Below, in pieces: positions 1 to 49,736 of a DNA stretch of 49,736 bases (the stretch's first letter is position 1; each line of letters begins with the position of its first letter). This DNA is from Akkermansia sp. (GTDB lineage: Bacteria > Verrucomicrobiota > Verrucomicrobiia > Verrucomicrobiales > Akkermansiaceae): assembly GCA_017521405.1 (NCBI GenBank), contig JAFXCP010000025.1, forward strand, positions 1 through 49,736. The letters run 5' to 3'. Under the pieces are notes generated by a model, which had not been told where the DNA came from, did no database searches, and saw only the letters and a program-made list of their open reading frames with translations. Made by a program: the position numbers and the translations under genes.

Positions 1-443
1 GCCTGCCGGCGGTGGGGATGATGCTGTATGCGGGGATTCGGCCGTACGAGGTGGCGCGGCTTACTTGGGATGCGGTGGATTTGGTGCATGGGTATATTGC
101 GCTCCAGCCCCGGCACAGTAAGACGGGTGGTGCGCGGCGGGTGACGATTCACCCGCCGTTGCGGCGTATTTTGGAGGGTGCGGCGGCGTGGGGTGGGGGG
201 CGCATTTGCCCTGCGAGCTGGGGGCGGCATTGGGCGGCGTTGCACCGGGCGGCGGGGTGGGCTTCCCCAGCCCGCCCCTGGCGGCAGGATGTGCTGCGGC
301 ATACTTTTGCGAGTTACCATTTGGGGCATTTTCGCAGTTATTCGGCGCTGCAGTATGAGGTGGGGCACCGGGATGTTTCCTTGCTGCGGACGCGGTATGT
401 GGATTTGCAGGGGGTGCGGGATGTCGAGATGTTTTGGGTGTGA
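1..443 (+). CDS. Tyrosine recombinase, catalytic C-terminal part (5' end outside window)
   Basis: This is the catalytic half of a phage-integrase-family (XerC/D-like) site-specific recombinase. The frame is open to the left edge, so the N-terminal DNA-binding part is missing from the window. Visible motifs are the first catalytic Arg in AGIRPYEVARLTW, a beta-hairpin Lys in HSKTGGARR, the box II element LRHTFASYHL (the usual His of HxxR is Asp here, as DVLR), a GH motif in EVGHRDVSLL, and the nucleophilic Tyr in TRYVDL. The catalytic core therefore looks complete. It is about 97% identical over 408 bp to the copy on the opposite strand at the right edge, but the extreme C-termini differ: this one ends after LQGV with a short tail finishing FWV. 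It converges on the PMP-like gene to its right. A passive integron- or phage-type integrase is possible; no attachment site was recognised. Confidence 0.85.
   Translation, partial: LPAVGMMLYAGIRPYEVARLTWDAVDLVHGYIALQPRHSKTGGARRVTIHPPLRRILEGAAAWGGGRICPASWGRHWAALHRAAGWASPARPWRQDVLRHTFASYHLGHFRSYSALQYEVGHRDVSLLRTRYVDLQGVRDVEMFWV
9..416 (+). repeat. Inverted long repeat, left copy (recombinase core)
   Basis: This 408-bp stretch pairs without gaps with the reverse complement of 49328-49735. By eye there are about 13 mismatches, and the first 119 bp are identical. Similarity stops abruptly after the codons for LQGV, where the two recombinase genes take different 3' ends. Both window edges fall within about 10 bp of the same point of the repeat, as expected for an assembly broken at a multicopy sequence. 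Confidence 0.9.
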
Positions 444-450
444 GCTTTCT

Positions 451-491
451 AAAAAAGAATCGTGCAGGGGGCAAAGGCTCCCTGCACGATT
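451..491 (-). terminator. Rho-independent terminator of the PMP-like gene
   Basis: A perfect 12-bp stem (458-469 with 480-491) closes a 10-nt loop. On the minus strand it is followed by a TTCTTTTTT tract. It lies just past the stop codon of the leftward PMP-like gene. On the plus strand no T tract follows, so it probably does not stop transcription from the recombinase. Confidence 0.85.
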
Positions 492-511
492 GAAGTTGTT
501 GATGGTGCGGC

Positions 512-3500
512 TTAGCTTCTCCTGCGGCGCAGAGCCAGAGCGGCCAGAGCCACGAGGGAAAGCGCGGTGGAGGTGGGCTCGGGAACCGTGTTTACTGTGA
601 AGGAGATAACGGCACCCGCACTGCTTTCGCTCCAAGAATAAGCCGAGGCATAGGATTCCCATGCGGCTTGGGTGATTTGGAAGTTCGGGGTTACATCCTG
701 GGCATTGAAGCCTTGCAGGAGGATATTGAGCGTGTAGCTTTCCTCCTCCGTAACCGGGAGGGAGAGTAAATCGGCATCCAAGGTGAGGGCGGCGCCGGAA
801 GCCAGCGTGAAGCCGAGCAATTGGGAGGTGGTATAGGTGTAGGTGCCGGATTCGGCATCCTGCACAAAGTTTCCGGCTGTGAGCTGCACGGTGTTATTGC
901 TGCCTTGCAGGAGGTGGTAGCCGCTGCCATCGCCCAGCAGGGCGGAGTCGGCATCCAGAGAGACGCCGGAGACATTGGCCATAGTGCCGGAAAGTGCGGC
1001 AATCCTCGTGTTGGCAAAGTCGATATTGCTGATGGTGTAGCTTGCCGGGGTATCGGCAAGGGCATCGGTGTCTGCGCTCAGCAGGGCCACGATGGCCGTC
1101 TCCTCTCCCAGCACAATGGCGGCGTTTTTAATGCTGCCTCGGGTGGCGGTGGTATCGCCGCTGTGCAGAGCCAGCGCAGAATCGGTCACATCCACAGCGG
1201 AGATGTTTGCCGAGCAGCCGGTGGCCGAGCTGATGGAAATGCGGGCGGAGCTATTCTCCGCCTGAGCAATCAGGGTGGACTCGTTGCTCAGGCGAATGGA
1301 ATCTGCCTTTACGCCTTTACGGAAGATGGTTTCGTTGCCGGCGTTATCGATTTCCAGATTCATTTGACGTCCGGCTTGAGTGCCCCAAGTGGGGGCATCT
1401 GCCACGGCTCCGTTGAAGATGACTTGGCGATTATTTTCCACCCGGAGGTTGAGGGTGCTGCCCGAGCCGGTGTTTGCCAGGCGAATATCGGTGGCAATTG
1501 TGTCTGCCTCCCCGCTGTAAGTGAGGTTCATCGTGCCGGCGTTGCCCACAATCTGGCCGTTCCAGCGGCTGACATCGCCGGAGAATTCATAGCTGTGCGT
1601 GGTGGTGGCATCGTTGATAAAGTTGACTGCGCCGGCAGAGGAAATATCGCCGGAGAAATGGGTTTTATCCCCCTCATCCGCCGTTGCGATGACTATGGCT
1701 GCGATATTATTGCCGGCGGCCAGAACGAGATTTGCCTCCACGGTGGAGCTGCCGCTTGCCAGACTTCCGCTTACCCCTTGGAGGCGGATGGAGGAATCCC
1801 GGTTGCCCAGTTGCGCCAAATCCAAAGCGTTGATGGCGGTGTAACTGCTATCCGTATCGCCCACATAGACCTCACCCTTCCAGTTATCGGCGGAAAGGGA
1901 GGCCTGCATGGCAGAGGAGTTACCCAGTTGGTAAGTGCCCTCGCCGGTCAGGGTGATGTTGTGGCTCAGACCGGAAATTTGAGTCTGCTTCAGGGCAACT
2001 CCGGCTTGGAGTGCCAAGGTGGAATCCGCCGTGGATTGCAGCGCGACCCCGGAGGACAAATTTTTGGTGAGACGCATGGTGCCGCCGTCCAGAGAGATAT
2101 TTTGGCTGGCGGAGTTTTCAATATCCGTGCCATAGGTAAGGTTCTCGCGCACATGCCACACATTGTCGCTGCCGCTCACCGTCAGGTACAGATTATTACC
2201 CTCCCAGCTCAGGCCGCTTACATTAGCGGGCATGGCACCGGCGCCGTTGTTGGTGGTAAGTACCAGATATTTGCCATCGATAAGATCCCCGGTGTTGATG
2301 CTGAAGTCGGCATTGCCGAAGCCGGAGAGGCTGTTGGTGCTAAGGGCGGCGGTGTTCAGGTTCTCCGCACCCAGAGTCACATTGAAAAGGCTGCCGGCAT
2401 TCAGGCTGAGAACACTGCTGATGGCGTTGCTCCCGGTGGTGGAGAGGGTGCCGCCGCTGCTGATGACGAGGGCTCCGGAAATCTTACCGGAGTTCAGCTC
2501 CGTGGTGGCGCCGGAGGCAGTTGTCAGAGTCGGCGTTTTCAGAATAGCACCATCGGCCACTTCCAGCACACCTCCCTGAATGGTGATAGTCGTATCAAAA
2601 ACACTTGTTTGGGAGGAGGTTACATCGCTATTGCCGCCCAGAGCCTCCAAATCGGTTGCTGCATATTTGCCGGAGAAGGTGATGCGGCCGGCGCCGCCTT
2701 CGTTGAGCTTAGTTACCAGAGAGCCGCCGACATAGACGGAATCGTAGAAGGTGATGCTATCCGTGGCATTCGTGGCGCAGAGCCGCACTTCGTTGGCGGC
2801 CGTGGATTTGGCATAGATACTGCGGAGCAGCCAGCCATTGGTAGCGTTTCCCTCCGCATTGCCTCGGAACTCCACCTGCTTGTTGCCGGAGATGGTAAGG
2901 TGCCCCCCGGCCACGTTCGTATCGAAGTAGATGGCACCGCCTTCTCGGATGGATGCGGCTGTGTTCTCTCCGGCAGTATTATGGCGGAAGAGTAGTTTCT
3001 CGTTGTTGGTGAAGGAGAGGGTGCCGCCCAAGATGACGCCGCCGGCGCCTGTGGCACTGTTGTGGCTGAATTCTACCAAACCATTGCCGGAGATGCTCAC
3101 ATTGGTGGAGCCGGTGCCGGCAAAGACGCCTCCTCCTCCGCATTGGGCATGGTTATCGGTAAAGATGAGTTTGGTGTTGCCGGAGGCTTGGAACTTGGCA
3201 TTGGCACTACCATGGAACACGCCGCCAACACTGGAGCAGTTGCCGGAGAAGCTGATGTTCTCGTTATCATTCAACGCCACGGCAGCATAGGAATTGGCAT
3301 AAAAGACACCGCCGGATTGAGCCGCTGTGGAGGTATCCGTGGTATTGCCGAGGAAATCCAGCTCCGCCAGCCCGGAGAAAGTAAGCTGCGTGTGGGCACT
3401 GCTGGTGCCTTTGTTCAGCATGAAAACGCCGCCGGAGGTGCGGGCATAGTTGTTGTTGAAGCGAACAATGTCGGCGGAGTTGTCCGTGCAGATAAAGTTG

Positions 3501-4174
3501 ACCTTCCCCTTGCCGCCGATGCAGATGGCACCGCCATGGTAGTTGGATTTGTTGCCGGAGAAGGTTGTCAGGTCATTGTTCACGAAATTGGCGTTTAGCA
3601 CATACATGACACCACCCTTGGCGGAAGGTTGGCTGGTGACTTTGTTGTTCAGGAATTGCAGTTCCCCGTTTTCGCTGAAAGTGAGCAGACCGGCACTGCC
3701 GTTATCGTGGTACACCCCGCCGTTCGTGACGGCTGTATTACCCACAAAGGAGACGAGACCATTGCCGCTGATGTCCGTTTGGGCTCCACTGTAAAAGCCC
3801 ATAACACCGCCGACGCCGCTGGTAGCGGTATTGTTGGTGAAGAGCAATGTGTCATTATCTTTCAGGTTGACAACTTTGGAGCCGTCCGGGTTAACAGTGG
3901 CACTCTTGGCGGCAGAGTTATCGAAGAAGTGAACGAGCGTGTTGCCGGTAAGGCTGAAGTCTTTTGTGATGGCCTTATAATAAGGGGATGAGGAGCCCTC
4001 CGCAGAGAGGGTGGAGGAGATGTGAACGGTGTCCTTGTCCGTAATCGCGATATTCCCCGTGGAGGCGTCCTGATAGGGCAGCATATCCGTGGTGGAGGAG
4101 ATGGAAATATCGGTGGCGGAAACAATAGGTGCCAGTAAGGCAACAAACAGGCAGAGGGGAAGATGCGGTTTCAT
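512..4174 (-). CDS. Large exported PMP-like repeat protein with PEP-CTERM tail
   Basis: The 1220-residue product has a Sec signal peptide (MKPHLPLCLFVALLAPIVSA). Residues from about 70 to 450 hold roughly a dozen units combining an FxxN tetrapeptide with GG[AV][IFM], for example FSGN..GGAI, FNNN..GGVF, FTDN..GGVF and FRHN..GGAI. This is the hallmark of chlamydial polymorphic membrane proteins and predicts a right-handed beta-helix. A long Ser/Thr/Asn/Gly-rich beta-rich region follows. The protein ends in VPEP, a hydrophobic helix and RRRRS, a PEP-CTERM sorting signal, where a classical PMP would have an autotransporter barrel. A module near residues 450-560 (LLRSIYA..ITFYDSVY..ITFSG) recurs in the paralogue at 17508-19970. 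It is probably a surface adhesin or structural protein; the ligand is unknown. No exosortase is encoded in the window. Confidence 0.8.
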   Translation of the reverse strand: MKPHLPLCLFVALLAPIVSATDISISSTTDMLPYQDASTGNIAITDKDTVHISSTLSAEGSSSPYYKAITKDFSLTGNTLVHFFDNSAAKSATVNPDGSKVVNLKDNDTLLFTNNTATSGVGGVMGFYSGAQTDISGNGLVSFVGNTAVTNGGVYHDNGSAGLLTFSENGELQFLNNKVTSQPSAKGGVMYVLNANFVNNDLTTFSGNKSNYHGGAICIGGKGKVNFICTDNSADIVRFNNNYARTSGGVFMLNKGTSSAHTQLTFSGLAELDFLGNTTDTSTAAQSGGVFYANSYAAVALNDNENISFSGNCSSVGGVFHGSANAKFQASGNTKLIFTDNHAQCGGGGVFAGTGSTNVSISGNGLVEFSHNSATGAGGVILGGTLSFTNNEKLLFRHNTAGENTAASIREGGAIYFDTNVAGGHLTISGNKQVEFRGNAEGNATNGWLLRSIYAKSTAANEVRLCATNATDSITFYDSVYVGGSLVTKLNEGGAGRITFSGKYAATDLEALGGNSDVTSSQTSVFDTTITIQGGVLEVADGAILKTPTLTTASGATTELNSGKISGALVISSGGTLSTTGSNAISSVLSLNAGSLFNVTLGAENLNTAALSTNSLSGFGNADFSINTGDLIDGKYLVLTTNNGAGAMPANVSGLSWEGNNLYLTVSGSDNVWHVRENLTYGTDIENSASQNISLDGGTMRLTKNLSSGVALQSTADSTLALQAGVALKQTQISGLSHNITLTGEGTYQLGNSSAMQASLSADNWKGEVYVGDTDSSYTAINALDLAQLGNRDSSIRLQGVSGSLASGSSTVEANLVLAAGNNIAAIVIATADEGDKTHFSGDISSAGAVNFINDATTTHSYEFSGDVSRWNGQIVGNAGTMNLTYSGEADTIATDIRLANTGSGSTLNLRVENNRQVIFNGAVADAPTWGTQAGRQMNLEIDNAGNETIFRKGVKADSIRLSNESTLIAQAENSSARISISSATGCSANISAVDVTDSALALHSGDTTATRGSIKNAAIVLGEETAIVALLSADTDALADTPASYTISNIDFANTRIAALSGTMANVSGVSLDADSALLGDGSGYHLLQGSNNTVQLTAGNFVQDAESGTYTYTTSQLLGFTLASGAALTLDADLLSLPVTEEESYTLNILLQGFNAQDVTPNFQITQAAWESYASAYSWSESSAGAVISFTVNTVPEPTSTALSLVALAALALRRRRS

Positions 4175-4221
4175 GATGAGGGAAATGATTTATGGCGAAA
4201 GAAATGCGCCATTGGCCGATA

Positions 4222-4250
4222 CTACTAGCAGAGTCATCTGCAGATGTCAA
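4222..4250 (-). promoter_or_regulatory. Sigma-70-type promoter of the PMP-like gene
   Basis: On the minus strand TTGACA (4245-4250) is followed after 17 bp by TAGTAG (4222-4227). The predicted start is about 40 nt before the ATG at 4174, so this transcript has a real 5' leader, unlike many others here. No Shine-Dalgarno sequence is evident before the ATG. Confidence 0.6.
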
Positions 4251-4315
4251 TAAGATATTGAGTCCATTCCCCTTTTAGGTGGAATGCAGCTTGATTTTCG
4301 AATGGGTGCCGTGCT

Positions 4316-5050
4316 TCAGCGGTGGCGGCACAGGTACAGCCATGCCAGTATCCCTTGGCAGAGCAGTGTGCCCGCCATAATGCAGGCCGCAGGCCGGGGA
4401 TTCTCCGCTACGGCGGAGAGCCTAAGCACAAAATACCCCGTAAGTATGGCTCCGGCAACCAGAAGAAGAAGACCGACCACCCGGCGGCGGGGAAAGAAAA
4501 GTCCGCCCGCTGTGAGCAGGAGCGCTGCACATATGAACTCCGCCTCGGCATCTGCATAGAGCCAGCCCGGCACCAGCAGCGCAGTAAGGGCTGCAAGCAC
4601 GCAGAAGCACCCTGCCGCAGGATGGCACCGGCGGGATACAAAACGGCAGGCCACCAGCAGCACGAGGCTGCCATTCACCATGTAGGGCAGGGGGATGGGG
4701 AGGGGCGCCGGCTCGGGTAGAATGTAACCCAGCCCGGAGAAGCAGCAGGCCAGCAGCGGCCACCCGCACCACAGACCGCAGCCGGCAGCTCTATCGACCG
4801 CCGGGGCACTATACCTGCCCAGCATGCGGAGCCCTTGCCATATTTGGCAGCCGGCGCCGGCCAGTACCGCTGTCAGAGCCGCAGCCGCTACCCCTGTGGG
4901 GAGCTGTCCCCGCAGTTCCCAGAAGGTGAATCCCCCCGGCAGTGTGGTGCCGGAGAATGGGGTGGCCACGGCTGCGGAGCGCAGTAGGGATTGCACAATA
5001 AGGAGGAAAAAGACAAGGGCGAGTAGGAAGATGCGGTGGCGATTCATCAT
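4316..5050 (-). CDS. Polytopic membrane protein of unknown function
   Basis: The 244-residue product is not recognised. It begins with a hydrophobic helix (FLLALVFFLLIVQSLL) after a short basic stretch and contains about seven predicted membrane segments, with short Pro-rich and Arg-rich loops. It has several Cys residues (e.g. LLACCFSGLGY) but no CxxC redox motif. The start could be either of two adjacent ATG codons (5050 or 5047). It lies between the PMP-like gene, transcribed in the same direction downstream, and a divergent membrane fusion protein gene upstream. Nothing in the context assigns a role. Confidence 0.65.
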   Translation of the reverse strand: MMNRHRIFLLALVFFLLIVQSLLRSAAVATPFSGTTLPGGFTFWELRGQLPTGVAAAALTAVLAGAGCQIWQGLRMLGRYSAPAVDRAAGCGLWCGWPLLACCFSGLGYILPEPAPLPIPLPYMVNGSLVLLVACRFVSRRCHPAAGCFCVLAALTALLVPGWLYADAEAEFICAALLLTAGGLFFPRRRVVGLLLLVAGAILTGYFVLRLSAVAENPRPAACIMAGTLLCQGILAWLYLCRHR

Positions 5051-5064
5051 GGCGGCTCAGCCCG

Positions 5065-5093
5065 ATAGTACCATGATAGGCGGGCGAGTACAA
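5065..5093 (-). promoter_or_regulatory. Promoter of the membrane protein gene at 4316-5050
   Basis: Minus-strand TTGTAC (5088-5093), a 17-bp spacer, and TACTAT (5065-5070), with 14 nt to the ATG. The predicted untranslated leader is only about 7 nt. Confidence 0.45.
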
Positions 5094-5151
5094 GAGAGAA
5101 AGCATAACTGCTTTTGAGCCACGAGGGGCAAAGGAATGTCCCAAGAGTACT

Positions 5152-6267
5152 ATGCGTTGCCCTGTATTTGCGATATTGCTGTTTACCTGCCTGCTGAGTT
5201 CCTGCCGGGAGGAAAGCCCCATGGCACCGGTGCTCCCGGAATATCTGGTGGGGGTAGCGCATCCCCGGCAGGGTAACGTGGCTGTTTACCGGGAGTGGGT
5301 GGGGCTGCTGGAGGGGCTTGTTTCCGCACAAGTGTTGCCTCAAGTCAGCGGCTACATCAGTCAGCGTCTTTTTGTGAATGGGCAGGCAGTTCATGCGGGG
5401 CAGGCGTTGTACCGGATAGAGGCTACCCGTTACCGCCAGCAGTTGGAGCATGCCCGCCAGCAGGAGGCGGAGGCTGCCGCCACAGCGCAGGAAGCCCAGC
5501 AGAATGTGGAATACTACCGCCCCTTGGTCAAAACGGGCTCCATTTCCCGGCAGCAGTATACGGATGCTCTGGCTCATGCCCAGGCCACGCAGGCTGCTCT
5601 GGCAGCAGCTCGCGCAAATGTATCGCTGGCACGTACAAACGTGGCCTATTGTACTCTCGTATCTCCTGTGGATGGGCTGGTGGGCTTTGCCCAAGCGGAT
5701 GTGGGAAGCTATGTATCCCCCCAAGGGGCGCCACTTGTGCTGGTGAATCAGGTGAATCCTATTCGCGTGGTCTTCGCCGTGAGCGAGCAGGATTGGCTCG
5801 ACCGGGGCGGGGAGGGCGGTAGCCTGCATCCCGGGGCGGAGGCAGAGCTTATTCTGCCTAATGGAAAGCATTACAGCTATCCTGCCGTGGTGCAGGGCGT
5901 GGATAATACTGTTTCCTCCACCACCGGCACCCTTATGATGGATGCCCGAACGCCTAATCCGGCGGGGGTGCTGCGCCCGGGGATGTTCGTGCTGGTGCGG
6001 GCACGTGTGGCGGAGCGGAAGGACGCTTTGCTGGTGCCGGAATCCGCTGTGGTAAGTATGCAGGGTAAAACGATGCTGCTGCTGGTGGGGGCAGGTGGAC
6101 GCCCGCAGTTGCTCTCCGTGGAGGTGGGGCCTCGCCAAGGGGGATTGGTGAGTGTGCAGGGCGCGGGGCTCTCCCCATCCAGCCGCATTATTATCCGGGG
6201 CACGCAGCAGGGGCTGATGGCGGCTTCCGGGCGGGCGCGTCTTCGCACGGAAACGCTGAGTTTCTGA
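5152..6267 (+). CDS. RND-type efflux membrane fusion lipoprotein (AcrA/HlyD family)
   Basis: The 371-residue periplasmic adaptor would link an inner-membrane pump to an outer-membrane channel. A signal peptide ends in a lipobox (LLSSC, Cys at about residue 20), so it should be lipid-anchored. The order is that of the family: a first biotinyl-lipoyl half with PQVSGYISQRLFVNGQAV, an Ala/Gln-rich alpha-hairpin (about residues 85-150), a second lipoyl half with SPVDGLVGFAQADVGSYV, then a beta-barrel domain starting NPIRVVFAVSEQDW. Length is close to that of AcrA. No pump or outer-membrane factor gene adjoins it, so it is an orphan in this window; it might serve the RND pump encoded at 43730-46984, but that is only a guess. 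No convincing promoter was seen upstream. Confidence 0.85.
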   Translation: MRCPVFAILLFTCLLSSCREESPMAPVLPEYLVGVAHPRQGNVAVYREWVGLLEGLVSAQVLPQVSGYISQRLFVNGQAVHAGQALYRIEATRYRQQLEHARQQEAEAAATAQEAQQNVEYYRPLVKTGSISRQQYTDALAHAQATQAALAAARANVSLARTNVAYCTLVSPVDGLVGFAQADVGSYVSPQGAPLVLVNQVNPIRVVFAVSEQDWLDRGGEGGSLHPGAEAELILPNGKHYSYPAVVQGVDNTVSSTTGTLMMDARTPNPAGVLRPGMFVLVRARVAERKDALLVPESAVVSMQGKTMLLLVGAGGRPQLLSVEVGPRQGGLVSVQGAGLSPSSRIIIRGTQQGLMAASGRARLRTETLSF

Positions 6268-6303
6268 AAATCCATGAAAAGCATGTTAATGCCTCATGTT
6301 GGG

Positions 6304-6332
6304 TTGACACGGGATAAACAGGTCGCTAGAAT
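6304..6332 (+). promoter_or_regulatory. Near-consensus promoter of the alpha/beta-hydrolase gene
   Basis: TTGACA (6304-6309), 17-bp spacer, TAGAAT (6327-6332), then only 8 nt to the ATG at 6341. The predicted transcription start is within 1-2 nt of the start codon. Those 8 nt contain GGAGG, but most of it would lie outside the mRNA. Confidence 0.75.
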
Positions 6333-6340
6333 GGAGGCGA

Positions 6341-8008
6341 ATGAGCAAGTTGTTACCGTATTTGTGCCTCGTGTTGTTGATGGTGGGCTGTTCCACGCCA
6401 TTGGTGCCGGAGGCTCGGTTGCCGGAATTACCCCGGGCGGAGATGCCCGACCGGCTACTGCTGGAATGCTTGCGTGCGGATTGGCAGATTTTGGGACGCC
6501 GGGATGTTTCCGATAAGGCTCGTGCCCGGGCACAGCATCGTTACAATGATAATTTGCTCGTTCTTTTGCGCCGCATGCGTTATGATGCGACTCACGATGC
6601 CGATGGCCAAGTGGCCGGGGAGAAACAAGGGGTGCAGGTGCACCACCAGTTTATGAGGAAGGAATTGCCCCTCCATGTGGTGTACGATGATATGATTCCG
6701 GCGGCGGATGTGGAGCTGGATGCTTTGAAGGAGCGCTATACCATCTCCGGCTTAGGGGTACCCATGGTGGGCATTGTCCCCTCCCGCAAGCTGCCCCGAA
6801 ATCTGAAGGATGCTTTCCCGGTGGCCACGCGCGGCACTGTATCCTCCGTTACCGCAGTGCTGCAATTTCCCAAGGCCGGCCCGCCGGAGCTGCTGCTTAA
6901 CCTGCGGCACCGTACGGAGAATATCCGAGTGGGTGCCATGCAGTACCGATTGGCGGGGGATGTATCCGCCGCTTTGGAAGTGTACTGGGATTTAACCCGG
7001 CTTAAGGATGACCGCATGCTGGGACTCTTGAACCCGCAGGAGCTGCGTGATACAACGGGACTGAGCTGTATCGAAACCTACGACCCGAATAAAATACCGG
7101 TGATTCTGACGCATGGACTCATGTCCTCCGCCGGTACTTTTGATAATTTGGTGAACCGTTTGCTTTCCCACGAGGAAATTCGCCGCAATTACCAATTTTG
7201 GTATTTCAACTATTCCTCCGGGGTGGCGTGGACGCAAATTGCCCGCCGTTATCGCGATGCGTTGGCGCAGGTGAGAGAGCGTGTGGACCCGGAGCATCGT
7301 AACCCGAATTGGGAGCGCATGGTAGTGGTGGGGCATTCCATGGGCGGGCTTATTACCCATTATAGCCAGTGCGAGGAGCCGTGGAACATCCTCAAAGGAG
7401 CCACCGGGCTGAATCAGCGCCGCTTAGCGGCTTATTTGGATGCCAAATATGTGGACACTCCTTTTGCGGACGTGCGAATGGAGACCCTTCGGCGCGATTA
7501 TTTTTTCCGCCCGGTGCAGGCGGGATTGGTGGTATACATGGCAACTCCGCATCGCGGAGCCCCCATGGCTCGCTATCGTATTGTGGAGCTTTTTACCCGC
7601 ATGGTTAAACTGCCGCAGACTCTTGTGCAGGAAGCCATCAACATTACCACCTTACAGCAGGATATGCTCTTGCTTAACCCCGGCAACGCCTTGGCTTGGT
7701 TTACCAGCGTAAATCAGCTGGCACCGGATAGCTACTCCATTAGCGGTTTGCAGAGGTTGAAGGTGCGCTCTGCCCGTACGCATTCCATTATCGGTGACCG
7801 AGGGGAAGGGAACAGCCCGCAAAGCTCGGATGGTGTGGTGCCGTACTGGTCCAGCCACATTGCTTGGGGTACGGAAAGTATCGTCCCGGCAGATCACTCC
7901 GTGCAGGATGTGCCGGAGACTGCGGAGGATATGCGTGTGCTGCTGCTCGATTACAGCCGCCGGAATCCGGCGGTACATATCAGGCGTCGGGATGGAGTCC
8001 GCTGGTAG
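6341..8008 (+). CDS. Alpha/beta-hydrolase (lipase/esterase-like) lipoprotein
   Basis: The 555-residue product has a signal peptide with lipobox (LLMVGC, Cys about residue 17). An N-terminal extension of about 240 residues of unknown fold precedes an alpha/beta-hydrolase core that opens with PVILTHGLMSSAGTFDNL (oxyanion-hole region). The nucleophile elbow is GHSMGG with Ser at about residue 333. Downstream, SDGVVPYWSSH and ADHSVQD supply plausible acid and His residues, arranged as in bacterial lipases and PGAP1-like hydrolases. It probably cleaves an ester of a lipid or polymer at the cell surface or in the periplasm; the substrate is not evident. The gene ends 29 bp inside the convergent thioesterase gene. 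The start is supported by the strong promoter 8 nt upstream. Confidence 0.8.
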   Translation: MSKLLPYLCLVLLMVGCSTPLVPEARLPELPRAEMPDRLLLECLRADWQILGRRDVSDKARARAQHRYNDNLLVLLRRMRYDATHDADGQVAGEKQGVQVHHQFMRKELPLHVVYDDMIPAADVELDALKERYTISGLGVPMVGIVPSRKLPRNLKDAFPVATRGTVSSVTAVLQFPKAGPPELLLNLRHRTENIRVGAMQYRLAGDVSAALEVYWDLTRLKDDRMLGLLNPQELRDTTGLSCIETYDPNKIPVILTHGLMSSAGTFDNLVNRLLSHEEIRRNYQFWYFNYSSGVAWTQIARRYRDALAQVRERVDPEHRNPNWERMVVVGHSMGGLITHYSQCEEPWNILKGATGLNQRRLAAYLDAKYVDTPFADVRMETLRRDYFFRPVQAGLVVYMATPHRGAPMARYRIVELFTRMVKLPQTLVQEAINITTLQQDMLLLNPGNALAWFTSVNQLAPDSYSISGLQRLKVRSARTHSIIGDRGEGNSPQSSDGVVPYWSSHIAWGTESIVPADHSVQDVPETAEDMRVLLLDYSRRNPAVHIRRRDGVRW

Positions 8009-8387
8009 CAAATCGAGTAGCCTCCTCCTGCGAGAAAGGAGCCGGGCTGCCATCCGCCGCATGGCGCCGGGCTACAATGTGCCGTACTGTGGCGCAAAGC
8101 CCTTTGGCCCCATGAATGCGGAACTCCCAGTGCAGGGAGCTGCGCCCTAATTTCAGCAGATACGGTTGCACCAGTACTTCCTCAAAAAAATGCAAGGGGG
8201 CGGAAAAATCCGCTTCCACATGCACCCGGGGGTAGAGATAGCCCTCCTCCGGAAAGGATTTATCCAGCAGGTGTAGTGCGTGGGTTTCCGCTTCCTCCGC
8301 CAAGTGGAAGTATTGGGCATAGTGGACAATGCCTGCGGCATCCGTCTCGTGGAAAGCGATGCGGCGTTTGTAGGAAAAATCATTCAT
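7980..8387 (-). CDS. Acyl-CoA thioesterase, YbgC/4-hydroxybenzoyl-CoA thioesterase family (hotdog fold)
   Basis: The 135-residue cytoplasmic enzyme is the usual length for a single hotdog domain. The N-terminal motif FHETDAAGIVHYAQYF matches the family active-site signature, with the catalytic-type Asp at residue 16. VEADFSAPLHFFEEV and LGRSSLHWEFRI follow the expected beta-strand pattern. YbgC is normally linked to tol-pal genes, which are not seen here. The ATG overlaps the stop codon of the upstream membrane protein gene (TAATG), so translation is probably coupled. Its last 29 bp overlap the convergent hydrolase gene. The precise acyl-CoA substrate cannot be inferred. Confidence 0.85.
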   Translation of the reverse strand: MNDFSYKRRIAFHETDAAGIVHYAQYFHLAEEAETHALHLLDKSFPEEGYLYPRVHVEADFSAPLHFFEEVLVQPYLLKLGRSSLHWEFRIHGAKGLCATVRHIVARRHAADGSPAPFSQEEATRFATSGLHPDA

Positions 8388-9502
8388 TAGCGGTAAAATC
8401 CTCCCCAGTCATTGCCGAAGCGGCGGCGGCGTTCATCCGCCACGGCATTCCAGCCGGCATCCTGCACCTCTGCCACGTTAATCACATCCCCGGCTTCGTT
8501 GGTGCGGATGTAAAGCACGGAGATGCGGCGACCATCCTGCACGGTGAGGAAACGCGTGCGGCTTTCGAAGGCGTTATCCACGGAGGGAAGCGGCACATCC
8601 CGTTCATCGCGTAGCCAAGCGCGGTAGCCCTCCGGCACACTTTGCAGCCCCAGCCATTCCTCTGCCTGGCGGCGGTTCATACCGGCAAATAGTTCTTTAT
8701 CGGAAATCTCCTTCATAACCCGGTAAGCGGCATGCACGGCAGCTCGGGTGGCCAGAGGAATCCCTTGGGGGGTGATGCGGTGGGAATACATGCGTGCTTT
8801 ATCCCGCAGGAGTGCTTCTTCCGGCGTGGGCTGGGGATACAGGAACACCCAGAGCCCCAGCCCCAGTATGCCCAGAGCAATGGCTGTATTCCTGCCGGTA
8901 TGTACCAGAATAATCCGTCGCATCAGTTTGCGGAAGCGCGTAACTACACCTTCATCCCCTGGCCCGAAAAGAAACTTGGGCTGCACCCGCACCGGGTGCG
9001 CTGCAATATCCTTCACGGAGCGAGCCTTCTCCGGATTCAGCACGGCGGAGGATTGGCTCCCGCTTTCTATGTGTATGGGAGCTTCCGGGAATAAATAACG
9101 CAGCAGTACCAAACGCACCAGCACACTGCCAAAGAGAATAATGGCGTAATAGAGAAGCCCCCGGTACAGCATGCCCCCTTCAAAGGGCAGCGTGGGGCGC
9201 ACCAGTTCCGGGTACTGAGCTCGCAGCACCGGCAAGGCTGCCAGAGCTGCCACCAGCACGGTCCCCATGGCGCTAAACCATACCTTGTTGCGGTGTTTTC
9301 CTATGTAACACCACAGCTCCATCCACAGCAGGGGAAGCAGCCACAGCAGCGGCTTGAGCTGCATAATGGTAAACCCCTCCACATCTTCCAGTACGGGATT
9401 GGGGGGGAGGATGTTGTCCGGGTAAGAAAGTGTGTACAGCAGTGCTAAGGCACCCATGAGTACCAGCAGAAAACGCATCCCCAGCAAAAAGGCATTCAGC
9501 AT
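8387..9502 (-). CDS. Membrane protein of unknown function, translationally coupled to a thioesterase
   Basis: The 371-residue product is not recognised. It has about four membrane helices in the first 150 residues, a cytoplasmic or periplasmic stretch (about 150-200) rich in charged residues, a further helix (AIALGILGLGLWVFLY, about residues 208-225), and a soluble C-terminal domain of about 145 residues. That last domain contains MNRRQAEEWLGLQSVPEGYRAW and ends in a strand-rich segment followed by a tail finishing WGGFYR. The gene has its own strong promoter whose -10 box includes the stop codon of the preceding gene, and it overlaps the thioesterase start. The pairing with a thioesterase hints at lipid or acyl metabolism, but this is inference only. 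Confidence 0.65.
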   Translation of the reverse strand: MLNAFLLGMRFLLVLMGALALLYTLSYPDNILPPNPVLEDVEGFTIMQLKPLLWLLPLLWMELWCYIGKHRNKVWFSAMGTVLVAALAALPVLRAQYPELVRPTLPFEGGMLYRGLLYYAIILFGSVLVRLVLLRYLFPEAPIHIESGSQSSAVLNPEKARSVKDIAAHPVRVQPKFLFGPGDEGVVTRFRKLMRRIILVHTGRNTAIALGILGLGLWVFLYPQPTPEEALLRDKARMYSHRITPQGIPLATRAAVHAAYRVMKEISDKELFAGMNRRQAEEWLGLQSVPEGYRAWLRDERDVPLPSVDNAFESRTRFLTVQDGRRISVLYIRTNEAGDVINVAEVQDAGWNAVADERRRRFGNDWGGFYR

Positions 9503-9508
9503 GGTTTC

Positions 9509-9537
9509 ATTCTAGGCTGTGGTTTCCCCGCTGTCAA
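9509..9537 (-). promoter_or_regulatory. Consensus promoter with 6-nt gap to the start codon
   Basis: Minus-strand TTGACA (9532-9537), 17-bp spacer, TAGAAT (9509-9514), then 6 nt to the ATG at 9502. The expected transcription start coincides with the A of the ATG, so the mRNA should be leaderless. The first three bases of the -10 box are the TAG stop codon of the upstream gene. Confidence 0.8.
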
Positions 9538-10561
9538 GAGAAAGTCGGGTGTGCAGATTATCCCATCCGGCGGAGCGGAGGAGGCTTTCCTCCAGTTCCC
9601 GAGGCGGTGCTTGGGCAAGGGGCGGGAGTTGCTCGTGCGCCAGAAGCAGGGCGCAGGCATTGTGCAGAGCCATGGTGGTTTCGATAAATCGCATGGATGT
9701 GGGCTCTTCCAGCATGAAGTTAAGCGCTTGTTTGCGGTTCAGCACGCGCTCTGCCGGGATGCTCGGACCATACTCATCCTCCACGCCCAGATTCGCCAGT
9801 AATACTTGGGAACGGCAGATGCGCTCTGCATCCACAGTACCGTGCAGAGCATGGCGCTGCCCGGTGGTGGTGACGGTACACCACGAGTTCAGAATGGCCG
9901 CATTGAGGGTGTGTGCCTGCGTGGCATCCACATAGCCCACACCGCCGGGCAGGGTGTGGGGGATTATATCCGCCACGCATACATCCATACCATATTGCAG
10001 GGCATAGTGCAGTACACCCCGGCCTACTTTTCCCAAGCCCACGATGAGCAGTTTGCGCCCTTTCAGTTCTTGATATCCCAAGTGGGCAAGTGCGCGAAAG
10101 AAACCATCTCCCGTGCCGAGGCTTGTTTCCAGCAGTTTGATGCGGCTGGAATCCGCCACGAATACCGGGAAACGCGGGTTTGCATAGCGTTGTACCCCGG
10201 AGCGGGTCAGCTCGCAGGCCCCCAGCCGCGGATGCAGATGCGAAAACTGCCCGGCACAGTCCAAAGCAATATCGCAGGGCCATGCTTCCGGGGAAACACG
10301 CTGAATGCCGAATGCCGGCAAAGCGGCTTCGATGGCGGCATCGGCGGGCATGGCAGGATGCTCCGGTACGGCCAGCTCTGCCCCGGCGGCCAGCAAGGCG
10401 GCATATTTGGCCAGCGTGTTGCGGTAAATGGGGGTGCCGTCCAGAATACGCAGGCCTGCCAGCGGGCGGCTTTGTGCCCACTCTTCCGCCTGCGCGTGCA
10501 GAGCCGGCCATTCCTGCCGGGGGTAGGCTTTCTCCACAAGGCTAAGAAGCGGGTGGTGCAT
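9512..10561 (-). CDS. Divergent adenosylhomocysteinase-family NAD-binding protein
   Basis: The 349-residue product resembles the NAD-binding half of S-adenosylhomocysteine hydrolase. A Rossmann loop GLGKVGRGV follows KGRKLLIV. Before it, VADSSRIKLLE and GTGDGFFRA occupy the place of the family's substrate-linked KFDN..G segment. After it, TTTGQRHAL and LANLGVEDEYG parallel the TTTG and CNIGHFD elements. It is shorter than typical enzymes (about 430-470 residues), and the first 130 residues are poorly conserved, so true hydrolase activity is uncertain; a dehydrogenase acting on a related nucleoside or amino acid is possible. It follows a GntR-type regulator by 24 bp and is probably in the same operon. 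Confidence 0.55.
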   Translation of the reverse strand: MHHPLLSLVEKAYPRQEWPALHAQAEEWAQSRPLAGLRILDGTPIYRNTLAKYAALLAAGAELAVPEHPAMPADAAIEAALPAFGIQRVSPEAWPCDIALDCAGQFSHLHPRLGACELTRSGVQRYANPRFPVFVADSSRIKLLETSLGTGDGFFRALAHLGYQELKGRKLLIVGLGKVGRGVLHYALQYGMDVCVADIIPHTLPGGVGYVDATQAHTLNAAILNSWCTVTTTGQRHALHGTVDAERICRSQVLLANLGVEDEYGPSIPAERVLNRKQALNFMLEEPTSMRFIETTMALHNACALLLAHEQLPPLAQAPPRELEESLLRSAGWDNLHTRLSLDSGETTA

Positions 10562-10585
10562 GGATGCGGGAGGAGGCGGCGGGGG

Positions 10586-11254
10586 TTAAAGGATGTGTCG
10601 GGAATCGAAGGCTACGATGTCTGCCACAATACGGCGAGCCGCTGCGGCATCCTTGCGATGCAGGGCATCCAGCAGCTCATCGTGCAGGGCTATGGCGGCG
10701 GGGTCGTACTGCCTTTCTTCCAGCGCTTCGGTAAAATGCCGGGAGAGATAGGCGATGATGACGCGGTAGATGCGGCTCAGGATGGGATTGCGCGTGGCAT
10801 CCGCTATGGTGGCATGGAAGGCCATATCCGCTTCGATTCCCCGGCCGGAATGCGCTTTGCATGCTTGCAGAGTGGTTTGCATGCGCTGTAAATCTTCCTC
10901 CGTGCGGGTGGTGGCGGCCAGAGCTACGATAGCTTGCTCGATGGAAAGGCGGGCTTGGAGGATGGAAATCGTGTCCACATGCTCCAAGTGGTTATCCAAG
11001 GCGGCATCCAAGCGGTCGGTGGCGGTAACGTAGGTGCCGTCTCCCGGGCGGGGTGCCAGCATGCCGGCATGGATGAGACCTTGCACGGCTTCCCGCACGG
11101 TATTGTGGCTCACACCGAATTGGCCGGCCAGTTCCGGCTCCGGGGGGATGCGTTCCCCCACTTTCCAGGCACCGCTGCGGATGCTGGCTTCCATGGCTTC
11201 CCGAACTTTGACGGAGAGGGGCTGGCGGCGGATTTTTCGAAGGGAAGGAGGCAT
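10586..11254 (-). CDS. GntR-family transcriptional regulator (FadR/FCD subfamily)
   Basis: About 222 residues. The N-terminal winged helix-turn-helix has the GntR pattern (GERIPPEPELAGQFGVSHNT, then VREAVQGLIHAGML and GDGTYV). The C-terminal all-helical FCD domain shows the metal/ligand-site residues in EADMAFHATIADATRNP and in SRHFTEALEE..ALHDELL. The start at 11254 was preferred to an upstream in-frame start at 11368 because it begins just before the HTH and leaves 4 bp after the preceding ABC gene. FCD regulators usually respond to a small carboxylate and control the adjacent operon, here probably the ABC ATPase and the adenosylhomocysteinase-like gene; this is inferred from position. Confidence 0.85.
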   Translation of the reverse strand: MPPSLRKIRRQPLSVKVREAMEASIRSGAWKVGERIPPEPELAGQFGVSHNTVREAVQGLIHAGMLAPRPGDGTYVTATDRLDAALDNHLEHVDTISILQARLSIEQAIVALAATTRTEEDLQRMQTTLQACKAHSGRGIEADMAFHATIADATRNPILSRIYRVIIAYLSRHFTEALEERQYDPAAIALHDELLDALHRKDAAAARRIVADIVAFDSRHIL

Positions 11255-11258
11255 GGCG

Positions 11259-12044
11259 TTATTCGATGACCGTCCAGAGACGTCCATTGCGGGCTTTGAT
11301 GAGCCGGATATCCAAATCGAATGCACGGCGAAGGTTCTCCTCCGTAAGCACTTCCTCCCGCCGTCCATAGGCCTCGATGCAGCCTTGGCGCAGAATCATG
11401 CCGCAGGAAAATTCCGGCAATATGTCCTCAATGCGTTGGGTAATGAAAATGATGGTGAGTTCCGGCTGCCGGCGTGCCAGCTCTGCAATGGTTTGAAGCA
11501 GGAATTCCCGCCCGGCGATGTCCAGATACACGCTGGGTTCATCCAGAATCATCAGCTCCGGATTTGTCATGAGCGCGCGGGCAATGAGCACCTTTACCTG
11601 TTCCCCGGAACTCATCGTCTGTACGGGGCGCTCCGCCAGATGTTCTGCACGCAGGGATGCCAGCAGGGCAGCGGCGCGGGTTTCTTCCTCCGCCGTGGGC
11701 TCCCGGAAGAGACCGATGGTGGCATCCGGTCCGGAGAGTACCATTTCCCGCCCCGTCCAGGAGCGGTCTCCCAGCCATTGGTGCATGAGCGGGCTTACCC
11801 ATGCAATGCGTTTTCGTAGTTCCTGTAAGTTTACGGTACCGAAGCGCTTACCCAGCACTTCCACCGTGGCACCGAATACAGGCCACGCATAGCCCATGAG
11901 CATGCGCACCAAGGTGGTTTTGCCTGCGCCGTTCGCGCCTAGGATGAAGCAGCGCTCTCCGCGTTTTACTTGCCAGTTGATGTGGTGCAGAATTTCTCTC
12001 CCGGAGAGGTAGACGGTGGCGGATTCAACGTGAACGGCATTCAT
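11259..12044 (-). CDS. ABC-type ATPase subunit, orphan
   Basis: The 261-residue ATPase has Walker A GANGAGKTT, an ABC signature MSSGEQVKVLIARAL and Walker B LMILDEPSVYLD. The switch position after the D-loop reads FITQRIED, so the His normally found in 'THR/THD' is Gln. Loss of this His often lowers ATP hydrolysis in ABC proteins. The closest pattern is the ModF/YlmA-like single ATPases. No permease or binding protein is next to it. The start at 12044 (MNAVHVES) is used because the longer in-frame extension runs into the ilvC terminator and coding region. No promoter was seen between ilvC and this gene, so it may depend on read-through of the ilvC terminator. Confidence 0.8.
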   Translation of the reverse strand: MNAVHVESATVYLSGREILHHINWQVKRGERCFILGANGAGKTTLVRMLMGYAWPVFGATVEVLGKRFGTVNLQELRKRIAWVSPLMHQWLGDRSWTGREMVLSGPDATIGLFREPTAEEETRAAALLASLRAEHLAERPVQTMSSGEQVKVLIARALMTNPELMILDEPSVYLDIAGREFLLQTIAELARRQPELTIIFITQRIEDILPEFSCGMILRQGCIEAYGRREEVLTEENLRRAFDLDIRLIKARNGRLWTVIE

Positions 12045-12054
12045 GGGCTCGGAA

Positions 12055-12096
12055 ACAAAAGGAACCGGCGGGTTACGGTGGCCGCCCGCCGGTTCC
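12055..12096 (-). terminator. Rho-independent terminator downstream of ilvC
   Basis: A 12-bp GC-rich stem (GGAACCGGCGGG pairing with CCCGCCGGTTCC, 12061-12072 with 12085-12096) is followed on the minus strand by TTTTGTTT. It lies 25 bp after the ilvC stop codon and just before the ABC ATPase gene. Confidence 0.85.
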
Positions 12097-12120
12097 GATG
12101 AAGTCGGATGGTGTTTGGTT

Positions 12121-13101
12121 TTAGTTGCGCTCGAAGAGGGAGCGAATCTTGGCACCCACGATTTCCACGGGATGCTCTGCCAAAGCGGCACGCTTGGCCA
12201 GCAGGTTCGGAGCACCGGCAGCAGCCTCGGCCAGCCATACGCGGGCAAACTCGCCGCTCTCGATGCGCTTGAGGGATTCCTTCATCTTCTCCTTCACCTC
12301 CGGACCGAGAATCTGCGGGCCGTTGTAGTACTCGCCGAATTCGGCTGTGTTGGAGATAACACCGTTCATGGCCTGAATGCCCTTGTTGTAGATGATGTCC
12401 ACGATGAGCTTGGCCTCGTGTACGCATTCGAAATAGGCCATCTCGGCGGGGTAGCCGGCCTCAATCAGCGTTTCAAAACCATACTTCATCAAATCCACCA
12501 AACCACCGCAAAGCACGTTCTGCTCGCCGAAGAGGTCCTCGTATGTTTCCTGCTGCATGGTGCATTCCAGCACGCCGCCGCGGGTGAGCCCTTCGGCCTT
12601 AGCCATGGCCAGTGCCGTGGCACGGGCATTGCCCGTCGGATTCTGGAATACGGCAATCAACCCGGGGCAACCAAAGCCTTCCTCGAACACGCGGCGTACC
12701 TCCGTGCCCGGCCCCTTCGGGGCTACCATGATGACGTCCACATCTGCCGGAGGTTCAATCGTCTTGAACACATAGGCAAAACCATGAGAGCAGCACAGCG
12801 TCTTGCCGGCAGTCAAATTCGGCTTAATCTGTGTGCTGTATACCTCACCGTGGTGTTCATCCGGCAGCAGAATGTGAATAATGTCAGCCTTGGCGGAGGC
12901 ATCGGATACGCTCATGACTTCGAATCCGTCCTGCACGGCGGCGTCCCAGCTCTTGCCGGGGCGAATGCCGATGATGACATGTACACCGCTATCGCGCATG
13001 CAGAGGGCCTGGGCGCGCCCCTGAGCTCCGTAGCCAATCACGGCCACCGTCTTGCCATTCAGAACGCTCACATCGGCGTCCTTGTCGTGGAGAATATTCA
13101 T
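12121..13101 (-). CDS. ilvC: Ketol-acid reductoisomerase (class I)
   Basis: This 326-residue enzyme converts acetolactate or acetohydroxybutyrate to dihydroxy acids in valine, isoleucine and leucine biosynthesis, using NAD(P)H and Mg2+. The N-terminal Rossmann motif GYGAQGRAQAL is followed by the cofactor-specificity loop IRPGKSW. LLPDEHHGEVY, APKGPGTEVRR and FEEGFGCPGLIAV are standard family blocks. The C-terminal knotted domain carries the metal-binding acidic residues in ETYEDLFGEQNVLCGGL and in ECVHEAKLIVD. The length fits short, class I enzymes. The start at 13101 (MNILHDKDAD) matches the usual N-terminus; an in-frame ATG at 13131 would add ten residues overlapping a palindrome. ilvB/ilvN and ilvD are not in the window. 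A terminator follows immediately. Confidence 0.95.
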   Translation of the reverse strand: MNILHDKDADVSVLNGKTVAVIGYGAQGRAQALCMRDSGVHVIIGIRPGKSWDAAVQDGFEVMSVSDASAKADIIHILLPDEHHGEVYSTQIKPNLTAGKTLCCSHGFAYVFKTIEPPADVDVIMVAPKGPGTEVRRVFEEGFGCPGLIAVFQNPTGNARATALAMAKAEGLTRGGVLECTMQQETYEDLFGEQNVLCGGLVDLMKYGFETLIEAGYPAEMAYFECVHEAKLIVDIIYNKGIQAMNGVISNTAEFGEYYNGPQILGPEVKEKMKESLKRIESGEFARVWLAEAAAGAPNLLAKRAALAEHPVEIVGAKIRSLFERN

Positions 13102-13124
13102 TGTTCGAGTGATAGGTTCAATTT

Positions 13125-13141
13125 CAAACATCCGATGTTTG
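13125..13141. promoter_or_regulatory. 17-bp palindrome in the ilvC leader, possible operator
   Basis: CAAACATC-C-GATGTTTG is a perfect inverted repeat with 8-bp arms. It lies between the predicted ilvC transcription start (about 13150) and the ATG at 13101. Its position suggests a repressor or activator site, but no regulator was identified. Confidence 0.4.
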
Positions 13142-13156
13142 GAATGTTTGCGGGGG

Positions 13157-13184
13157 ATTTTAGCATTGCGGCAGGGGAATGCAA
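13157..13184 (-). promoter_or_regulatory. ilvC promoter
   Basis: Minus-strand TTGCAT (13179-13184), 16-bp spacer, TAAAAT (13157-13162). The predicted leader before the ATG at 13101 is about 50 nt. No leader peptide rich in branched-chain residues was seen in it, so classical attenuation is not supported. Confidence 0.6.
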
Positions 13185-13223
13185 GCTAAAAGTCGCATAA
13201 TGGCGCAATGTGTCAAAATTTCC

Positions 13224-13251
13224 TTGCGGCGCGGTGGAAATGTGGTAGAGT
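13224..13251 (+). promoter_or_regulatory. Promoter of the pseudopilin-tilS run
   Basis: TTGCGG (13224-13229), 16-bp spacer, TAGAGT (13246-13251) and 9 nt to the ATG at 13261. It is divergent from the ilvC promoter. Confidence 0.45.
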
Positions 13252-13260
13252 AAGGGCTGT

Positions 13261-14046
13261 ATGAAGCTTCCGAGAACATCCGCGCGCATGGCCGGATTTA
13301 CACTGATAGAGTTGATGGTGGTTATCGCCATCATGGTGACCTTGGCCTCCATAGCGGGGACGGCGTTGTATGCCCATATGGGTGCGGGGGACGAGGCAAA
13401 GTGCCGCGCCCAGCTGGAGCAGCTTTCCCAGCTGGGGGCAAAATACAGTCAGGATTTTTCGCATGCCGGGCTTTTGCCCACCAGTGGTATGGAGGACGAT
13501 GAGGATACGGAGACCGTGGACGAGAGCGAAGGTTGGTGGATTTCCATTGCCCCGGAGTTAGATGCCGTAGTATTCCCCCGCTCCGCAAAGGGAAAGATGA
13601 AAGTATCCGCCATTTTCCACTGCCCGGCCGATACTCGTAAGGACATTGGACAGGATAGCACTTTCGCCGCAGATGTGAACAGCATCTCCTACGTGTCTTG
13701 GACAGATGCCACAGAGGACCCGGATAATCCCAATTCCTGCATCCGTGTAACGGCTAAACAGCGTTTGGACAGCCTGCCCTGGCTTTCCGATGGCAATCCG
13801 GTGAAAGGCGAAAGCGTGACGGATGTGGCCAGCTTCCGCCGCATGGTGATGCCCGCTGCCGAACGCCACAACGGCAAGATTATGGTGGCCTATGCCAGCG
13901 GTGTGGTGAAAGCCGTGGAGCTGGATGAGGAGGCCGATGCTGCCAAAGCCTTCCGCAAGTTTGCCCCCGATTTAGCCGCCAAGGATAAGAAGAAATGCAA
14001 GAAGAAAGGCAAGAAGCGCCGCTCTCGCAGCGTTGATGATGAGTAA
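13261..14046 (+). CDS. Type II secretion/type IV pilus-like pseudopilin with basic C-terminal tail
   Basis: The 261-residue exported protein has a class III prepilin signal: a short basic leader ending in Gly12, then FTLIELMVVIAIMVTLAS, with the conserved Glu at position +5 of the mature chain. This is the site for a PilD-type peptidase and methylase, not encoded here. The central part carries an acidic stretch (EDDEDTETVDESEGW), Cys residues in FHCPADT and NPNSCIRV, and a KIMVAYASGVVKAVE block like the C-terminal 'H-X9-DG' region of Verrucomicrobia/Planctomycetes pseudopilins. The last 25 residues are unusually Lys/Arg-rich (KDKKKCKKKGKKRRSRS), which might bind nucleic acid or anionic surface polymers. 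The gene overlaps the start of tilS. Confidence 0.8.
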   Translation: MKLPRTSARMAGFTLIELMVVIAIMVTLASIAGTALYAHMGAGDEAKCRAQLEQLSQLGAKYSQDFSHAGLLPTSGMEDDEDTETVDESEGWWISIAPELDAVVFPRSAKGKMKVSAIFHCPADTRKDIGQDSTFAADVNSISYVSWTDATEDPDNPNSCIRVTAKQRLDSLPWLSDGNPVKGESVTDVASFRRMVMPAAERHNGKIMVAYASGVVKAVELDEEADAAKAFRKFAPDLAAKDKKKCKKKGKKRRSRSVDDE

Positions 14047-15025
14047 TCCCCTTTCACTGCCCGCCCCGCTGCCGCTGGAGGCAGCATGCTTGCCCTACAT
14101 GCAGCGCCCCATCGTACTGGGCTTAAGCGGGGGGAGGGATTCCGTGGCTCTGCTGTGCCTGCTGGTGCAGCGGGGCTGCTCCGTGCATGCATGCCACATT
14201 CACCACGGCATTCGCGGGAAAGAGGCCGATGCCGATGCGGAATTCTGCCGCAAGCTCTGTGCAAACATGAAGGTGCCTTGCACCGTGCTGCATGCGAATG
14301 TGCCGGCCATGGCTGCGGAGCAGGGGATTTCTCTGGAAACGGCCGGGCGCTTAGTACGCCGGGAATGCCTTGCCGCAATGGCACAGCGTGTGGGGGAAGG
14401 TGCTGTGGTGGCACTGGCTCACCATGCGGAGGACCAGGCGGAAACGCTCCTTTTCCGCTTGGCGCGAGGCTCTGCCGGGCTGCGCGGCATGCACCCCGTA
14501 CACGAGGCCGGCGGCTGCATCTGGCTGCGCCCCTTGCTTTCCCTGCGGCGGGCGGAACTAACCCGCTGGTTGCAGCAGGCGGCCATTCCATGGCAGGAAG
14601 ATGCCACCAACGCCGAGCCGTGCGTGGCACGCAACATCATCCGCTTGGAAGTATTGCCGGCCTTGCAAAAGGCCCTGGCGCGGGATGTGGTACCCGTGTT
14701 GAATCGCAGCTACCGCATGCAGGAAGAAACCCGCGCCGCCTTGCAGGCCGCCCTGCGTGCCCTGCCTATACTGGACCCGCAGGGAAGACTTTATCTGCCC
14801 TTCGTGTTGGAACAGCCTCCCCCCCTCCGTAAAGCCATCCTGCACGATTATCTTAGCCGCCATGCCGTACCGAATTTGAGCGAGGAGCTTGTGAGTGCCG
14901 TGGAGTCTATACTTCCCCCCACGGCACCTGCCTGCCGCGTGAATCTCCCCGGAGGATGGCGTGCCTTGCGCCGGGAAAAACGCTTGGTATTGGAACGGGT
15001 GGAGAACGTAATAAAGACTTGCTAA
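14036..15025 (+). CDS. tilS: tRNA(Ile)-lysidine synthetase
   Basis: This cytoplasmic enzyme attaches lysine to C34 of tRNA-Ile(CAU), changing its anticodon specificity from AUG to AUA. The PP-loop signature LGLSGGRDSVALLCLL (SGGRDS, about residues 31-36) binds ATP. CHIHHGIRGKEADADAEFC and VALAHHAEDQAETLLFRLARGSG-like blocks (AHHAEDQAET present) are diagnostic of TilS, as is the later LRPLLSLRRAELTRW. At about 330 residues it is a short form, lacking most of the extra C-terminal domain of the E. coli enzyme. Three candidate starts lie together (TTG 14033, ATG 14036, ATG 14039); all overlap the 3' end of the pseudopilin gene, indicating coupled translation. Confidence 0.93.
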   Translation: MMSNPLSLPAPLPLEAACLPYMQRPIVLGLSGGRDSVALLCLLVQRGCSVHACHIHHGIRGKEADADAEFCRKLCANMKVPCTVLHANVPAMAAEQGISLETAGRLVRRECLAAMAQRVGEGAVVALAHHAEDQAETLLFRLARGSAGLRGMHPVHEAGGCIWLRPLLSLRRAELTRWLQQAAIPWQEDATNAEPCVARNIIRLEVLPALQKALARDVVPVLNRSYRMQEETRAALQAALRALPILDPQGRLYLPFVLEQPPPLRKAILHDYLSRHAVPNLSEELVSAVESILPPTAPACRVNLPGGWRALRREKRLVLERVENVIKTC

Positions 15026-15047
15026 TGCGCCGGAATCCTGCTAGTCT
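15019..15047 (+). promoter_or_regulatory. Promoter of the polysaccharide deacetylase gene
   Basis: TTGCTA (15019-15024), 17-bp spacer, TAGTCT (15042-15047) and 10 nt to the ATG at 15058. The -35 box overlaps the tilS stop codon. The leader would be about 4 nt. Confidence 0.5.
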
Positions 15048-15057
15048 TTGCGGCGGA

Positions 15058-16323
15058 ATGATGAGACTGTTGCAGGTATTGCTCCTGATGCTTTGCGGCG
15101 CGGTATGCGCCCAAGTGCCGGACCCCCTCCCGGTAAACCCGGATTCCCTGCTGATGGAAATTCCCCCGGCAGAGGTGGCGGACGAAGGGCATCTTTTGGT
15201 GCCGGCTCCCGGAAAAGAGGCTGAAACAGAAGATGCCCGGCCCATCCTTTGCGTGCCCAAGGACCAAACGCGCGTGGCCGTGCTGGGCTACCACAACTTC
15301 AGCAAAACAGCCCCTGTAACGAACATGCTTATGCGCACGGAGGACTTCCGCAAGCAAATGGAGCATATCCGCGCCCAGCGTTACACCGTTATCAGCATGC
15401 AGGACTTTTTGGATTGGCGCTTCGGGGAGAAATTGCTTCCCGCCCGCTGCGTCCTCATCACTCTGGATGATGGCTGGAAAAGCGTGTATACCGATGCTTT
15501 CCCCATCCTCAAAGAATTTGGCTATCCCTTTACCCTCTTTCTTTATACCAATTACCTCCACGGCCGGGGAGATAGCCTTTCCCCCGAACAGGTGATGGAG
15601 ATGATGCAGCATGGCGCCACCATCGGCAGCCATTCCACCAGCCACCTTTACCCCTCTGCCTGGCGCAAATTGGAAAAAAAGGAGGACCCCGCCCCGCTTA
15701 TGGCAACCGTGGAAAAAGAGCTGGGGGATTCCGCCCGCAAACTCCGCCGCCTTTTCGGTGCAGCGGTGGATACATATTGCTACCCCGGCGGCTACCATAA
15801 TCCCGCCATGCTCGAAGCTCTGGAACCCTGCGGTTACAAAGCGGCTTTTACGGTAATCCCCGGTAAGGTGACGGTGGCGGAGAACCCGCAGCAAATCCAC
15901 CGCTACATGGTATTTGGGGATAATCACAGTATCTTCCGCAGTGCTATGGATTTCCGCAATGAGCAGGCGGGTACGCAGATGCTTGCCGGTGCTGCCCCGG
16001 GCTCTCTGCCGCAGGGTACACCCCCGCCTCCCTTCGATGTCTCCCCCAAACCCGGCGAAACCGTCGGGTACGATATCCCTGCCATTACCGCTTACCTGAG
16101 CGGCGTACAGGGTGTGGAACTCTCTTCTGTCCGCATGAAAGTCAGCGGATTCGGTCGTGTGCCGGTCAAAGTGGACCAGGTGACGCGAACCGTGCAGTGG
16201 GTGCCTCCCTTCCGCATCTACATGCCTAACATCTCCGTACATGTCACTTGGAACAGCGCCGATGGAACCCGCCACAAAGCGGAGTGGTCCTTCAAAGTAG
16301 CTGCCCCAGCCATGCCGGATTAA
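15058..16323 (+). CDS. Exported polysaccharide deacetylase (NodB/CE4 family)
   Basis: The 421-residue product has a signal peptide (MMRLLQVLLLMLCGAVCA). The NodB domain spans about residues 65-270. Motif 1 is LITLDDGWK with Asp137/Asp138 (base and metal ligand), and motif 2 is GSHSTSH with metal-binding His192 and His196. Then comes CYPGGYHNP, and YKAAFTVIPG closes the barrel. A C-terminal beta-rich domain of about 100 residues follows (VELSSVRMKVSGFG through the end), similar to Ig-like or carbohydrate-contact add-ons. It should remove N-acetyl (or O-acetyl) groups from an envelope or mucus glycan in the periplasm or outside the cell. The start at 15058 is chosen for the signal peptide and the promoter just upstream; a longer frame from 14956 overlaps tilS. 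Confidence 0.88.
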   Translation: MMRLLQVLLLMLCGAVCAQVPDPLPVNPDSLLMEIPPAEVADEGHLLVPAPGKEAETEDARPILCVPKDQTRVAVLGYHNFSKTAPVTNMLMRTEDFRKQMEHIRAQRYTVISMQDFLDWRFGEKLLPARCVLITLDDGWKSVYTDAFPILKEFGYPFTLFLYTNYLHGRGDSLSPEQVMEMMQHGATIGSHSTSHLYPSAWRKLEKKEDPAPLMATVEKELGDSARKLRRLFGAAVDTYCYPGGYHNPAMLEALEPCGYKAAFTVIPGKVTVAENPQQIHRYMVFGDNHSIFRSAMDFRNEQAGTQMLAGAAPGSLPQGTPPPPFDVSPKPGETVGYDIPAITAYLSGVQGVELSSVRMKVSGFGRVPVKVDQVTRTVQWVPPFRIYMPNISVHVTWNSADGTRHKAEWSFKVAAPAMPD

Positions 16324-16352
16324 CCATAATTCCAAACACACCAGAATCTTAT

Positions 16353-17156
16353 ATGGATCAGGACGAAACCAAGATGGAACCCGAGGTGAAGAAGCCTGCC
16401 CGCAAGCGCACCCCGCGCAAGAAGGCAGAGGCTGCCGCCCCGGCTACCGGAGATGTCGGCATTCCTGCCGCCTCCGCAGAGCCCACCCCTGCGAAGCCCC
16501 GCCGTAAGACCACCAAGAAGCCCGCCGCTGCGGAGCCTCCTGCCGCCCCGGCCGCAGAGCCCGCAGCCCCCGCACCGGAGCAGAATACTTCCGCACCTGC
16601 CGCAGCGGAAGCACGTCCCCAGAGAACAAGAGTGCGCACGCGTACTCGCGTGGCCAAGAGCAACACAGCTCCCCGGCCGCAGGAAACACCCGCAGCCCTG
16701 CAGCCGGAGCCTGCTCCCGCCCCCATGGCGGAGGAATTCATCCCGGAACCCGCAGAGCCTGCTAACCTGCCTCCCGCCCCCGGCTTTGCCGCCCCGGAAA
16801 CCGTCGGTGGTGGCGAAGGCGGCAGCAATGGTGGTCGCCGTAAGCGCCGCCGTAACCGCAACCGCCGTGGAAACAACGAGGGTGCCCAGCCCCAGCAGCA
16901 AGCCCAGCAAAATCCCAAGGTGGATGCCGATGAGCTTGTGCGCCGCGCTTGGAAAATATATCTGGGCGAGGTGACGGAGGATGGCCTTGCGCTGATGGAT
17001 GACCGCACGGCCGCAGAGGCTGCCCGCCGTGCCTTCCGTGTGGCAGAACTTTTCCTTATCGAGGCATCCCGCCATCGTCCCTCCTCCACTACCTCGGAGG
17101 AAGCGATGCCCGATGCCCCGGAGGATAACTCCGCCCCCGCCGATAACGAGGAATAA
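16353..17156 (+). CDS. Lys/Ala/Pro-rich low-complexity protein with small conserved-looking C-terminal domain
   Basis: About 267 residues. Residues 1-190 are disordered and built from KKPARKRTPRKKAE, PRRKTTKKPAAAEPP and long Ala/Pro/Glu runs, resembling histone-H1-like or AT-hook proteins; a second basic patch reads GGRRKRRRNRNRRGNN. A Gln-rich link follows, then a helical domain of about 60 residues (VDADELVRRAWKIYLGEV, then TAAEAARRAFRVAELFLIEA). There is no signal peptide, so it is probably cytoplasmic. The basic motifs suggest DNA or RNA binding, for example nucleoid or ribosome association; this is inference from composition. It starts 29 bp after the deacetylase and is followed by a strong terminator, so it probably ends that transcription unit. 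Confidence 0.7.
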   Translation: MDQDETKMEPEVKKPARKRTPRKKAEAAAPATGDVGIPAASAEPTPAKPRRKTTKKPAAAEPPAAPAAEPAAPAPEQNTSAPAAAEARPQRTRVRTRTRVAKSNTAPRPQETPAALQPEPAPAPMAEEFIPEPAEPANLPPAPGFAAPETVGGGEGGSNGGRRKRRRNRNRRGNNEGAQPQQQAQQNPKVDADELVRRAWKIYLGEVTEDGLALMDDRTAAEAARRAFRVAELFLIEASRHRPSSTTSEEAMPDAPEDNSAPADNEE

Positions 17157-17182
17157 TCTCCCTCCCTAATCCGCTTTTCACT

Positions 17183-17218
17183 CCCCCCTGCCGAAAGAAT
17201 TTCGGCAGGGGGGCTTTT
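17183..17218 (+). terminator. Strong Rho-independent terminator
   Basis: Perfect 14-bp stem (17183-17196 with 17200-17213), 3-nt loop, then CTTTTT. It ends the rightward run that finishes with the Lys/Ala/Pro-rich gene. Confidence 0.93.
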
Positions 17219-17248
17219 TGCACCCTTGAGTGCCGGAGCGTTACATTG

Positions 17249-17275
17249 GTACATCTCTTTTCAAAAGAGATGTAC
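17249..17275. repeat. 27-bp perfect palindrome in the 350-bp gene-free stretch
   Basis: Two 13-bp arms (GTACATCTCTTTT and its complement) flank a single C. No T tract follows on either strand, so it is not an ordinary terminator. A second palindrome, CTTTGCAAAG, lies at 17284-17293. The rest of the gene-free stretch 17157-17507 holds the terminator above and AT-rich DNA leading to the second PMP-like gene; no confident promoter could be picked from several AT-rich candidates. Confidence 0.6.
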
Positions 17276-17507
17276 AGAAAAAACTTTGCAAAGGACTGAT
17301 TGATTTTGCTTTACAAGTAAATAGGTGGGGACAAGGGCTTGCGTAAATCCTGCTTTGTGTTTATTGTAAGCCTTTCTCTTTGAATGGGGAGTATGTGCAT
17401 AGCTTTTGAAATGCGATATGCTTTATTCGGAGTCTGGAATAAATTTTTTTGTAGGATTATTCGGGACTCTATTCAGAAACAATCATTCCAAATACATACT
17501 TATTCAT

Positions 17508-19970
17508 ATGAAACTCAGACTTACAAAGGCATTACTTGTAGCTATTCTCGCATCTCCTTCTGTGCTGTACGGCGAGGTGTCTAGTGGAGCAGCTTCCGAA
17601 GGTGTAATTACGTTACCTAATTTATTTTGTGATTATAGCGGAAGTTCTTATATATGGAGTACTTCGGGTGCTGTCGATTTCACGGATTGCGATGGCTTTA
17701 CCGTTGCGAATAACACGGCAAGCTCAGGCATACGCGCTGGTGCCGGCCTTTCCGTTACCGAGGTAGGCAAGGTTCTCATTCATAACAACGATACGGCAGA
17801 TGGTGGCCGCAGCGGTCTACTGGAGGGTGGCAGTGTTTCCATCACAGGCAATACAGACGTCACCTTTAGCAATAACGATCGGGACACGATTTATTATCGG
17901 GGTTCCACCGGTTCACTGATTCATTCGGGCGGAGCTGTTTCCCTTACCGGGAATGGTGATGTTTCCTTTACGGATAATATCAACAGTTCTACCGGTGGGC
18001 TACTGAAGGGGGCTGCGATGGATTTGAGTGGGAATGCTTCCGTAACATTCCTCCGGAATGCTGCAAACACTCTTCTCGAGGCCTCCGGCTTGACTCTGAG
18101 CAACAACGCCGGAGGGGTGCTGCTGGAAGAAAACTCCGGTAAAATCCAATTATCCGGAGGTGGTACCGCTACTCACAAGATAAGCGGAAATGGGGAGGTG
18201 GTCTTCCGTAGCAATACGATGTCCATGAAAAACGATGATTACATGGAAATATCCGGGAATGCCGGCGTAAGGTTGGAAGGTAATGTGCAGACCTCTGCCG
18301 GAGATGCTCTGCTTTCTGCTTACCGAGGGTTGAGCATGAGCAACAATGGTGCCATTTCCATTACAGGTAACAGCGGGGGAAGCGTAACGTCTCCTCAGCT
18401 TGTTTATGGTGGAATGGGTAGTATTGCCATATCGGAGAATGCGGGAATCAAGGTGTCCGATAACAGTAATTATACTTCTGTTTTCCGTGCCGGCGGTAGC
18501 CTGAGTATTGCTGATTCCGGCACCGTGCTTTTTGATAACAACGATACGGCAGATGGTAACCGCAGCGGCCTACTGGACGGTGGCAGTGTTTCCATCACAG
18601 GCAATACAGACGTCACCTTTAGCAATAACGATCGGGACACGGTTTATTATCAAGGCTCCACCGGTTCGCTGATTCATTCGGGCGGAGCTGTTTCCCTTAC
18701 CGGGAATGGTGCTGTTTCCTTTACGGATAATATCAACAGTTCTACCGGTGGGTTGCTGAAGGGGAGCACGTTGAGCCTGAGCGAAAACAATAGCGTAACA
18801 TTCCAAGGTAATGTAGCTGCCGCATTAATGGAATTTGATGGGTATGAAATTCACCATAATGGGAGTGTTCTTATCAGCGGTAATACAAACCGCAATGGGC
18901 ATGGCGCTATTCATAACGTGGGTGCAAATAGCATTTCCATTGTGGGGAATGGAAGTGTTGTGTTCGAGAATAATTCTGCTGAGATTTCATCCGCTTATTT
19001 GCTGCGTGGCATTCACAATAGCTCCTCTTCATCTAACTTGGTGTTGAGTGCCAAAAATGGTGGAGATATCAGCTTCTACGATTCTGTATATAATGCCGGT
19101 GGCGCTGTACTTAATGGCGAGTATACGGATGCCGAAGGTGTTTCCCGGAAAGCCGGAGGTAGCATTATCTTTAGCGGAGCAAAGACGGAAGCTCATTTGC
19201 GAGTTCTCAAGGGGGAGGCTGCCACGGAAGCAGAGTTGGCGAATTCCCGCACCAGCACGATTGTGGGAGCCGCTTCGCTCATGGGGGGAACTTTGAGAGT
19301 GGAGGATAAGGCCGTTCTCAAAATTAATGGCGGGTTAACCGTGGCGGAGAATTGCGCCGCAACAGTGCAGGTGACGGATGCTACTCTGGATGTCGGCTCC
19401 CGTAACCTTCACATTACAGCCGGTAATACGCTGGAGATGAACAGAGGTGCTGTACTGAATGCCGCTACTATTACCATTACGAAGAATGCGGTATTGAGTG
19501 TGCGCGGGGACGGGGTGGCTTCCATGCTTGATTGCACCTTGAGTAACATCGAGGGTTTTGGTTCCGCTCCGGTGCTGAACACGGTGGTGGGTGCCACGGT
19601 GAGCGGCAATCTCGTGATGGAGGGTGGAGCCGTTTACGAGGCTCTTGATGGGACCCACACTGCGTTGGATGGAGGGGAACTTCTGTTCAGTGTCGATGAG
19701 TCGAATAGGATTGAACTTGTGCTGGATACTGCACAAGCTGCTCTCTCTCAGCTTGTGTTGTTCAGTGATGTATCCTCTGTGAACTTCACTTCCGGAGACC
19801 GTGCGGATGCTTATTTCCGCGGGGATTGGATTACGGAGTTAACAACCATCCACTACGATGATGAGCAGGGCGTGGTGTATTTGCAGAGCGGTGAGGTGGT
19901 GCCGGAACCGACCACGGCTACGCTGAGCCTACTGGCTCTGGTCGGTCTTGCTGCTCGCCGTCGCCGTTAA
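17508..19970 (+). CDS. Exported PMP-like repeat protein with PEP-CTERM tail (paralogue of the gene at 512-4174)
   Basis: About 820 residues from the ATG at 17508, which begins a clear signal peptide (MKLRLTKALLVAILASPSVLYG); an upstream in-frame ATG at 17406 would spoil it. The body repeats short beta-helix rungs of the type 'G[ND]xxVxFxxN' (ITGNTDVTFSNN, LTGNGDVSFTDN, ISGNGEVVFRSN). A module with YLLRGIHN, ISFYDSVYNAGG and GGSIIFSGAK matches the same module of the larger paralogue. The C-terminus is VPEPTTATLSLLALVGLAARRRR, a PEP-CTERM signal. Unlike the larger paralogue it has few GGA[IV] tetrapeptides. Its 5' region is AT-richer than the neighbours. A 228-bp internal duplication is annotated separately. 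Expected role: cell-surface structural or adhesive protein. Confidence 0.8.
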   Translation: MKLRLTKALLVAILASPSVLYGEVSSGAASEGVITLPNLFCDYSGSSYIWSTSGAVDFTDCDGFTVANNTASSGIRAGAGLSVTEVGKVLIHNNDTADGGRSGLLEGGSVSITGNTDVTFSNNDRDTIYYRGSTGSLIHSGGAVSLTGNGDVSFTDNINSSTGGLLKGAAMDLSGNASVTFLRNAANTLLEASGLTLSNNAGGVLLEENSGKIQLSGGGTATHKISGNGEVVFRSNTMSMKNDDYMEISGNAGVRLEGNVQTSAGDALLSAYRGLSMSNNGAISITGNSGGSVTSPQLVYGGMGSIAISENAGIKVSDNSNYTSVFRAGGSLSIADSGTVLFDNNDTADGNRSGLLDGGSVSITGNTDVTFSNNDRDTVYYQGSTGSLIHSGGAVSLTGNGAVSFTDNINSSTGGLLKGSTLSLSENNSVTFQGNVAAALMEFDGYEIHHNGSVLISGNTNRNGHGAIHNVGANSISIVGNGSVVFENNSAEISSAYLLRGIHNSSSSSNLVLSAKNGGDISFYDSVYNAGGAVLNGEYTDAEGVSRKAGGSIIFSGAKTEAHLRVLKGEAATEAELANSRTSTIVGAASLMGGTLRVEDKAVLKINGGLTVAENCAATVQVTDATLDVGSRNLHITAGNTLEMNRGAVLNAATITITKNAVLSVRGDGVASMLDCTLSNIEGFGSAPVLNTVVGATVSGNLVMEGGAVYEALDGTHTALDGGELLFSVDESNRIELVLDTAQAALSQLVLFSDVSSVNFTSGDRADAYFRGDWITELTTIHYDDEQGVVYLQSGEVVPEPTTATLSLLALVGLAARRRR
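17784..18011 (+). repeat. Internal 228-bp repeat of the PMP-like gene, copy 1
   Basis: About 95% identical to 18537-18764 by eye, in frame, 753 bp apart (251 codons). It encodes the stretch from NDTADGGRSGLLEGGS to NSSTGGLLKG. Such close identity inside one gene implies recent duplication or gene conversion. Confidence 0.9.
18537..18764 (+). repeat. Internal 228-bp repeat of the PMP-like gene, copy 2
   Basis: Second copy of the in-frame repeat at 17784-18011. Most differences are single substitutions, some of them changing residues (for example DTI to DTV, YYRG to YYQG). Recombination between the copies would delete or add exactly 251 codons without frameshift. Confidence 0.9.
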
Positions 19971-20001
19971 TCCGGTGCGCTGCAAAGCGATTTACTTCCG
20001 G

Positions 20002-20031
20002 CCGCTCCCCTTTCCCGGGGAGCGGTTTTTT
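20002..20031 (+). terminator. Rho-independent terminator of the second PMP-like gene
   Basis: 9-bp stem CCGCTCCCC/GGGGAGCGG (20002-20010 with 20017-20025), 6-nt loop, followed by six T residues. It lies 31 bp after the stop codon. Confidence 0.93.
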
Positions 20032-20112
20032 AGTCACGAGCGGCGCGATATGCGTACCTCTCCGCCGTATCTGAAGGCAGGCTAATCGTTAGCGGAAGTT
20101 GGGTGTTAAACC

Positions 20113-20141
20113 TTGCGTTCCGGCATCTAGCCCACTACGGT
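20113..20141 (+). promoter_or_regulatory. Candidate promoter of the small basic ORF
   Basis: TTGCGT (20113-20118), 17-bp spacer, TACGGT (20136-20141), 7 nt to the ATG at 20149. The -10 box is weak, but the spacing to the ATG matches the layout of other genes here. Confidence 0.35.
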
Positions 20142-20148
20142 GGTGGGC

Positions 20149-20412
20149 ATGCATAGTTCGATGTTCTTTTCTGCAATGGCCGCCGTTTTGGTGGGGTACA
20201 CACTTTCCGAAACTCCGGACGCCGCTATGGAGCCCTCCTCCCCGGAGCCGGAAACTCTCAGGCGGCAGCACCGCAATCACCCGCCCCGAGCGGAACGCAA
20301 AAAACACCGCCACGAAAGCCACGATGAAAGGCGCCGGGAAAGGAAGCGCTCTCATAGGCGCGAGGAGCGCCGCGATGATGCTGTGGAACGGGTGCGCCGC
20401 TGGCTCGATTGA
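20149..20412 (+). CDS. Small hypothetical protein, hydrophobic N-terminus and Arg/Glu/His-rich tail
   Basis: This 87-residue ORF is the only good coding candidate in the 520-bp stretch between the second PMP-like gene and pgi. It begins MHSSMFFSAMAAVLVGYTLS, a possible signal or membrane anchor, then a short acidic Pro-rich piece, then about 45 highly charged residues (ERKKHRHESHDERRRERKRS) ending in VERVRRWLD. It has no recognised domain. Support is indirect: a promoter-like sequence at the usual distance and a complete frame ending just before the pgi promoter. It could equally be a chance ORF. The rest of 19971-20493 holds the terminator and promoters listed separately. Confidence 0.4.
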   Translation: MHSSMFFSAMAAVLVGYTLSETPDAAMEPSSPEPETLRRQHRNHPPRAERKKHRHESHDERRRERKRSHRREERRDDAVERVRRWLD

Positions 20413-20454
20413 GCCTTCATCCCCCACCCATGCCGCAGATGAAGGGGAAAGCGC

Positions 20455-20483
20455 TGGACAGCTCGGGCTGTTTCCTGTATAAT
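20455..20483 (+). promoter_or_regulatory. pgi promoter
   Basis: TGGACA (20455-20460), 17-bp spacer, perfect TATAAT (20478-20483), then 10 nt to the ATG at 20494. This decides the pgi start: an in-frame ATG at 20482 lies inside the -10 box and cannot be on the transcript. Confidence 0.8.
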
Positions 20484-20493
20484 GCCGTGCGTT

Positions 20494-22026
20494 ATGAAAC
20501 AGTACGCTGCTCAGCTTCTGCGTTACCCCGATATGGGGATTTCTATGGACCTTTCTCAGCTGCCTCTTACGCCGGAATTCCTGGCGGAGATGCAGCCGCT
20601 TATCGACCGCGCCTATGCGGATATTGCGGCTTTGGAGGGAGGCGCTATTGCTAACCCGGACGAGAACCGCATGGTGGGCCATTATTGGCTGCGTAATAGT
20701 GCCATTGCACCCACGGCGGAACTTCGTGCAAAGATTGATGAGCCTTTGGCTGCACTCAAGGCCTTTGCGGCGGATGTGCTGGAGGGTCGGGTTCTGGCTC
20801 CGAATGGTAAGAAGTTCAGCACTTGTTTGGTGATTGGTATTGGCGGTTCCGCTCTGGGACCGGAGCTGGTAGCGGATGCACTGCCCGCCCAAGGTTTGGA
20901 GATGCGCTTCTTGGACAACACGGACCCCGATGGCATGTACCGCGTGCTGGATACGCTGCCGCTGGCGGAGACTCTGGCTGTGGTTATCTCCAAGAGCGGC
21001 GGTACCCCGGAAACCCGCAATGGTATGGTGTGTGCCCAGCAGTATTTTGCCGGTAAGGGGCTTTCCTTTGCCCGGCAGGCCGTGGCCGTTACGGGTGTGG
21101 ATTCCACGCTGGATAAGGTGGCCGTGAGCGAGGGCTGGATTAAGCGTTTCCCCATGGAGGACTGGGTGGGAGGCCGTACTTCCGAAACGTCCGTAGTGGG
21201 GCTTGTACCGGCTGCTTTGCAGGGGGTGGATATCGATAGTTTGCTGGCCGGTGCCGCTGCTATGGATGCCCGTACTCGCGTGGCAGATACCGCTGCCAAT
21301 ATGGCCATGAAACTTGCTCTGGCTTGGTATGCCGCCGGGGAGGGGAAGGGCCGTAAGGATATGGTGGTGCTGCCCTATAAGGATAGTTTGGTCCTCTTCT
21401 CCAAGTATTTGCAGCAGCTCATTATGGAATCCCTCGGTAAGGAGTTGGATTTGGAGGGTAATGTGGTACACCAAGGTATCTCTGTGTATGGTAACAAAGG
21501 CTCCACGGACCAGCATGCCTATGTGCAGCAGCTTCGCGATGGTATCAATAACTTCTTCGTTACCTTTATCGAGGTGCGCCAATCTCCCACGGATACGGTG
21601 GAGGTGGAACCCGGTTTCACCGCAGGGGATTACTTGCAGGGCTTCCTGCGCGGCACGCGTAAGGCTCTTTCCGAGAGCGGGCGCCAGAGCATCACGCTCT
21701 CCATTCCCACGGTGAATGCTTACACGCTGGGTATGCTCATTGCTCTGTTTGAGCGCGCGGTGAGCTTCTATGCCAGCCTTATTCACATTAACGCCTACCA
21801 CCAGCCCGGCGTGCAGGCCGGTAAGCTGGCGGCTAATGTGTTCCTGAAACTTCTGGCCTCCGCCGGTGCTGCACTTACCGAAACGCCCGCTACGGCTGCC
21901 CAGGTGGCCGCAGCTGTGGGGGCAGAGGAGGAGGATACCTACCACGCGCTTGTGCATATTGCCGAGTCCGGCAAGGCTAAGTGGGTGCCGGGTGCCTGCC
22001 CCTGCGAGGATACCTTCTGCCGCTAA
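20494..22026 (+). CDS. pgi: Glucose-6-phosphate isomerase
   Basis: The 510-residue cytoplasmic enzyme interconverts glucose-6-phosphate and fructose-6-phosphate. It has a [11 protein letters not shown] phosphate-site motif, the SIS-type block [14 protein letters not shown], and the active-site glutamate region [30 protein letters not shown] carries the family's catalytic His-containing signature, and [14 protein letters not shown] the C-terminal Lys. The C-terminus ([11 protein letters not shown]) is Cys-rich, which is unusual. The length suits the bacterial group with an extra C-terminal domain. It has its own strong promoter and is followed by a terminator, so it is probably monocistronic. 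Fructose-6-phosphate made here feeds glycolysis and amino-sugar synthesis. Confidence 0.95.
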
Positions 22027-22057
22027 GGAGCTTCTTCTTTAAAATGCGTTTTTCTTC

Positions 22058-22089
22058 CGCCCCAACCGTTCATGATGGTTGGGGCGTTT
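22058..22089 (+). terminator. Terminator after pgi
   Basis: 10-bp stem CGCCCCAACC/GGTTGGGGCG (22058-22067 with 22077-22086), 9-nt loop, then TTTG. The T tract is short. The first in-frame ATG of the next gene lies in the loop. Confidence 0.65.
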
Positions 22090-23094
22090 GCTACTGTCAG
22101 TGGAGGTGTGAGGCACTGGCTCCATCTCTTGCTGCTGCTATGCTTTCCTCTTGTGCTGCCGGGGGGATGCCGCGGACCATATGGGGAGGGAAAAGTGGCG
22201 TTGCAGGCACTGTGCAAACCGGCAGATTTGCCGCTGGTGCGCATGTGGTGCCGGGGGCATCCCGTGGATTTGGGCGCGGATACGGGCACAGAATTCGGCC
22301 TGATGCTTTTTGCCGATGTGGCAGCGAAGTTCGGGGCACCGACGGAGGGGGCGGACGTGGTGGAATCCAGCTCGCTGCGCTTATGCTCACAGCGGCATCT
22401 GCCCCCTTTGGAGGAAGCCTGTTGGCTGGTCTGTACGGCACACGATGCACAGGTGCAGGGCTTGCTGGGCTGGCCTGTGTTGCGGCATTATGTGTGGCAC
22501 TTGCACCTTGCCCGTGGGGAGCATTCATTTGCTCCTGCCGTGCCCGCAGAGGTGCGGGCGGAATGGGATTTTATCCCGCTGGAGCAGGGAACACTCCATG
22601 CGGTGCTGCATTTGCCCGGGCTGGGTGCCTGCATGCTGGATACAGGAGCACCGCATGCGCTGTACCTCCCACGCGAGCAGTGGCGCCTGTGGCGGCAGAA
22701 ATACCCGCAGTTGCCGCACTTGTTTTACTATGGAGAGAGCCCGGCCGCCGGAGGTGCTTTTTTGTGCGAGTGTACAAAGGTACCGCAGTTAGAACTGGGC
22801 AGGCTTGTGCTGGCGGATGCACTCGTGTGCGAGTCGTTTTGCTCGGAGTCGGAGCAAATCATTCTGGGCTGTGCGTGGCTGCACCATTACGAGTTGTGGA
22901 TGGATGGCCCCGGTGGTAAATGCTATTTCCGCCCCATTAACGGCGGCGACCAAACAGCCCTTTCTCCACAGGCCGCAGGAAGAGGAAAGCTGCCAGTAAA
23001 AGTACCCACCATGCCAGTGCGTGAGCCACGGGGAACCAGTACGACATCTGCAAGGCTTGGTTCGCCAGCCAGAGCAGCCATGCCGGGACGATGA
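22072..23094 (+). CDS. Exported retropepsin-like aspartic protease homologue with two DTG-type motifs
   Basis: Up to 340 residues. A hydrophobic N-terminus (WLHLLLLLCFPLVLPGGC) suggests export; the Cys could be a lipidation site but the lipobox is imperfect. Two half-domains are visible. The first has GADTGTEFG and later GLLGWPVLRHYVWHL. The second has the clearer motif CMLDTGAPHALYL and later ILGCAWLHHYELWMD. Each pairs a catalytic Asp-Thr-Gly with the hydrophobic-Gly flap-side motif of retropepsin-like proteases, so one chain may build the two-lobed active site. The last about 50 residues, beyond CYFRP, overlap the convergent CHASE2-like gene by 158 bp and look non-conserved. The start is uncertain: ATG 22072 lies in the pgi terminator; GTG 22108 is an alternative. 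Confidence 0.6.
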   Translation: MMVGAFATVSGGVRHWLHLLLLLCFPLVLPGGCRGPYGEGKVALQALCKPADLPLVRMWCRGHPVDLGADTGTEFGLMLFADVAAKFGAPTEGADVVESSSLRLCSQRHLPPLEEACWLVCTAHDAQVQGLLGWPVLRHYVWHLHLARGEHSFAPAVPAEVRAEWDFIPLEQGTLHAVLHLPGLGACMLDTGAPHALYLPREQWRLWRQKYPQLPHLFYYGESPAAGGAFLCECTKVPQLELGRLVLADALVCESFCSESEQIILGCAWLHHYELWMDGPGGKCYFRPINGGDQTALSPQAAGRGKLPVKVPTMPVREPRGTSTTSARLGSPARAAMPGR

Positions 23095-24271
23095 TGAGGA
23101 TTAGCATGCGTAACCAGCCGGGGAAAAAGGGCAGAATCCACAGTGCCAGTAGTAATATCCCCCCTGCCAGTGCTTGCTTTTTCCACCCGGCCATCCACTC
23201 CACTTGCCGCAGGGCATGCCCACCGCAAATTTGCTTGTGCCCGGTGCGTTCCACCTTTTCTGTGCCTGCCAGCTGGGAAAAGGTGCGTGCCAAGCGCCGG
23301 AGGCGCCGGGGACTATTTTGGCCGGGAGGCGGCTGCTCAAGCATGACCACCGGCGGGAGTTTTTCCCGAGTCAGTACATCGGCCAAGGGGAGTGTGCAGC
23401 TGCTGCCCTCACTCAGGCGAATGCGCCCATGCTCATCCATGGGGAGGCTGCGTTCTCCAAGGCGAATCTCCTTGCCGGGAATGGCTCGGATGTCCTGCGG
23501 CTTGAGCCCGATGTGCCCCATGGCCAGCCGCAGGGGTAAGGTGGGTATAATTTCCCCGTTCCAACGCACAAGAAGCGGGAAGGAGATATCCTCTACGGCG
23601 GAGGGATTGTGGGTAAGGGGCTCCTCCTGCAGCCAATCCGGTGCCCACACCACATTCAACGCATCCGGGGTTTCTGCCAACCCATTGGGCAGGGGACGAT
23701 TAGCAGAGGGTAGCCCGGAGGTATCACCCTGTATGTTTTCCTGTGGAATGGCGGCATCCCGCAGCATGGCCGGGGTAAAATCTGCCTGAGCAGCAGTGCG
23801 CCCCCTAAGTCCCACGGCAGAGCTGGGAAAACCCGCCAGTACATGGCAAAGCATCTCCCGCGCCATGGCTCCCGGCTCCTGCTGCCATGTGAGCGCGGAG
23901 GAAAGTCCCACAGTATGCGTGCCGCCTTTGCGTAATCGTTCCAGCATGACGGCTAAATCCTGCGGTCCCAGCGGCAGGGCTGCAAAATTGGCAGCGCAGG
24001 CCTCATCGTGCAGCTCCACGGTGGCTACTTCCGGGCATTCCCAATGGCGTGTTTCGGTGAATACCTCTTCCGTTTCCGGCTGCTGGCCGGGGTGCAGCAG
24101 CTGCGGGTATTCCCTTTCCGTCCAGCCATGCACATAATGACCCAGCTCTCGGTATATCCGGGTATCCACTTGGTACAGCGCATTTTGCCCTCCATACCAA
24201 GCACCTGCCAGCACGAGGAACCAGAAGAGCAAGGCACCAAGGCTTAATCTGCGAGTATTGGAAGAAGACAT
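22937..24271 (-). CDS. CHASE2-like sensor membrane protein without an output domain
   Basis: About 444 residues. A single N-terminal helix (LGALLFWFLVLAGAWYGG) leads into an extracytoplasmic domain of about 300 residues resembling CHASE2. Its features are a VDTRIYRELG start, VATVELHDEACAANFAALPL, an LERLRKGGTHTVGLSSAL block, and the later LPLRLAMGHIG and LPMDEHGRIRLS strands. Three or four hydrophobic helices close the protein, ending FGRRR. In known CHASE2 proteins a kinase or cyclase normally follows; none is present here. The start at 24271 (MSSSNTRR) was preferred over 24364. It overlaps the end of the AmgK-like gene by 28 bp and belongs to the leftward operon starting at 25687. Confidence 0.6.
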   Translation of the reverse strand: MSSSNTRRLSLGALLFWFLVLAGAWYGGQNALYQVDTRIYRELGHYVHGWTEREYPQLLHPGQQPETEEVFTETRHWECPEVATVELHDEACAANFAALPLGPQDLAVMLERLRKGGTHTVGLSSALTWQQEPGAMAREMLCHVLAGFPSSAVGLRGRTAAQADFTPAMLRDAAIPQENIQGDTSGLPSANRPLPNGLAETPDALNVVWAPDWLQEEPLTHNPSAVEDISFPLLVRWNGEIIPTLPLRLAMGHIGLKPQDIRAIPGKEIRLGERSLPMDEHGRIRLSEGSSCTLPLADVLTREKLPPVVMLEQPPPGQNSPRRLRRLARTFSQLAGTEKVERTGHKQICGGHALRQVEWMAGWKKQALAGGILLLALWILPFFPGWLRMLILIIVPAWLLWLANQALQMSYWFPVAHALAWWVLLLAAFLFLRPVEKGLFGRRR

Positions 24272-25203
24272 GCGGCTACGGCTGCGGGGAGAGATGATTC
24301 CGGGGCATGGAGTGCCACCTCGCGCAAGGCGGCTACACCGGGGGAAATTTGTTGCAGGTACCACTTACGTTGTTGGTTGTACCCAATGTTCGCAAAGGCT
24401 CCCAGTGCCTGCATGAGGCGTTGCATGGCGCAGGCTGCCAGCACATGGGGTTCCAATGCTTTGCCGCCCAGCTGCGGCCAGAGTTGTAACAAGTCTTCCC
24501 TCAGGCTTGCGGGAAGTGCCATGTAGGGGTCGTACAGCAGGGAGGCTACATCATACTCTGCCAGCCCCATGCGCATCCCTTGAAAATCGATGAGCCATGC
24601 CTCCCCGGCATGCAGCATGATGTTCTGGCTTTGGCAATCGCGGTGGATGGGTACGCGCGGAAGCTCAGCCAGCCATGTGGCCATTTCCTGCAAGGCAGGG
24701 TGGGCAAGAAAATCCTCTGCATTTTTGCCCATATGGCGGGCAAGAAAATGCTCGGCAAAATACTCTTGCTCCCAGCGGTAAAGTGCAGCATCGAAAGCGG
24801 GTTGCAGCGGCCAATCCGGGCGTATGCGGTGGAAGGGAATCAGTGCTTGCAGGGCTGCCGTGTAAGCCTCCCGGAGTTGCTCTGATGGGGCCTCCCGCAG
24901 GCAGAGCAAATCCTGCCGCCCCAAATCCTGCACCAGGCAGGCGGCACAATCCTGCTCTGCCCATGTGCCGCCCAAAAGGGAAGGAACACGTATGCCTTGC
25001 GCGGCGAGCCCGCGAGCTGCCGGCAAAAAGGAATGGTTATCGGCGCGCTCCGCCGTCCAGTATATACCCAACAGGCCGTGGGCTCGCATAATGGTGCGCC
25101 CGGAAGCTCCCTCCTTAACGGGGCGAAGCTCTTGCGGCTGCACCGGGTGCCCTGTATACTGCTGCATGAGGGCGGCCAGCACTTCTCTGGCTCTTGTGGG
25201 CAT
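24244..25203 (-). CDS. AmgK-like N-acetylmuramate/N-acetylglucosamine anomeric kinase (APH fold)
   Basis: The 319-residue cytoplasmic phosphotransferase has the aminoglycoside-phosphotransferase fold. The catalytic loop VPIHRDCQSQNIML places Asp189 as base and Asn194 as metal ligand. The second metal motif is LIDFQGMRMG (Asp206). The 'HRDxQSxN' and 'IDFQ' wording is characteristic of AmgK, which phosphorylates recycled MurNAc or GlcNAc at C1 in a fosfomycin-bypassing peptidoglycan salvage route. The usual partner MurU (nucleotidyltransferase) is not adjacent. It starts 1 bp after the preceding membrane protein gene and overlaps the CHASE2-like gene, so the three are co-transcribed. Other small-molecule kinases of this fold cannot be excluded. 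Confidence 0.75.
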   Translation of the reverse strand: MPTRAREVLAALMQQYTGHPVQPQELRPVKEGASGRTIMRAHGLLGIYWTAERADNHSFLPAARGLAAQGIRVPSLLGGTWAEQDCAACLVQDLGRQDLLCLREAPSEQLREAYTAALQALIPFHRIRPDWPLQPAFDAALYRWEQEYFAEHFLARHMGKNAEDFLAHPALQEMATWLAELPRVPIHRDCQSQNIMLHAGEAWLIDFQGMRMGLAEYDVASLLYDPYMALPASLREDLLQLWPQLGGKALEPHVLAACAMQRLMQALGAFANIGYNQQRKWYLQQISPGVAALREVALHAPESSLPAAVAACLLPILAD

Positions 25204-25204
25204 C

Positions 25205-25687
25205 TTAGTCGATTTTGAAAAAGCGGAGGGTTTCCGGTTCCTTAGTTTCTTTAGCCTCCGGGCGGGGGAGCGGGGTGTTCGCAGTGGCGGGAGTATGGCG
25301 TGGCACTCGTACCGGTATGGCCTGTGCCGTACGCATGGGGGGCTGGGGCTCCTCCGTTACGGGAATAGCCCGCGGCACCTCTGCTGCCACGGCGGTGGCA
25401 TTGGCAGCGCGCCCGCTGCCGTGTGGGTTGTGGCGGTTCGCCACGGCTTGCGTGGCGGCTACCATGGACATGACGCCGCGCAATTTATCCAGCTGGCTAC
25501 CAATTTGGATGAGCAGCACCAGCACCATGGCTAATGCCACCGGCCAGAGGGAAAGAGTAAGCCCGGTGATAAAGAGTTCCCTGGGCATGTCCTCCGTGGC
25601 TTTTTCCATGTAGCAGTATGCCTGTGTTCCCCCCATGACGGCAAAGAACGCAGCTACAAGGTAACCGAGCGGTGCGGCAATCATCAT
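25205..25687 (-). CDS. Small membrane protein with proline-rich tail
   Basis: 160 residues, not recognised. Two membrane helices (PLGYLVAAFFAVMGG and LTLSLWPVALAMVLVLLIQI) form the first half. They are followed by IGSQLDKLRGVMSMVAATQA and a disordered Pro/Ala/Thr-rich cytoplasmic or periplasmic tail ending ETLRFFKID. It is the first gene of the operon with the AmgK-like kinase and the CHASE2-like protein, and its start is fixed by a good promoter 9 nt upstream. The role is unknown; the context suggests the cell envelope. Confidence 0.65.
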   Translation of the reverse strand: MMIAAPLGYLVAAFFAVMGGTQAYCYMEKATEDMPRELFITGLTLSLWPVALAMVLVLLIQIGSQLDKLRGVMSMVAATQAVANRHNPHGSGRAANATAVAAEVPRAIPVTEEPQPPMRTAQAIPVRVPRHTPATANTPLPRPEAKETKEPETLRFFKID

Positions 25688-25696
25688 AACGCCCTC

Positions 25697-25725
25697 ATTT
25701 TAGCAGAGGGGGCTTGGCGGGTCAA
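25697..25725 (-). promoter_or_regulatory. Promoter of the membrane protein/amgK/CHASE2 operon
   Basis: Minus-strand TTGACC (25720-25725), 17-bp spacer, TAAAAT (25697-25702) and 9 nt to the ATG at 25687. Predicted leader about 2-3 nt. Confidence 0.75.
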
Positions 25726-25728
25726 TCC

Positions 25729-27093
25729 CTATATGCCTGCTGCAAGGTAATGAACATTTGTTCCCTTGCGGAACTGCTCCAGAACGGAAGCGATGAAAAC
25801 GGATTCCTCCTCGCTAAGGCTGCTTTCGATATCCGTTTTTCCGCTTATCCTTTTCAGGAAGGCTGAGATTTCGTACCGCAATCCGTCCTCCTCAAACTTG
25901 ATGAGGTATTTGCGGCATTTTGAGCTGTCCTCGGAGCGAATTTCGAAGTATTCCGTTTTCCACCATGGGGCGGGTACATAAATGTATCCCTTTGTGCCGG
26001 CAATGCAGAGGTCCCCCTCGCGTTTGACGCCGATACCCGCCGTGGCCGTGGCTACGGCTCCCGGGTATGTAAAGTGAACACGGGTGAATATATCCACATG
26101 GTGGGTGGCAGAGGAAAGGGTTTGGAAACGCAGCTCCACCGGTCGGGTACCCAGTAATTTGGCGATGGCCAGCAGGGGGTAGGAGCCCAGTTCCGTGAGG
26201 GCTCCTCCGGCTTGTGCGGCATCGTATTCCCGCAGGCTTGTGTTCGTCACTAATTTGGTAAAGCCGGCATCCACTGCGGCAATATGGCCAATGAGACCGC
26301 TTTTTGCCACACGTACCAATTGGCCGAATCCCGGGGCATAGGCCGTTTTGATGGCTTCCATAAGGATGCAGCCTTTTTGCCGGGCAAGGGCGTACAGTTC
26401 TTCCGCCTCTGCTTGGGTGAGTGCCATGGGCTTTTCGCAAAGCACATGTTTGCCTGCCTGCAATGCTCTGCGAGCCAAATCTGCATGGAGGTGGTGCGGT
26501 ACTGCTATGTAGACGGCATCCACCGCTTCCAGAAAATGCTCGTAATCGGTGCTTGTTACCGGGATTTCATGCTTGTGAGCAAAGTCTGTAATATGTTGCT
26601 CCCGGCGCCCATAAACGGCGTAAACCTCCGTGCCGCTTACGTACTTGGACTCTTTCAGAAAGCGCTCGGCAATGCGCCCGCTGCCGGCTATGCCTATGCG
26701 GATAATGGGATAGCGGTCCTTCCGAATATCCGTGGAGGAAACTCCCTGCGTGCGCTCTAAATATACTACCTCGCAATCCTCCTTCAAATAATCAAACTTC
26801 CCCACCCAATCGGAACCAATGGCAAAAATATCGGCCTTGTATTTCCGAATGTCCAATTGCTTTTGCCCTTCCTCCTCCTCCACGATAATCAAATCCGCCA
26901 AGCCCGTGCGGCGCACGCTTTCCATGCGTTCCTGGCAGTTCTGCATCACGTTCAATTTGCCGCGTGCCAGGTCGTAGTCATCACTCGTCACACCTACAAT
27001 GAGCTTGTCCCCCAGTTGTTTGGCTCGCTCCAACAGGCGCAGGTGCCCGGTGTGGAACATATCGAATGTTCCGTATGTGATGACTGTTTTCAT
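25729..27093 (-). CDS. Fusion of a CTP-dependent cytidylyltransferase (TagD-like) with a Gfo/Idh/MocA oxidoreductase
   Basis: 454 residues in two domains. Residues 1-126 are a nucleotidyltransferase of the glycerol-3-phosphate cytidylyltransferase type: YGTFDMFHTGH with the HxGH nucleotide site at 14-17, an RYK-like region, and the closing SSTDIRK motif (119-125). Residues 130-454 are a Gfo/Idh/MocA dehydrogenase: Rossmann loop GIAGSGRIAERF, then CEKPMAL at 219-225, which holds the family's EKP Lys, and a C-terminal beta-sheet domain. The fusion should activate an alcohol phosphate as a CDP derivative and oxidise or reduce the same or a linked molecule. The start overlaps the licD stop (ATGA), so it is coupled to the LicD-type transferase, which could use the CDP-activated product. 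Confidence 0.85.
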   Translation of the reverse strand: MKTVITYGTFDMFHTGHLRLLERAKQLGDKLIVGVTSDDYDLARGKLNVMQNCQERMESVRRTGLADLIIVEEEEGQKQLDIRKYKADIFAIGSDWVGKFDYLKEDCEVVYLERTQGVSSTDIRKDRYPIIRIGIAGSGRIAERFLKESKYVSGTEVYAVYGRREQHITDFAHKHEIPVTSTDYEHFLEAVDAVYIAVPHHLHADLARRALQAGKHVLCEKPMALTQAEAEELYALARQKGCILMEAIKTAYAPGFGQLVRVAKSGLIGHIAAVDAGFTKLVTNTSLREYDAAQAGGALTELGSYPLLAIAKLLGTRPVELRFQTLSSATHHVDIFTRVHFTYPGAVATATAGIGVKREGDLCIAGTKGYIYVPAPWWKTEYFEIRSEDSSKCRKYLIKFEEDGLRYEISAFLKRISGKTDIESSLSEEESVFIASVLEQFRKGTNVHYLAAGI

Positions 27094-28031
27094 GATAAGG
27101 GGGTGTAGCGGTCGATAAAGGTATTAACAGCCGTTTCGAAGGCAAGTGTTTTGACCATGTGTTCTACGGAGGGGTGCTTATACCCCACTGCGGGCGGATA
27201 CGCCATGTAATCGCCATAGAAAAATTGCAGGTAGCTCCGCATACGATTCGGGGCTTGGAAAGGAATGCCCTCGAAGCTCACCGTACGCAGAGGGAAAATA
27301 TCCTCGTAGGATAACACGGTATTCTTGGTAAAAGTAATGGCGGGGGAAAGGAAGATGCCGGGCTGCTCGCTTTCCGGCGGTACAGGCGCCCCTCCCAAAA
27401 TCTCCTCTCGGATGGTGGCTTGCACCTTCGCATCACTCATGTTGAGGATGGGGGGGATGTAGACCACCTGCTTTTTCATGCGGGTGACATCCGCATCCAC
27501 TTTGGCTTTATTGGCCGGGGTAATGGGCTCTTTGTAAAAATGGTAGGGGTAGATATCGATGTTCAGCGGCGTCCCTTTATACCCGATTTGGAGGAAAGCA
27601 TGCATGGAATGCGTGAAGCCTTCCTCCTCCGGAAACAGGCTCGGTACAAGCTCCAGAAGGCGGTCGAAATCCGGCCGCATCATACTTACATCCAAATCAT
27701 CGTCCCAAGGGATAAAGCCCCCGTGGCGCACGGCTCCCAGCAGGGTGCCGTAGTCCAGCCAGTACCGCAGCCCATGTTTCTCGCAGCAGCGGGCAAAATA
27801 GTGCATCAGTACCGTGTTGCCCTGTTGCAGCAAACGCAGTTTCCCTGTGGCTGCCGGCACTTGGTCGATGGGATGGCAAAAAATCAGAAGATTACGCAAT
27901 TCCTCCAGCCGGGCTTCCAAACGGGCGGCATTCTTCCGGCGTTTGCGGGCAAGATGAGCCTGAATCCTCTGCCGAATGCCGTATGGCAGCAGGCATGCTA
28001 TGTAATATCGAATGCGCGTTTTCCAGTTCAT
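27090..28031 (-). CDS. LicD-family phosphotransferase
   Basis: The 313-residue product carries the LicD signature between about residues 90 and 118: YWLDYGTLLGAVRHG, then FIPWDDDLDVSMMR, with the metal-binding Asp cluster. LicD proteins move phosphocholine, or other alcohol phosphates from CDP donors, onto cell-surface glycans. The N-terminus is basic and helical (MNWKTRIRYYIACLLP), suggesting peripheral membrane contact. Its stop codon overlaps the start of the cytidylyltransferase-oxidoreductase fusion by 4 bp. Taken together, the two genes look like a donor-synthesis plus transferase pair. The acceptor (LPS, capsule or other glycan) is not evident. Some LicD relatives act as nucleotidyltransferases on other groups. 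Confidence 0.85.
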   Translation of the reverse strand: MNWKTRIRYYIACLLPYGIRQRIQAHLARKRRKNAARLEARLEELRNLLIFCHPIDQVPAATGKLRLLQQGNTVLMHYFARCCEKHGLRYWLDYGTLLGAVRHGGFIPWDDDLDVSMMRPDFDRLLELVPSLFPEEEGFTHSMHAFLQIGYKGTPLNIDIYPYHFYKEPITPANKAKVDADVTRMKKQVVYIPPILNMSDAKVQATIREEILGGAPVPPESEQPGIFLSPAITFTKNTVLSYEDIFPLRTVSFEGIPFQAPNRMRSYLQFFYGDYMAYPPAVGYKHPSVEHMVKTLAFETAVNTFIDRYTPLS

Positions 28032-28046
28032 TCCCTTTTCGTGGGG

Positions 28047-28075
28047 ATTCTATCGAATCATCTATGAGTTGTAAA
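28047..28075 (-). promoter_or_regulatory. Promoter of the licD/fusion operon
   Basis: Minus-strand TTTACA (28070-28075), 17-bp spacer, TAGAAT (28047-28052), 15 nt to the ATG at 28031. Confidence 0.6.
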
Positions 28076-28121
28076 GCCTTTTCCCCGTATGCTGAATGCC
28101 TACCGGCGTATCCGTTGTAAC

Positions 28122-28154
28122 AAAAAGAAGGCCACCCTCTTTAGGGTGACCTTC
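28122..28154 (-). terminator. Terminator of the tRNA-Asp gene
   Basis: 11-bp stem (28127-28137 with 28144-28154), 6-nt loop, then TTTTT on the minus strand. It lies 8 bp after the tRNA 3' end. The stem contains one A-C mismatch on the plus strand that is a G-U pair on the minus strand, which favours the tRNA as its source. Confidence 0.9.
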
Positions 28155-28161
28155 TTTCGTA

Positions 28162-28236
28162 CGAAGCGGACGGGGCTCGAACCCGCGACCTCAGCCGTGA
28201 CAGGGCTGCGCTCTAACCAAACTGAGCTACCGCTCC
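28162..28236 (-). tRNA. tRNA-Asp (anticodon GUC)
   Basis: 75 nt folding into a full cloverleaf: acceptor stem GGAGCGG/CCGCTTC, D arm GCTC..GAGC, anticodon loop CTGTCAC with GTC, and T arm GCGGG-TTCGAGC-CCCGT. The discriminator base is G, as expected for tRNA-Asp. CCA is not encoded. No integration scar is visible at its 3' end. Confidence 0.95.
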
Positions 28237-28255
28237 GTGTCCTGCGGACGGGAGG

Positions 28256-28284
28256 ATTATATACGCCATGGCCGCAGATTGCAA
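28256..28284 (-). promoter_or_regulatory. tRNA-Asp promoter
   Basis: Minus-strand TTGCAA (28279-28284), 17-bp spacer, perfect TATAAT (28256-28261), about 20 bp before the mature 5' end. Confidence 0.85.
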
Positions 28285-28342
28285 GCATTTTTTTTCGGAA
28301 TTGCAAAAAAAATGCGTTTCCGGGTAAAATTCAGCTCCATTA

Positions 28343-28600
28343 TTAAGAGGTGAAAGGAACACCATTCTTATCCTTGGTTACGGTGATGATGTCGATAATG
28401 GCCCAAATCCACGAGACCACGGAAAGCCAACCAAAGGAGATGGCGGTAATTAACAGCTGGATAAGCCCCTTTCCTTTGTAACCTGCATAAAAATTGTGAA
28501 TTCCGAAGCAGCCGAGAAAGAGAGCCAAAAGAATGTAAGCGAGACGAGATTTAGGCATAAAACGCAGATAAATGGGTTGAGGTGAAGACGAATAATCCAT
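28343..28600 (-). CDS. TM2-domain membrane protein
   Basis: About 85 residues. The TM2 signature is clear: PKSRLAYILLALFLGCFGIHNFYAGYKGKG, given here in two parts as SRLAYILLALFLGCFG and IHNFYAGYKGKG, followed by a second helix (LSVVSWIWAIIDIITV) with the characteristic W..D. TM2 proteins are two-helix membrane proteins of unknown biochemical role. The start at 28600 is chosen because the upstream ATG at 28606 lies inside the predicted -10 box; 28558 is another possibility. It is a single-gene unit. Confidence 0.85.
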   Translation of the reverse strand: MDYSSSPQPIYLRFMPKSRLAYILLALFLGCFGIHNFYAGYKGKGLIQLLITAISFGWLSVVSWIWAIIDIITVTKDKNGVPFTS

Positions 28601-28604
28601 ATGC

Positions 28605-28634
28605 ATGATACCACTTATGGCGGCAGAAAGTCAA
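28605..28634 (-). promoter_or_regulatory. Promoter of the TM2 gene
   Basis: Minus-strand TTGACT (28629-28634), 18-bp spacer, TATCAT (28605-28610), 4 nt to the ATG at 28600. The transcript would begin at or very near the start codon. Confidence 0.55.
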
Positions 28635-28675
28635 GAGGTAGATAAGGGAAGAATTATGTTATTTCATCTTTAGGG

Positions 28676-28704
28676 TTGACTCTGCATGGGGAAGGGGGTA
28701 TACC
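28676..28704 (+). promoter_or_regulatory. Promoter of the lpxR-like/resB/ccsA operon
   Basis: TTGACT (28676-28681), 17-bp spacer, TATACC (28699-28704), 11 nt to the ATG at 28716. An earlier in-frame ATG at 28686 lies between the -35 and -10 boxes and is excluded. Confidence 0.65.
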
Positions 28705-28715
28705 ATACCGCAGAT

Positions 28716-29693
28716 ATGAGTATGCTCCCATGGATGGTGATGGCCGGCGCATCGGCGGCGGTGAATTATTTTCCTCCCGTACCGCAACCCGGAGATTCCT
28801 CCTACACCCCCAATCCCCGGCATCATCTGCGGGTGATGTTCGAGAATGATTCTGCCGGGACGACGGATCGCAATTATACGCATGGTTCTCGCATTGATTA
28901 TGTGCAGAATGTGGGTAAATCTCCCTATCATGCCTTTGGAGCCAGTCTTACACAGAATATCTATACCCCGGAAACACATGCTACTTGTGCCGTGAAGGAT
29001 GAGCATCCCTATGCCGGATACCTCGCGCTGGGTGTAGCCCACTTATACCAAGGAGAGCAGGTGGGGTCTGCGGTGGAGTTCCAGCTCGGAGCTACGGGAA
29101 ATGCTTCCTTTGCCCGCGATTCTCAGGAAATTGTACACGAGGTGGGCGATATGGAAACATGGGAGGGCTGGGGCGACCAGATTCCCTCCGAGCTCACTTT
29201 CCAATTGAGTGCCCGACAGGATTATCGTTTAGAGTTTTTGGAGTGCTGTACAGCCGGCGGTTGGCAGACGGATGGTATTTTCTACACACGCGAGGAACTG
29301 GGTACGGTATCGATTGCCGGAACGGTGGGGGTGAGTGTACGTCTGGGGCGCAATTTGCCGCCGGCCATGCAGGTAAACGGTAGCGCCCCGGCTAATTTTG
29401 CCGTGGGCCTGCTGCGGAAGGAGACCTACCGCCCGGAGGAGATTTCCTATTTCCTAGTGGCCGGATGCAGCGTGAATTACATTGCACGAGATATGTTTAT
29501 TGATGGTGGCGTATTCCACGATTTTGATAAGACCTGCAGCTTGCAGCCATGGCAGGTGGAAGGGCAGCTGGGTATAGGTGTTTCTCACAAAAACATCGAT
29601 TACTATGCCGGTATGTTCCTGCGCAGCAGAGGATACAGCACGCAGGACCAGAATACATGGATGGGAACTTTCTCCATCAATTTCAATTGGTAG
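28716..29693 (+). CDS. LpxR-like lipid A 3'-O-deacylase (outer-membrane beta-barrel)
   Basis: About 325 residues. The product shows the LpxR pattern: MFENDSAGTTDRNYTHGSRIDYV near the start (END and YTHG conserved), DEHPYAGYLALGVAHLY (PYAG), and a series of alternating-hydrophobicity strands ending in a C-terminal aromatic residue (FSINFNW), as in outer-membrane barrels. LpxR removes the 3'-acyloxyacyl group of lipid A, lowering endotoxicity. The N-terminal hydrophobic stretch (MSMLPWMVMAGASAAVNY) is short for a signal peptide, so the export signal is imperfect. resB and ccsA follow in the same direction after 5 bp, an unexpected pairing. Confidence 0.75.
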   Translation: MSMLPWMVMAGASAAVNYFPPVPQPGDSSYTPNPRHHLRVMFENDSAGTTDRNYTHGSRIDYVQNVGKSPYHAFGASLTQNIYTPETHATCAVKDEHPYAGYLALGVAHLYQGEQVGSAVEFQLGATGNASFARDSQEIVHEVGDMETWEGWGDQIPSELTFQLSARQDYRLEFLECCTAGGWQTDGIFYTREELGTVSIAGTVGVSVRLGRNLPPAMQVNGSAPANFAVGLLRKETYRPEEISYFLVAGCSVNYIARDMFIDGGVFHDFDKTCSLQPWQVEGQLGIGVSHKNIDYYAGMFLRSRGYSTQDQNTWMGTFSINFNW

Positions 29694-29698
29694 GATAG

Positions 29699-30757
29699 AT
29701 GAGCTCGGTATTAAAGGTGGCCCAGATGGTGCTGGGGGGGCTGTGCGTACTGTTGCTTGCGGGCGGTTTCCCGCTGGCCGGTGCGGAAGGTGTGTACCGC
29801 AGTGGGGCTATGCTGCTGCTGGGAGGACTGGTGCTGCTGCTGAGTTTGTGGGGTACATTCCGCCTTGCCTCCGGGCGGTATGGGCAGCTGCTATTCGGGT
29901 TGCTGTTTCTCTTTTTTGCATGCACCGGGGTACTCATGGTGGGAGAATACGGTAGCAAAGCCGTGGAATATGCCATGCAGGGTGGTGCCATGTGGGCCGG
30001 TGCCGTAGGAATGGGTTGCACGGCCTTGGTGGGTGTGGTGTTTCTGGCGGTGTTCGGGTATTTGTGCAAGCGAGTGATGAATCATTCTCGCCTTTGGCTG
30101 GCTGGGCTGCATGCGGCTATTGCCCTGCTGGTACTGGGCGTGTATACGGATGCAGCGGAGCAGGTGCGCGTTTCCATGGCTCTGCCTGCGGATGGTCGCC
30201 CCCTGCCGGCAGAAGTAAACACGCCATCCGGGGAGAAACTGCCCTTGGGCTTTCGTCTCCAAGTGGATGAGTTTACCGTGCGTTATTACGATGATGCCCG
30301 CTATGCTCTCTACCCCATTATTCAAGGGCGCCCGGGAAGCCCGCAGGCGGTGGAGCGCCGGGGAGAGAGCCTGCATCTCGGCGCGGAATCGTGGGACGTG
30401 GCCTCTCTGCAACAAGCACCGGGAATGCCCCGGCCTTTTCGCCTACTGCCGGGAAATCCCCCCCGCGTTTTGGTGGAAGAACCCGGAACCGTGCGCGATT
30501 ATTGCGCCTCCTGTACTCTGCATACGGATTACAAGGGACGCCCGGAAACCCGCCGGGAGATACTCCGTGTGAATGAACCCATCCAGTGCAAGGGCTGGCT
30601 GGTATACTTGAATTCGTACCGGGCGGGAAATCCGGCAGTAGTGCAGTTGGAGCTGCGCCGCGCCCCGGGGCGGGTGATGGCACTTTCCGGCATCGTGGGT
30701 ATTATGGTATGCACTGCGGTGTGGTGCTGGAGTAGAAAGGAGGAAACGGCGGCATGA
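29699..30757 (+). CDS. ResB-like cytochrome c biogenesis protein (system II)
   Basis: 352 residues. Three or four N-terminal membrane helices are followed by a large extracytoplasmic domain (about 145-320) and a last helix (MALSGIVGIMVCTAVWCW). The domain has the ResB/Ccs1 pattern, in which FRLQVDEFTVRYYDD and ILRVNEPIQCKGWLVYLNSY (VNxPxxxxGW.xY) are typical. ResB partners CcsA to export haem and keep apocytochrome c thiols reduced for haem attachment. The stop overlaps the ccsA start by 4 bp (ATGA). CASCTLH near residue 265 resembles, but is not, a CxxCH haem site. Confidence 0.8.
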   Translation: MSSVLKVAQMVLGGLCVLLLAGGFPLAGAEGVYRSGAMLLLGGLVLLLSLWGTFRLASGRYGQLLFGLLFLFFACTGVLMVGEYGSKAVEYAMQGGAMWAGAVGMGCTALVGVVFLAVFGYLCKRVMNHSRLWLAGLHAAIALLVLGVYTDAAEQVRVSMALPADGRPLPAEVNTPSGEKLPLGFRLQVDEFTVRYYDDARYALYPIIQGRPGSPQAVERRGESLHLGAESWDVASLQQAPGMPRPFRLLPGNPPRVLVEEPGTVRDYCASCTLHTDYKGRPETRREILRVNEPIQCKGWLVYLNSYRAGNPAVVQLELRRAPGRVMALSGIVGIMVCTAVWCWSRKEETAA

Positions 30758-31521
30758 GTGTGCTTGTTTATGTGCTGGAGGGGCTTTGCCTTTTGCTTTG
30801 CCTGCTGAGCGCGGGGGCTGCTGTACTGGCGAAGCCGTATGCGGCGCGGCGGCTTTTCGATGCCGTGTGGCTGGTATCTCTTTTGTTGCTGGTGGCGGAT
30901 GGTGTGCTGGCACAGGCACTGCCATTTGGCAATATGCGGCACGTGCTGGCCTTCTTCCCGGTGGTGATGGTACCGGCTGCGTATTATTTGCGCCGGCGGC
31001 GGCAGATGGAGCTTACCGGATGGTTGGCATGGGCTTCCGCCTTGGCTATGGCGGGGGCACTATGCATGCCTTTGCAGGCAAGTTGGCGGCAGATGCCGGC
31101 TTTGCAATCGCCTTGGTTTGTGCCGCATGTTACTTCCTATGTGATTTCCTACGGCTTGCTTGCGGTAGCGGCCATGCTGGTGCTGGTAAGCTGTGTGCGC
31201 CCGGCGCGCATGGTGCCCCATGTGGCAGCGGCGGATGCCCTGGTGTACCTGGCCTTCCCCTTTATGACCTTTGGGCTGGGCAGCGGTGCCTTGTGGGCGG
31301 ATGCGGCATGGGGTGGCTACTGGGCTTGGGATATTAAGGAGGTGTGGTCCCTGCTCAGCTGGTCGCTATACATCATCTACCTGCACTTAGGAAGCCCCCG
31401 CAGGGATAATGTAAGCTGGCGGCGCCCCCTGCTGCTGCTGGGCTTTTTGGCGGTGCTAATCACCTTCTTAGTGGTGAATTTACTGCCCAAGCTGGAATCC
31501 ATGCACAGCTATGCACAGTAA
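30754..31521 (+). CDS. ccsA: CcsA/CcmC-family haem export protein, cytochrome c maturation
   Basis: The 255-residue protein has about eight membrane helices. The tryptophan-rich haem-handling WWD motif is present as WGGYWAWDIKEVWSLLSW, and His residues flank it (VPHVTSYVISYG, YLHLG) as axial haem ligands. It forms the cytochrome c synthetase with ResB in the cytoplasmic membrane. A good Shine-Dalgarno (AAGGAGG, 10 nt before the ATG) lies within the end of resB. The operon is lpxR-like, resB, ccsA. It converges on the dCMP deaminase gene with 15 bp between the stops. Confidence 0.88.
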   Translation: MSVLVYVLEGLCLLLCLLSAGAAVLAKPYAARRLFDAVWLVSLLLLVADGVLAQALPFGNMRHVLAFFPVVMVPAAYYLRRRRQMELTGWLAWASALAMAGALCMPLQASWRQMPALQSPWFVPHVTSYVISYGLLAVAAMLVLVSCVRPARMVPHVAAADALVYLAFPFMTFGLGSGALWADAAWGGYWAWDIKEVWSLLSWSLYIIYLHLGSPRRDNVSWRRPLLLLGFLAVLITFLVVNLLPKLESMHSYAQ

Positions 31522-31536
31522 GCTGCGTGGCGGTGC

Positions 31537-31986
31537 TTATTTTTCTGCCACTAGCGGAAAACGCTCGGAAAGCGGGTAATCGTCCACCTTGATGAGTTCC
31601 ACCCCATACATGGCCGCTATGGCCGGCGCATCGGAGGCGGCGTAGTCCGCCCCGTAATAAATGGTGCGTACGCCGTGTGCACAGAGTGCTTGCATGCAGG
31701 AGGTGCAGGGCATGGTGGTGCAGGCTACAATACGAGCCTCCCCGCGCTTGAAGAGGCTGCAAAGGTTAATTTCTGCGTGCAGCATGTATTTTTGTCGCCC
31801 TTCGCGGGATGTCCAGAAGCCCTCAGGGGCGTCAAATCCTGGGAAAAGTCCGTTGTAGGCGGTACCGATAACGCGGTTATCCTTATCGAGAGCGGCGGCA
31901 CCCACCTTGCGGTAGGGGTCCTCCGAACGCAAGGCGGCCACGTGTGCCAGTGCCATTACATATTGCGGAATGGGAAGTCTGCTCAT
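31537..31986 (-). CDS. dCMP/cytidine-type deaminase, zinc-dependent
   Basis: 149 residues. The zinc site is HAEINL (His70, catalytic Glu72) and PCTSCMQAL (Cys94, Cys97). RKVGAAALDKDNRVIGTAYNG is the usual N-terminal substrate block of dCMP deaminases such as ComEB. It would deaminate dCMP to dUMP for dTTP synthesis; a cytidine or other nucleotide substrate is possible. Its start codon overlaps the stop of the squalene/phytoene synthase gene (ATGA), so it is the last gene of the lepB-led operon. Confidence 0.85.
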   Translation of the reverse strand: MSRLPIPQYVMALAHVAALRSEDPYRKVGAAALDKDNRVIGTAYNGLFPGFDAPEGFWTSREGRQKYMLHAEINLCSLFKRGEARIVACTTMPCTSCMQALCAHGVRTIYYGADYAASDAPAIAAMYGVELIKVDDYPLSERFPLVAEK

Positions 31987-32885
31987 GAGGGGGTGTCCTT
32001 TCGGTTGTCCGGGGAATTCTTAAAAAAGCCCCATTCTGCCACACTGGGGAACTCCACGCTGCCCAAGCGAGCCCGCAGCAGGAACCAGAGCTTGTGGAAG
32101 TTATTCACGCTGTACCGTCGCTCGAATACACGGTATTCATCGGCCTGCATTTTTTCCAGTACAGTGTGGTAGATGAGGCTCATTGCCTGCGCCGGGATAA
32201 GTGCATTGCGATCCTCCACGGAGAGGGCTTGGTAGCATTCCTCCGCTTCTCCGAAGTATTTTTCCGCCAATGCTGCTTCGTAAGCCAGAAGCTGGCGTAC
32301 ACGATAGTTGTAGCGCTGCTGGCGGATGTCCTCGTGTGTAACGCCGAAAAGCTCCATATCTGCTTTGGGCAGGTAAAAGCGCCCATGTTTTCGGCAATCT
32401 TCGGCCACATCGCGCAGGATGTTGACCAATTGCAAGGCATTCCCCAGGGCAATGGCATAGGCCTTAGCCTCCGGACCGGCCCCCATTACGCTGGCACTGG
32501 TAATGCCCACGCAGGCTGCTACTTTGTAAGCATAGGCCAGTAGGTCCTCGCGTGTTTCCGGTTGGGTGTGCTGAATATCGCTCCGGCAGCCATCAATCAA
32601 TTCCAGCATGGGGGCTGTATCCAGCTGTAAATCTGTTACGAGGGTGTATACCTCCTGTTCGAGCCCCGGTTCCGGGGCGATTTGCCGGGTGATGAGGGCT
32701 GCCCAGCGGTCCAGTGCTGCGTGGCGTTCTTCCGGGCTCATGCCGGGTTCGTCCACCACATCGTCCACGATGCGGCAGAAGGCGTAGAACTGTGCCATAT
32801 GAATCCGCTTTTCCTCGGGCAAATCCACCAAGGTAAAGGCCAGATTTGATTTTGCATTGCGGGTAATGGTGTCGGAATCAGTCAT
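31983..32885 (-). CDS. Squalene/phytoene synthase family protein (head-to-head prenyl synthase)
   Basis: 300 residues, the family's normal size. Both Asp-rich Mg-diphosphate motifs are present: YAFCRIVDDVVDEPG (DxxxD) and LVNILRDVAEDCRKHGRFYLP. YCRS-like and YRVFERRYSV blocks complete the pattern. It could make presqualene diphosphate or squalene (HpnC/HpnD) or phytoene; no hopanoid or carotenoid gene adjoins, so the product is unresolved. The start at 32885 (MTDSDTITRN) leaves 16 bp after lepB. It lies between signal peptidase and dCMP deaminase genes in one leftward operon. Confidence 0.85.
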   Translation of the reverse strand: MTDSDTITRNAKSNLAFTLVDLPEEKRIHMAQFYAFCRIVDDVVDEPGMSPEERHAALDRWAALITRQIAPEPGLEQEVYTLVTDLQLDTAPMLELIDGCRSDIQHTQPETREDLLAYAYKVAACVGITSASVMGAGPEAKAYAIALGNALQLVNILRDVAEDCRKHGRFYLPKADMELFGVTHEDIRQQRYNYRVRQLLAYEAALAEKYFGEAEECYQALSVEDRNALIPAQAMSLIYHTVLEKMQADEYRVFERRYSVNNFHKLWFLLRARLGSVEFPSVAEWGFFKNSPDNRKDTPS

Positions 32886-32901
32886 GAGCAGAGAGAGAGT
32901 C

Positions 32902-34134
32902 TTATTCGATTCTTCCCCAGTGGGATGTAAACGGCCACACCGTGAGGCAGGCCGGCCCCACAATGTTAAACTGCTTTACCGGACCCCAGTAGCGGGAATC
33001 TAAAGAATTAGTGGTATTATCACCCAGTGCGGCATACTCACGCAGGTTCACCTCCTCCGGATTTCGGAGAGTTACCGGTGCTAAATCCGTCATGTACGCA
33101 TTCGGAATGCGGCGGAAGGGGAGTTCTTGGTATCCGCACTTGTTGAAAGGTGCCTTACCCTCTGCCACGCGGGCAATGGTGTGCTCCTTTGCCGGGGTGC
33201 CATTCACATACAAATAGGGAGGGCGCACTTGCAGTGTATCTCCGGGTAAGCCGCAGAGTCTCTTGATGTAATGTGTAGCGGCCTGCTGATCCTCAATCCG
33301 CAGGGCTGCGGAGGATTTCATGCTGGTGTTGATACCTCGTGTATCGAACACAAATGTTTCCCCACGTTCCGGTTTGCGGAAGTGGTAGCTCATACGATTT
33401 ACTATAATCATATCCCCGGCATCCACACGAGCACGCATAATCGGCTCCCCGGCGGAGAAGGAACCCAGCACTATTCCGGCAGGTGTTTCTTTCAGCTTGC
33501 CTTGGTCTTTCAGGTACTGTATTACCGCTCCCTTAGCAGAGGGAATGGAAATGGTACTGCCATCACTAAAGGTAAGAATTGTCTCCGTAAAGAGAAGGTA
33601 TTTGGGGCGGTCGTGGATTTTAACCAATTGCTTGGGTGCGTCCGCCGTGGCTTCTATGTAGGAACTACCGAGGGTAATCATATCCCATATCCGTTTGGGG
33701 GCACTGGGAATTTCTTCCACCGGATGCACAATAATACCATTCAGACTGGGCTGCATGGAACCGGTCGGGATACGGAACGGCTGGGCATAGTAGGTACGAA
33801 TACCCAGAAATACAACCATAATTACAAAAAAAGATTCTGCCATTTCCACCAGGGCATGGCGTTTGTAACCCTGCATAGGGCTGCATTGCACATCGGCCAG
33901 TTTTGTTAGGCGTTCGGTTTCCGCTTTGTTCCAGAGTCTTAGTGCTCCCTGTAAGCCTTGTAGAAGCTCCGTACAGGTACTCAGTTCCTTTTCCCCTAAC
34001 TGGGGTCGATAGTGGTTAATATAGCGGCGCAAAGCAGCACAGGTCTCCCGCCCGGTTCGTCTCCAGCGGGGGGTAAACCACGTTAGCACAGTATCTAAAA
34101 ACCAGTAAAGGAAAAACTTCAGATATTTCATCAT
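32902..34134 (-). CDS. lepB: Signal peptidase I with a large insertion
   Basis: About 410 residues. The catalytic Ser is in FRIPTGSMQPSL (about residue 126), the catalytic Lys in HYIKRLCGLPGD (about residue 291), and the final box in YAALGDNTTNSLDSRYWGPV. One membrane helix (FFVIMVVFLGIRTYYA) precedes the Ser; a long cytoplasmic N-terminus of about 95 residues precedes that. The Ser-Lys distance is about 165 residues, against about 55 in E. coli LepB, so about 100 extra residues are inserted, containing a SFSAGEPIMRARVDAGDMI stretch before the standard 'GDxIIVNR' block. It processes exported proteins such as the many signal-peptide proteins in this window. The start at 34134 is chosen because ATG 34149 lies in the -10 box. 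Confidence 0.9.
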   Translation of the reverse strand: MMKYLKFFLYWFLDTVLTWFTPRWRRTGRETCAALRRYINHYRPQLGEKELSTCTELLQGLQGALRLWNKAETERLTKLADVQCSPMQGYKRHALVEMAESFFVIMVVFLGIRTYYAQPFRIPTGSMQPSLNGIIVHPVEEIPSAPKRIWDMITLGSSYIEATADAPKQLVKIHDRPKYLLFTETILTFSDGSTISIPSAKGAVIQYLKDQGKLKETPAGIVLGSFSAGEPIMRARVDAGDMIIVNRMSYHFRKPERGETFVFDTRGINTSMKSSAALRIEDQQAATHYIKRLCGLPGDTLQVRPPYLYVNGTPAKEHTIARVAEGKAPFNKCGYQELPFRRIPNAYMTDLAPVTLRNPEEVNLREYAALGDNTTNSLDSRYWGPVKQFNIVGPACLTVWPFTSHWGRIE

Positions 34135-34147
34135 ATGCTCTCTCGCC

Positions 34148-34175
34148 ATTGTACACCCTTACGTTTTTTTGTAAA
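34148..34175 (-). promoter_or_regulatory. Promoter of the lepB operon
   Basis: Minus-strand TTTACA (34170-34175), 16-bp spacer, TACAAT (34148-34153), 13 nt to the ATG at 34134. Confidence 0.6.
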
Positions 34176-34282
34176 TGAGAAAGTGTGTTATAGCGGGGTG
34201 CTCAAGGAGAGAGACAGGGGGTAAACCTTTGTTTTTTACTTGGATGCGGATGATGGGGGCTTGTTAAAGGATGAAAATGGCG

Positions 34283-35164
34283 TTAGCGCCGCCTCCGAGC
34301 CGCAAAACCACACATCAATATAAGCCCCAATGTGCTTGAGGCCGGCTCGGGAACCATGGTAATTACCATGGTGTTAATGGCTGCGGCGGTATATTTCTGT
34401 ATTCCATTTTCTTCGCCGAGATATCCGCCTTCCACCTTTAATGTCAAAAGTCCTTCTGCATCGATTTCAACTTCTTGCCACTCCAGTACTCCGGCATAGC
34501 CACCCCCGGCGGCGTTGGTGCCGGTAATGGTGTAGGTGCTTTCATCGTTTAGTGTGTAAGTGGCAGTTGCATCGTTCCCTTCGTAGACGGAACCCATGTA
34601 GGAGTTGCCTCCTGCAATGATGGTGAGGTTGTAGAGACCGGCTTTAAATCCACTGATTGTTAGCGTGAATGCCCCGGAATTATTATCGTTGAGATATGTG
34701 TATATGAAATCCCCATAGGCATTTGTGGGTATCCAGTCGGGGCGTGGGGTGTCGTTAAACAAGGCATCGGTCGGAGCTTTAGAACTTTTAATGGTGTCAA
34801 AAGTGCCTATGGATGAGTCTTTGGAAATGGATAAAGAGAGGTGAGAATCCGCATTGTTTTCGGAATCGTAGATAGTAACAGTGTTTGCATTTTGTTGTGC
34901 ATACGTTGCAGATACGGAGGCATTATCCTTGCTAACCGTTTCTGCGAAATAGGAACTGCTTAGCGTTGCTGCTCCCTTTTCGGTTTGCGTTGCAACGGAA
35001 ACGTTATTCCAACCGGCTGCTGTGGTACGTGTTGCGTATTTGGTCGCAGCTCCGTATGTGTATGCAAACTCACTTCTACCAAAATCAATCCTCCATTCCT
35101 TGCTTTCTGCAGAGGTTTTAGTAAGGGAGAGTACGAGTATAGGGAATAAGTAGAGTAGTTTCAT
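34283..35164 (-). CDS. Exported PEP-CTERM protein
   Basis: 293 residues. It has a signal peptide (MKLLYLFPILVLSLTKTSA), a beta-rich Ser/Thr/Asn-rich body with no Cys until the tail, and a C-terminal PEP-CTERM sorting signal (VPEPASSTLGLILMCGFAARRRR). The body contains GAFTLTISGFKAGLYNLTIIAGG and a later YTITGT..AGVLEWQEVEI part, resembling a carbohydrate-binding-like beta-sandwich often seen in Verrucomicrobia PEP-CTERM proteins. It is probably surface-attached after exosortase processing. It is monocistronic and lies upstream of, but is not co-transcribed with, the lepB operon. The precise role is unknown. Confidence 0.8.
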   Translation of the reverse strand: MKLLYLFPILVLSLTKTSAESKEWRIDFGRSEFAYTYGAATKYATRTTAAGWNNVSVATQTEKGAATLSSSYFAETVSKDNASVSATYAQQNANTVTIYDSENNADSHLSLSISKDSSIGTFDTIKSSKAPTDALFNDTPRPDWIPTNAYGDFIYTYLNDNNSGAFTLTISGFKAGLYNLTIIAGGNSYMGSVYEGNDATATYTLNDESTYTITGTNAAGGGYAGVLEWQEVEIDAEGLLTLKVEGGYLGEENGIQKYTAAAINTMVITMVPEPASSTLGLILMCGFAARRRR

Positions 35165-35180
35165 GGTAAATACTACCTAC

Positions 35181-35209
35181 ATTCTACCGCCTGTATATAG
35201 TAGAATCAA
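35181..35209 (-). promoter_or_regulatory. Promoter of the PEP-CTERM gene at 34283-35164
   Basis: Minus-strand TTGATT (35204-35209), 17-bp spacer, TAGAAT (35181-35186), 16 nt to the ATG at 35164. Confidence 0.6.
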
Positions 35210-35236
35210 GGAAAAAATGGATTGGGCTATTTTTTT

Positions 35237-36613
35237 TCAGAGCCCCATTTTCCCGGGATTGAGTATATTTTGCGGATCCAGCGCAGATTTGAGCACACGG
35301 TGAAGATTTATGGCAGTATGCCCAATGGCTTGCGGGAACCATGGCGCTTTCGCAAGACCGATACCATGTTCCCCGGTAATACTGCCGCCATGGGCCAGTA
35401 CCCAATCGAAAAGGCGGTGCACAAGAGCATCTGCCGGAGGGCGTACATCTCTCCCATCTGCATCCTTAAGTACCATGATATTGGTGTGAATGTTGCCATC
35501 TCCGGAGTGTCCGAAGCAGGCCACAGGAATGCCGGTTTCCTTCTGCATTTGTTCACAAAATTCCACCAGTTCCACCAGATGGGAGCGGGGAATCACAATA
35601 TCCTCGTTCAGCTTGGTAAGCCCGGTGGCTTTGAGGCTGTACGAAAACTCGCGGCGGAGCTGCCAAATGGCTTCCACCTCCTCCTCCCTGCGAGCATATA
35701 CTACTTCGCTGGCACCACCGGTGTGCAGAATTTCGGCAATCGCTTCCAACTCTGTTGCAATGGCATCCTCCTGCCCGTCAATTTCAATAATAATGTGCCC
35801 GCGGGCTCCGGCAGGTAAGGCACTGGAGCCCAAATGTCGGCGCGCGGCCTCTAGTGTAAAGGCATCCGTAATCTCAATAGCGCAGGGTAAATGCCCACTT
35901 TGCAGGGTGTTTTGCACTGCTGCCGCTGCCATGGCAAAGTGTGGAAAACTGGCATGCAATGCAGCACGCGCAGGGGGCATCGGAATAAGGCGTAGTGTGG
36001 CTTGGGTGATGATGCCCAGCATACCCTCGCTTCCGCAGAAAAGCCCCACGAGGTCGAATCCCTGTTTATTTTTGTGTGTGCGCCCGCCGCAGTGCAGAAT
36101 GCGCCCATCCGCCAGCACCACGGTAAGCCCCAGCACGTAGGCACGGGTTACACCGTATTTGAGGCAGCGGGGTCCTCCTGCATTGGTGGCAATGTTGCCG
36201 CCTATGGTGGATTCTTTGCGGGAGGCCGGATCCGGCGGGTAGAACCAGCCCCGCGCCGCTGCGGCACTTTGCAAATCGGCGGTGAGTACGCCGCTTTCCA
36301 CCACGGCCACGCCATCTGCCGGGTTAATTTCCAGAATGCGATTCATGCCGGCAGTGGAGAGTACAATGCCTCCTTGCACAGGCACGCATCCCCCCACATA
36401 ACCCACCCCGGCACCACGGGCGGTGACGGGAATACGGTGCTTCGCGGCAAAACGCAGAGTGGCGGACACATCCTCCGTGCTGCGAGCCAGTACCACGGCA
36501 TCCGGCAAAGCCGTGGCATACCACTTATCCCCTGCGTGAGCTTGCAGAGTGGCTGCATCAGTGCGGACACAATCGCCCAATTCTTGGCGGAGTTGTTGGA
36601 GAAGCTGTTGCAT
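35237..36613 (-). CDS. FAD-linked 2-hydroxyacid oxidase/dehydrogenase, GlcD/D-lactate dehydrogenase family
   Basis: 458 residues, full length for GlcD-type enzymes. The FAD (PCMH) domain includes PVTARGAGVGYVGG and PDPASRKESTIGGNIATNAG. The C-terminal domain holds the substrate/metal motifs CFGHSGDGNIHTNIM and GEHGIGLAK. Enzymes of this family oxidise glycolate, D-lactate, 2-hydroxyglutarate or sulfolactate and pass electrons to the respiratory chain. GlcE/GlcF partners are not encoded here. It starts 8 bp after an ABC permease gene and is the last gene of a four-gene operon with a sulfonate/nitrate-type importer, so it may oxidise the imported compound. Confidence 0.88.
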   Translation of the reverse strand: MQQLLQQLRQELGDCVRTDAATLQAHAGDKWYATALPDAVVLARSTEDVSATLRFAAKHRIPVTARGAGVGYVGGCVPVQGGIVLSTAGMNRILEINPADGVAVVESGVLTADLQSAAAARGWFYPPDPASRKESTIGGNIATNAGGPRCLKYGVTRAYVLGLTVVLADGRILHCGGRTHKNKQGFDLVGLFCGSEGMLGIITQATLRLIPMPPARAALHASFPHFAMAAAAVQNTLQSGHLPCAIEITDAFTLEAARRHLGSSALPAGARGHIIIEIDGQEDAIATELEAIAEILHTGGASEVVYARREEEVEAIWQLRREFSYSLKATGLTKLNEDIVIPRSHLVELVEFCEQMQKETGIPVACFGHSGDGNIHTNIMVLKDADGRDVRPPADALVHRLFDWVLAHGGSITGEHGIGLAKAPWFPQAIGHTAINLHRVLKSALDPQNILNPGKMGL

Positions 36614-36621
36614 AGTGAGTG

Positions 36622-37413
36622 CTATTCCTTACCGGTGCCCCATCGGCGGTGCAGCCATGCCTCTGCGGGGGAAAAGAGGATTTTATCGGCCAGCAACCCC
36701 ACGGCGATGATGATGAACATGACGCCGATAACCTGATACATTCGCTGTAATTCCCGGCCATAATGCAGGTATTGGCCAATGCCAAAACCGGAAACCACGG
36801 ATACATAAATTTCCGCAGCCATGAGGGAGCGCCAGGCAAAGGCCCAGCCTTGCTTCATGCCGGATACCACAAAGGGTGCAGAGGCCGGAAGCGTTACAAA
36901 AATGAGCGTATGCAGCGGACCGGAACCCATAGTGCGTGCAGCCCGGGCGTATATAGGCGGCACGTTCTTCATCCCATTCTGGGTGGAAAGCAGCACACTC
37001 CACAGCGTGCCCATAATCACCACAAACAGCAGTGCTGCTTCTGTTTGCCCAAACCATATGCAGGCCAGCGGCACCCAGCACACGCTCGGCAGAGCTTGCA
37101 ATCCCAAAGCCAGCATGCCCAGCGTATCGTTCACACAGCGGAAGCGCGCCGCCAGCATGCCCAGCGGCACCCCGAGAATAAGGCCGATAAGGTAGCCGAT
37201 GAGCAGCCGCCGCAGGGTGATGAGCATGGAAAGCGGAATCTTCCCATTCGCCGTGTTATCCCACAGGTATTGTGCCACGGTGCTGGGCGGGGGCAGTACA
37301 TATGGGGACCACAGGCTTTCCGGCATGCCCAAAAAAGCAAAATCCCCGGTGAGAATCGCCCATGCCAGAATCAGCAGGGCAAAGAAACAAACAGAGTTGG
37401 TGAGGCGTTTCAT
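36622..37413 (-). CDS. ABC transporter permease, SsuC/TauC/NitT family
   Basis: 263 residues with about six membrane helices. The cytoplasmic EAA-like loop is GMKQGWAFAWRSLMAAEI, matching the BPD_transp_1 permeases for sulfonates, taurine or nitrate. LPPPSTVAQYLWD at the N-terminus is a typical SsuC/TauC element. It lies between its ATPase (18 bp upstream) and the GlcD-type oxidase (8 bp downstream). Confidence 0.88.
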   Translation of the reverse strand: MKRLTNSVCFFALLILAWAILTGDFAFLGMPESLWSPYVLPPPSTVAQYLWDNTANGKIPLSMLITLRRLLIGYLIGLILGVPLGMLAARFRCVNDTLGMLALGLQALPSVCWVPLACIWFGQTEAALLFVVIMGTLWSVLLSTQNGMKNVPPIYARAARTMGSGPLHTLIFVTLPASAPFVVSGMKQGWAFAWRSLMAAEIYVSVVSGFGIGQYLHYGRELQRMYQVIGVMFIIIAVGLLADKILFSPAEAWLHRRWGTGKE

Positions 37414-37431
37414 GTAATCGGCAGCAGGGGC

Positions 37432-38238
37432 TTAGTCAGATTCGGCGGCAGTGTATCCTTTGAGGGCGGAGGTAATCTCCTGCGAGAGGTCTGCCAAATC
37501 GTGGTTGTTAATGTTGCGCGGGCGGGGCAGGGATACGGGGAATTGCTCGCGAATGCGCCCGGGATGCGGAGAGAAGAGTACCACACGGTTGCCCAGGCAC
37601 ACCGCTTCGCGCACGTTGTGTGTCACAAAAATAATGGTCTTGCGGCGCTTCTCCCACACATCCTGAATATCGCCATAAAGCCGTTCTCGAGTCATGGCAT
37701 CCAGGGCGGAGAAGGGCTCATCCATCAGCAGAATCTTGGGATTCGGCGCCAGAGAACGTGCCAAGGCCACACGCTGGCGCATCCCCCCGGACAGTTCGTG
37801 AATATTAGAATGTGCAAAGCGGTCCATCTTGACGAGGAAGAGGTAGTATTTAGCCACTTCCAGCCGTTCCTTATCCGTCAGGTTGGGTTTTTGTTTCAGC
37901 CCGAACATTACGTTGCCAATCACATCCAGCCATGGGAAGAGCGCATGCTCTTGGAACATGACCATGCGGTCCCGCCCCGGGCCGGTAATGGGGGTGCCGT
38001 CTATCAAAGCCATGCCGCTATCCGGCTTTTCCAACCCGGCAATAATGTTAAGCAGGGTGGATTTGCCGCAGCCACTGGGCCCCACAAAACAAACGAATTC
38101 CCCCTCGTTGATATTGAGGGAAACATCGTCCAATGCCCGGACAGGACCGGAAGACGTGGTAAAATCCTTGCACACATGCTCAATGCTGAGCTTGGCAGTC
38201 GGGAATGCGTTAATCTCTTCGTGTAATTTCTCCTGCAT
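37432..38238 (-). CDS. ABC transporter ATPase, SsuB/TauB/NrtD family
   Basis: 268 residues from the ATG at 38238. Walker A GPSGCGKSTLL, Q-loop MFQEHALFPWL, signature LSGGMRQRVALARSL, Walker B ILLMDEPFSALD and the switch His in VTHNVREAV are all intact. The N-terminal TSSGPVRALDDVSL matches sulfonate/nitrate importers. A longer in-frame start at 38412 would overlap the binding-protein gene and is unlikely. It energises the adjacent permease. Confidence 0.9.
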   Translation of the reverse strand: MQEKLHEEINAFPTAKLSIEHVCKDFTTSSGPVRALDDVSLNINEGEFVCFVGPSGCGKSTLLNIIAGLEKPDSGMALIDGTPITGPGRDRMVMFQEHALFPWLDVIGNVMFGLKQKPNLTDKERLEVAKYYLFLVKMDRFAHSNIHELSGGMRQRVALARSLAPNPKILLMDEPFSALDAMTRERLYGDIQDVWEKRRKTIIFVTHNVREAVCLGNRVVLFSPHPGRIREQFPVSLPRPRNINNHDLADLSQEITSALKGYTAAESD

Positions 38239-38263
38239 AGCGGTGGAAAAAGGTGGCGGCAAA

Positions 38264-39250
38264 TCAAGGAACTTGCGGGGTATACAGCATGCCCTCCAGC
38301 GGGGGAACGCGGTCCAACAGCCCGGCGGCTTGGGCATCCTGTACAAACTGTTGCAAGCCTCCCAAATCAATCTTGGTATCCGGTTTGAGCCGTGCCCATG
38401 CACGTTCCACAAGTGAAAGCTCCATGGGGGCTTGGGTAAGGTGTGTCAGCTCATCAGCCATGCGGCGGCGGGACTCCTCCGGGTGCTCGAGAATCCACCG
38501 GGTAAGCTCCCTGTGGGCGGTAAGGATGGCTGCCGTTTCCTGCGGGTGTGCCTTTAACCAGGCCACACGCCCTACAAGTACAGTGGTAACCACATCCGGC
38601 TCTTGGACGAGGATGCGGGCCCCGGCCATTTGTTCCAAGCGGGAAACCCAAGGCTCCACCGTCCAGCAGGCATCGATATCTCCCTGCTGCATAAGTTGCA
38701 GCTGCATGGAATTAGGCGTGGGCGCCACACGGCAATCTCCGGCACCTTCCAGCGTACAGCGCAGACCGTGTTTGGTTAACCAAGCGCGGCAGGATACATC
38801 CTGCGTATTGCCCAGTTGGGGGGTGGCAATGCTCCGCCCCCGGAAATCGGCCGCCTTCCGGATGCCGCTTTGCGGATGCACCATCAGCGCCGCCCCCCCA
38901 TTCACAGCCCCGGCCAGTAGGCGTACCTCCCGCCCGGCAGAAACGGCATAGGCATTCAGCGCAGGGCTGGGCCCTACGTAGACCACATCTGCCGTACGCC
39001 CAAAGAGAGCCTCCATGGCCGTGGGCCCGGCATTGTAGGTATACCACTCAATTCGGTAGCCCGGCAGGTAGCGTTCGAACCAGCCCGCACCTTCGCGACT
39101 CATATTCCGCGCCACCAGTGCCTGCACATGCGTCACATTGGGAAATCCTCCCATGCGAATTATCTTGCGCCCGGCATCCTCCTCGTGGCAACCCACTGCC
39201 ACCAGTAAGAAAAAAGCCAGAACCAGCCCGCTGAGTAGTTGCTTTAACAC
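38264..39250 (-). CDS. Substrate-binding lipoprotein, SsuA/TauA/NrtA-like
   Basis: 328 residues. The signal peptide ends in lipobox LVAVGC (Cys about residue 21). The mature part begins with the family's first strand (IIRMGGFPNVTHVQALVARN). GRTADVVYVGPSPALNAY and DFRGRSIATPQLGNTQDVSCR are typical of aliphatic-sulfonate/nitrate/taurine receptors. The ligand cannot be fixed from sequence by eye. The gene uses a GTG start, positioned 7 nt from the -10 box, and is the first of the operon SBP-ATPase-permease-GlcD. Confidence 0.88.
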   Translation of the reverse strand: MLKQLLSGLVLAFFLLVAVGCHEEDAGRKIIRMGGFPNVTHVQALVARNMSREGAGWFERYLPGYRIEWYTYNAGPTAMEALFGRTADVVYVGPSPALNAYAVSAGREVRLLAGAVNGGAALMVHPQSGIRKAADFRGRSIATPQLGNTQDVSCRAWLTKHGLRCTLEGAGDCRVAPTPNSMQLQLMQQGDIDACWTVEPWVSRLEQMAGARILVQEPDVVTTVLVGRVAWLKAHPQETAAILTAHRELTRWILEHPEESRRRMADELTHLTQAPMELSLVERAWARLKPDTKIDLGGLQQFVQDAQAAGLLDRVPPLEGMLYTPQVP

Positions 39251-39257
39251 TCATCGA

Positions 39258-39286
39258 ACCCTAGCAGAAATAAGAGCCATGGTCAA
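39258..39286 (-). promoter_or_regulatory. Promoter of the importer/GlcD operon
   Basis: Minus-strand TTGACC (39281-39286), 17-bp spacer, TAGGGT (39258-39263), 7 nt to the GTG at 39250. An out-of-frame ATG lies in the 7-nt gap. Confidence 0.55.
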
Positions 39287-39346
39287 GCGGCAAGTGTGGC
39301 AAACACTCCTTTCGCAAAAAGTTACTTTTCCGAGGCTTCGCCCGCA

Positions 39347-39370
39347 AGGAAAATATCCGCACAGGCGGAT
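39347..39370 (-). terminator. Terminator of uppP
   Basis: 6-bp stem ATCCGC/GCGGAT (39355-39360 with 39365-39370), 4-nt loop, then ATTTTCC on the minus strand. It begins at the uppP stop codon. The stem is short. Confidence 0.55.
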
Positions 39371-40200
39371 TAGTACGCCACCTCCATGCCATTCAGCACA
39401 AAGAGCAGCATCACGATGGCTGCCGCAATGCGGTACCAGCCAAAAATGGAGAGGCTGTGGCGATTCAGATACCCCACCATCCACTTTACGGCAATGATGG
39501 CACTTAACCACGCCATAAAAGTACCCGCAATAATCGGTCCCCAGCCCAGCTCTGCCACCATGGCGCTGCCGTGCTTCATCGCATCGTGGCAGGTGGCGGC
39601 TCCCAGTGTAATAAGCCCCAGCAGGAAACTAAACTCCACCGCTGCCGCCACACTCAACCCGGTGCAAAGCCCGCCCAGCATCGTCATTAAACTGCGGCTG
39701 GTGCCGGGAATCATCGCAATGCACTGCATGAACCCCACCACGAGGGAACCCTTCCAGTTAAGCTCTTCCAGTGCTTTGCCGCCAAAATCCTTTCCCTGCT
39801 TCTCCCGTGCCCGCACATAGAGAAGAATGACCACACCGCCGAGAGCCCACGTCAGCATCACCGTCTCGGCATTAAACAGGTACTCCTTTATGAGCCCGGC
39901 GCAAAGCACACCGATGATGGCTGCCGGTAAAAAACCCACGATGATGTTTGCCAGCATGCGGAGCCCCGCCGGATTCTTGCCGCACACCCCGGCCCACATC
40001 TCGCTCACACGCTTAAAATATAGCCCCAGGACTGCCAAAATGGCACCCCCTTGGATGCAAATCTCAAAGGCATCCAGCGCTGTGGATTTACCCAGCCCCA
40101 GCAGGTATTGTGTGATGATGAGGTGTCCGGTGGAACTGACAGGCAGGTATTCGGTGAGGCCTTCCACAAGCCCAAGTACGAGGGAGTCGAGTATGGTCAT
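39370..40200 (-). CDS. uppP: Undecaprenyl-diphosphatase (UppP/BacA family)
   Basis: 276 residues, with about eight membrane helices. It dephosphorylates undecaprenyl diphosphate to recycle the lipid carrier for peptidoglycan and surface glycans; overexpression gives bacitracin resistance in other species. Motif 1 is EGLTEYLPVSSTGHLII and motif 2 is PGTSRSLMTMLGG, both containing conserved catalytic residues. The start at 40200 (MTILDSLVLG) matches family N-termini and the promoter; the upstream frame continues much further without relevance. The gene is transcribed alone. Confidence 0.93.
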   Translation of the reverse strand: MTILDSLVLGLVEGLTEYLPVSSTGHLIITQYLLGLGKSTALDAFEICIQGGAILAVLGLYFKRVSEMWAGVCGKNPAGLRMLANIIVGFLPAAIIGVLCAGLIKEYLFNAETVMLTWALGGVVILLYVRAREKQGKDFGGKALEELNWKGSLVVGFMQCIAMIPGTSRSLMTMLGGLCTGLSVAAAVEFSFLLGLITLGAATCHDAMKHGSAMVAELGWGPIIAGTFMAWLSAIIAVKWMVGYLNRHSLSIFGWYRIAAAIVMLLFVLNGMEVAY

Positions 40201-40209
40201 GTCGCAGTG

Positions 40210-40238
40210 CATGTACATTATTTCTGTGAAAAGGTCAA
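40210..40238 (-). promoter_or_regulatory. Candidate uppP promoter
   Basis: Minus-strand TTGACC (40233-40238), 17-bp spacer, TACATG (40210-40215, poor -10), 9 nt to the ATG at 40200. Confidence 0.4.
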
Positions 40239-40248
40239 TCATAAACGA

Positions 40249-40272
40249 TAAAAATGCCCCCTTTGGAGGGCA
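40249..40272 (-). terminator. Terminator-like hairpin upstream of uppP
   Basis: A 7-bp stem (40255-40261 with 40266-40272, one G-U pair on the minus strand) is followed on the minus strand by TTTTTA. No leftward gene ends here: the neighbour to the right runs rightward. It may block antisense transcription into uppP or mark a lost gene. Confidence 0.4.
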
Positions 40273-40353
40273 AATGCCAAAAAAAGGTTGAAGAGCGAGC
40301 CTAAAACTGCTATTTATAGTGTCAGAAATTTGCATATTACTTGCGCGGTGTAT

Positions 40354-41100
40354 ATGAAAAGAGATTCTCGACAGAGCCGTAAGGGCTTCACACTGGTGGA
40401 GCTGCTCGTGGTAATCGGCATCATCGGTGTGGTGATGACGATGGCTGCAGGTGTGTTGCGCGATGCCGGTAAGGGGCGTGGCATGGATTCCGGGGTGGAG
40501 ATGCTGGAAAACCTCATTAACGAAGCCCGAGCCACGGCTCAGGGGAATGATACCTACACTCGCTTGGTGATTGCGGCGGACCCGAAGGATACCTCCAAAG
40601 ATTCCCGCCACCTGCGATTCATGACGGTGCAGATGTTCCGCAAAGGGGTGGGGCGCACCACGGCATACGACGGCACGGAAGTGGCACAGGATGGTCGCTG
40701 GGTTTCCACCTCCGCCGGTGTCACGCTGCCTCCCGGTGTATTTTTCAGCCCGCATTACAGCACGGCCTTGGGCTGGTCCGATGGGGCAGAGGGTTCTATG
40801 ATTGGTCAAGGCGTTACACGCCTCTCCGGCAAAGGGCAAACCCGCATTTACTATATTGAATTTGACGAAAAGGGGCGCTTCGTTGCCCCCATGGCAGATC
40901 CCCTCAACCCCACACGCCCCCAGCGCATGGTGCTTATTAACGGCCGCATCGGCAAGGGGCGCAATGCACAGGATGGCGTTGTCCCCCGCGAATTGGATTC
41001 TCGCCGCCGCCCGGTGGGTGCCAAGGGGGTGGTTGTGTGGCCTAGCGGGGATATAAGCCTGCTGCGCACCATGGAACAAACCATTGAGGAAGTTCGCTAA
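40354..41100 (+). CDS. Pseudopilin, resembles Verru_Chthon cassette protein D
   Basis: 248 residues. The class III prepilin signal has a basic leader ending in Gly11, then FTLVELLVVIGIIGVVMTM with Glu at +5. AAGVLRDAGKGRGMDSGVEMLENLINEARATAQGN (in parts: VEMLENLINEARATA) and LRFMTVQMFRK follow the pattern of protein D of the cassette described for Chthoniobacter and other Verrucomicrobia. It is the first of three consecutive prepilin-type genes. The start at 40354 gives a normal leader; 40288 would add 22 residues. The products are expected to form a secretion or surface pseudopilus, but no pilus ATPase, platform protein or secretin is encoded nearby. Confidence 0.75.
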   Translation: MKRDSRQSRKGFTLVELLVVIGIIGVVMTMAAGVLRDAGKGRGMDSGVEMLENLINEARATAQGNDTYTRLVIAADPKDTSKDSRHLRFMTVQMFRKGVGRTTAYDGTEVAQDGRWVSTSAGVTLPPGVFFSPHYSTALGWSDGAEGSMIGQGVTRLSGKGQTRIYYIEFDEKGRFVAPMADPLNPTRPQRMVLINGRIGKGRNAQDGVVPRELDSRRRPVGAKGVVVWPSGDISLLRTMEQTIEEVR

Positions 41101-41129
41101 AAAAGCTCCTTGCCACTATCTTATTTTGT

Positions 41130-41879
41130 ATGAAGAATACCTCTTTTTCTCTCCGTAGCCTGCATGGGTTCACGCTTATGGAATCCCTGTTGGCCATAGC
41201 CTTGGTGGGTGTATTACTTTCCATCTTCCTCACTGTATTTGTCCCGTCTCGTGGTTTAGTGCGCCAAGCACTCACACGCCAGGAATCGGAGCGCATCACG
41301 GGTATCCTCCGGGCAGAAATGAGTACTCTGCGCGATGATGAAATCGCTAAGGGGAAGAACTCCTCCGATAAGGAATACCTCAGCACTTTTGATAAAGGGT
41401 TCTACTGGTTGCAGAAATCCAAGCGCCCCAGCTCCGCCATCGTCATCTTCTCCTACCGTGCGGACATGAGTAAGAAACCCCGCGCCGATGGCTCCTATCC
41501 CGCGATTCCTGCCGGTAAGAGCGTACCCGGCAAAAATAGCCAGCTTGTTTCCATTGCCTGCCCTATGGATGACCCCCTGCACAGAAACGAAATCAGTGCT
41601 GCTGTGGGCCCCGTCTTTGTGGTGAAGATGACCCAGTTGGAGCGCACCGGTAACAAAGGGGAATACCGCCTTGCCCGCATGCCGGGTGTGATCAACGGCG
41701 CTTCCACACCGGAGAGCTACGTCTCCCGCCCGGGCGAAAAAGTAGCCTGGGGTGGTGCCGTCTTCTTCCGTGCGGACTTTTATCTGATGTCGCCGCCGAA
41801 TCCGGCTCGCTATCGCGGAAAAACATGGGCAAAACTCGGGCGTCCTCTTTTCTCTGCCAATCTCTCCTTCCATCGTTGA
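41130..41879 (+). CDS. Pseudopilin, resembles Verru_Chthon cassette protein B
   Basis: 249 residues. The prepilin leader ends in Gly13, then FTLMESLLAIALVGVLLSIF with Glu at +5. The mature part is a helix followed by a beta-rich, Lys-rich domain (SIACPMDDPLHRNEI, FVVKMTQLERTG). It is the second gene of the prepilin set, 29 bp after the first. A weak promoter-like -10 (TATCTT, 41117-41122) lies 7 nt from the ATG. The assignment to protein B rests on position and general pattern and is tentative. Confidence 0.65.
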   Translation: MKNTSFSLRSLHGFTLMESLLAIALVGVLLSIFLTVFVPSRGLVRQALTRQESERITGILRAEMSTLRDDEIAKGKNSSDKEYLSTFDKGFYWLQKSKRPSSAIVIFSYRADMSKKPRADGSYPAIPAGKSVPGKNSQLVSIACPMDDPLHRNEISAAVGPVFVVKMTQLERTGNKGEYRLARMPGVINGASTPESYVSRPGEKVAWGGAVFFRADFYLMSPPNPARYRGKTWAKLGRPLFSANLSFHR

Positions 41880-41915
41880 TTATTCCTTTCTCTCCCTACC
41901 TGCTGAATTGAACGT

Positions 41916-42896
41916 ATGAAAACAGCAAGACACATTTTCCGCCGAGGTTTCACTCTTGTGGAACTCATGACGGCTATGGCCATTACCGGTATGCTGGTAC
42001 TGGTCATCATGCAGCTCACGAACGAGGGCATCGACCTCTGGCGTGCGGTGCGCGAGGACGTAAGCACCTCCACCCGCTCCCGTGTGGCTTTGCAAACCAT
42101 TAGCCGCGATTTTGAATCCTTCCAGATGCGAGCCGGGGATAACAAGTACCAGTGGCTTTTTGCCAAGGCAGATGAATCCGTGAGTGGCACCCCCAAAGGG
42201 CTGAGCGTACCCAAATCCGCCCAGTGTGTGTTTTTTGCCTGCGCGCCGGATCGCAACCCCTCCGTGAGTTCCAGCACCTCCCTGCGCGGCAACTACCGCG
42301 ATGCCCGCGCTCATAACCGCGAAACCCAGGGCGATGTGAACGCCATTGGCTACCGCCTGATGTACCGCGACCAGATTTTGAACATCCCCGGAGCGGATGC
42401 GAACGACCCCACCACCTATCCCCTCTTCTCCCTGTATCGTCAGGTCGTATCCCCGCGTTCCTCCTTCGAGCGCCTTTTGGGTAAGGATAACTTGGAGGCC
42501 GCCTATGTACCCTTCGAGCAGGACGATGAGAAAAACTTCCTTTGCGAGAACATCTTGGAATTCAACGTGAGCTTCAGCATCAGCTATTCCGATGAGCAGG
42601 CCAATGCAGAGGACGGTCGCGTCTTCTACACCGTGGAGACGGTACCCGTCATCGCCTCTAACAAGGACTCAAACAAAATCGAGGTCTTTGGTGATCGCAT
42701 TGAGGCCGGCGGGCGGACATATCGGAATGCCCGCATCGATTCCGCCATGATATCCATTACCGTGCTTACGGAGGAAGGCGTGGCCCTGGTAAACCAGATT
42801 CGCCAAGGGCGCCGCCGTGCCCCTAAACCTGCGGAGTTCTTTGCGCGCTACACGCGCTCCTTCTCCCGTGTTGTAGCCATGCCCAAACCGCTGTAA
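41916..42896 (+). CDS. Pseudopilin, resembles Verru_Chthon cassette protein C
   Basis: 326 residues. The prepilin leader ends in Gly11, then FTLVELMTAMAITGMLVLVIM. TRSRVALQTISRDFESFQMR after the long helix and a large C-terminal domain (about 190 residues) match PulJ/GspJ-type and cassette protein C minor pseudopilins. It contains LYRQVVSPRSSFERLL and IDSAMISITVLTEEGV. It is the third of the set; the large protein A expected in this cassette is absent, and a lipoate-ligase-like gene follows after 2 bp. Confidence 0.72.
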   Translation: MKTARHIFRRGFTLVELMTAMAITGMLVLVIMQLTNEGIDLWRAVREDVSTSTRSRVALQTISRDFESFQMRAGDNKYQWLFAKADESVSGTPKGLSVPKSAQCVFFACAPDRNPSVSSSTSLRGNYRDARAHNRETQGDVNAIGYRLMYRDQILNIPGADANDPTTYPLFSLYRQVVSPRSSFERLLGKDNLEAAYVPFEQDDEKNFLCENILEFNVSFSISYSDEQANAEDGRVFYTVETVPVIASNKDSNKIEVFGDRIEAGGRTYRNARIDSAMISITVLTEEGVALVNQIRQGRRRAPKPAEFFARYTRSFSRVVAMPKPL

Positions 42897-42898
42897 AC

Positions 42899-43636
42899 AT
42901 GTCCATGTTCATGCAGCCCGGCCGGCCCTGCTCCGTGTACCCGGAGCGCATTGTGCTGTGGATAGATCCGGTGCCGCGCAGCGGGTATCGCAATATGGCT
43001 GCCGATGAACTGCTGACTCGGCGCCCGGAAGCGTGGCTTCGCATCTATGGCTGGGAGCGGGATGCCGTGAGCTTTGGTTATTTTGACACCGTGGCGGAAG
43101 CTTCCTCCCTCTTCCCCGGGGCGGAGGAGTATATACGCCGCTGGACCGGCGGCGGCATTGTAGACCACCGCATCGGCCACACCTACACCGTTACCCTCCC
43201 CGCAGTGGAAGGGCTTATGTACCCCCCGGCAGACCAGCTCTACCTGTGGATTCATGGGGCATTGGCCAAGGCACTGCAGCAAAGCGGAGTGGAATGCACC
43301 CTGCTTACGGAGGATGCTCCGGATGGTGGGCGTGCCTGCTGGGCCAGCCCCGTAAAGAGCGATATCGTTAACCCTGCCGGGCAAAAGCTGGCCGGAGCCG
43401 GGCAGCGTCGTTATAAAGGAGCCGTCTTGCACCAAGGGCTCATCCAGCAGTGCGAGCCTGCGGATGGCTGGCAGCGGCTACTGGCGGAGGCACTGGCACC
43501 GGAGGTTCTTGTGGTGGAAGGGGAGGAGCCATTCACCGGTTTTACGGAAGCATTGGAGTGCCTCGTACTCACGAAATACACCACGTCAGAGTGGAACGAC
43601 GAGAGCCGAGGCCGCCGCAAGCCCTCTGCCCATTAA
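42899..43636 (+). CDS. Lipoate/octanoate-protein ligase-like protein (BPL/LplA/LipB fold)
   Basis: 245 residues. It has the biotin/lipoate ligase fold signatures: RIYGWERDAVSFGYF, the substrate motif RRWTGGGIVDHRIGHTYTV, and the catalytic-Lys block SDIVNPAGQKLAGAGQRRYKG, with KGAVLHQGLI. The enzyme would attach lipoate or octanoate to dehydrogenase E2 or glycine-cleavage H proteins. It has no C-terminal LplA accessory domain. It lies 2 bp downstream of the pseudopilins, which gives no functional clue and may just be shared transcription. A terminator follows. Confidence 0.78.
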   Translation: MSMFMQPGRPCSVYPERIVLWIDPVPRSGYRNMAADELLTRRPEAWLRIYGWERDAVSFGYFDTVAEASSLFPGAEEYIRRWTGGGIVDHRIGHTYTVTLPAVEGLMYPPADQLYLWIHGALAKALQQSGVECTLLTEDAPDGGRACWASPVKSDIVNPAGQKLAGAGQRRYKGAVLHQGLIQQCEPADGWQRLLAEALAPEVLVVEGEEPFTGFTEALECLVLTKYTTSEWNDESRGRRKPSAH

Positions 43637-43655
43637 CCCTTTTTTCCATAAAGAA

Positions 43656-43686
43656 CCGCCGCCGGAGAAAGCCCCTCCGGCGGCGG
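43656..43686. terminator. Hairpin between convergent genes
   Basis: 12-bp GC-rich stem CCGCCGCCGGAG (43656-43667 with 43675-43686), 7-nt loop. It is followed on the minus strand by TTCTTTA and on the plus strand by TAAACTTT. It probably ends both the ligase-like transcript and the leftward RND operon. Confidence 0.65.
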
Positions 43687-43729
43687 TAAACTTTCTCGGC
43701 CGGCTGCCGGAGAAAGGGATGGTGAAACA

Positions 43730-46700
43730 TCAGCCCTTGTGGCGGAGACGCACTTGCTCGGCCGTCCAATCGCGCATGCGGGCAAACACCGCATACAGCC
43801 CCGGCACCATGAAAATACCGAACACCGTGGCCAGCAACATCCCGAAGAAAGTGGTGACACCAATCTCAACACGGCTGGAAGCACCGGAGCCCGTGGCCAC
43901 CACCATGGGGAACACGCCGAAGAGGAAGGAGACGGCCGTCATCAGCACAGCACGGAAACGCATACTGGCACCATTCAGCGCGGCATTAGTAATATTCTCT
44001 CCCTGCTCGTGGTTTTCTTTGCTGAACTCCACCATCAGAATGGCATTTTTAGCCGCCAGCCCAATGAGCATCAGCAGCCCCAGCTGCACATAGATGGAAA
44101 GCGACAGCCCGAAGAGGTGTGCCCCCATCAGCGCGCCCAGCGTGGCCACACTTACGGAAAGCATTACCGGTACCGGGGTAGTCCAGCTTTCGTATTGCGC
44201 CACGAGGAAGAGATAGGCAAAGAGCATGGCCATGGCCACCAGCATGCCCACCTTGCCATCATTTTGGCGCTCTTGGTAGGAAAGGTCCTTCCAGCTTACC
44301 TGCCAGAAGCGGTTGAGGCCTGCGGCGCGCTCTTCCTTGTTAATGGCGGCCACCGTTTCCTCGATAAACTCCATCACCTGCCCGGAGCCCACACCTTGGC
44401 GGGCAAGCACGGTGATATCCGCGCTCATGTACTGGTCAAAGCGGTTATAAGTGCCGGGGCCCATGCGGTAGGAGAGGGTACACACGGCAGAGAGCGGCAC
44501 CATTTCCCCCTTTTCATTGCGTACCATTTGGTTCAGAATATCATCCGCCGTGCGGCGGTCCGGCGCGGCTCCCTGTATCTTCACCTTAAAGTTAAAGCCA
44601 TTCAGGGTAAAATCGTTCACATAGGAGGAAGCCATCACACTTTGCAAGGTGCTGAAGATGGTATTTACCGGCACGTTGAGGGATTGAGCTTTGGCGCGGT
44701 TAATTTCCAAGTGGATTTGCGGCGTTTCGGCATCGAACTCGCTGCGTGCCATCGTCACCAAATCCTTACGCTGCATCAGGCGGGCTTGGATTTCTTTCAC
44801 CATGTTGCCGAGGTCCTGCGGTGTGGCATCGCCGGAAACTTGGAGTACCATGGAAATACCGCCCGTAATGCCCAGGCCGCGAATAGCAGGCGGAGCCACC
44901 GCCATAATGGAAGCTTGCGGAATATCCGCACATGCCGCATTGATTTGCTGGGCAATAGCCGTGGCATGCAGCTCCGGGGTGGTGCGCTCGCTCCATGGTT
45001 TCAGCAGGGCAATCATCATCCCGTTATGCTCGCCGGAGCCGCTGGCAAAACTGTAGCCGGACTGCGTGGTAATCATATCAATACCGGGAATGTTTTTCAC
45101 TCGCTCCTCAATTTGGCGCATCACCTTATCCGTGCGCTGTTTGGCCGTAGCTGTGCCCTCCATCGTCACCATCACGAAGAGGTTGCCCTTATCCTCCGTC
45201 GGGATGAAGGAACTCTTCAGCTCCGGCGGGTTTACCATCATTAGCAACTTATCCACTGCTCCGGGGGATTCCGTGTTAGCCTGTGGGAACATACGGCTCC
45301 ACCATGTGGGCGAACCTTTGAAATAGACATAGTTGCCGAAGAGGACAGCCGCCAGCGGCAGCACCGTAAGCCACGCATTCCGCACCAGAATCCCCGCACC
45401 CCATATGTATACTGCGCGGCTTTGCTCCATCACCCAGTTAAAGGGGGCAAACATCCATTCCCGGATGCGGTGAGGCTTCACATTAGCCGGGCGCAGAATA
45501 AGCGCGCAGAGGGCAGGGGAGAGCGTTAGCGCGTTAATGGTGGAAATGCACAGCGCCACGCACATCGTCACAGAGAACTGCGTGTAAATCACGCCCACCA
45601 TACCGCCATAGAAGGCAATGGGCACATACACGGCAATCGTCACCAGCGTGGTGGCAATAATGGCACCGGTAATCTGCTTCATACTCTTCACCGTAGCCTC
45701 GCGCGGGGAAAGTCCCTCCTCTTGGATGATACGCATCACGTTTTCCACCACCACAATCGCATCGTCCACCAGAGAACCAATCACCAGAATAAGACCGAAC
45801 ATCGTCAGCACGTTCACCGAATACCCCAGCGGATACATTACCATGAAGGCACCCAGCAGAGATACCGGAATCGCAATAGCCGGAATAAGCGTGGCGCGCC
45901 AATCCTGCAAGAACAGATAGGTCACGGCAATAACCAGCAGCAGAGCCACTAACAGCGTAATCACAATTTCCTCCATCGTGGCGGAAATAGCCTGGGTGGG
46001 GTCGTACCCCATACGCCACTCCATCCCCTCCGGGAAGGTTGGCTCAATTTCCTTCATGCACTTAATGGCTGCCTCCACCGTGGCCAGAGCATTGGCATCA
46101 TTATTTTGGAAAATAATCATACCCACGTTATCCTTGCCATTCACGCGGCTGTAGCCGGAGTTGTTTTCTGCGCCAAGCTCAATGGTGGCAATATCCTTCA
46201 GTAGCGTCACATGACCATTCAGCCCGCGTTTTACGATAATGTTGCCGAACTCCTCCACCGTTTTGAGTCGGCCGGCAGCCGTCACCTTAAACGTGGCGTA
46301 GGACTGCTCATCCTGAGACCCCACGGAACCGGCCGCTGCTTGGATGTTTTGGGCACTAATAGCGGCAGTAATATCTGCCGGGGTAATATTCATGGCACTC
46401 ATACGCGTCGTATTCATCCACACGCGCATGGAATAATTGCGGCTGGGAATAATATCTGCGCTGGAAATGCCATCCACCTGGCATATTTTATCCTTTACAT
46501 TCATACGGAGCCAGTTGGATAGCTCCAGAATACTCATCTTATTCTCGTCGCACATGAAGTTCATGAAGCAGAGCATATCGCCGGAGCGCTTGCGTACCTC
46601 ATAACCCGTTTGTTTAATTTCCGCCGGCAGCTTGGATTCCACACGCTTAATCGCGTTGGAAACATTCACCATGGCCATATCATCATCCGTGCCGGATTTG

Positions 46701-46984
46701 AAAATGAGCGTAAGGCGGTAGGAACCATCATTACCGCAGGAGGAGTAGAAATACTCCAAATCATCCATACCGATGAGCTGCTCCTCCACAGGTGCGGCCA
46801 CCACCTGCGCCAACTCCTCAGAACTTGCCCCCGCATACGTCATGCGAACGGAAATCGTGGGCGGGGAAACCTCCGGGTATTCGGATACCGGCATCTTGCT
46901 CAGGCAGAGCAAGCCCGCCAGCATCATCAGAATCGAGATGACAAAGGCAAACTTCGGGCGATAAATGAAAAATTGTGAGAACAT
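43730..46984 (-). CDS. RND multidrug/lipophile efflux pump (AcrB/HAE1 family)
   Basis: 1084 residues with the AcrB plan: 12 membrane helices and two large periplasmic loops. The proton-relay Asp pair falls at 407/408 in [14 protein letters not shown], the same numbering as AcrB, and the partner Lys is in [13 protein letters not shown]. It begins [18 protein letters not shown] like family members. About 30 extra residues ([19 protein letters not shown] region) lie just before the second periplasmic loop [10 protein letters not shown], explaining the greater length. It is co-transcribed 27 bp behind a double membrane fusion protein gene. No outer-membrane factor gene is present. Substrates may be drugs, bile acids or fatty acids; this is inference. 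Confidence 0.95.
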
Positions 46985-47011
46985 GGAATAATAAATGGGG
47001 GATTAAAAGGA

Positions 47012-49159
47012 TTATTCTGCCTGCACGGGAGAGCCATCCTCCAGCGTGGCCAGATTATTGATGATGACCTGCATACCGTTTTCCAACCCGGCAAAGACCG
47101 CCGTTCGACCCTCTGCATCGGTACTGCCGCAAAGAATATCGCGGCGCACGGCACGCCCATTCTTCAGCACAAAAACGTAGCGGCCCCGCGTATCCGTCAG
47201 CACGGCCTCCGCCGGCACTGCGGGAATTTTGAACTCCGGCTTGCGCTGCACACGAATCGTCACCACACCGCCCGGGGTAAGGTCTTTTTTCTCATTTTGG
47301 AAAATGGCCCACACATTTTGGGTAGCCGTGTTGGGCTGCATCACATTATCACAGAAGGACACCTGACCCTTTTCCGGAAAATCCTTACCACTGGCCGTCT
47401 CCAGTGTAATTTCCGCCTCGCGAATCATGCGCTCCGCATTGCCGAACATCCCCAAAATACTCGATTCGCTAATGGGGAAACGCACATAAATCGGGCTCAA
47501 CTGCACCAGCGTAGCCAGCGGGGATTTAACATCGGCAATGTAATTACCCTTCGAGAAATGGGAACGCCCGATGCGGCCGCTCACACCTGCTCGCACCGTG
47601 CAGCGGGATAAATCGTCCTCCGCCACTGTTAACTCCGCCTCAGCGGCTCCCTTTGCCGCCAGCAGCTCATCCAGCGTAGCCTTAGCACTCTCCATCTCAT
47701 CCTTGCTGGAAGCATTCAGCTCCACCAGCGTCTTTTGGCGCTCGTACTTCTTGCGGGCATCCTTAATCTTAATTTCCAACTGGGCAATCCCCGCCTTGCA
47801 AGCCTTTACCGTAGCCTCATAGCGCGTGGAATCAATGCGGAACAGCACATCTCCACGCTCCACCCGCGCACCCTCTTCAAACTTGGGCTCCTCCAGAATC
47901 CCCTGTACCAGCGGGCGCAGCTCAATGCGGTTAATTGCCTCCAGCCGGGCACCTTGGCTGGTAAGCACCGTGGGGTCTACAATAGGGCACACCTCCGCCG
48001 TGCGAACCACAGTGGGCGCCGCCTCCTGCTTCGGGGCAGCCGCTTGCCGGGGCTTTACAGCCACATCCTTGGGGAACACCGGCACCACCTGTGCCCCCGG
48101 CCGTGTTTTATGTGCACCATCCGTAATCACCACCTCCCCGGGCTGCAAACCATCGTAAATCGTCTGCATACGCCCTTGGATGCTGCCCGTAATCACCTCC
48201 CGGCGGGAAACCGTATTCTGAGCATCCAGCACATTTACAAAAGCCCCATTCGTATCATAATGCACCGCCGTCAGCGGCACCATCGTTACCTCCGCCGTAT
48301 CCATCAGAGAAATATGCAGCGCGCTGATACCCCGGTGTGTCAGCACATGCTCCTTATTATCGAACTGAGCCCAGAGCGTATACGTATCCGTACTGCCCGT
48401 CAGCAAATTATCCACAATCGCAATTTTCCCCAAGCTGGGGTAACTCCGACCCGTGGCCGTCACCATACGCACGGAAGCCACATTACCAATCTCCTTCGGC
48501 CCTCGGAAAATCGAGTTCACATCCGCCTGGCTCAGCGGAAAACGCACATAAATAGGATCCGGCTGCGTAATCGTTGCCAGCTCCTCCCCACGCGTCACAT
48601 AATTGCCGGCAGAAAGCTGCAAACGGCCGATGCGCCCCGTAATCTCCGCGCGGATTGTGCAATCATCCAAATCCTTGCGAGCGCGAATCAGCTCCGCCTC
48701 CGCCTGTGCCCTTTGCGCCTTCAGCGTCTCCACCGTAGCGTGCGCCGTTTCCGTATCCTCCACGGAAGCCGCCTGCTCCTTCAGCAGCCGTGCCAAACGC
48801 TTATAACGATTTGTCGAATAAACCAGCCGGGCATCCAACTGAGCCACCGCCGCCTCCGCCTTGCGTAGCGCCGCCTCATAGCGAATAGGATTAATCTGCA
48901 TCAGTACCTGCCCCTCCTGCACCAAACTCCCCTCCGCAAAATGCACCTCCGAGAGGAACCCCTCCACCGCCGCGCGGATATTCACCATCCGAATCGCCTC
49001 CGTGTGCCCTATACTCTTGCGTACAATTTTATCCCGCCCGCTCGTGGCCTCCTCCACCAACACATGGGAAACAGCCTTCTTGCCGCCGGGCCCTTGCCCC
49101 GCTGCAAGCCCCCCAAGCAGCAGCACCGTCCACAGGACTCTCTTAGTCAATAACTTCAT
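47012..49159 (-). CDS. Tandem double membrane fusion protein of the RND pump (two MFP modules in one chain)
   Basis: About 715 residues, twice the family size. After a signal peptide (MKLLTKRVLWTVLLLGGLAA), module 1 (about 35-365) has lipoyl halves at RAAVEGFLSEVHFAEGSLV and CTIRAEITGRIGRLQLSAGNY, a helical hairpin between them, then ITQPDPIYVRFPLSQADV. Module 2 (about 390-718) repeats the whole order at a constant offset of about 352 residues: RPLVQGILEEPKFEEGARV, CTVRAGVSGRIGRSHFSKGNY, LVQLSPIYVRFPISESSI. A Pro/Ala/Lys linker (about 366-388) joins them. There is no lipobox; ATG 49168 is an alternative start. The single chain should supply two adaptor positions to the pump encoded downstream. 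Confidence 0.93.
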   Translation of the reverse strand: MKLLTKRVLWTVLLLGGLAAGQGPGGKKAVSHVLVEEATSGRDKIVRKSIGHTEAIRMVNIRAAVEGFLSEVHFAEGSLVQEGQVLMQINPIRYEAALRKAEAAVAQLDARLVYSTNRYKRLARLLKEQAASVEDTETAHATVETLKAQRAQAEAELIRARKDLDDCTIRAEITGRIGRLQLSAGNYVTRGEELATITQPDPIYVRFPLSQADVNSIFRGPKEIGNVASVRMVTATGRSYPSLGKIAIVDNLLTGSTDTYTLWAQFDNKEHVLTHRGISALHISLMDTAEVTMVPLTAVHYDTNGAFVNVLDAQNTVSRREVITGSIQGRMQTIYDGLQPGEVVITDGAHKTRPGAQVVPVFPKDVAVKPRQAAAPKQEAAPTVVRTAEVCPIVDPTVLTSQGARLEAINRIELRPLVQGILEEPKFEEGARVERGDVLFRIDSTRYEATVKACKAGIAQLEIKIKDARKKYERQKTLVELNASSKDEMESAKATLDELLAAKGAAEAELTVAEDDLSRCTVRAGVSGRIGRSHFSKGNYIADVKSPLATLVQLSPIYVRFPISESSILGMFGNAERMIREAEITLETASGKDFPEKGQVSFCDNVMQPNTATQNVWAIFQNEKKDLTPGGVVTIRVQRKPEFKIPAVPAEAVLTDTRGRYVFVLKNGRAVRRDILCGSTDAEGRTAVFAGLENGMQVIINNLATLEDGSPVQAE

Positions 49160-49196
49160 TGCTCGCAAATGGTTGAAAAGTTGAAACTACCGCGCA

Positions 49197-49226
49197 AGTA
49201 TAGCATCTCCTCCCTCATCCCCGCAA
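49197..49226 (-). promoter_or_regulatory. Promoter of the double-MFP/RND operon
   Basis: Minus-strand TTGCGG (49221-49226), 18-bp spacer, TATACT (49197-49202). It sits between the 3' end of the recombinase (49235) and the MFP start, giving a leader of about 30 nt. Confidence 0.55.
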
Positions 49227-49234
49227 GCCGAAAA

Positions 49235-49736
49235 TCAGACAGCCCGATGCTCCCTCTGTGGCAATTTCGCCACATCCCAAGGAACACTTATTTCACCCGC
49301 TCCTCCCCAAAAAGCCGCCGCCTCCTCCACCCCCTGCAAATCCACATACCGCGTCCGCAGCAGGGAAACATCCCGGTGCCCCACCTCATACTGCAACGCC
49401 GAATAACTGCGAAAATGCCCCAAATGGTAACTCGCAAAGGTATGCCGCAGCACATCCTGCCGCCAGGGGCGGGCAGGGGAACCCCAACCCGCCGCACGGT
49501 GTAACGCCGCCCAATGCCGCCCCCAGCTCGCAGGGCAAATACGCCCCCCACCCCGCGCCGCCGCACCCTCCAAAATACGCCGCAACGGCGGGTGAATTGT
49601 CACCCGCCGCGCTCCCCCCGTCTTACTGTGCCGGGGCTGGAGCGCAATATACCCATGCACCAAATCCACCGCATCCCAAGTAAGCCGCGCCACCTCGTAC
49701 GGCCGAATCCCCGCATACAGCATCATCCCCACCGCA
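49235..49736 (-). CDS. Tyrosine recombinase, catalytic C-terminal part (5' end outside window)
   Basis: This is the second copy of the recombinase at the left edge, on the opposite strand, with the same catalytic Arg, Lys, LRHTF and Tyr motifs. The shared part ends after LQGV; the rest is a different, longer tail (about 32 residues, including WGGAGEISVPWDVAKLP) lacking any known motif. It is transcribed toward the efflux operon, whose promoter lies just beyond its stop. The full protein should be about 300 residues; the window holds about 166. Confidence 0.85.
   Translation of the reverse strand, partial: AVGMMLYAGIRPYEVARLTWDAVDLVHGYIALQPRHSKTGGARRVTIHPPLRRILEGAAARGGGRICPASWGRHWAALHRAAGWGSPARPWRQDVLRHTFASYHLGHFRSYSALQYEVGHRDVSLLRTRYVDLQGVEEAAAFWGGAGEISVPWDVAKLPQREHRAV
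49328..49735 (-). repeat. Inverted long repeat, right copy (recombinase core)
   Basis: Partner of 9-416 in inverted orientation, about 97% identical without gaps. Divergence begins sharply inside the coding sequence at 49327. Confidence 0.9.

Follow-up and report, generated by a model that had tools for sequence, protein, structure and literature searches.

The adaptor copies that surround an RND pump are usually identical, which makes the role of each adaptor position difficult to study. The question raised by the window, by which we mean the whole 49,736-nucleotide stretch of Akkermansia DNA analysed here, is whether one of its genes truly joins two adaptors in a single chain and, if so, whether the two have come to differ at the pump. 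The gene and its parts are as follows.

47012..49159, minus strand: tandem RND periplasmic adaptor gene, 715 aa, a single ORF with two RND_mfp and two HlyD_D23 matches
49097..49159, minus strand: signal peptide lacking a lipobox cysteine, residues about 1-21, cleavage site placed by eye
48077..49069, minus strand: N module, residues 31-361, with half lipoyl, hairpin, half lipoyl, barrel and membrane-proximal domain (RND_mfp, AlphaFold2)
48764..48799, minus strand: RLS motif at the N hairpin tip, R121, L125 and S132, in 36 of 37 homologues
48101..48118, minus strand: box 9 of the N module, G348, H350, K351 and R353, equivalent to AcrA G363, Q365, K366 and R368, each in 37 of 37
48014..48076, minus strand: linker between the modules, residues 362-382, partly of low confidence and variable in sequence among homologues
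47015..48013, minus strand: C module, residues 383-715 (RND_mfp, AlphaFold2)
47705..47740, minus strand: RLS motif at the C hairpin tip, R474, L478 and S485, in 37 of 37 homologues
47039..47056, minus strand: position of box 9 in the C module, residues 702-707, with G, H, K and R all missing; none of 37 homologues keeps any of them

The frame runs uninterrupted from an ATG at 49159 to a stop at 47012, and its product is matched twice by each of two adaptor families: RND_mfp (NCBIfam TIGR01730) covers two stretches with a total of 433 bits against a cut-off of 94.9, and HlyD_D23 (Pfam) likewise matches in two stretches. The N-terminal and C-terminal halves are 36% identical across 307 aa (E 8e-64), with a global score that lies 80 s.d. 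above those of 200 shuffles, and their landmarks recur at an offset of 353-354 residues, the RLS arginine for example at 121 and again at 474. These values bear out the initial annotation, which had placed every adaptor landmark twice at an offset of about 352 residues and had judged the halves to be some 30-40% identical and not recently diverged. The best PDB sequence matches of each half include the MexC-like protein of TMexCD1-TOprJ1 (chain 9j3d), AcrA and MexA, and both halves also match 6vej, a 695-aa chain which we take to be a man-made TriA-TriB fusion. The annotation would have been refuted by a structure prediction in which one half failed to take the adaptor fold, but both halves take it. 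In an AlphaFold2 model from a 33-row alignment (33 of the 37 non-redundant proteins described below) both halves are complete adaptors including the alpha-hairpin (mean pLDDT 87.3, pTM 0.73), residues 1-27 and 365-378 are the only ones with a pLDDT below 50, and Foldseek ranks AcrA and 9j3d first. One exported chain thus carries two complete RND-type adaptor modules, as had been claimed from the sequence.

As the genome is a draft in 38 contigs and two homologues carry an in-frame TAG, an artefact of assembly or gene calling might be suspected. This reading is refuted by the identical architecture of homologues in 59 of 77 Akkermansia genomes, and it is scarcely credible. A hidden stop codon or frameshift had been raised as the finding that could undo the tandem; 57 of the 59 matches in the genus have no internal stop. 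One match is cut by a contig end (G027), and two genomes (G030 and G031) have one TAG each. The two TAGs sit at different places (in L034 of G030 and L032 of G031) and may represent error, strain variants or decay. In G486 the last 30 or so residues of the tandem are missing and the frame continues into a pump-like piece; at L141:1718-4150 some 85 residues that resemble residues 185-269 of the pump stand in place of the tail, after which the full pump gene follows. Either recombination or misassembly could account for this altered tail.

The remaining Akkermansia genomes help to define the distribution of the tandem form. At E <= 1e-60, 17 of the 77 have single adaptors only and one has neither form. 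This last genome, G493, has the second tandem adaptor considered below, and its missing match could be either a loss or an assembly gap. In 16 of the 17 single-type genomes, in which the loci were read (G479 being the other), the pump, an orthologue with 51-60% identity, is immediately preceded by a single adaptor of 365-381 aa. A search of 387 genomes of the phylum found the tandem only inside the genus, of which 24 members were drawn and 10 have it. As this search scored two candidates in each genome, unrelated tandems may exist elsewhere, and no row from outside the genus spans both halves in one long frame. A TIGR01730 search of 70 genomes gave two matches in one open frame, among the matches listed, only in G000 and G025, and nine long open frames with single matches in the phylum and family searches each proved on inspection to contain one module. 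In a plasmid protein search the matches in the best 20 of 1405 records each span about 1.0-1.1 kb and are therefore single modules matched by both halves. It had been proposed to check whether homologues are restricted to Verrucomicrobiota. As far as searched, the distribution is narrower, a sub-clade of one genus.

RND periplasmic adaptors usually have a membrane anchor, either a lipid or a transmembrane helix. The lipobox pattern is absent from 35 of the 37 non-redundant tandem homologues and present in two. It is not found either in 14 Akkermansia singles of the same system (a sample that leaves aside L136 and L137), so that absence of the lipobox is not a tandem trait, and a missing lipid anchor can be ruled out as a peculiarity of the fused form.

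The linker that joins the modules is about 20 aa long and is predicted to be disordered. It is conceivable that the chain is cut here after export to give two separate unlike adaptors, the fusion serving only to ensure equal amounts. The linker is partly below pLDDT 50 and variable in sequence, which would suit such a cut, and a precedent for unlike adaptors is provided by TriA and TriB, which are 36% identical, serve one pump as separate proteins and are both needed, according to the accessible text of PMC4338810 and PMC13328181. However, no conserved processing site can be seen in the linker by eye, and the fusion has been kept across the clade with the near-absence of internal stops noted above. 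Cleavage therefore appears to us quite unlikely.

To see what each module keeps, we compared 37 non-redundant tandem proteins, drawn from 49 tandem ORFs, with 16 Akkermansia singles. The channel-binding motif of the hairpin tip, RLS, which we take to be R-x3-L-x6-S, is found in 36 of 37 N modules and in all 37 C modules, as against 4% and 7% of shuffled hairpin segments, respectively. The two modules differ at box 9. In a HMMER alignment to AcrA, G348, H350, K351 and R353 of the N module lie opposite AcrA 363, 365, 366 and 368, and each of these four residues is present in every N module. The Akkermansia singles have the glycine, histidine and lysine in 16 of 16 cases each and the arginine in 14, and 19 singles from outside the genus all have the glycine and either K or R at the lysine position. 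None of the four is found in any of the 37 C modules, and in 27 of these the lysine position is occupied by E or D. Other AcrA residues give a mixed picture. The equivalent of T271 is T in 33 N modules and all 37 C modules, and that of G58 is G in 33 N modules and A in 36 C modules. F292 and R294 have no kept equivalents in N modules, C modules or singles; together with the change of G58 to alanine in C, this means that the AcrA contact map does not transfer as a whole.

Conservation, expressed as the mean frequency of the commonest residue, also differs by domain. In the membrane-proximal domain it is 0.61 and 0.64 for C versus 0.71 and 0.74 for N, and in the barrel it is slightly lower for C (0.70 versus 0.74). 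The hairpin (0.71 in C, 0.70 in N) and the second lipoyl half (0.76 and 0.75) are equally conserved, and the first lipoyl half is more conserved in C (0.77 versus 0.69). Over the whole modules N is the more conserved in 622 of 666 protein pairs. Since C evolves faster overall, its loss of box 9 could reflect relaxed constraint and not a new role. Carried further, this would mean that the N module alone works at the pump and that C is decaying or is a merely structural filler of the ring, an explanation also in keeping with the longer stem of the C modules (1.18 versus 0.90 for N in the 43-row tree described below). On the other hand, RLS is kept in every C module, the C modules still average 58% identity among themselves, 13 positions have differing residues in N and C that are each fixed to 90% or more, and a further 10 are conserved in C and not in N. 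We consider it unlikely that C is filler. The 13 fixed differences and the one-sided loss of box 9 are signs of the specialisation of the halves that the initial annotation had suspected, and we favour two working modules of unlike kind.

The gene that adjoins the adaptor downstream encodes the pump, in which two segments deserve attention.

43730..46984, minus strand: RND pump gene, 1084 aa, AcrB-like fold (ACR_tran 929 bits; model)
45227..45319, minus strand: pump insert 1, between TM7 and PC1, residues 556-586 (pump alignment, model)
44321..44353, minus strand: pump insert 2, 11 aa long and preceding TM8, residues 878-888, also in the single-adaptor relative L136

A model of the pump, built from 38 of 55 pump sequences, has query TM-scores of 0.85-0.91 to AdeJ, AcrD and AcrB. 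The gene after the pump, at 42899-43636, lies on the plus strand and is convergent with it; the operon therefore consists of two genes and has no channel gene. Other parts of the genome encode three TolC-like proteins, recognised by six OEP matches that fall in three reading frames. The convergent gene matches the LplA-B catalytic domain of lipoyl protein ligases, and it probably has nothing to do with the lipoyl-like domains in the adaptor.

An extra pump segment had been noticed beside the tandem, and it can now be placed at residues 556-586. Insert 1 is present in 15 of 15 aligned complete tandem-type pumps, with a length of 31-51 aa, and in 5 of 5 further ones, one of which has about 70 aa by eye, making 20 of 20. 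It is absent from the single-type Akkermansia pumps (15 of 15 plus 2 of 2, hence 0 of 17 with it) and from six of six pumps of two other systems. Among the 19 remaining pumps one, L107 of G143, which is not from Akkermansia and goes with a single adaptor, carries an insert of 22 aa at this position. The model gives insert 1 two short helices, at 560-565 and 576-584, with lower confidence. Since both the tandem form and insert 1 are marks of a single clade, their co-occurrence amounts to one event with no independent repeats. Nor is insert 1 a requirement of tandem adaptors in general, since the only second-system pump that was aligned, L050, lacks it, and a tandem adaptor can evidently do without. 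Insert 2 has a wider occurrence. The L136 pump of G480, which has a single adaptor, contains the 11-aa insert 2 and not insert 1, suggesting that insert 2 came first and making L136 an apparent intermediate. G480 has two complete single-adaptor systems, L136 and L137.

Phylogenetic analysis offers a view of how the tandem arose. In a 43-row tree the N modules group together (100/100), as do the C modules (100/100), and the two are united (97/85) inside the Akkermansia singles; outward from this N+C group come L136 of G480 (95/75), then L048 and L045, then other Akkermansia singles. A 95-row tree of modules and singles, from an earlier sample that overlaps with this one, also joins 18 N modules (99) and 18 C modules (100), sets N beside C (SH-aLRT 95) and places the N+C group inside the Akkermansia singles. 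A 27-row pump tree with the insert columns removed follows the same order as the adaptor tree, the tandem-type pumps grouping with a support of 100. One could argue instead for a fusion of two different, already diverged adaptors, as N and C are only about 35% identical within one protein and AU tests reject none of four trees that split N from C (p 0.148, 0.148, 0.119 and 0.062). The best tree nevertheless unites the modules within the Akkermansia singles, and the 95-row sample does likewise, so that we regard such a fusion as somewhat unlikely. We favour, without regarding it as proven, one in-frame tandem duplication in the stem of an Akkermansia sub-clade, with C changing more than N.

A second tandem adaptor, adjoining its own pump, is found on another contig of the same genome (L050:5151-8258, equal to G000:C2:41150-44254). 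It has about 980 aa from its likely Met, two RND_mfp matches (358 bits), a lipobox and a long C-terminal tail. Its modules group in the 95-row tree with another family of singles and are unrelated to the first tandem. In 32 rows, which represent 30 proteins and include three rows of the window genome itself, the RLS spacing is present in 26 N modules and absent from all 32 C modules. This adaptor occurs in 30 of 37 genomes of the genus that were searched; of the 32 that carry the first tandem 30 have it, and of the five single-type genomes none. It is also present in G493, G496 and G497, and in G482 as two matches of one frame; it was not found in G480, G013 and G028, and among 141 genomes of the class it was found only in the genus (E <= 1e-60). 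Tandem adaptors thus seem to have originated on two occasions, both apparently within one part of the genus, and a common cause in these cells may lie behind this.

Taking the evidence together, we think it likely that this is a two-gene RND system whose single adaptor was duplicated, with three double chains per pump trimer, the N module having kept box 9 and the C module having lost it. The ancestral adaptor was probably duplicated in frame, and three double chains would probably then set six adaptor modules around one pump trimer, a stoichiometry that we infer. Both hairpins may have been kept because they engage a TolC-like channel, the gene for which lies outside this operon. The N module would retain the ancestral membrane-proximal contact with the pump, through box 9, and the C module would take the other position with an altered contact, an acidic residue often replacing the lysine. 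The two non-equivalent positions on each pump protomer could in this way be assigned to different modules, in either arrangement. The positions of the modules, like the transport function and substrate of the system, are likewise inferred.

Work on other pumps gives these suggestions a setting. Each pump protomer has different binding sites for its two adaptor copies, the membrane-proximal domain of copy 1 resting on PC1 and that of copy 2 on PN2, and Salmonella AcrA with G363F is comparable to an adaptor-less strain, as given in the accessible part of PMC6975555. AcrA K366 is near the entry of channel 2, and K366D in Salmonella AcrA impairs substrates of channels 1 and 2 and not of channel 3, according to the corresponding part of PMC8934357. 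On this mapping the inserts would lie at the base of the region on which the adaptor acts. The changed pump segments, TM7-PC1 and PC2-TM8, would both sit at the bottom of the PC1/PC2 entry region, close to the sites at which membrane-proximal domains bind, and the inserts may contact the adaptor. Given the effects of G363F and K366D, a ring with half its modules lacking box 9 would allow what its two positions do to be told apart. More tentatively, the adaptor ring may have been redesigned in this lineage, its two positions hard-wired in one chain with divided labour and matched by pump insertions at the base of the entry region; one module would then keep the site of pump contact and substrate vetting and the other would mostly have reversed the charge there. 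The interpretation first offered for this locus is accordingly supported in part, that is, for two modules, an old divergence, signs of specialisation and a co-occurring pump segment, whereas the trimer of doubles and the fixing of positions by the fusion stand as predictions.

That an adaptor dimer may act as a unit is a known idea, since reviews already describe DSY0927, AcrA fusions and TriA/TriB, and the initial statement that known pumps use six separate adaptor subunits was too strong in overlooking these. The adaptors of AcrAB-TolC, MexAB-OprM and TMexCD1-TOprJ1 share with each module here their fold, domain order and RLS tip, but have one module per chain, whereas the Akkermansia chain has two unlike modules, no lipobox and one module without box 9. 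TriABC-OpmH of Pseudomonas likewise has two diverged adaptors for one pump (here 36% identical with 13 fixed differences); TriA and TriB are however separate genes in nature, and here the fusion is genomic, conserved and in one ORF. Engineered AcrA-AcrA fusions (Xu et al. 2011), functional as cited in the accessible text of PMC4446572, are double chains too, but were built in the laboratory and have two identical halves. In Desulfitobacterium hafniense, DSY0927, a natural fused dimeric adaptor cited in the same text and in that of PMC4338810, belongs to an ABC-type transporter of a Gram-positive organism and joins two different adaptor types. Natural adaptor fusions are not mentioned in the accessible parts of PMC8277102 and PMC5404916. 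What appears to be new here is a conserved, naturally occurring tandem adaptor that serves an RND pump, has lost box 9 in one module only and is accompanied by a matching insert in the pump, a combination that we did not find in the open-licence literature, outside which most subscription papers lie. In A. muciniphila, ox-bile raises expression of the RND operon AMUC_RS10890-10900, as stated in the accessible text of PMC7671984, and this may or may not be the same system.

In these gut bacteria a single gene encodes both adaptor copies, which are linked and differ from each other, and close relatives keep the single form with an orthologous pump. The system therefore constitutes a natural experiment on the position-specific roles of box 9, on the assembly of 3:6:3 complexes and on joint change in adaptor and pump.
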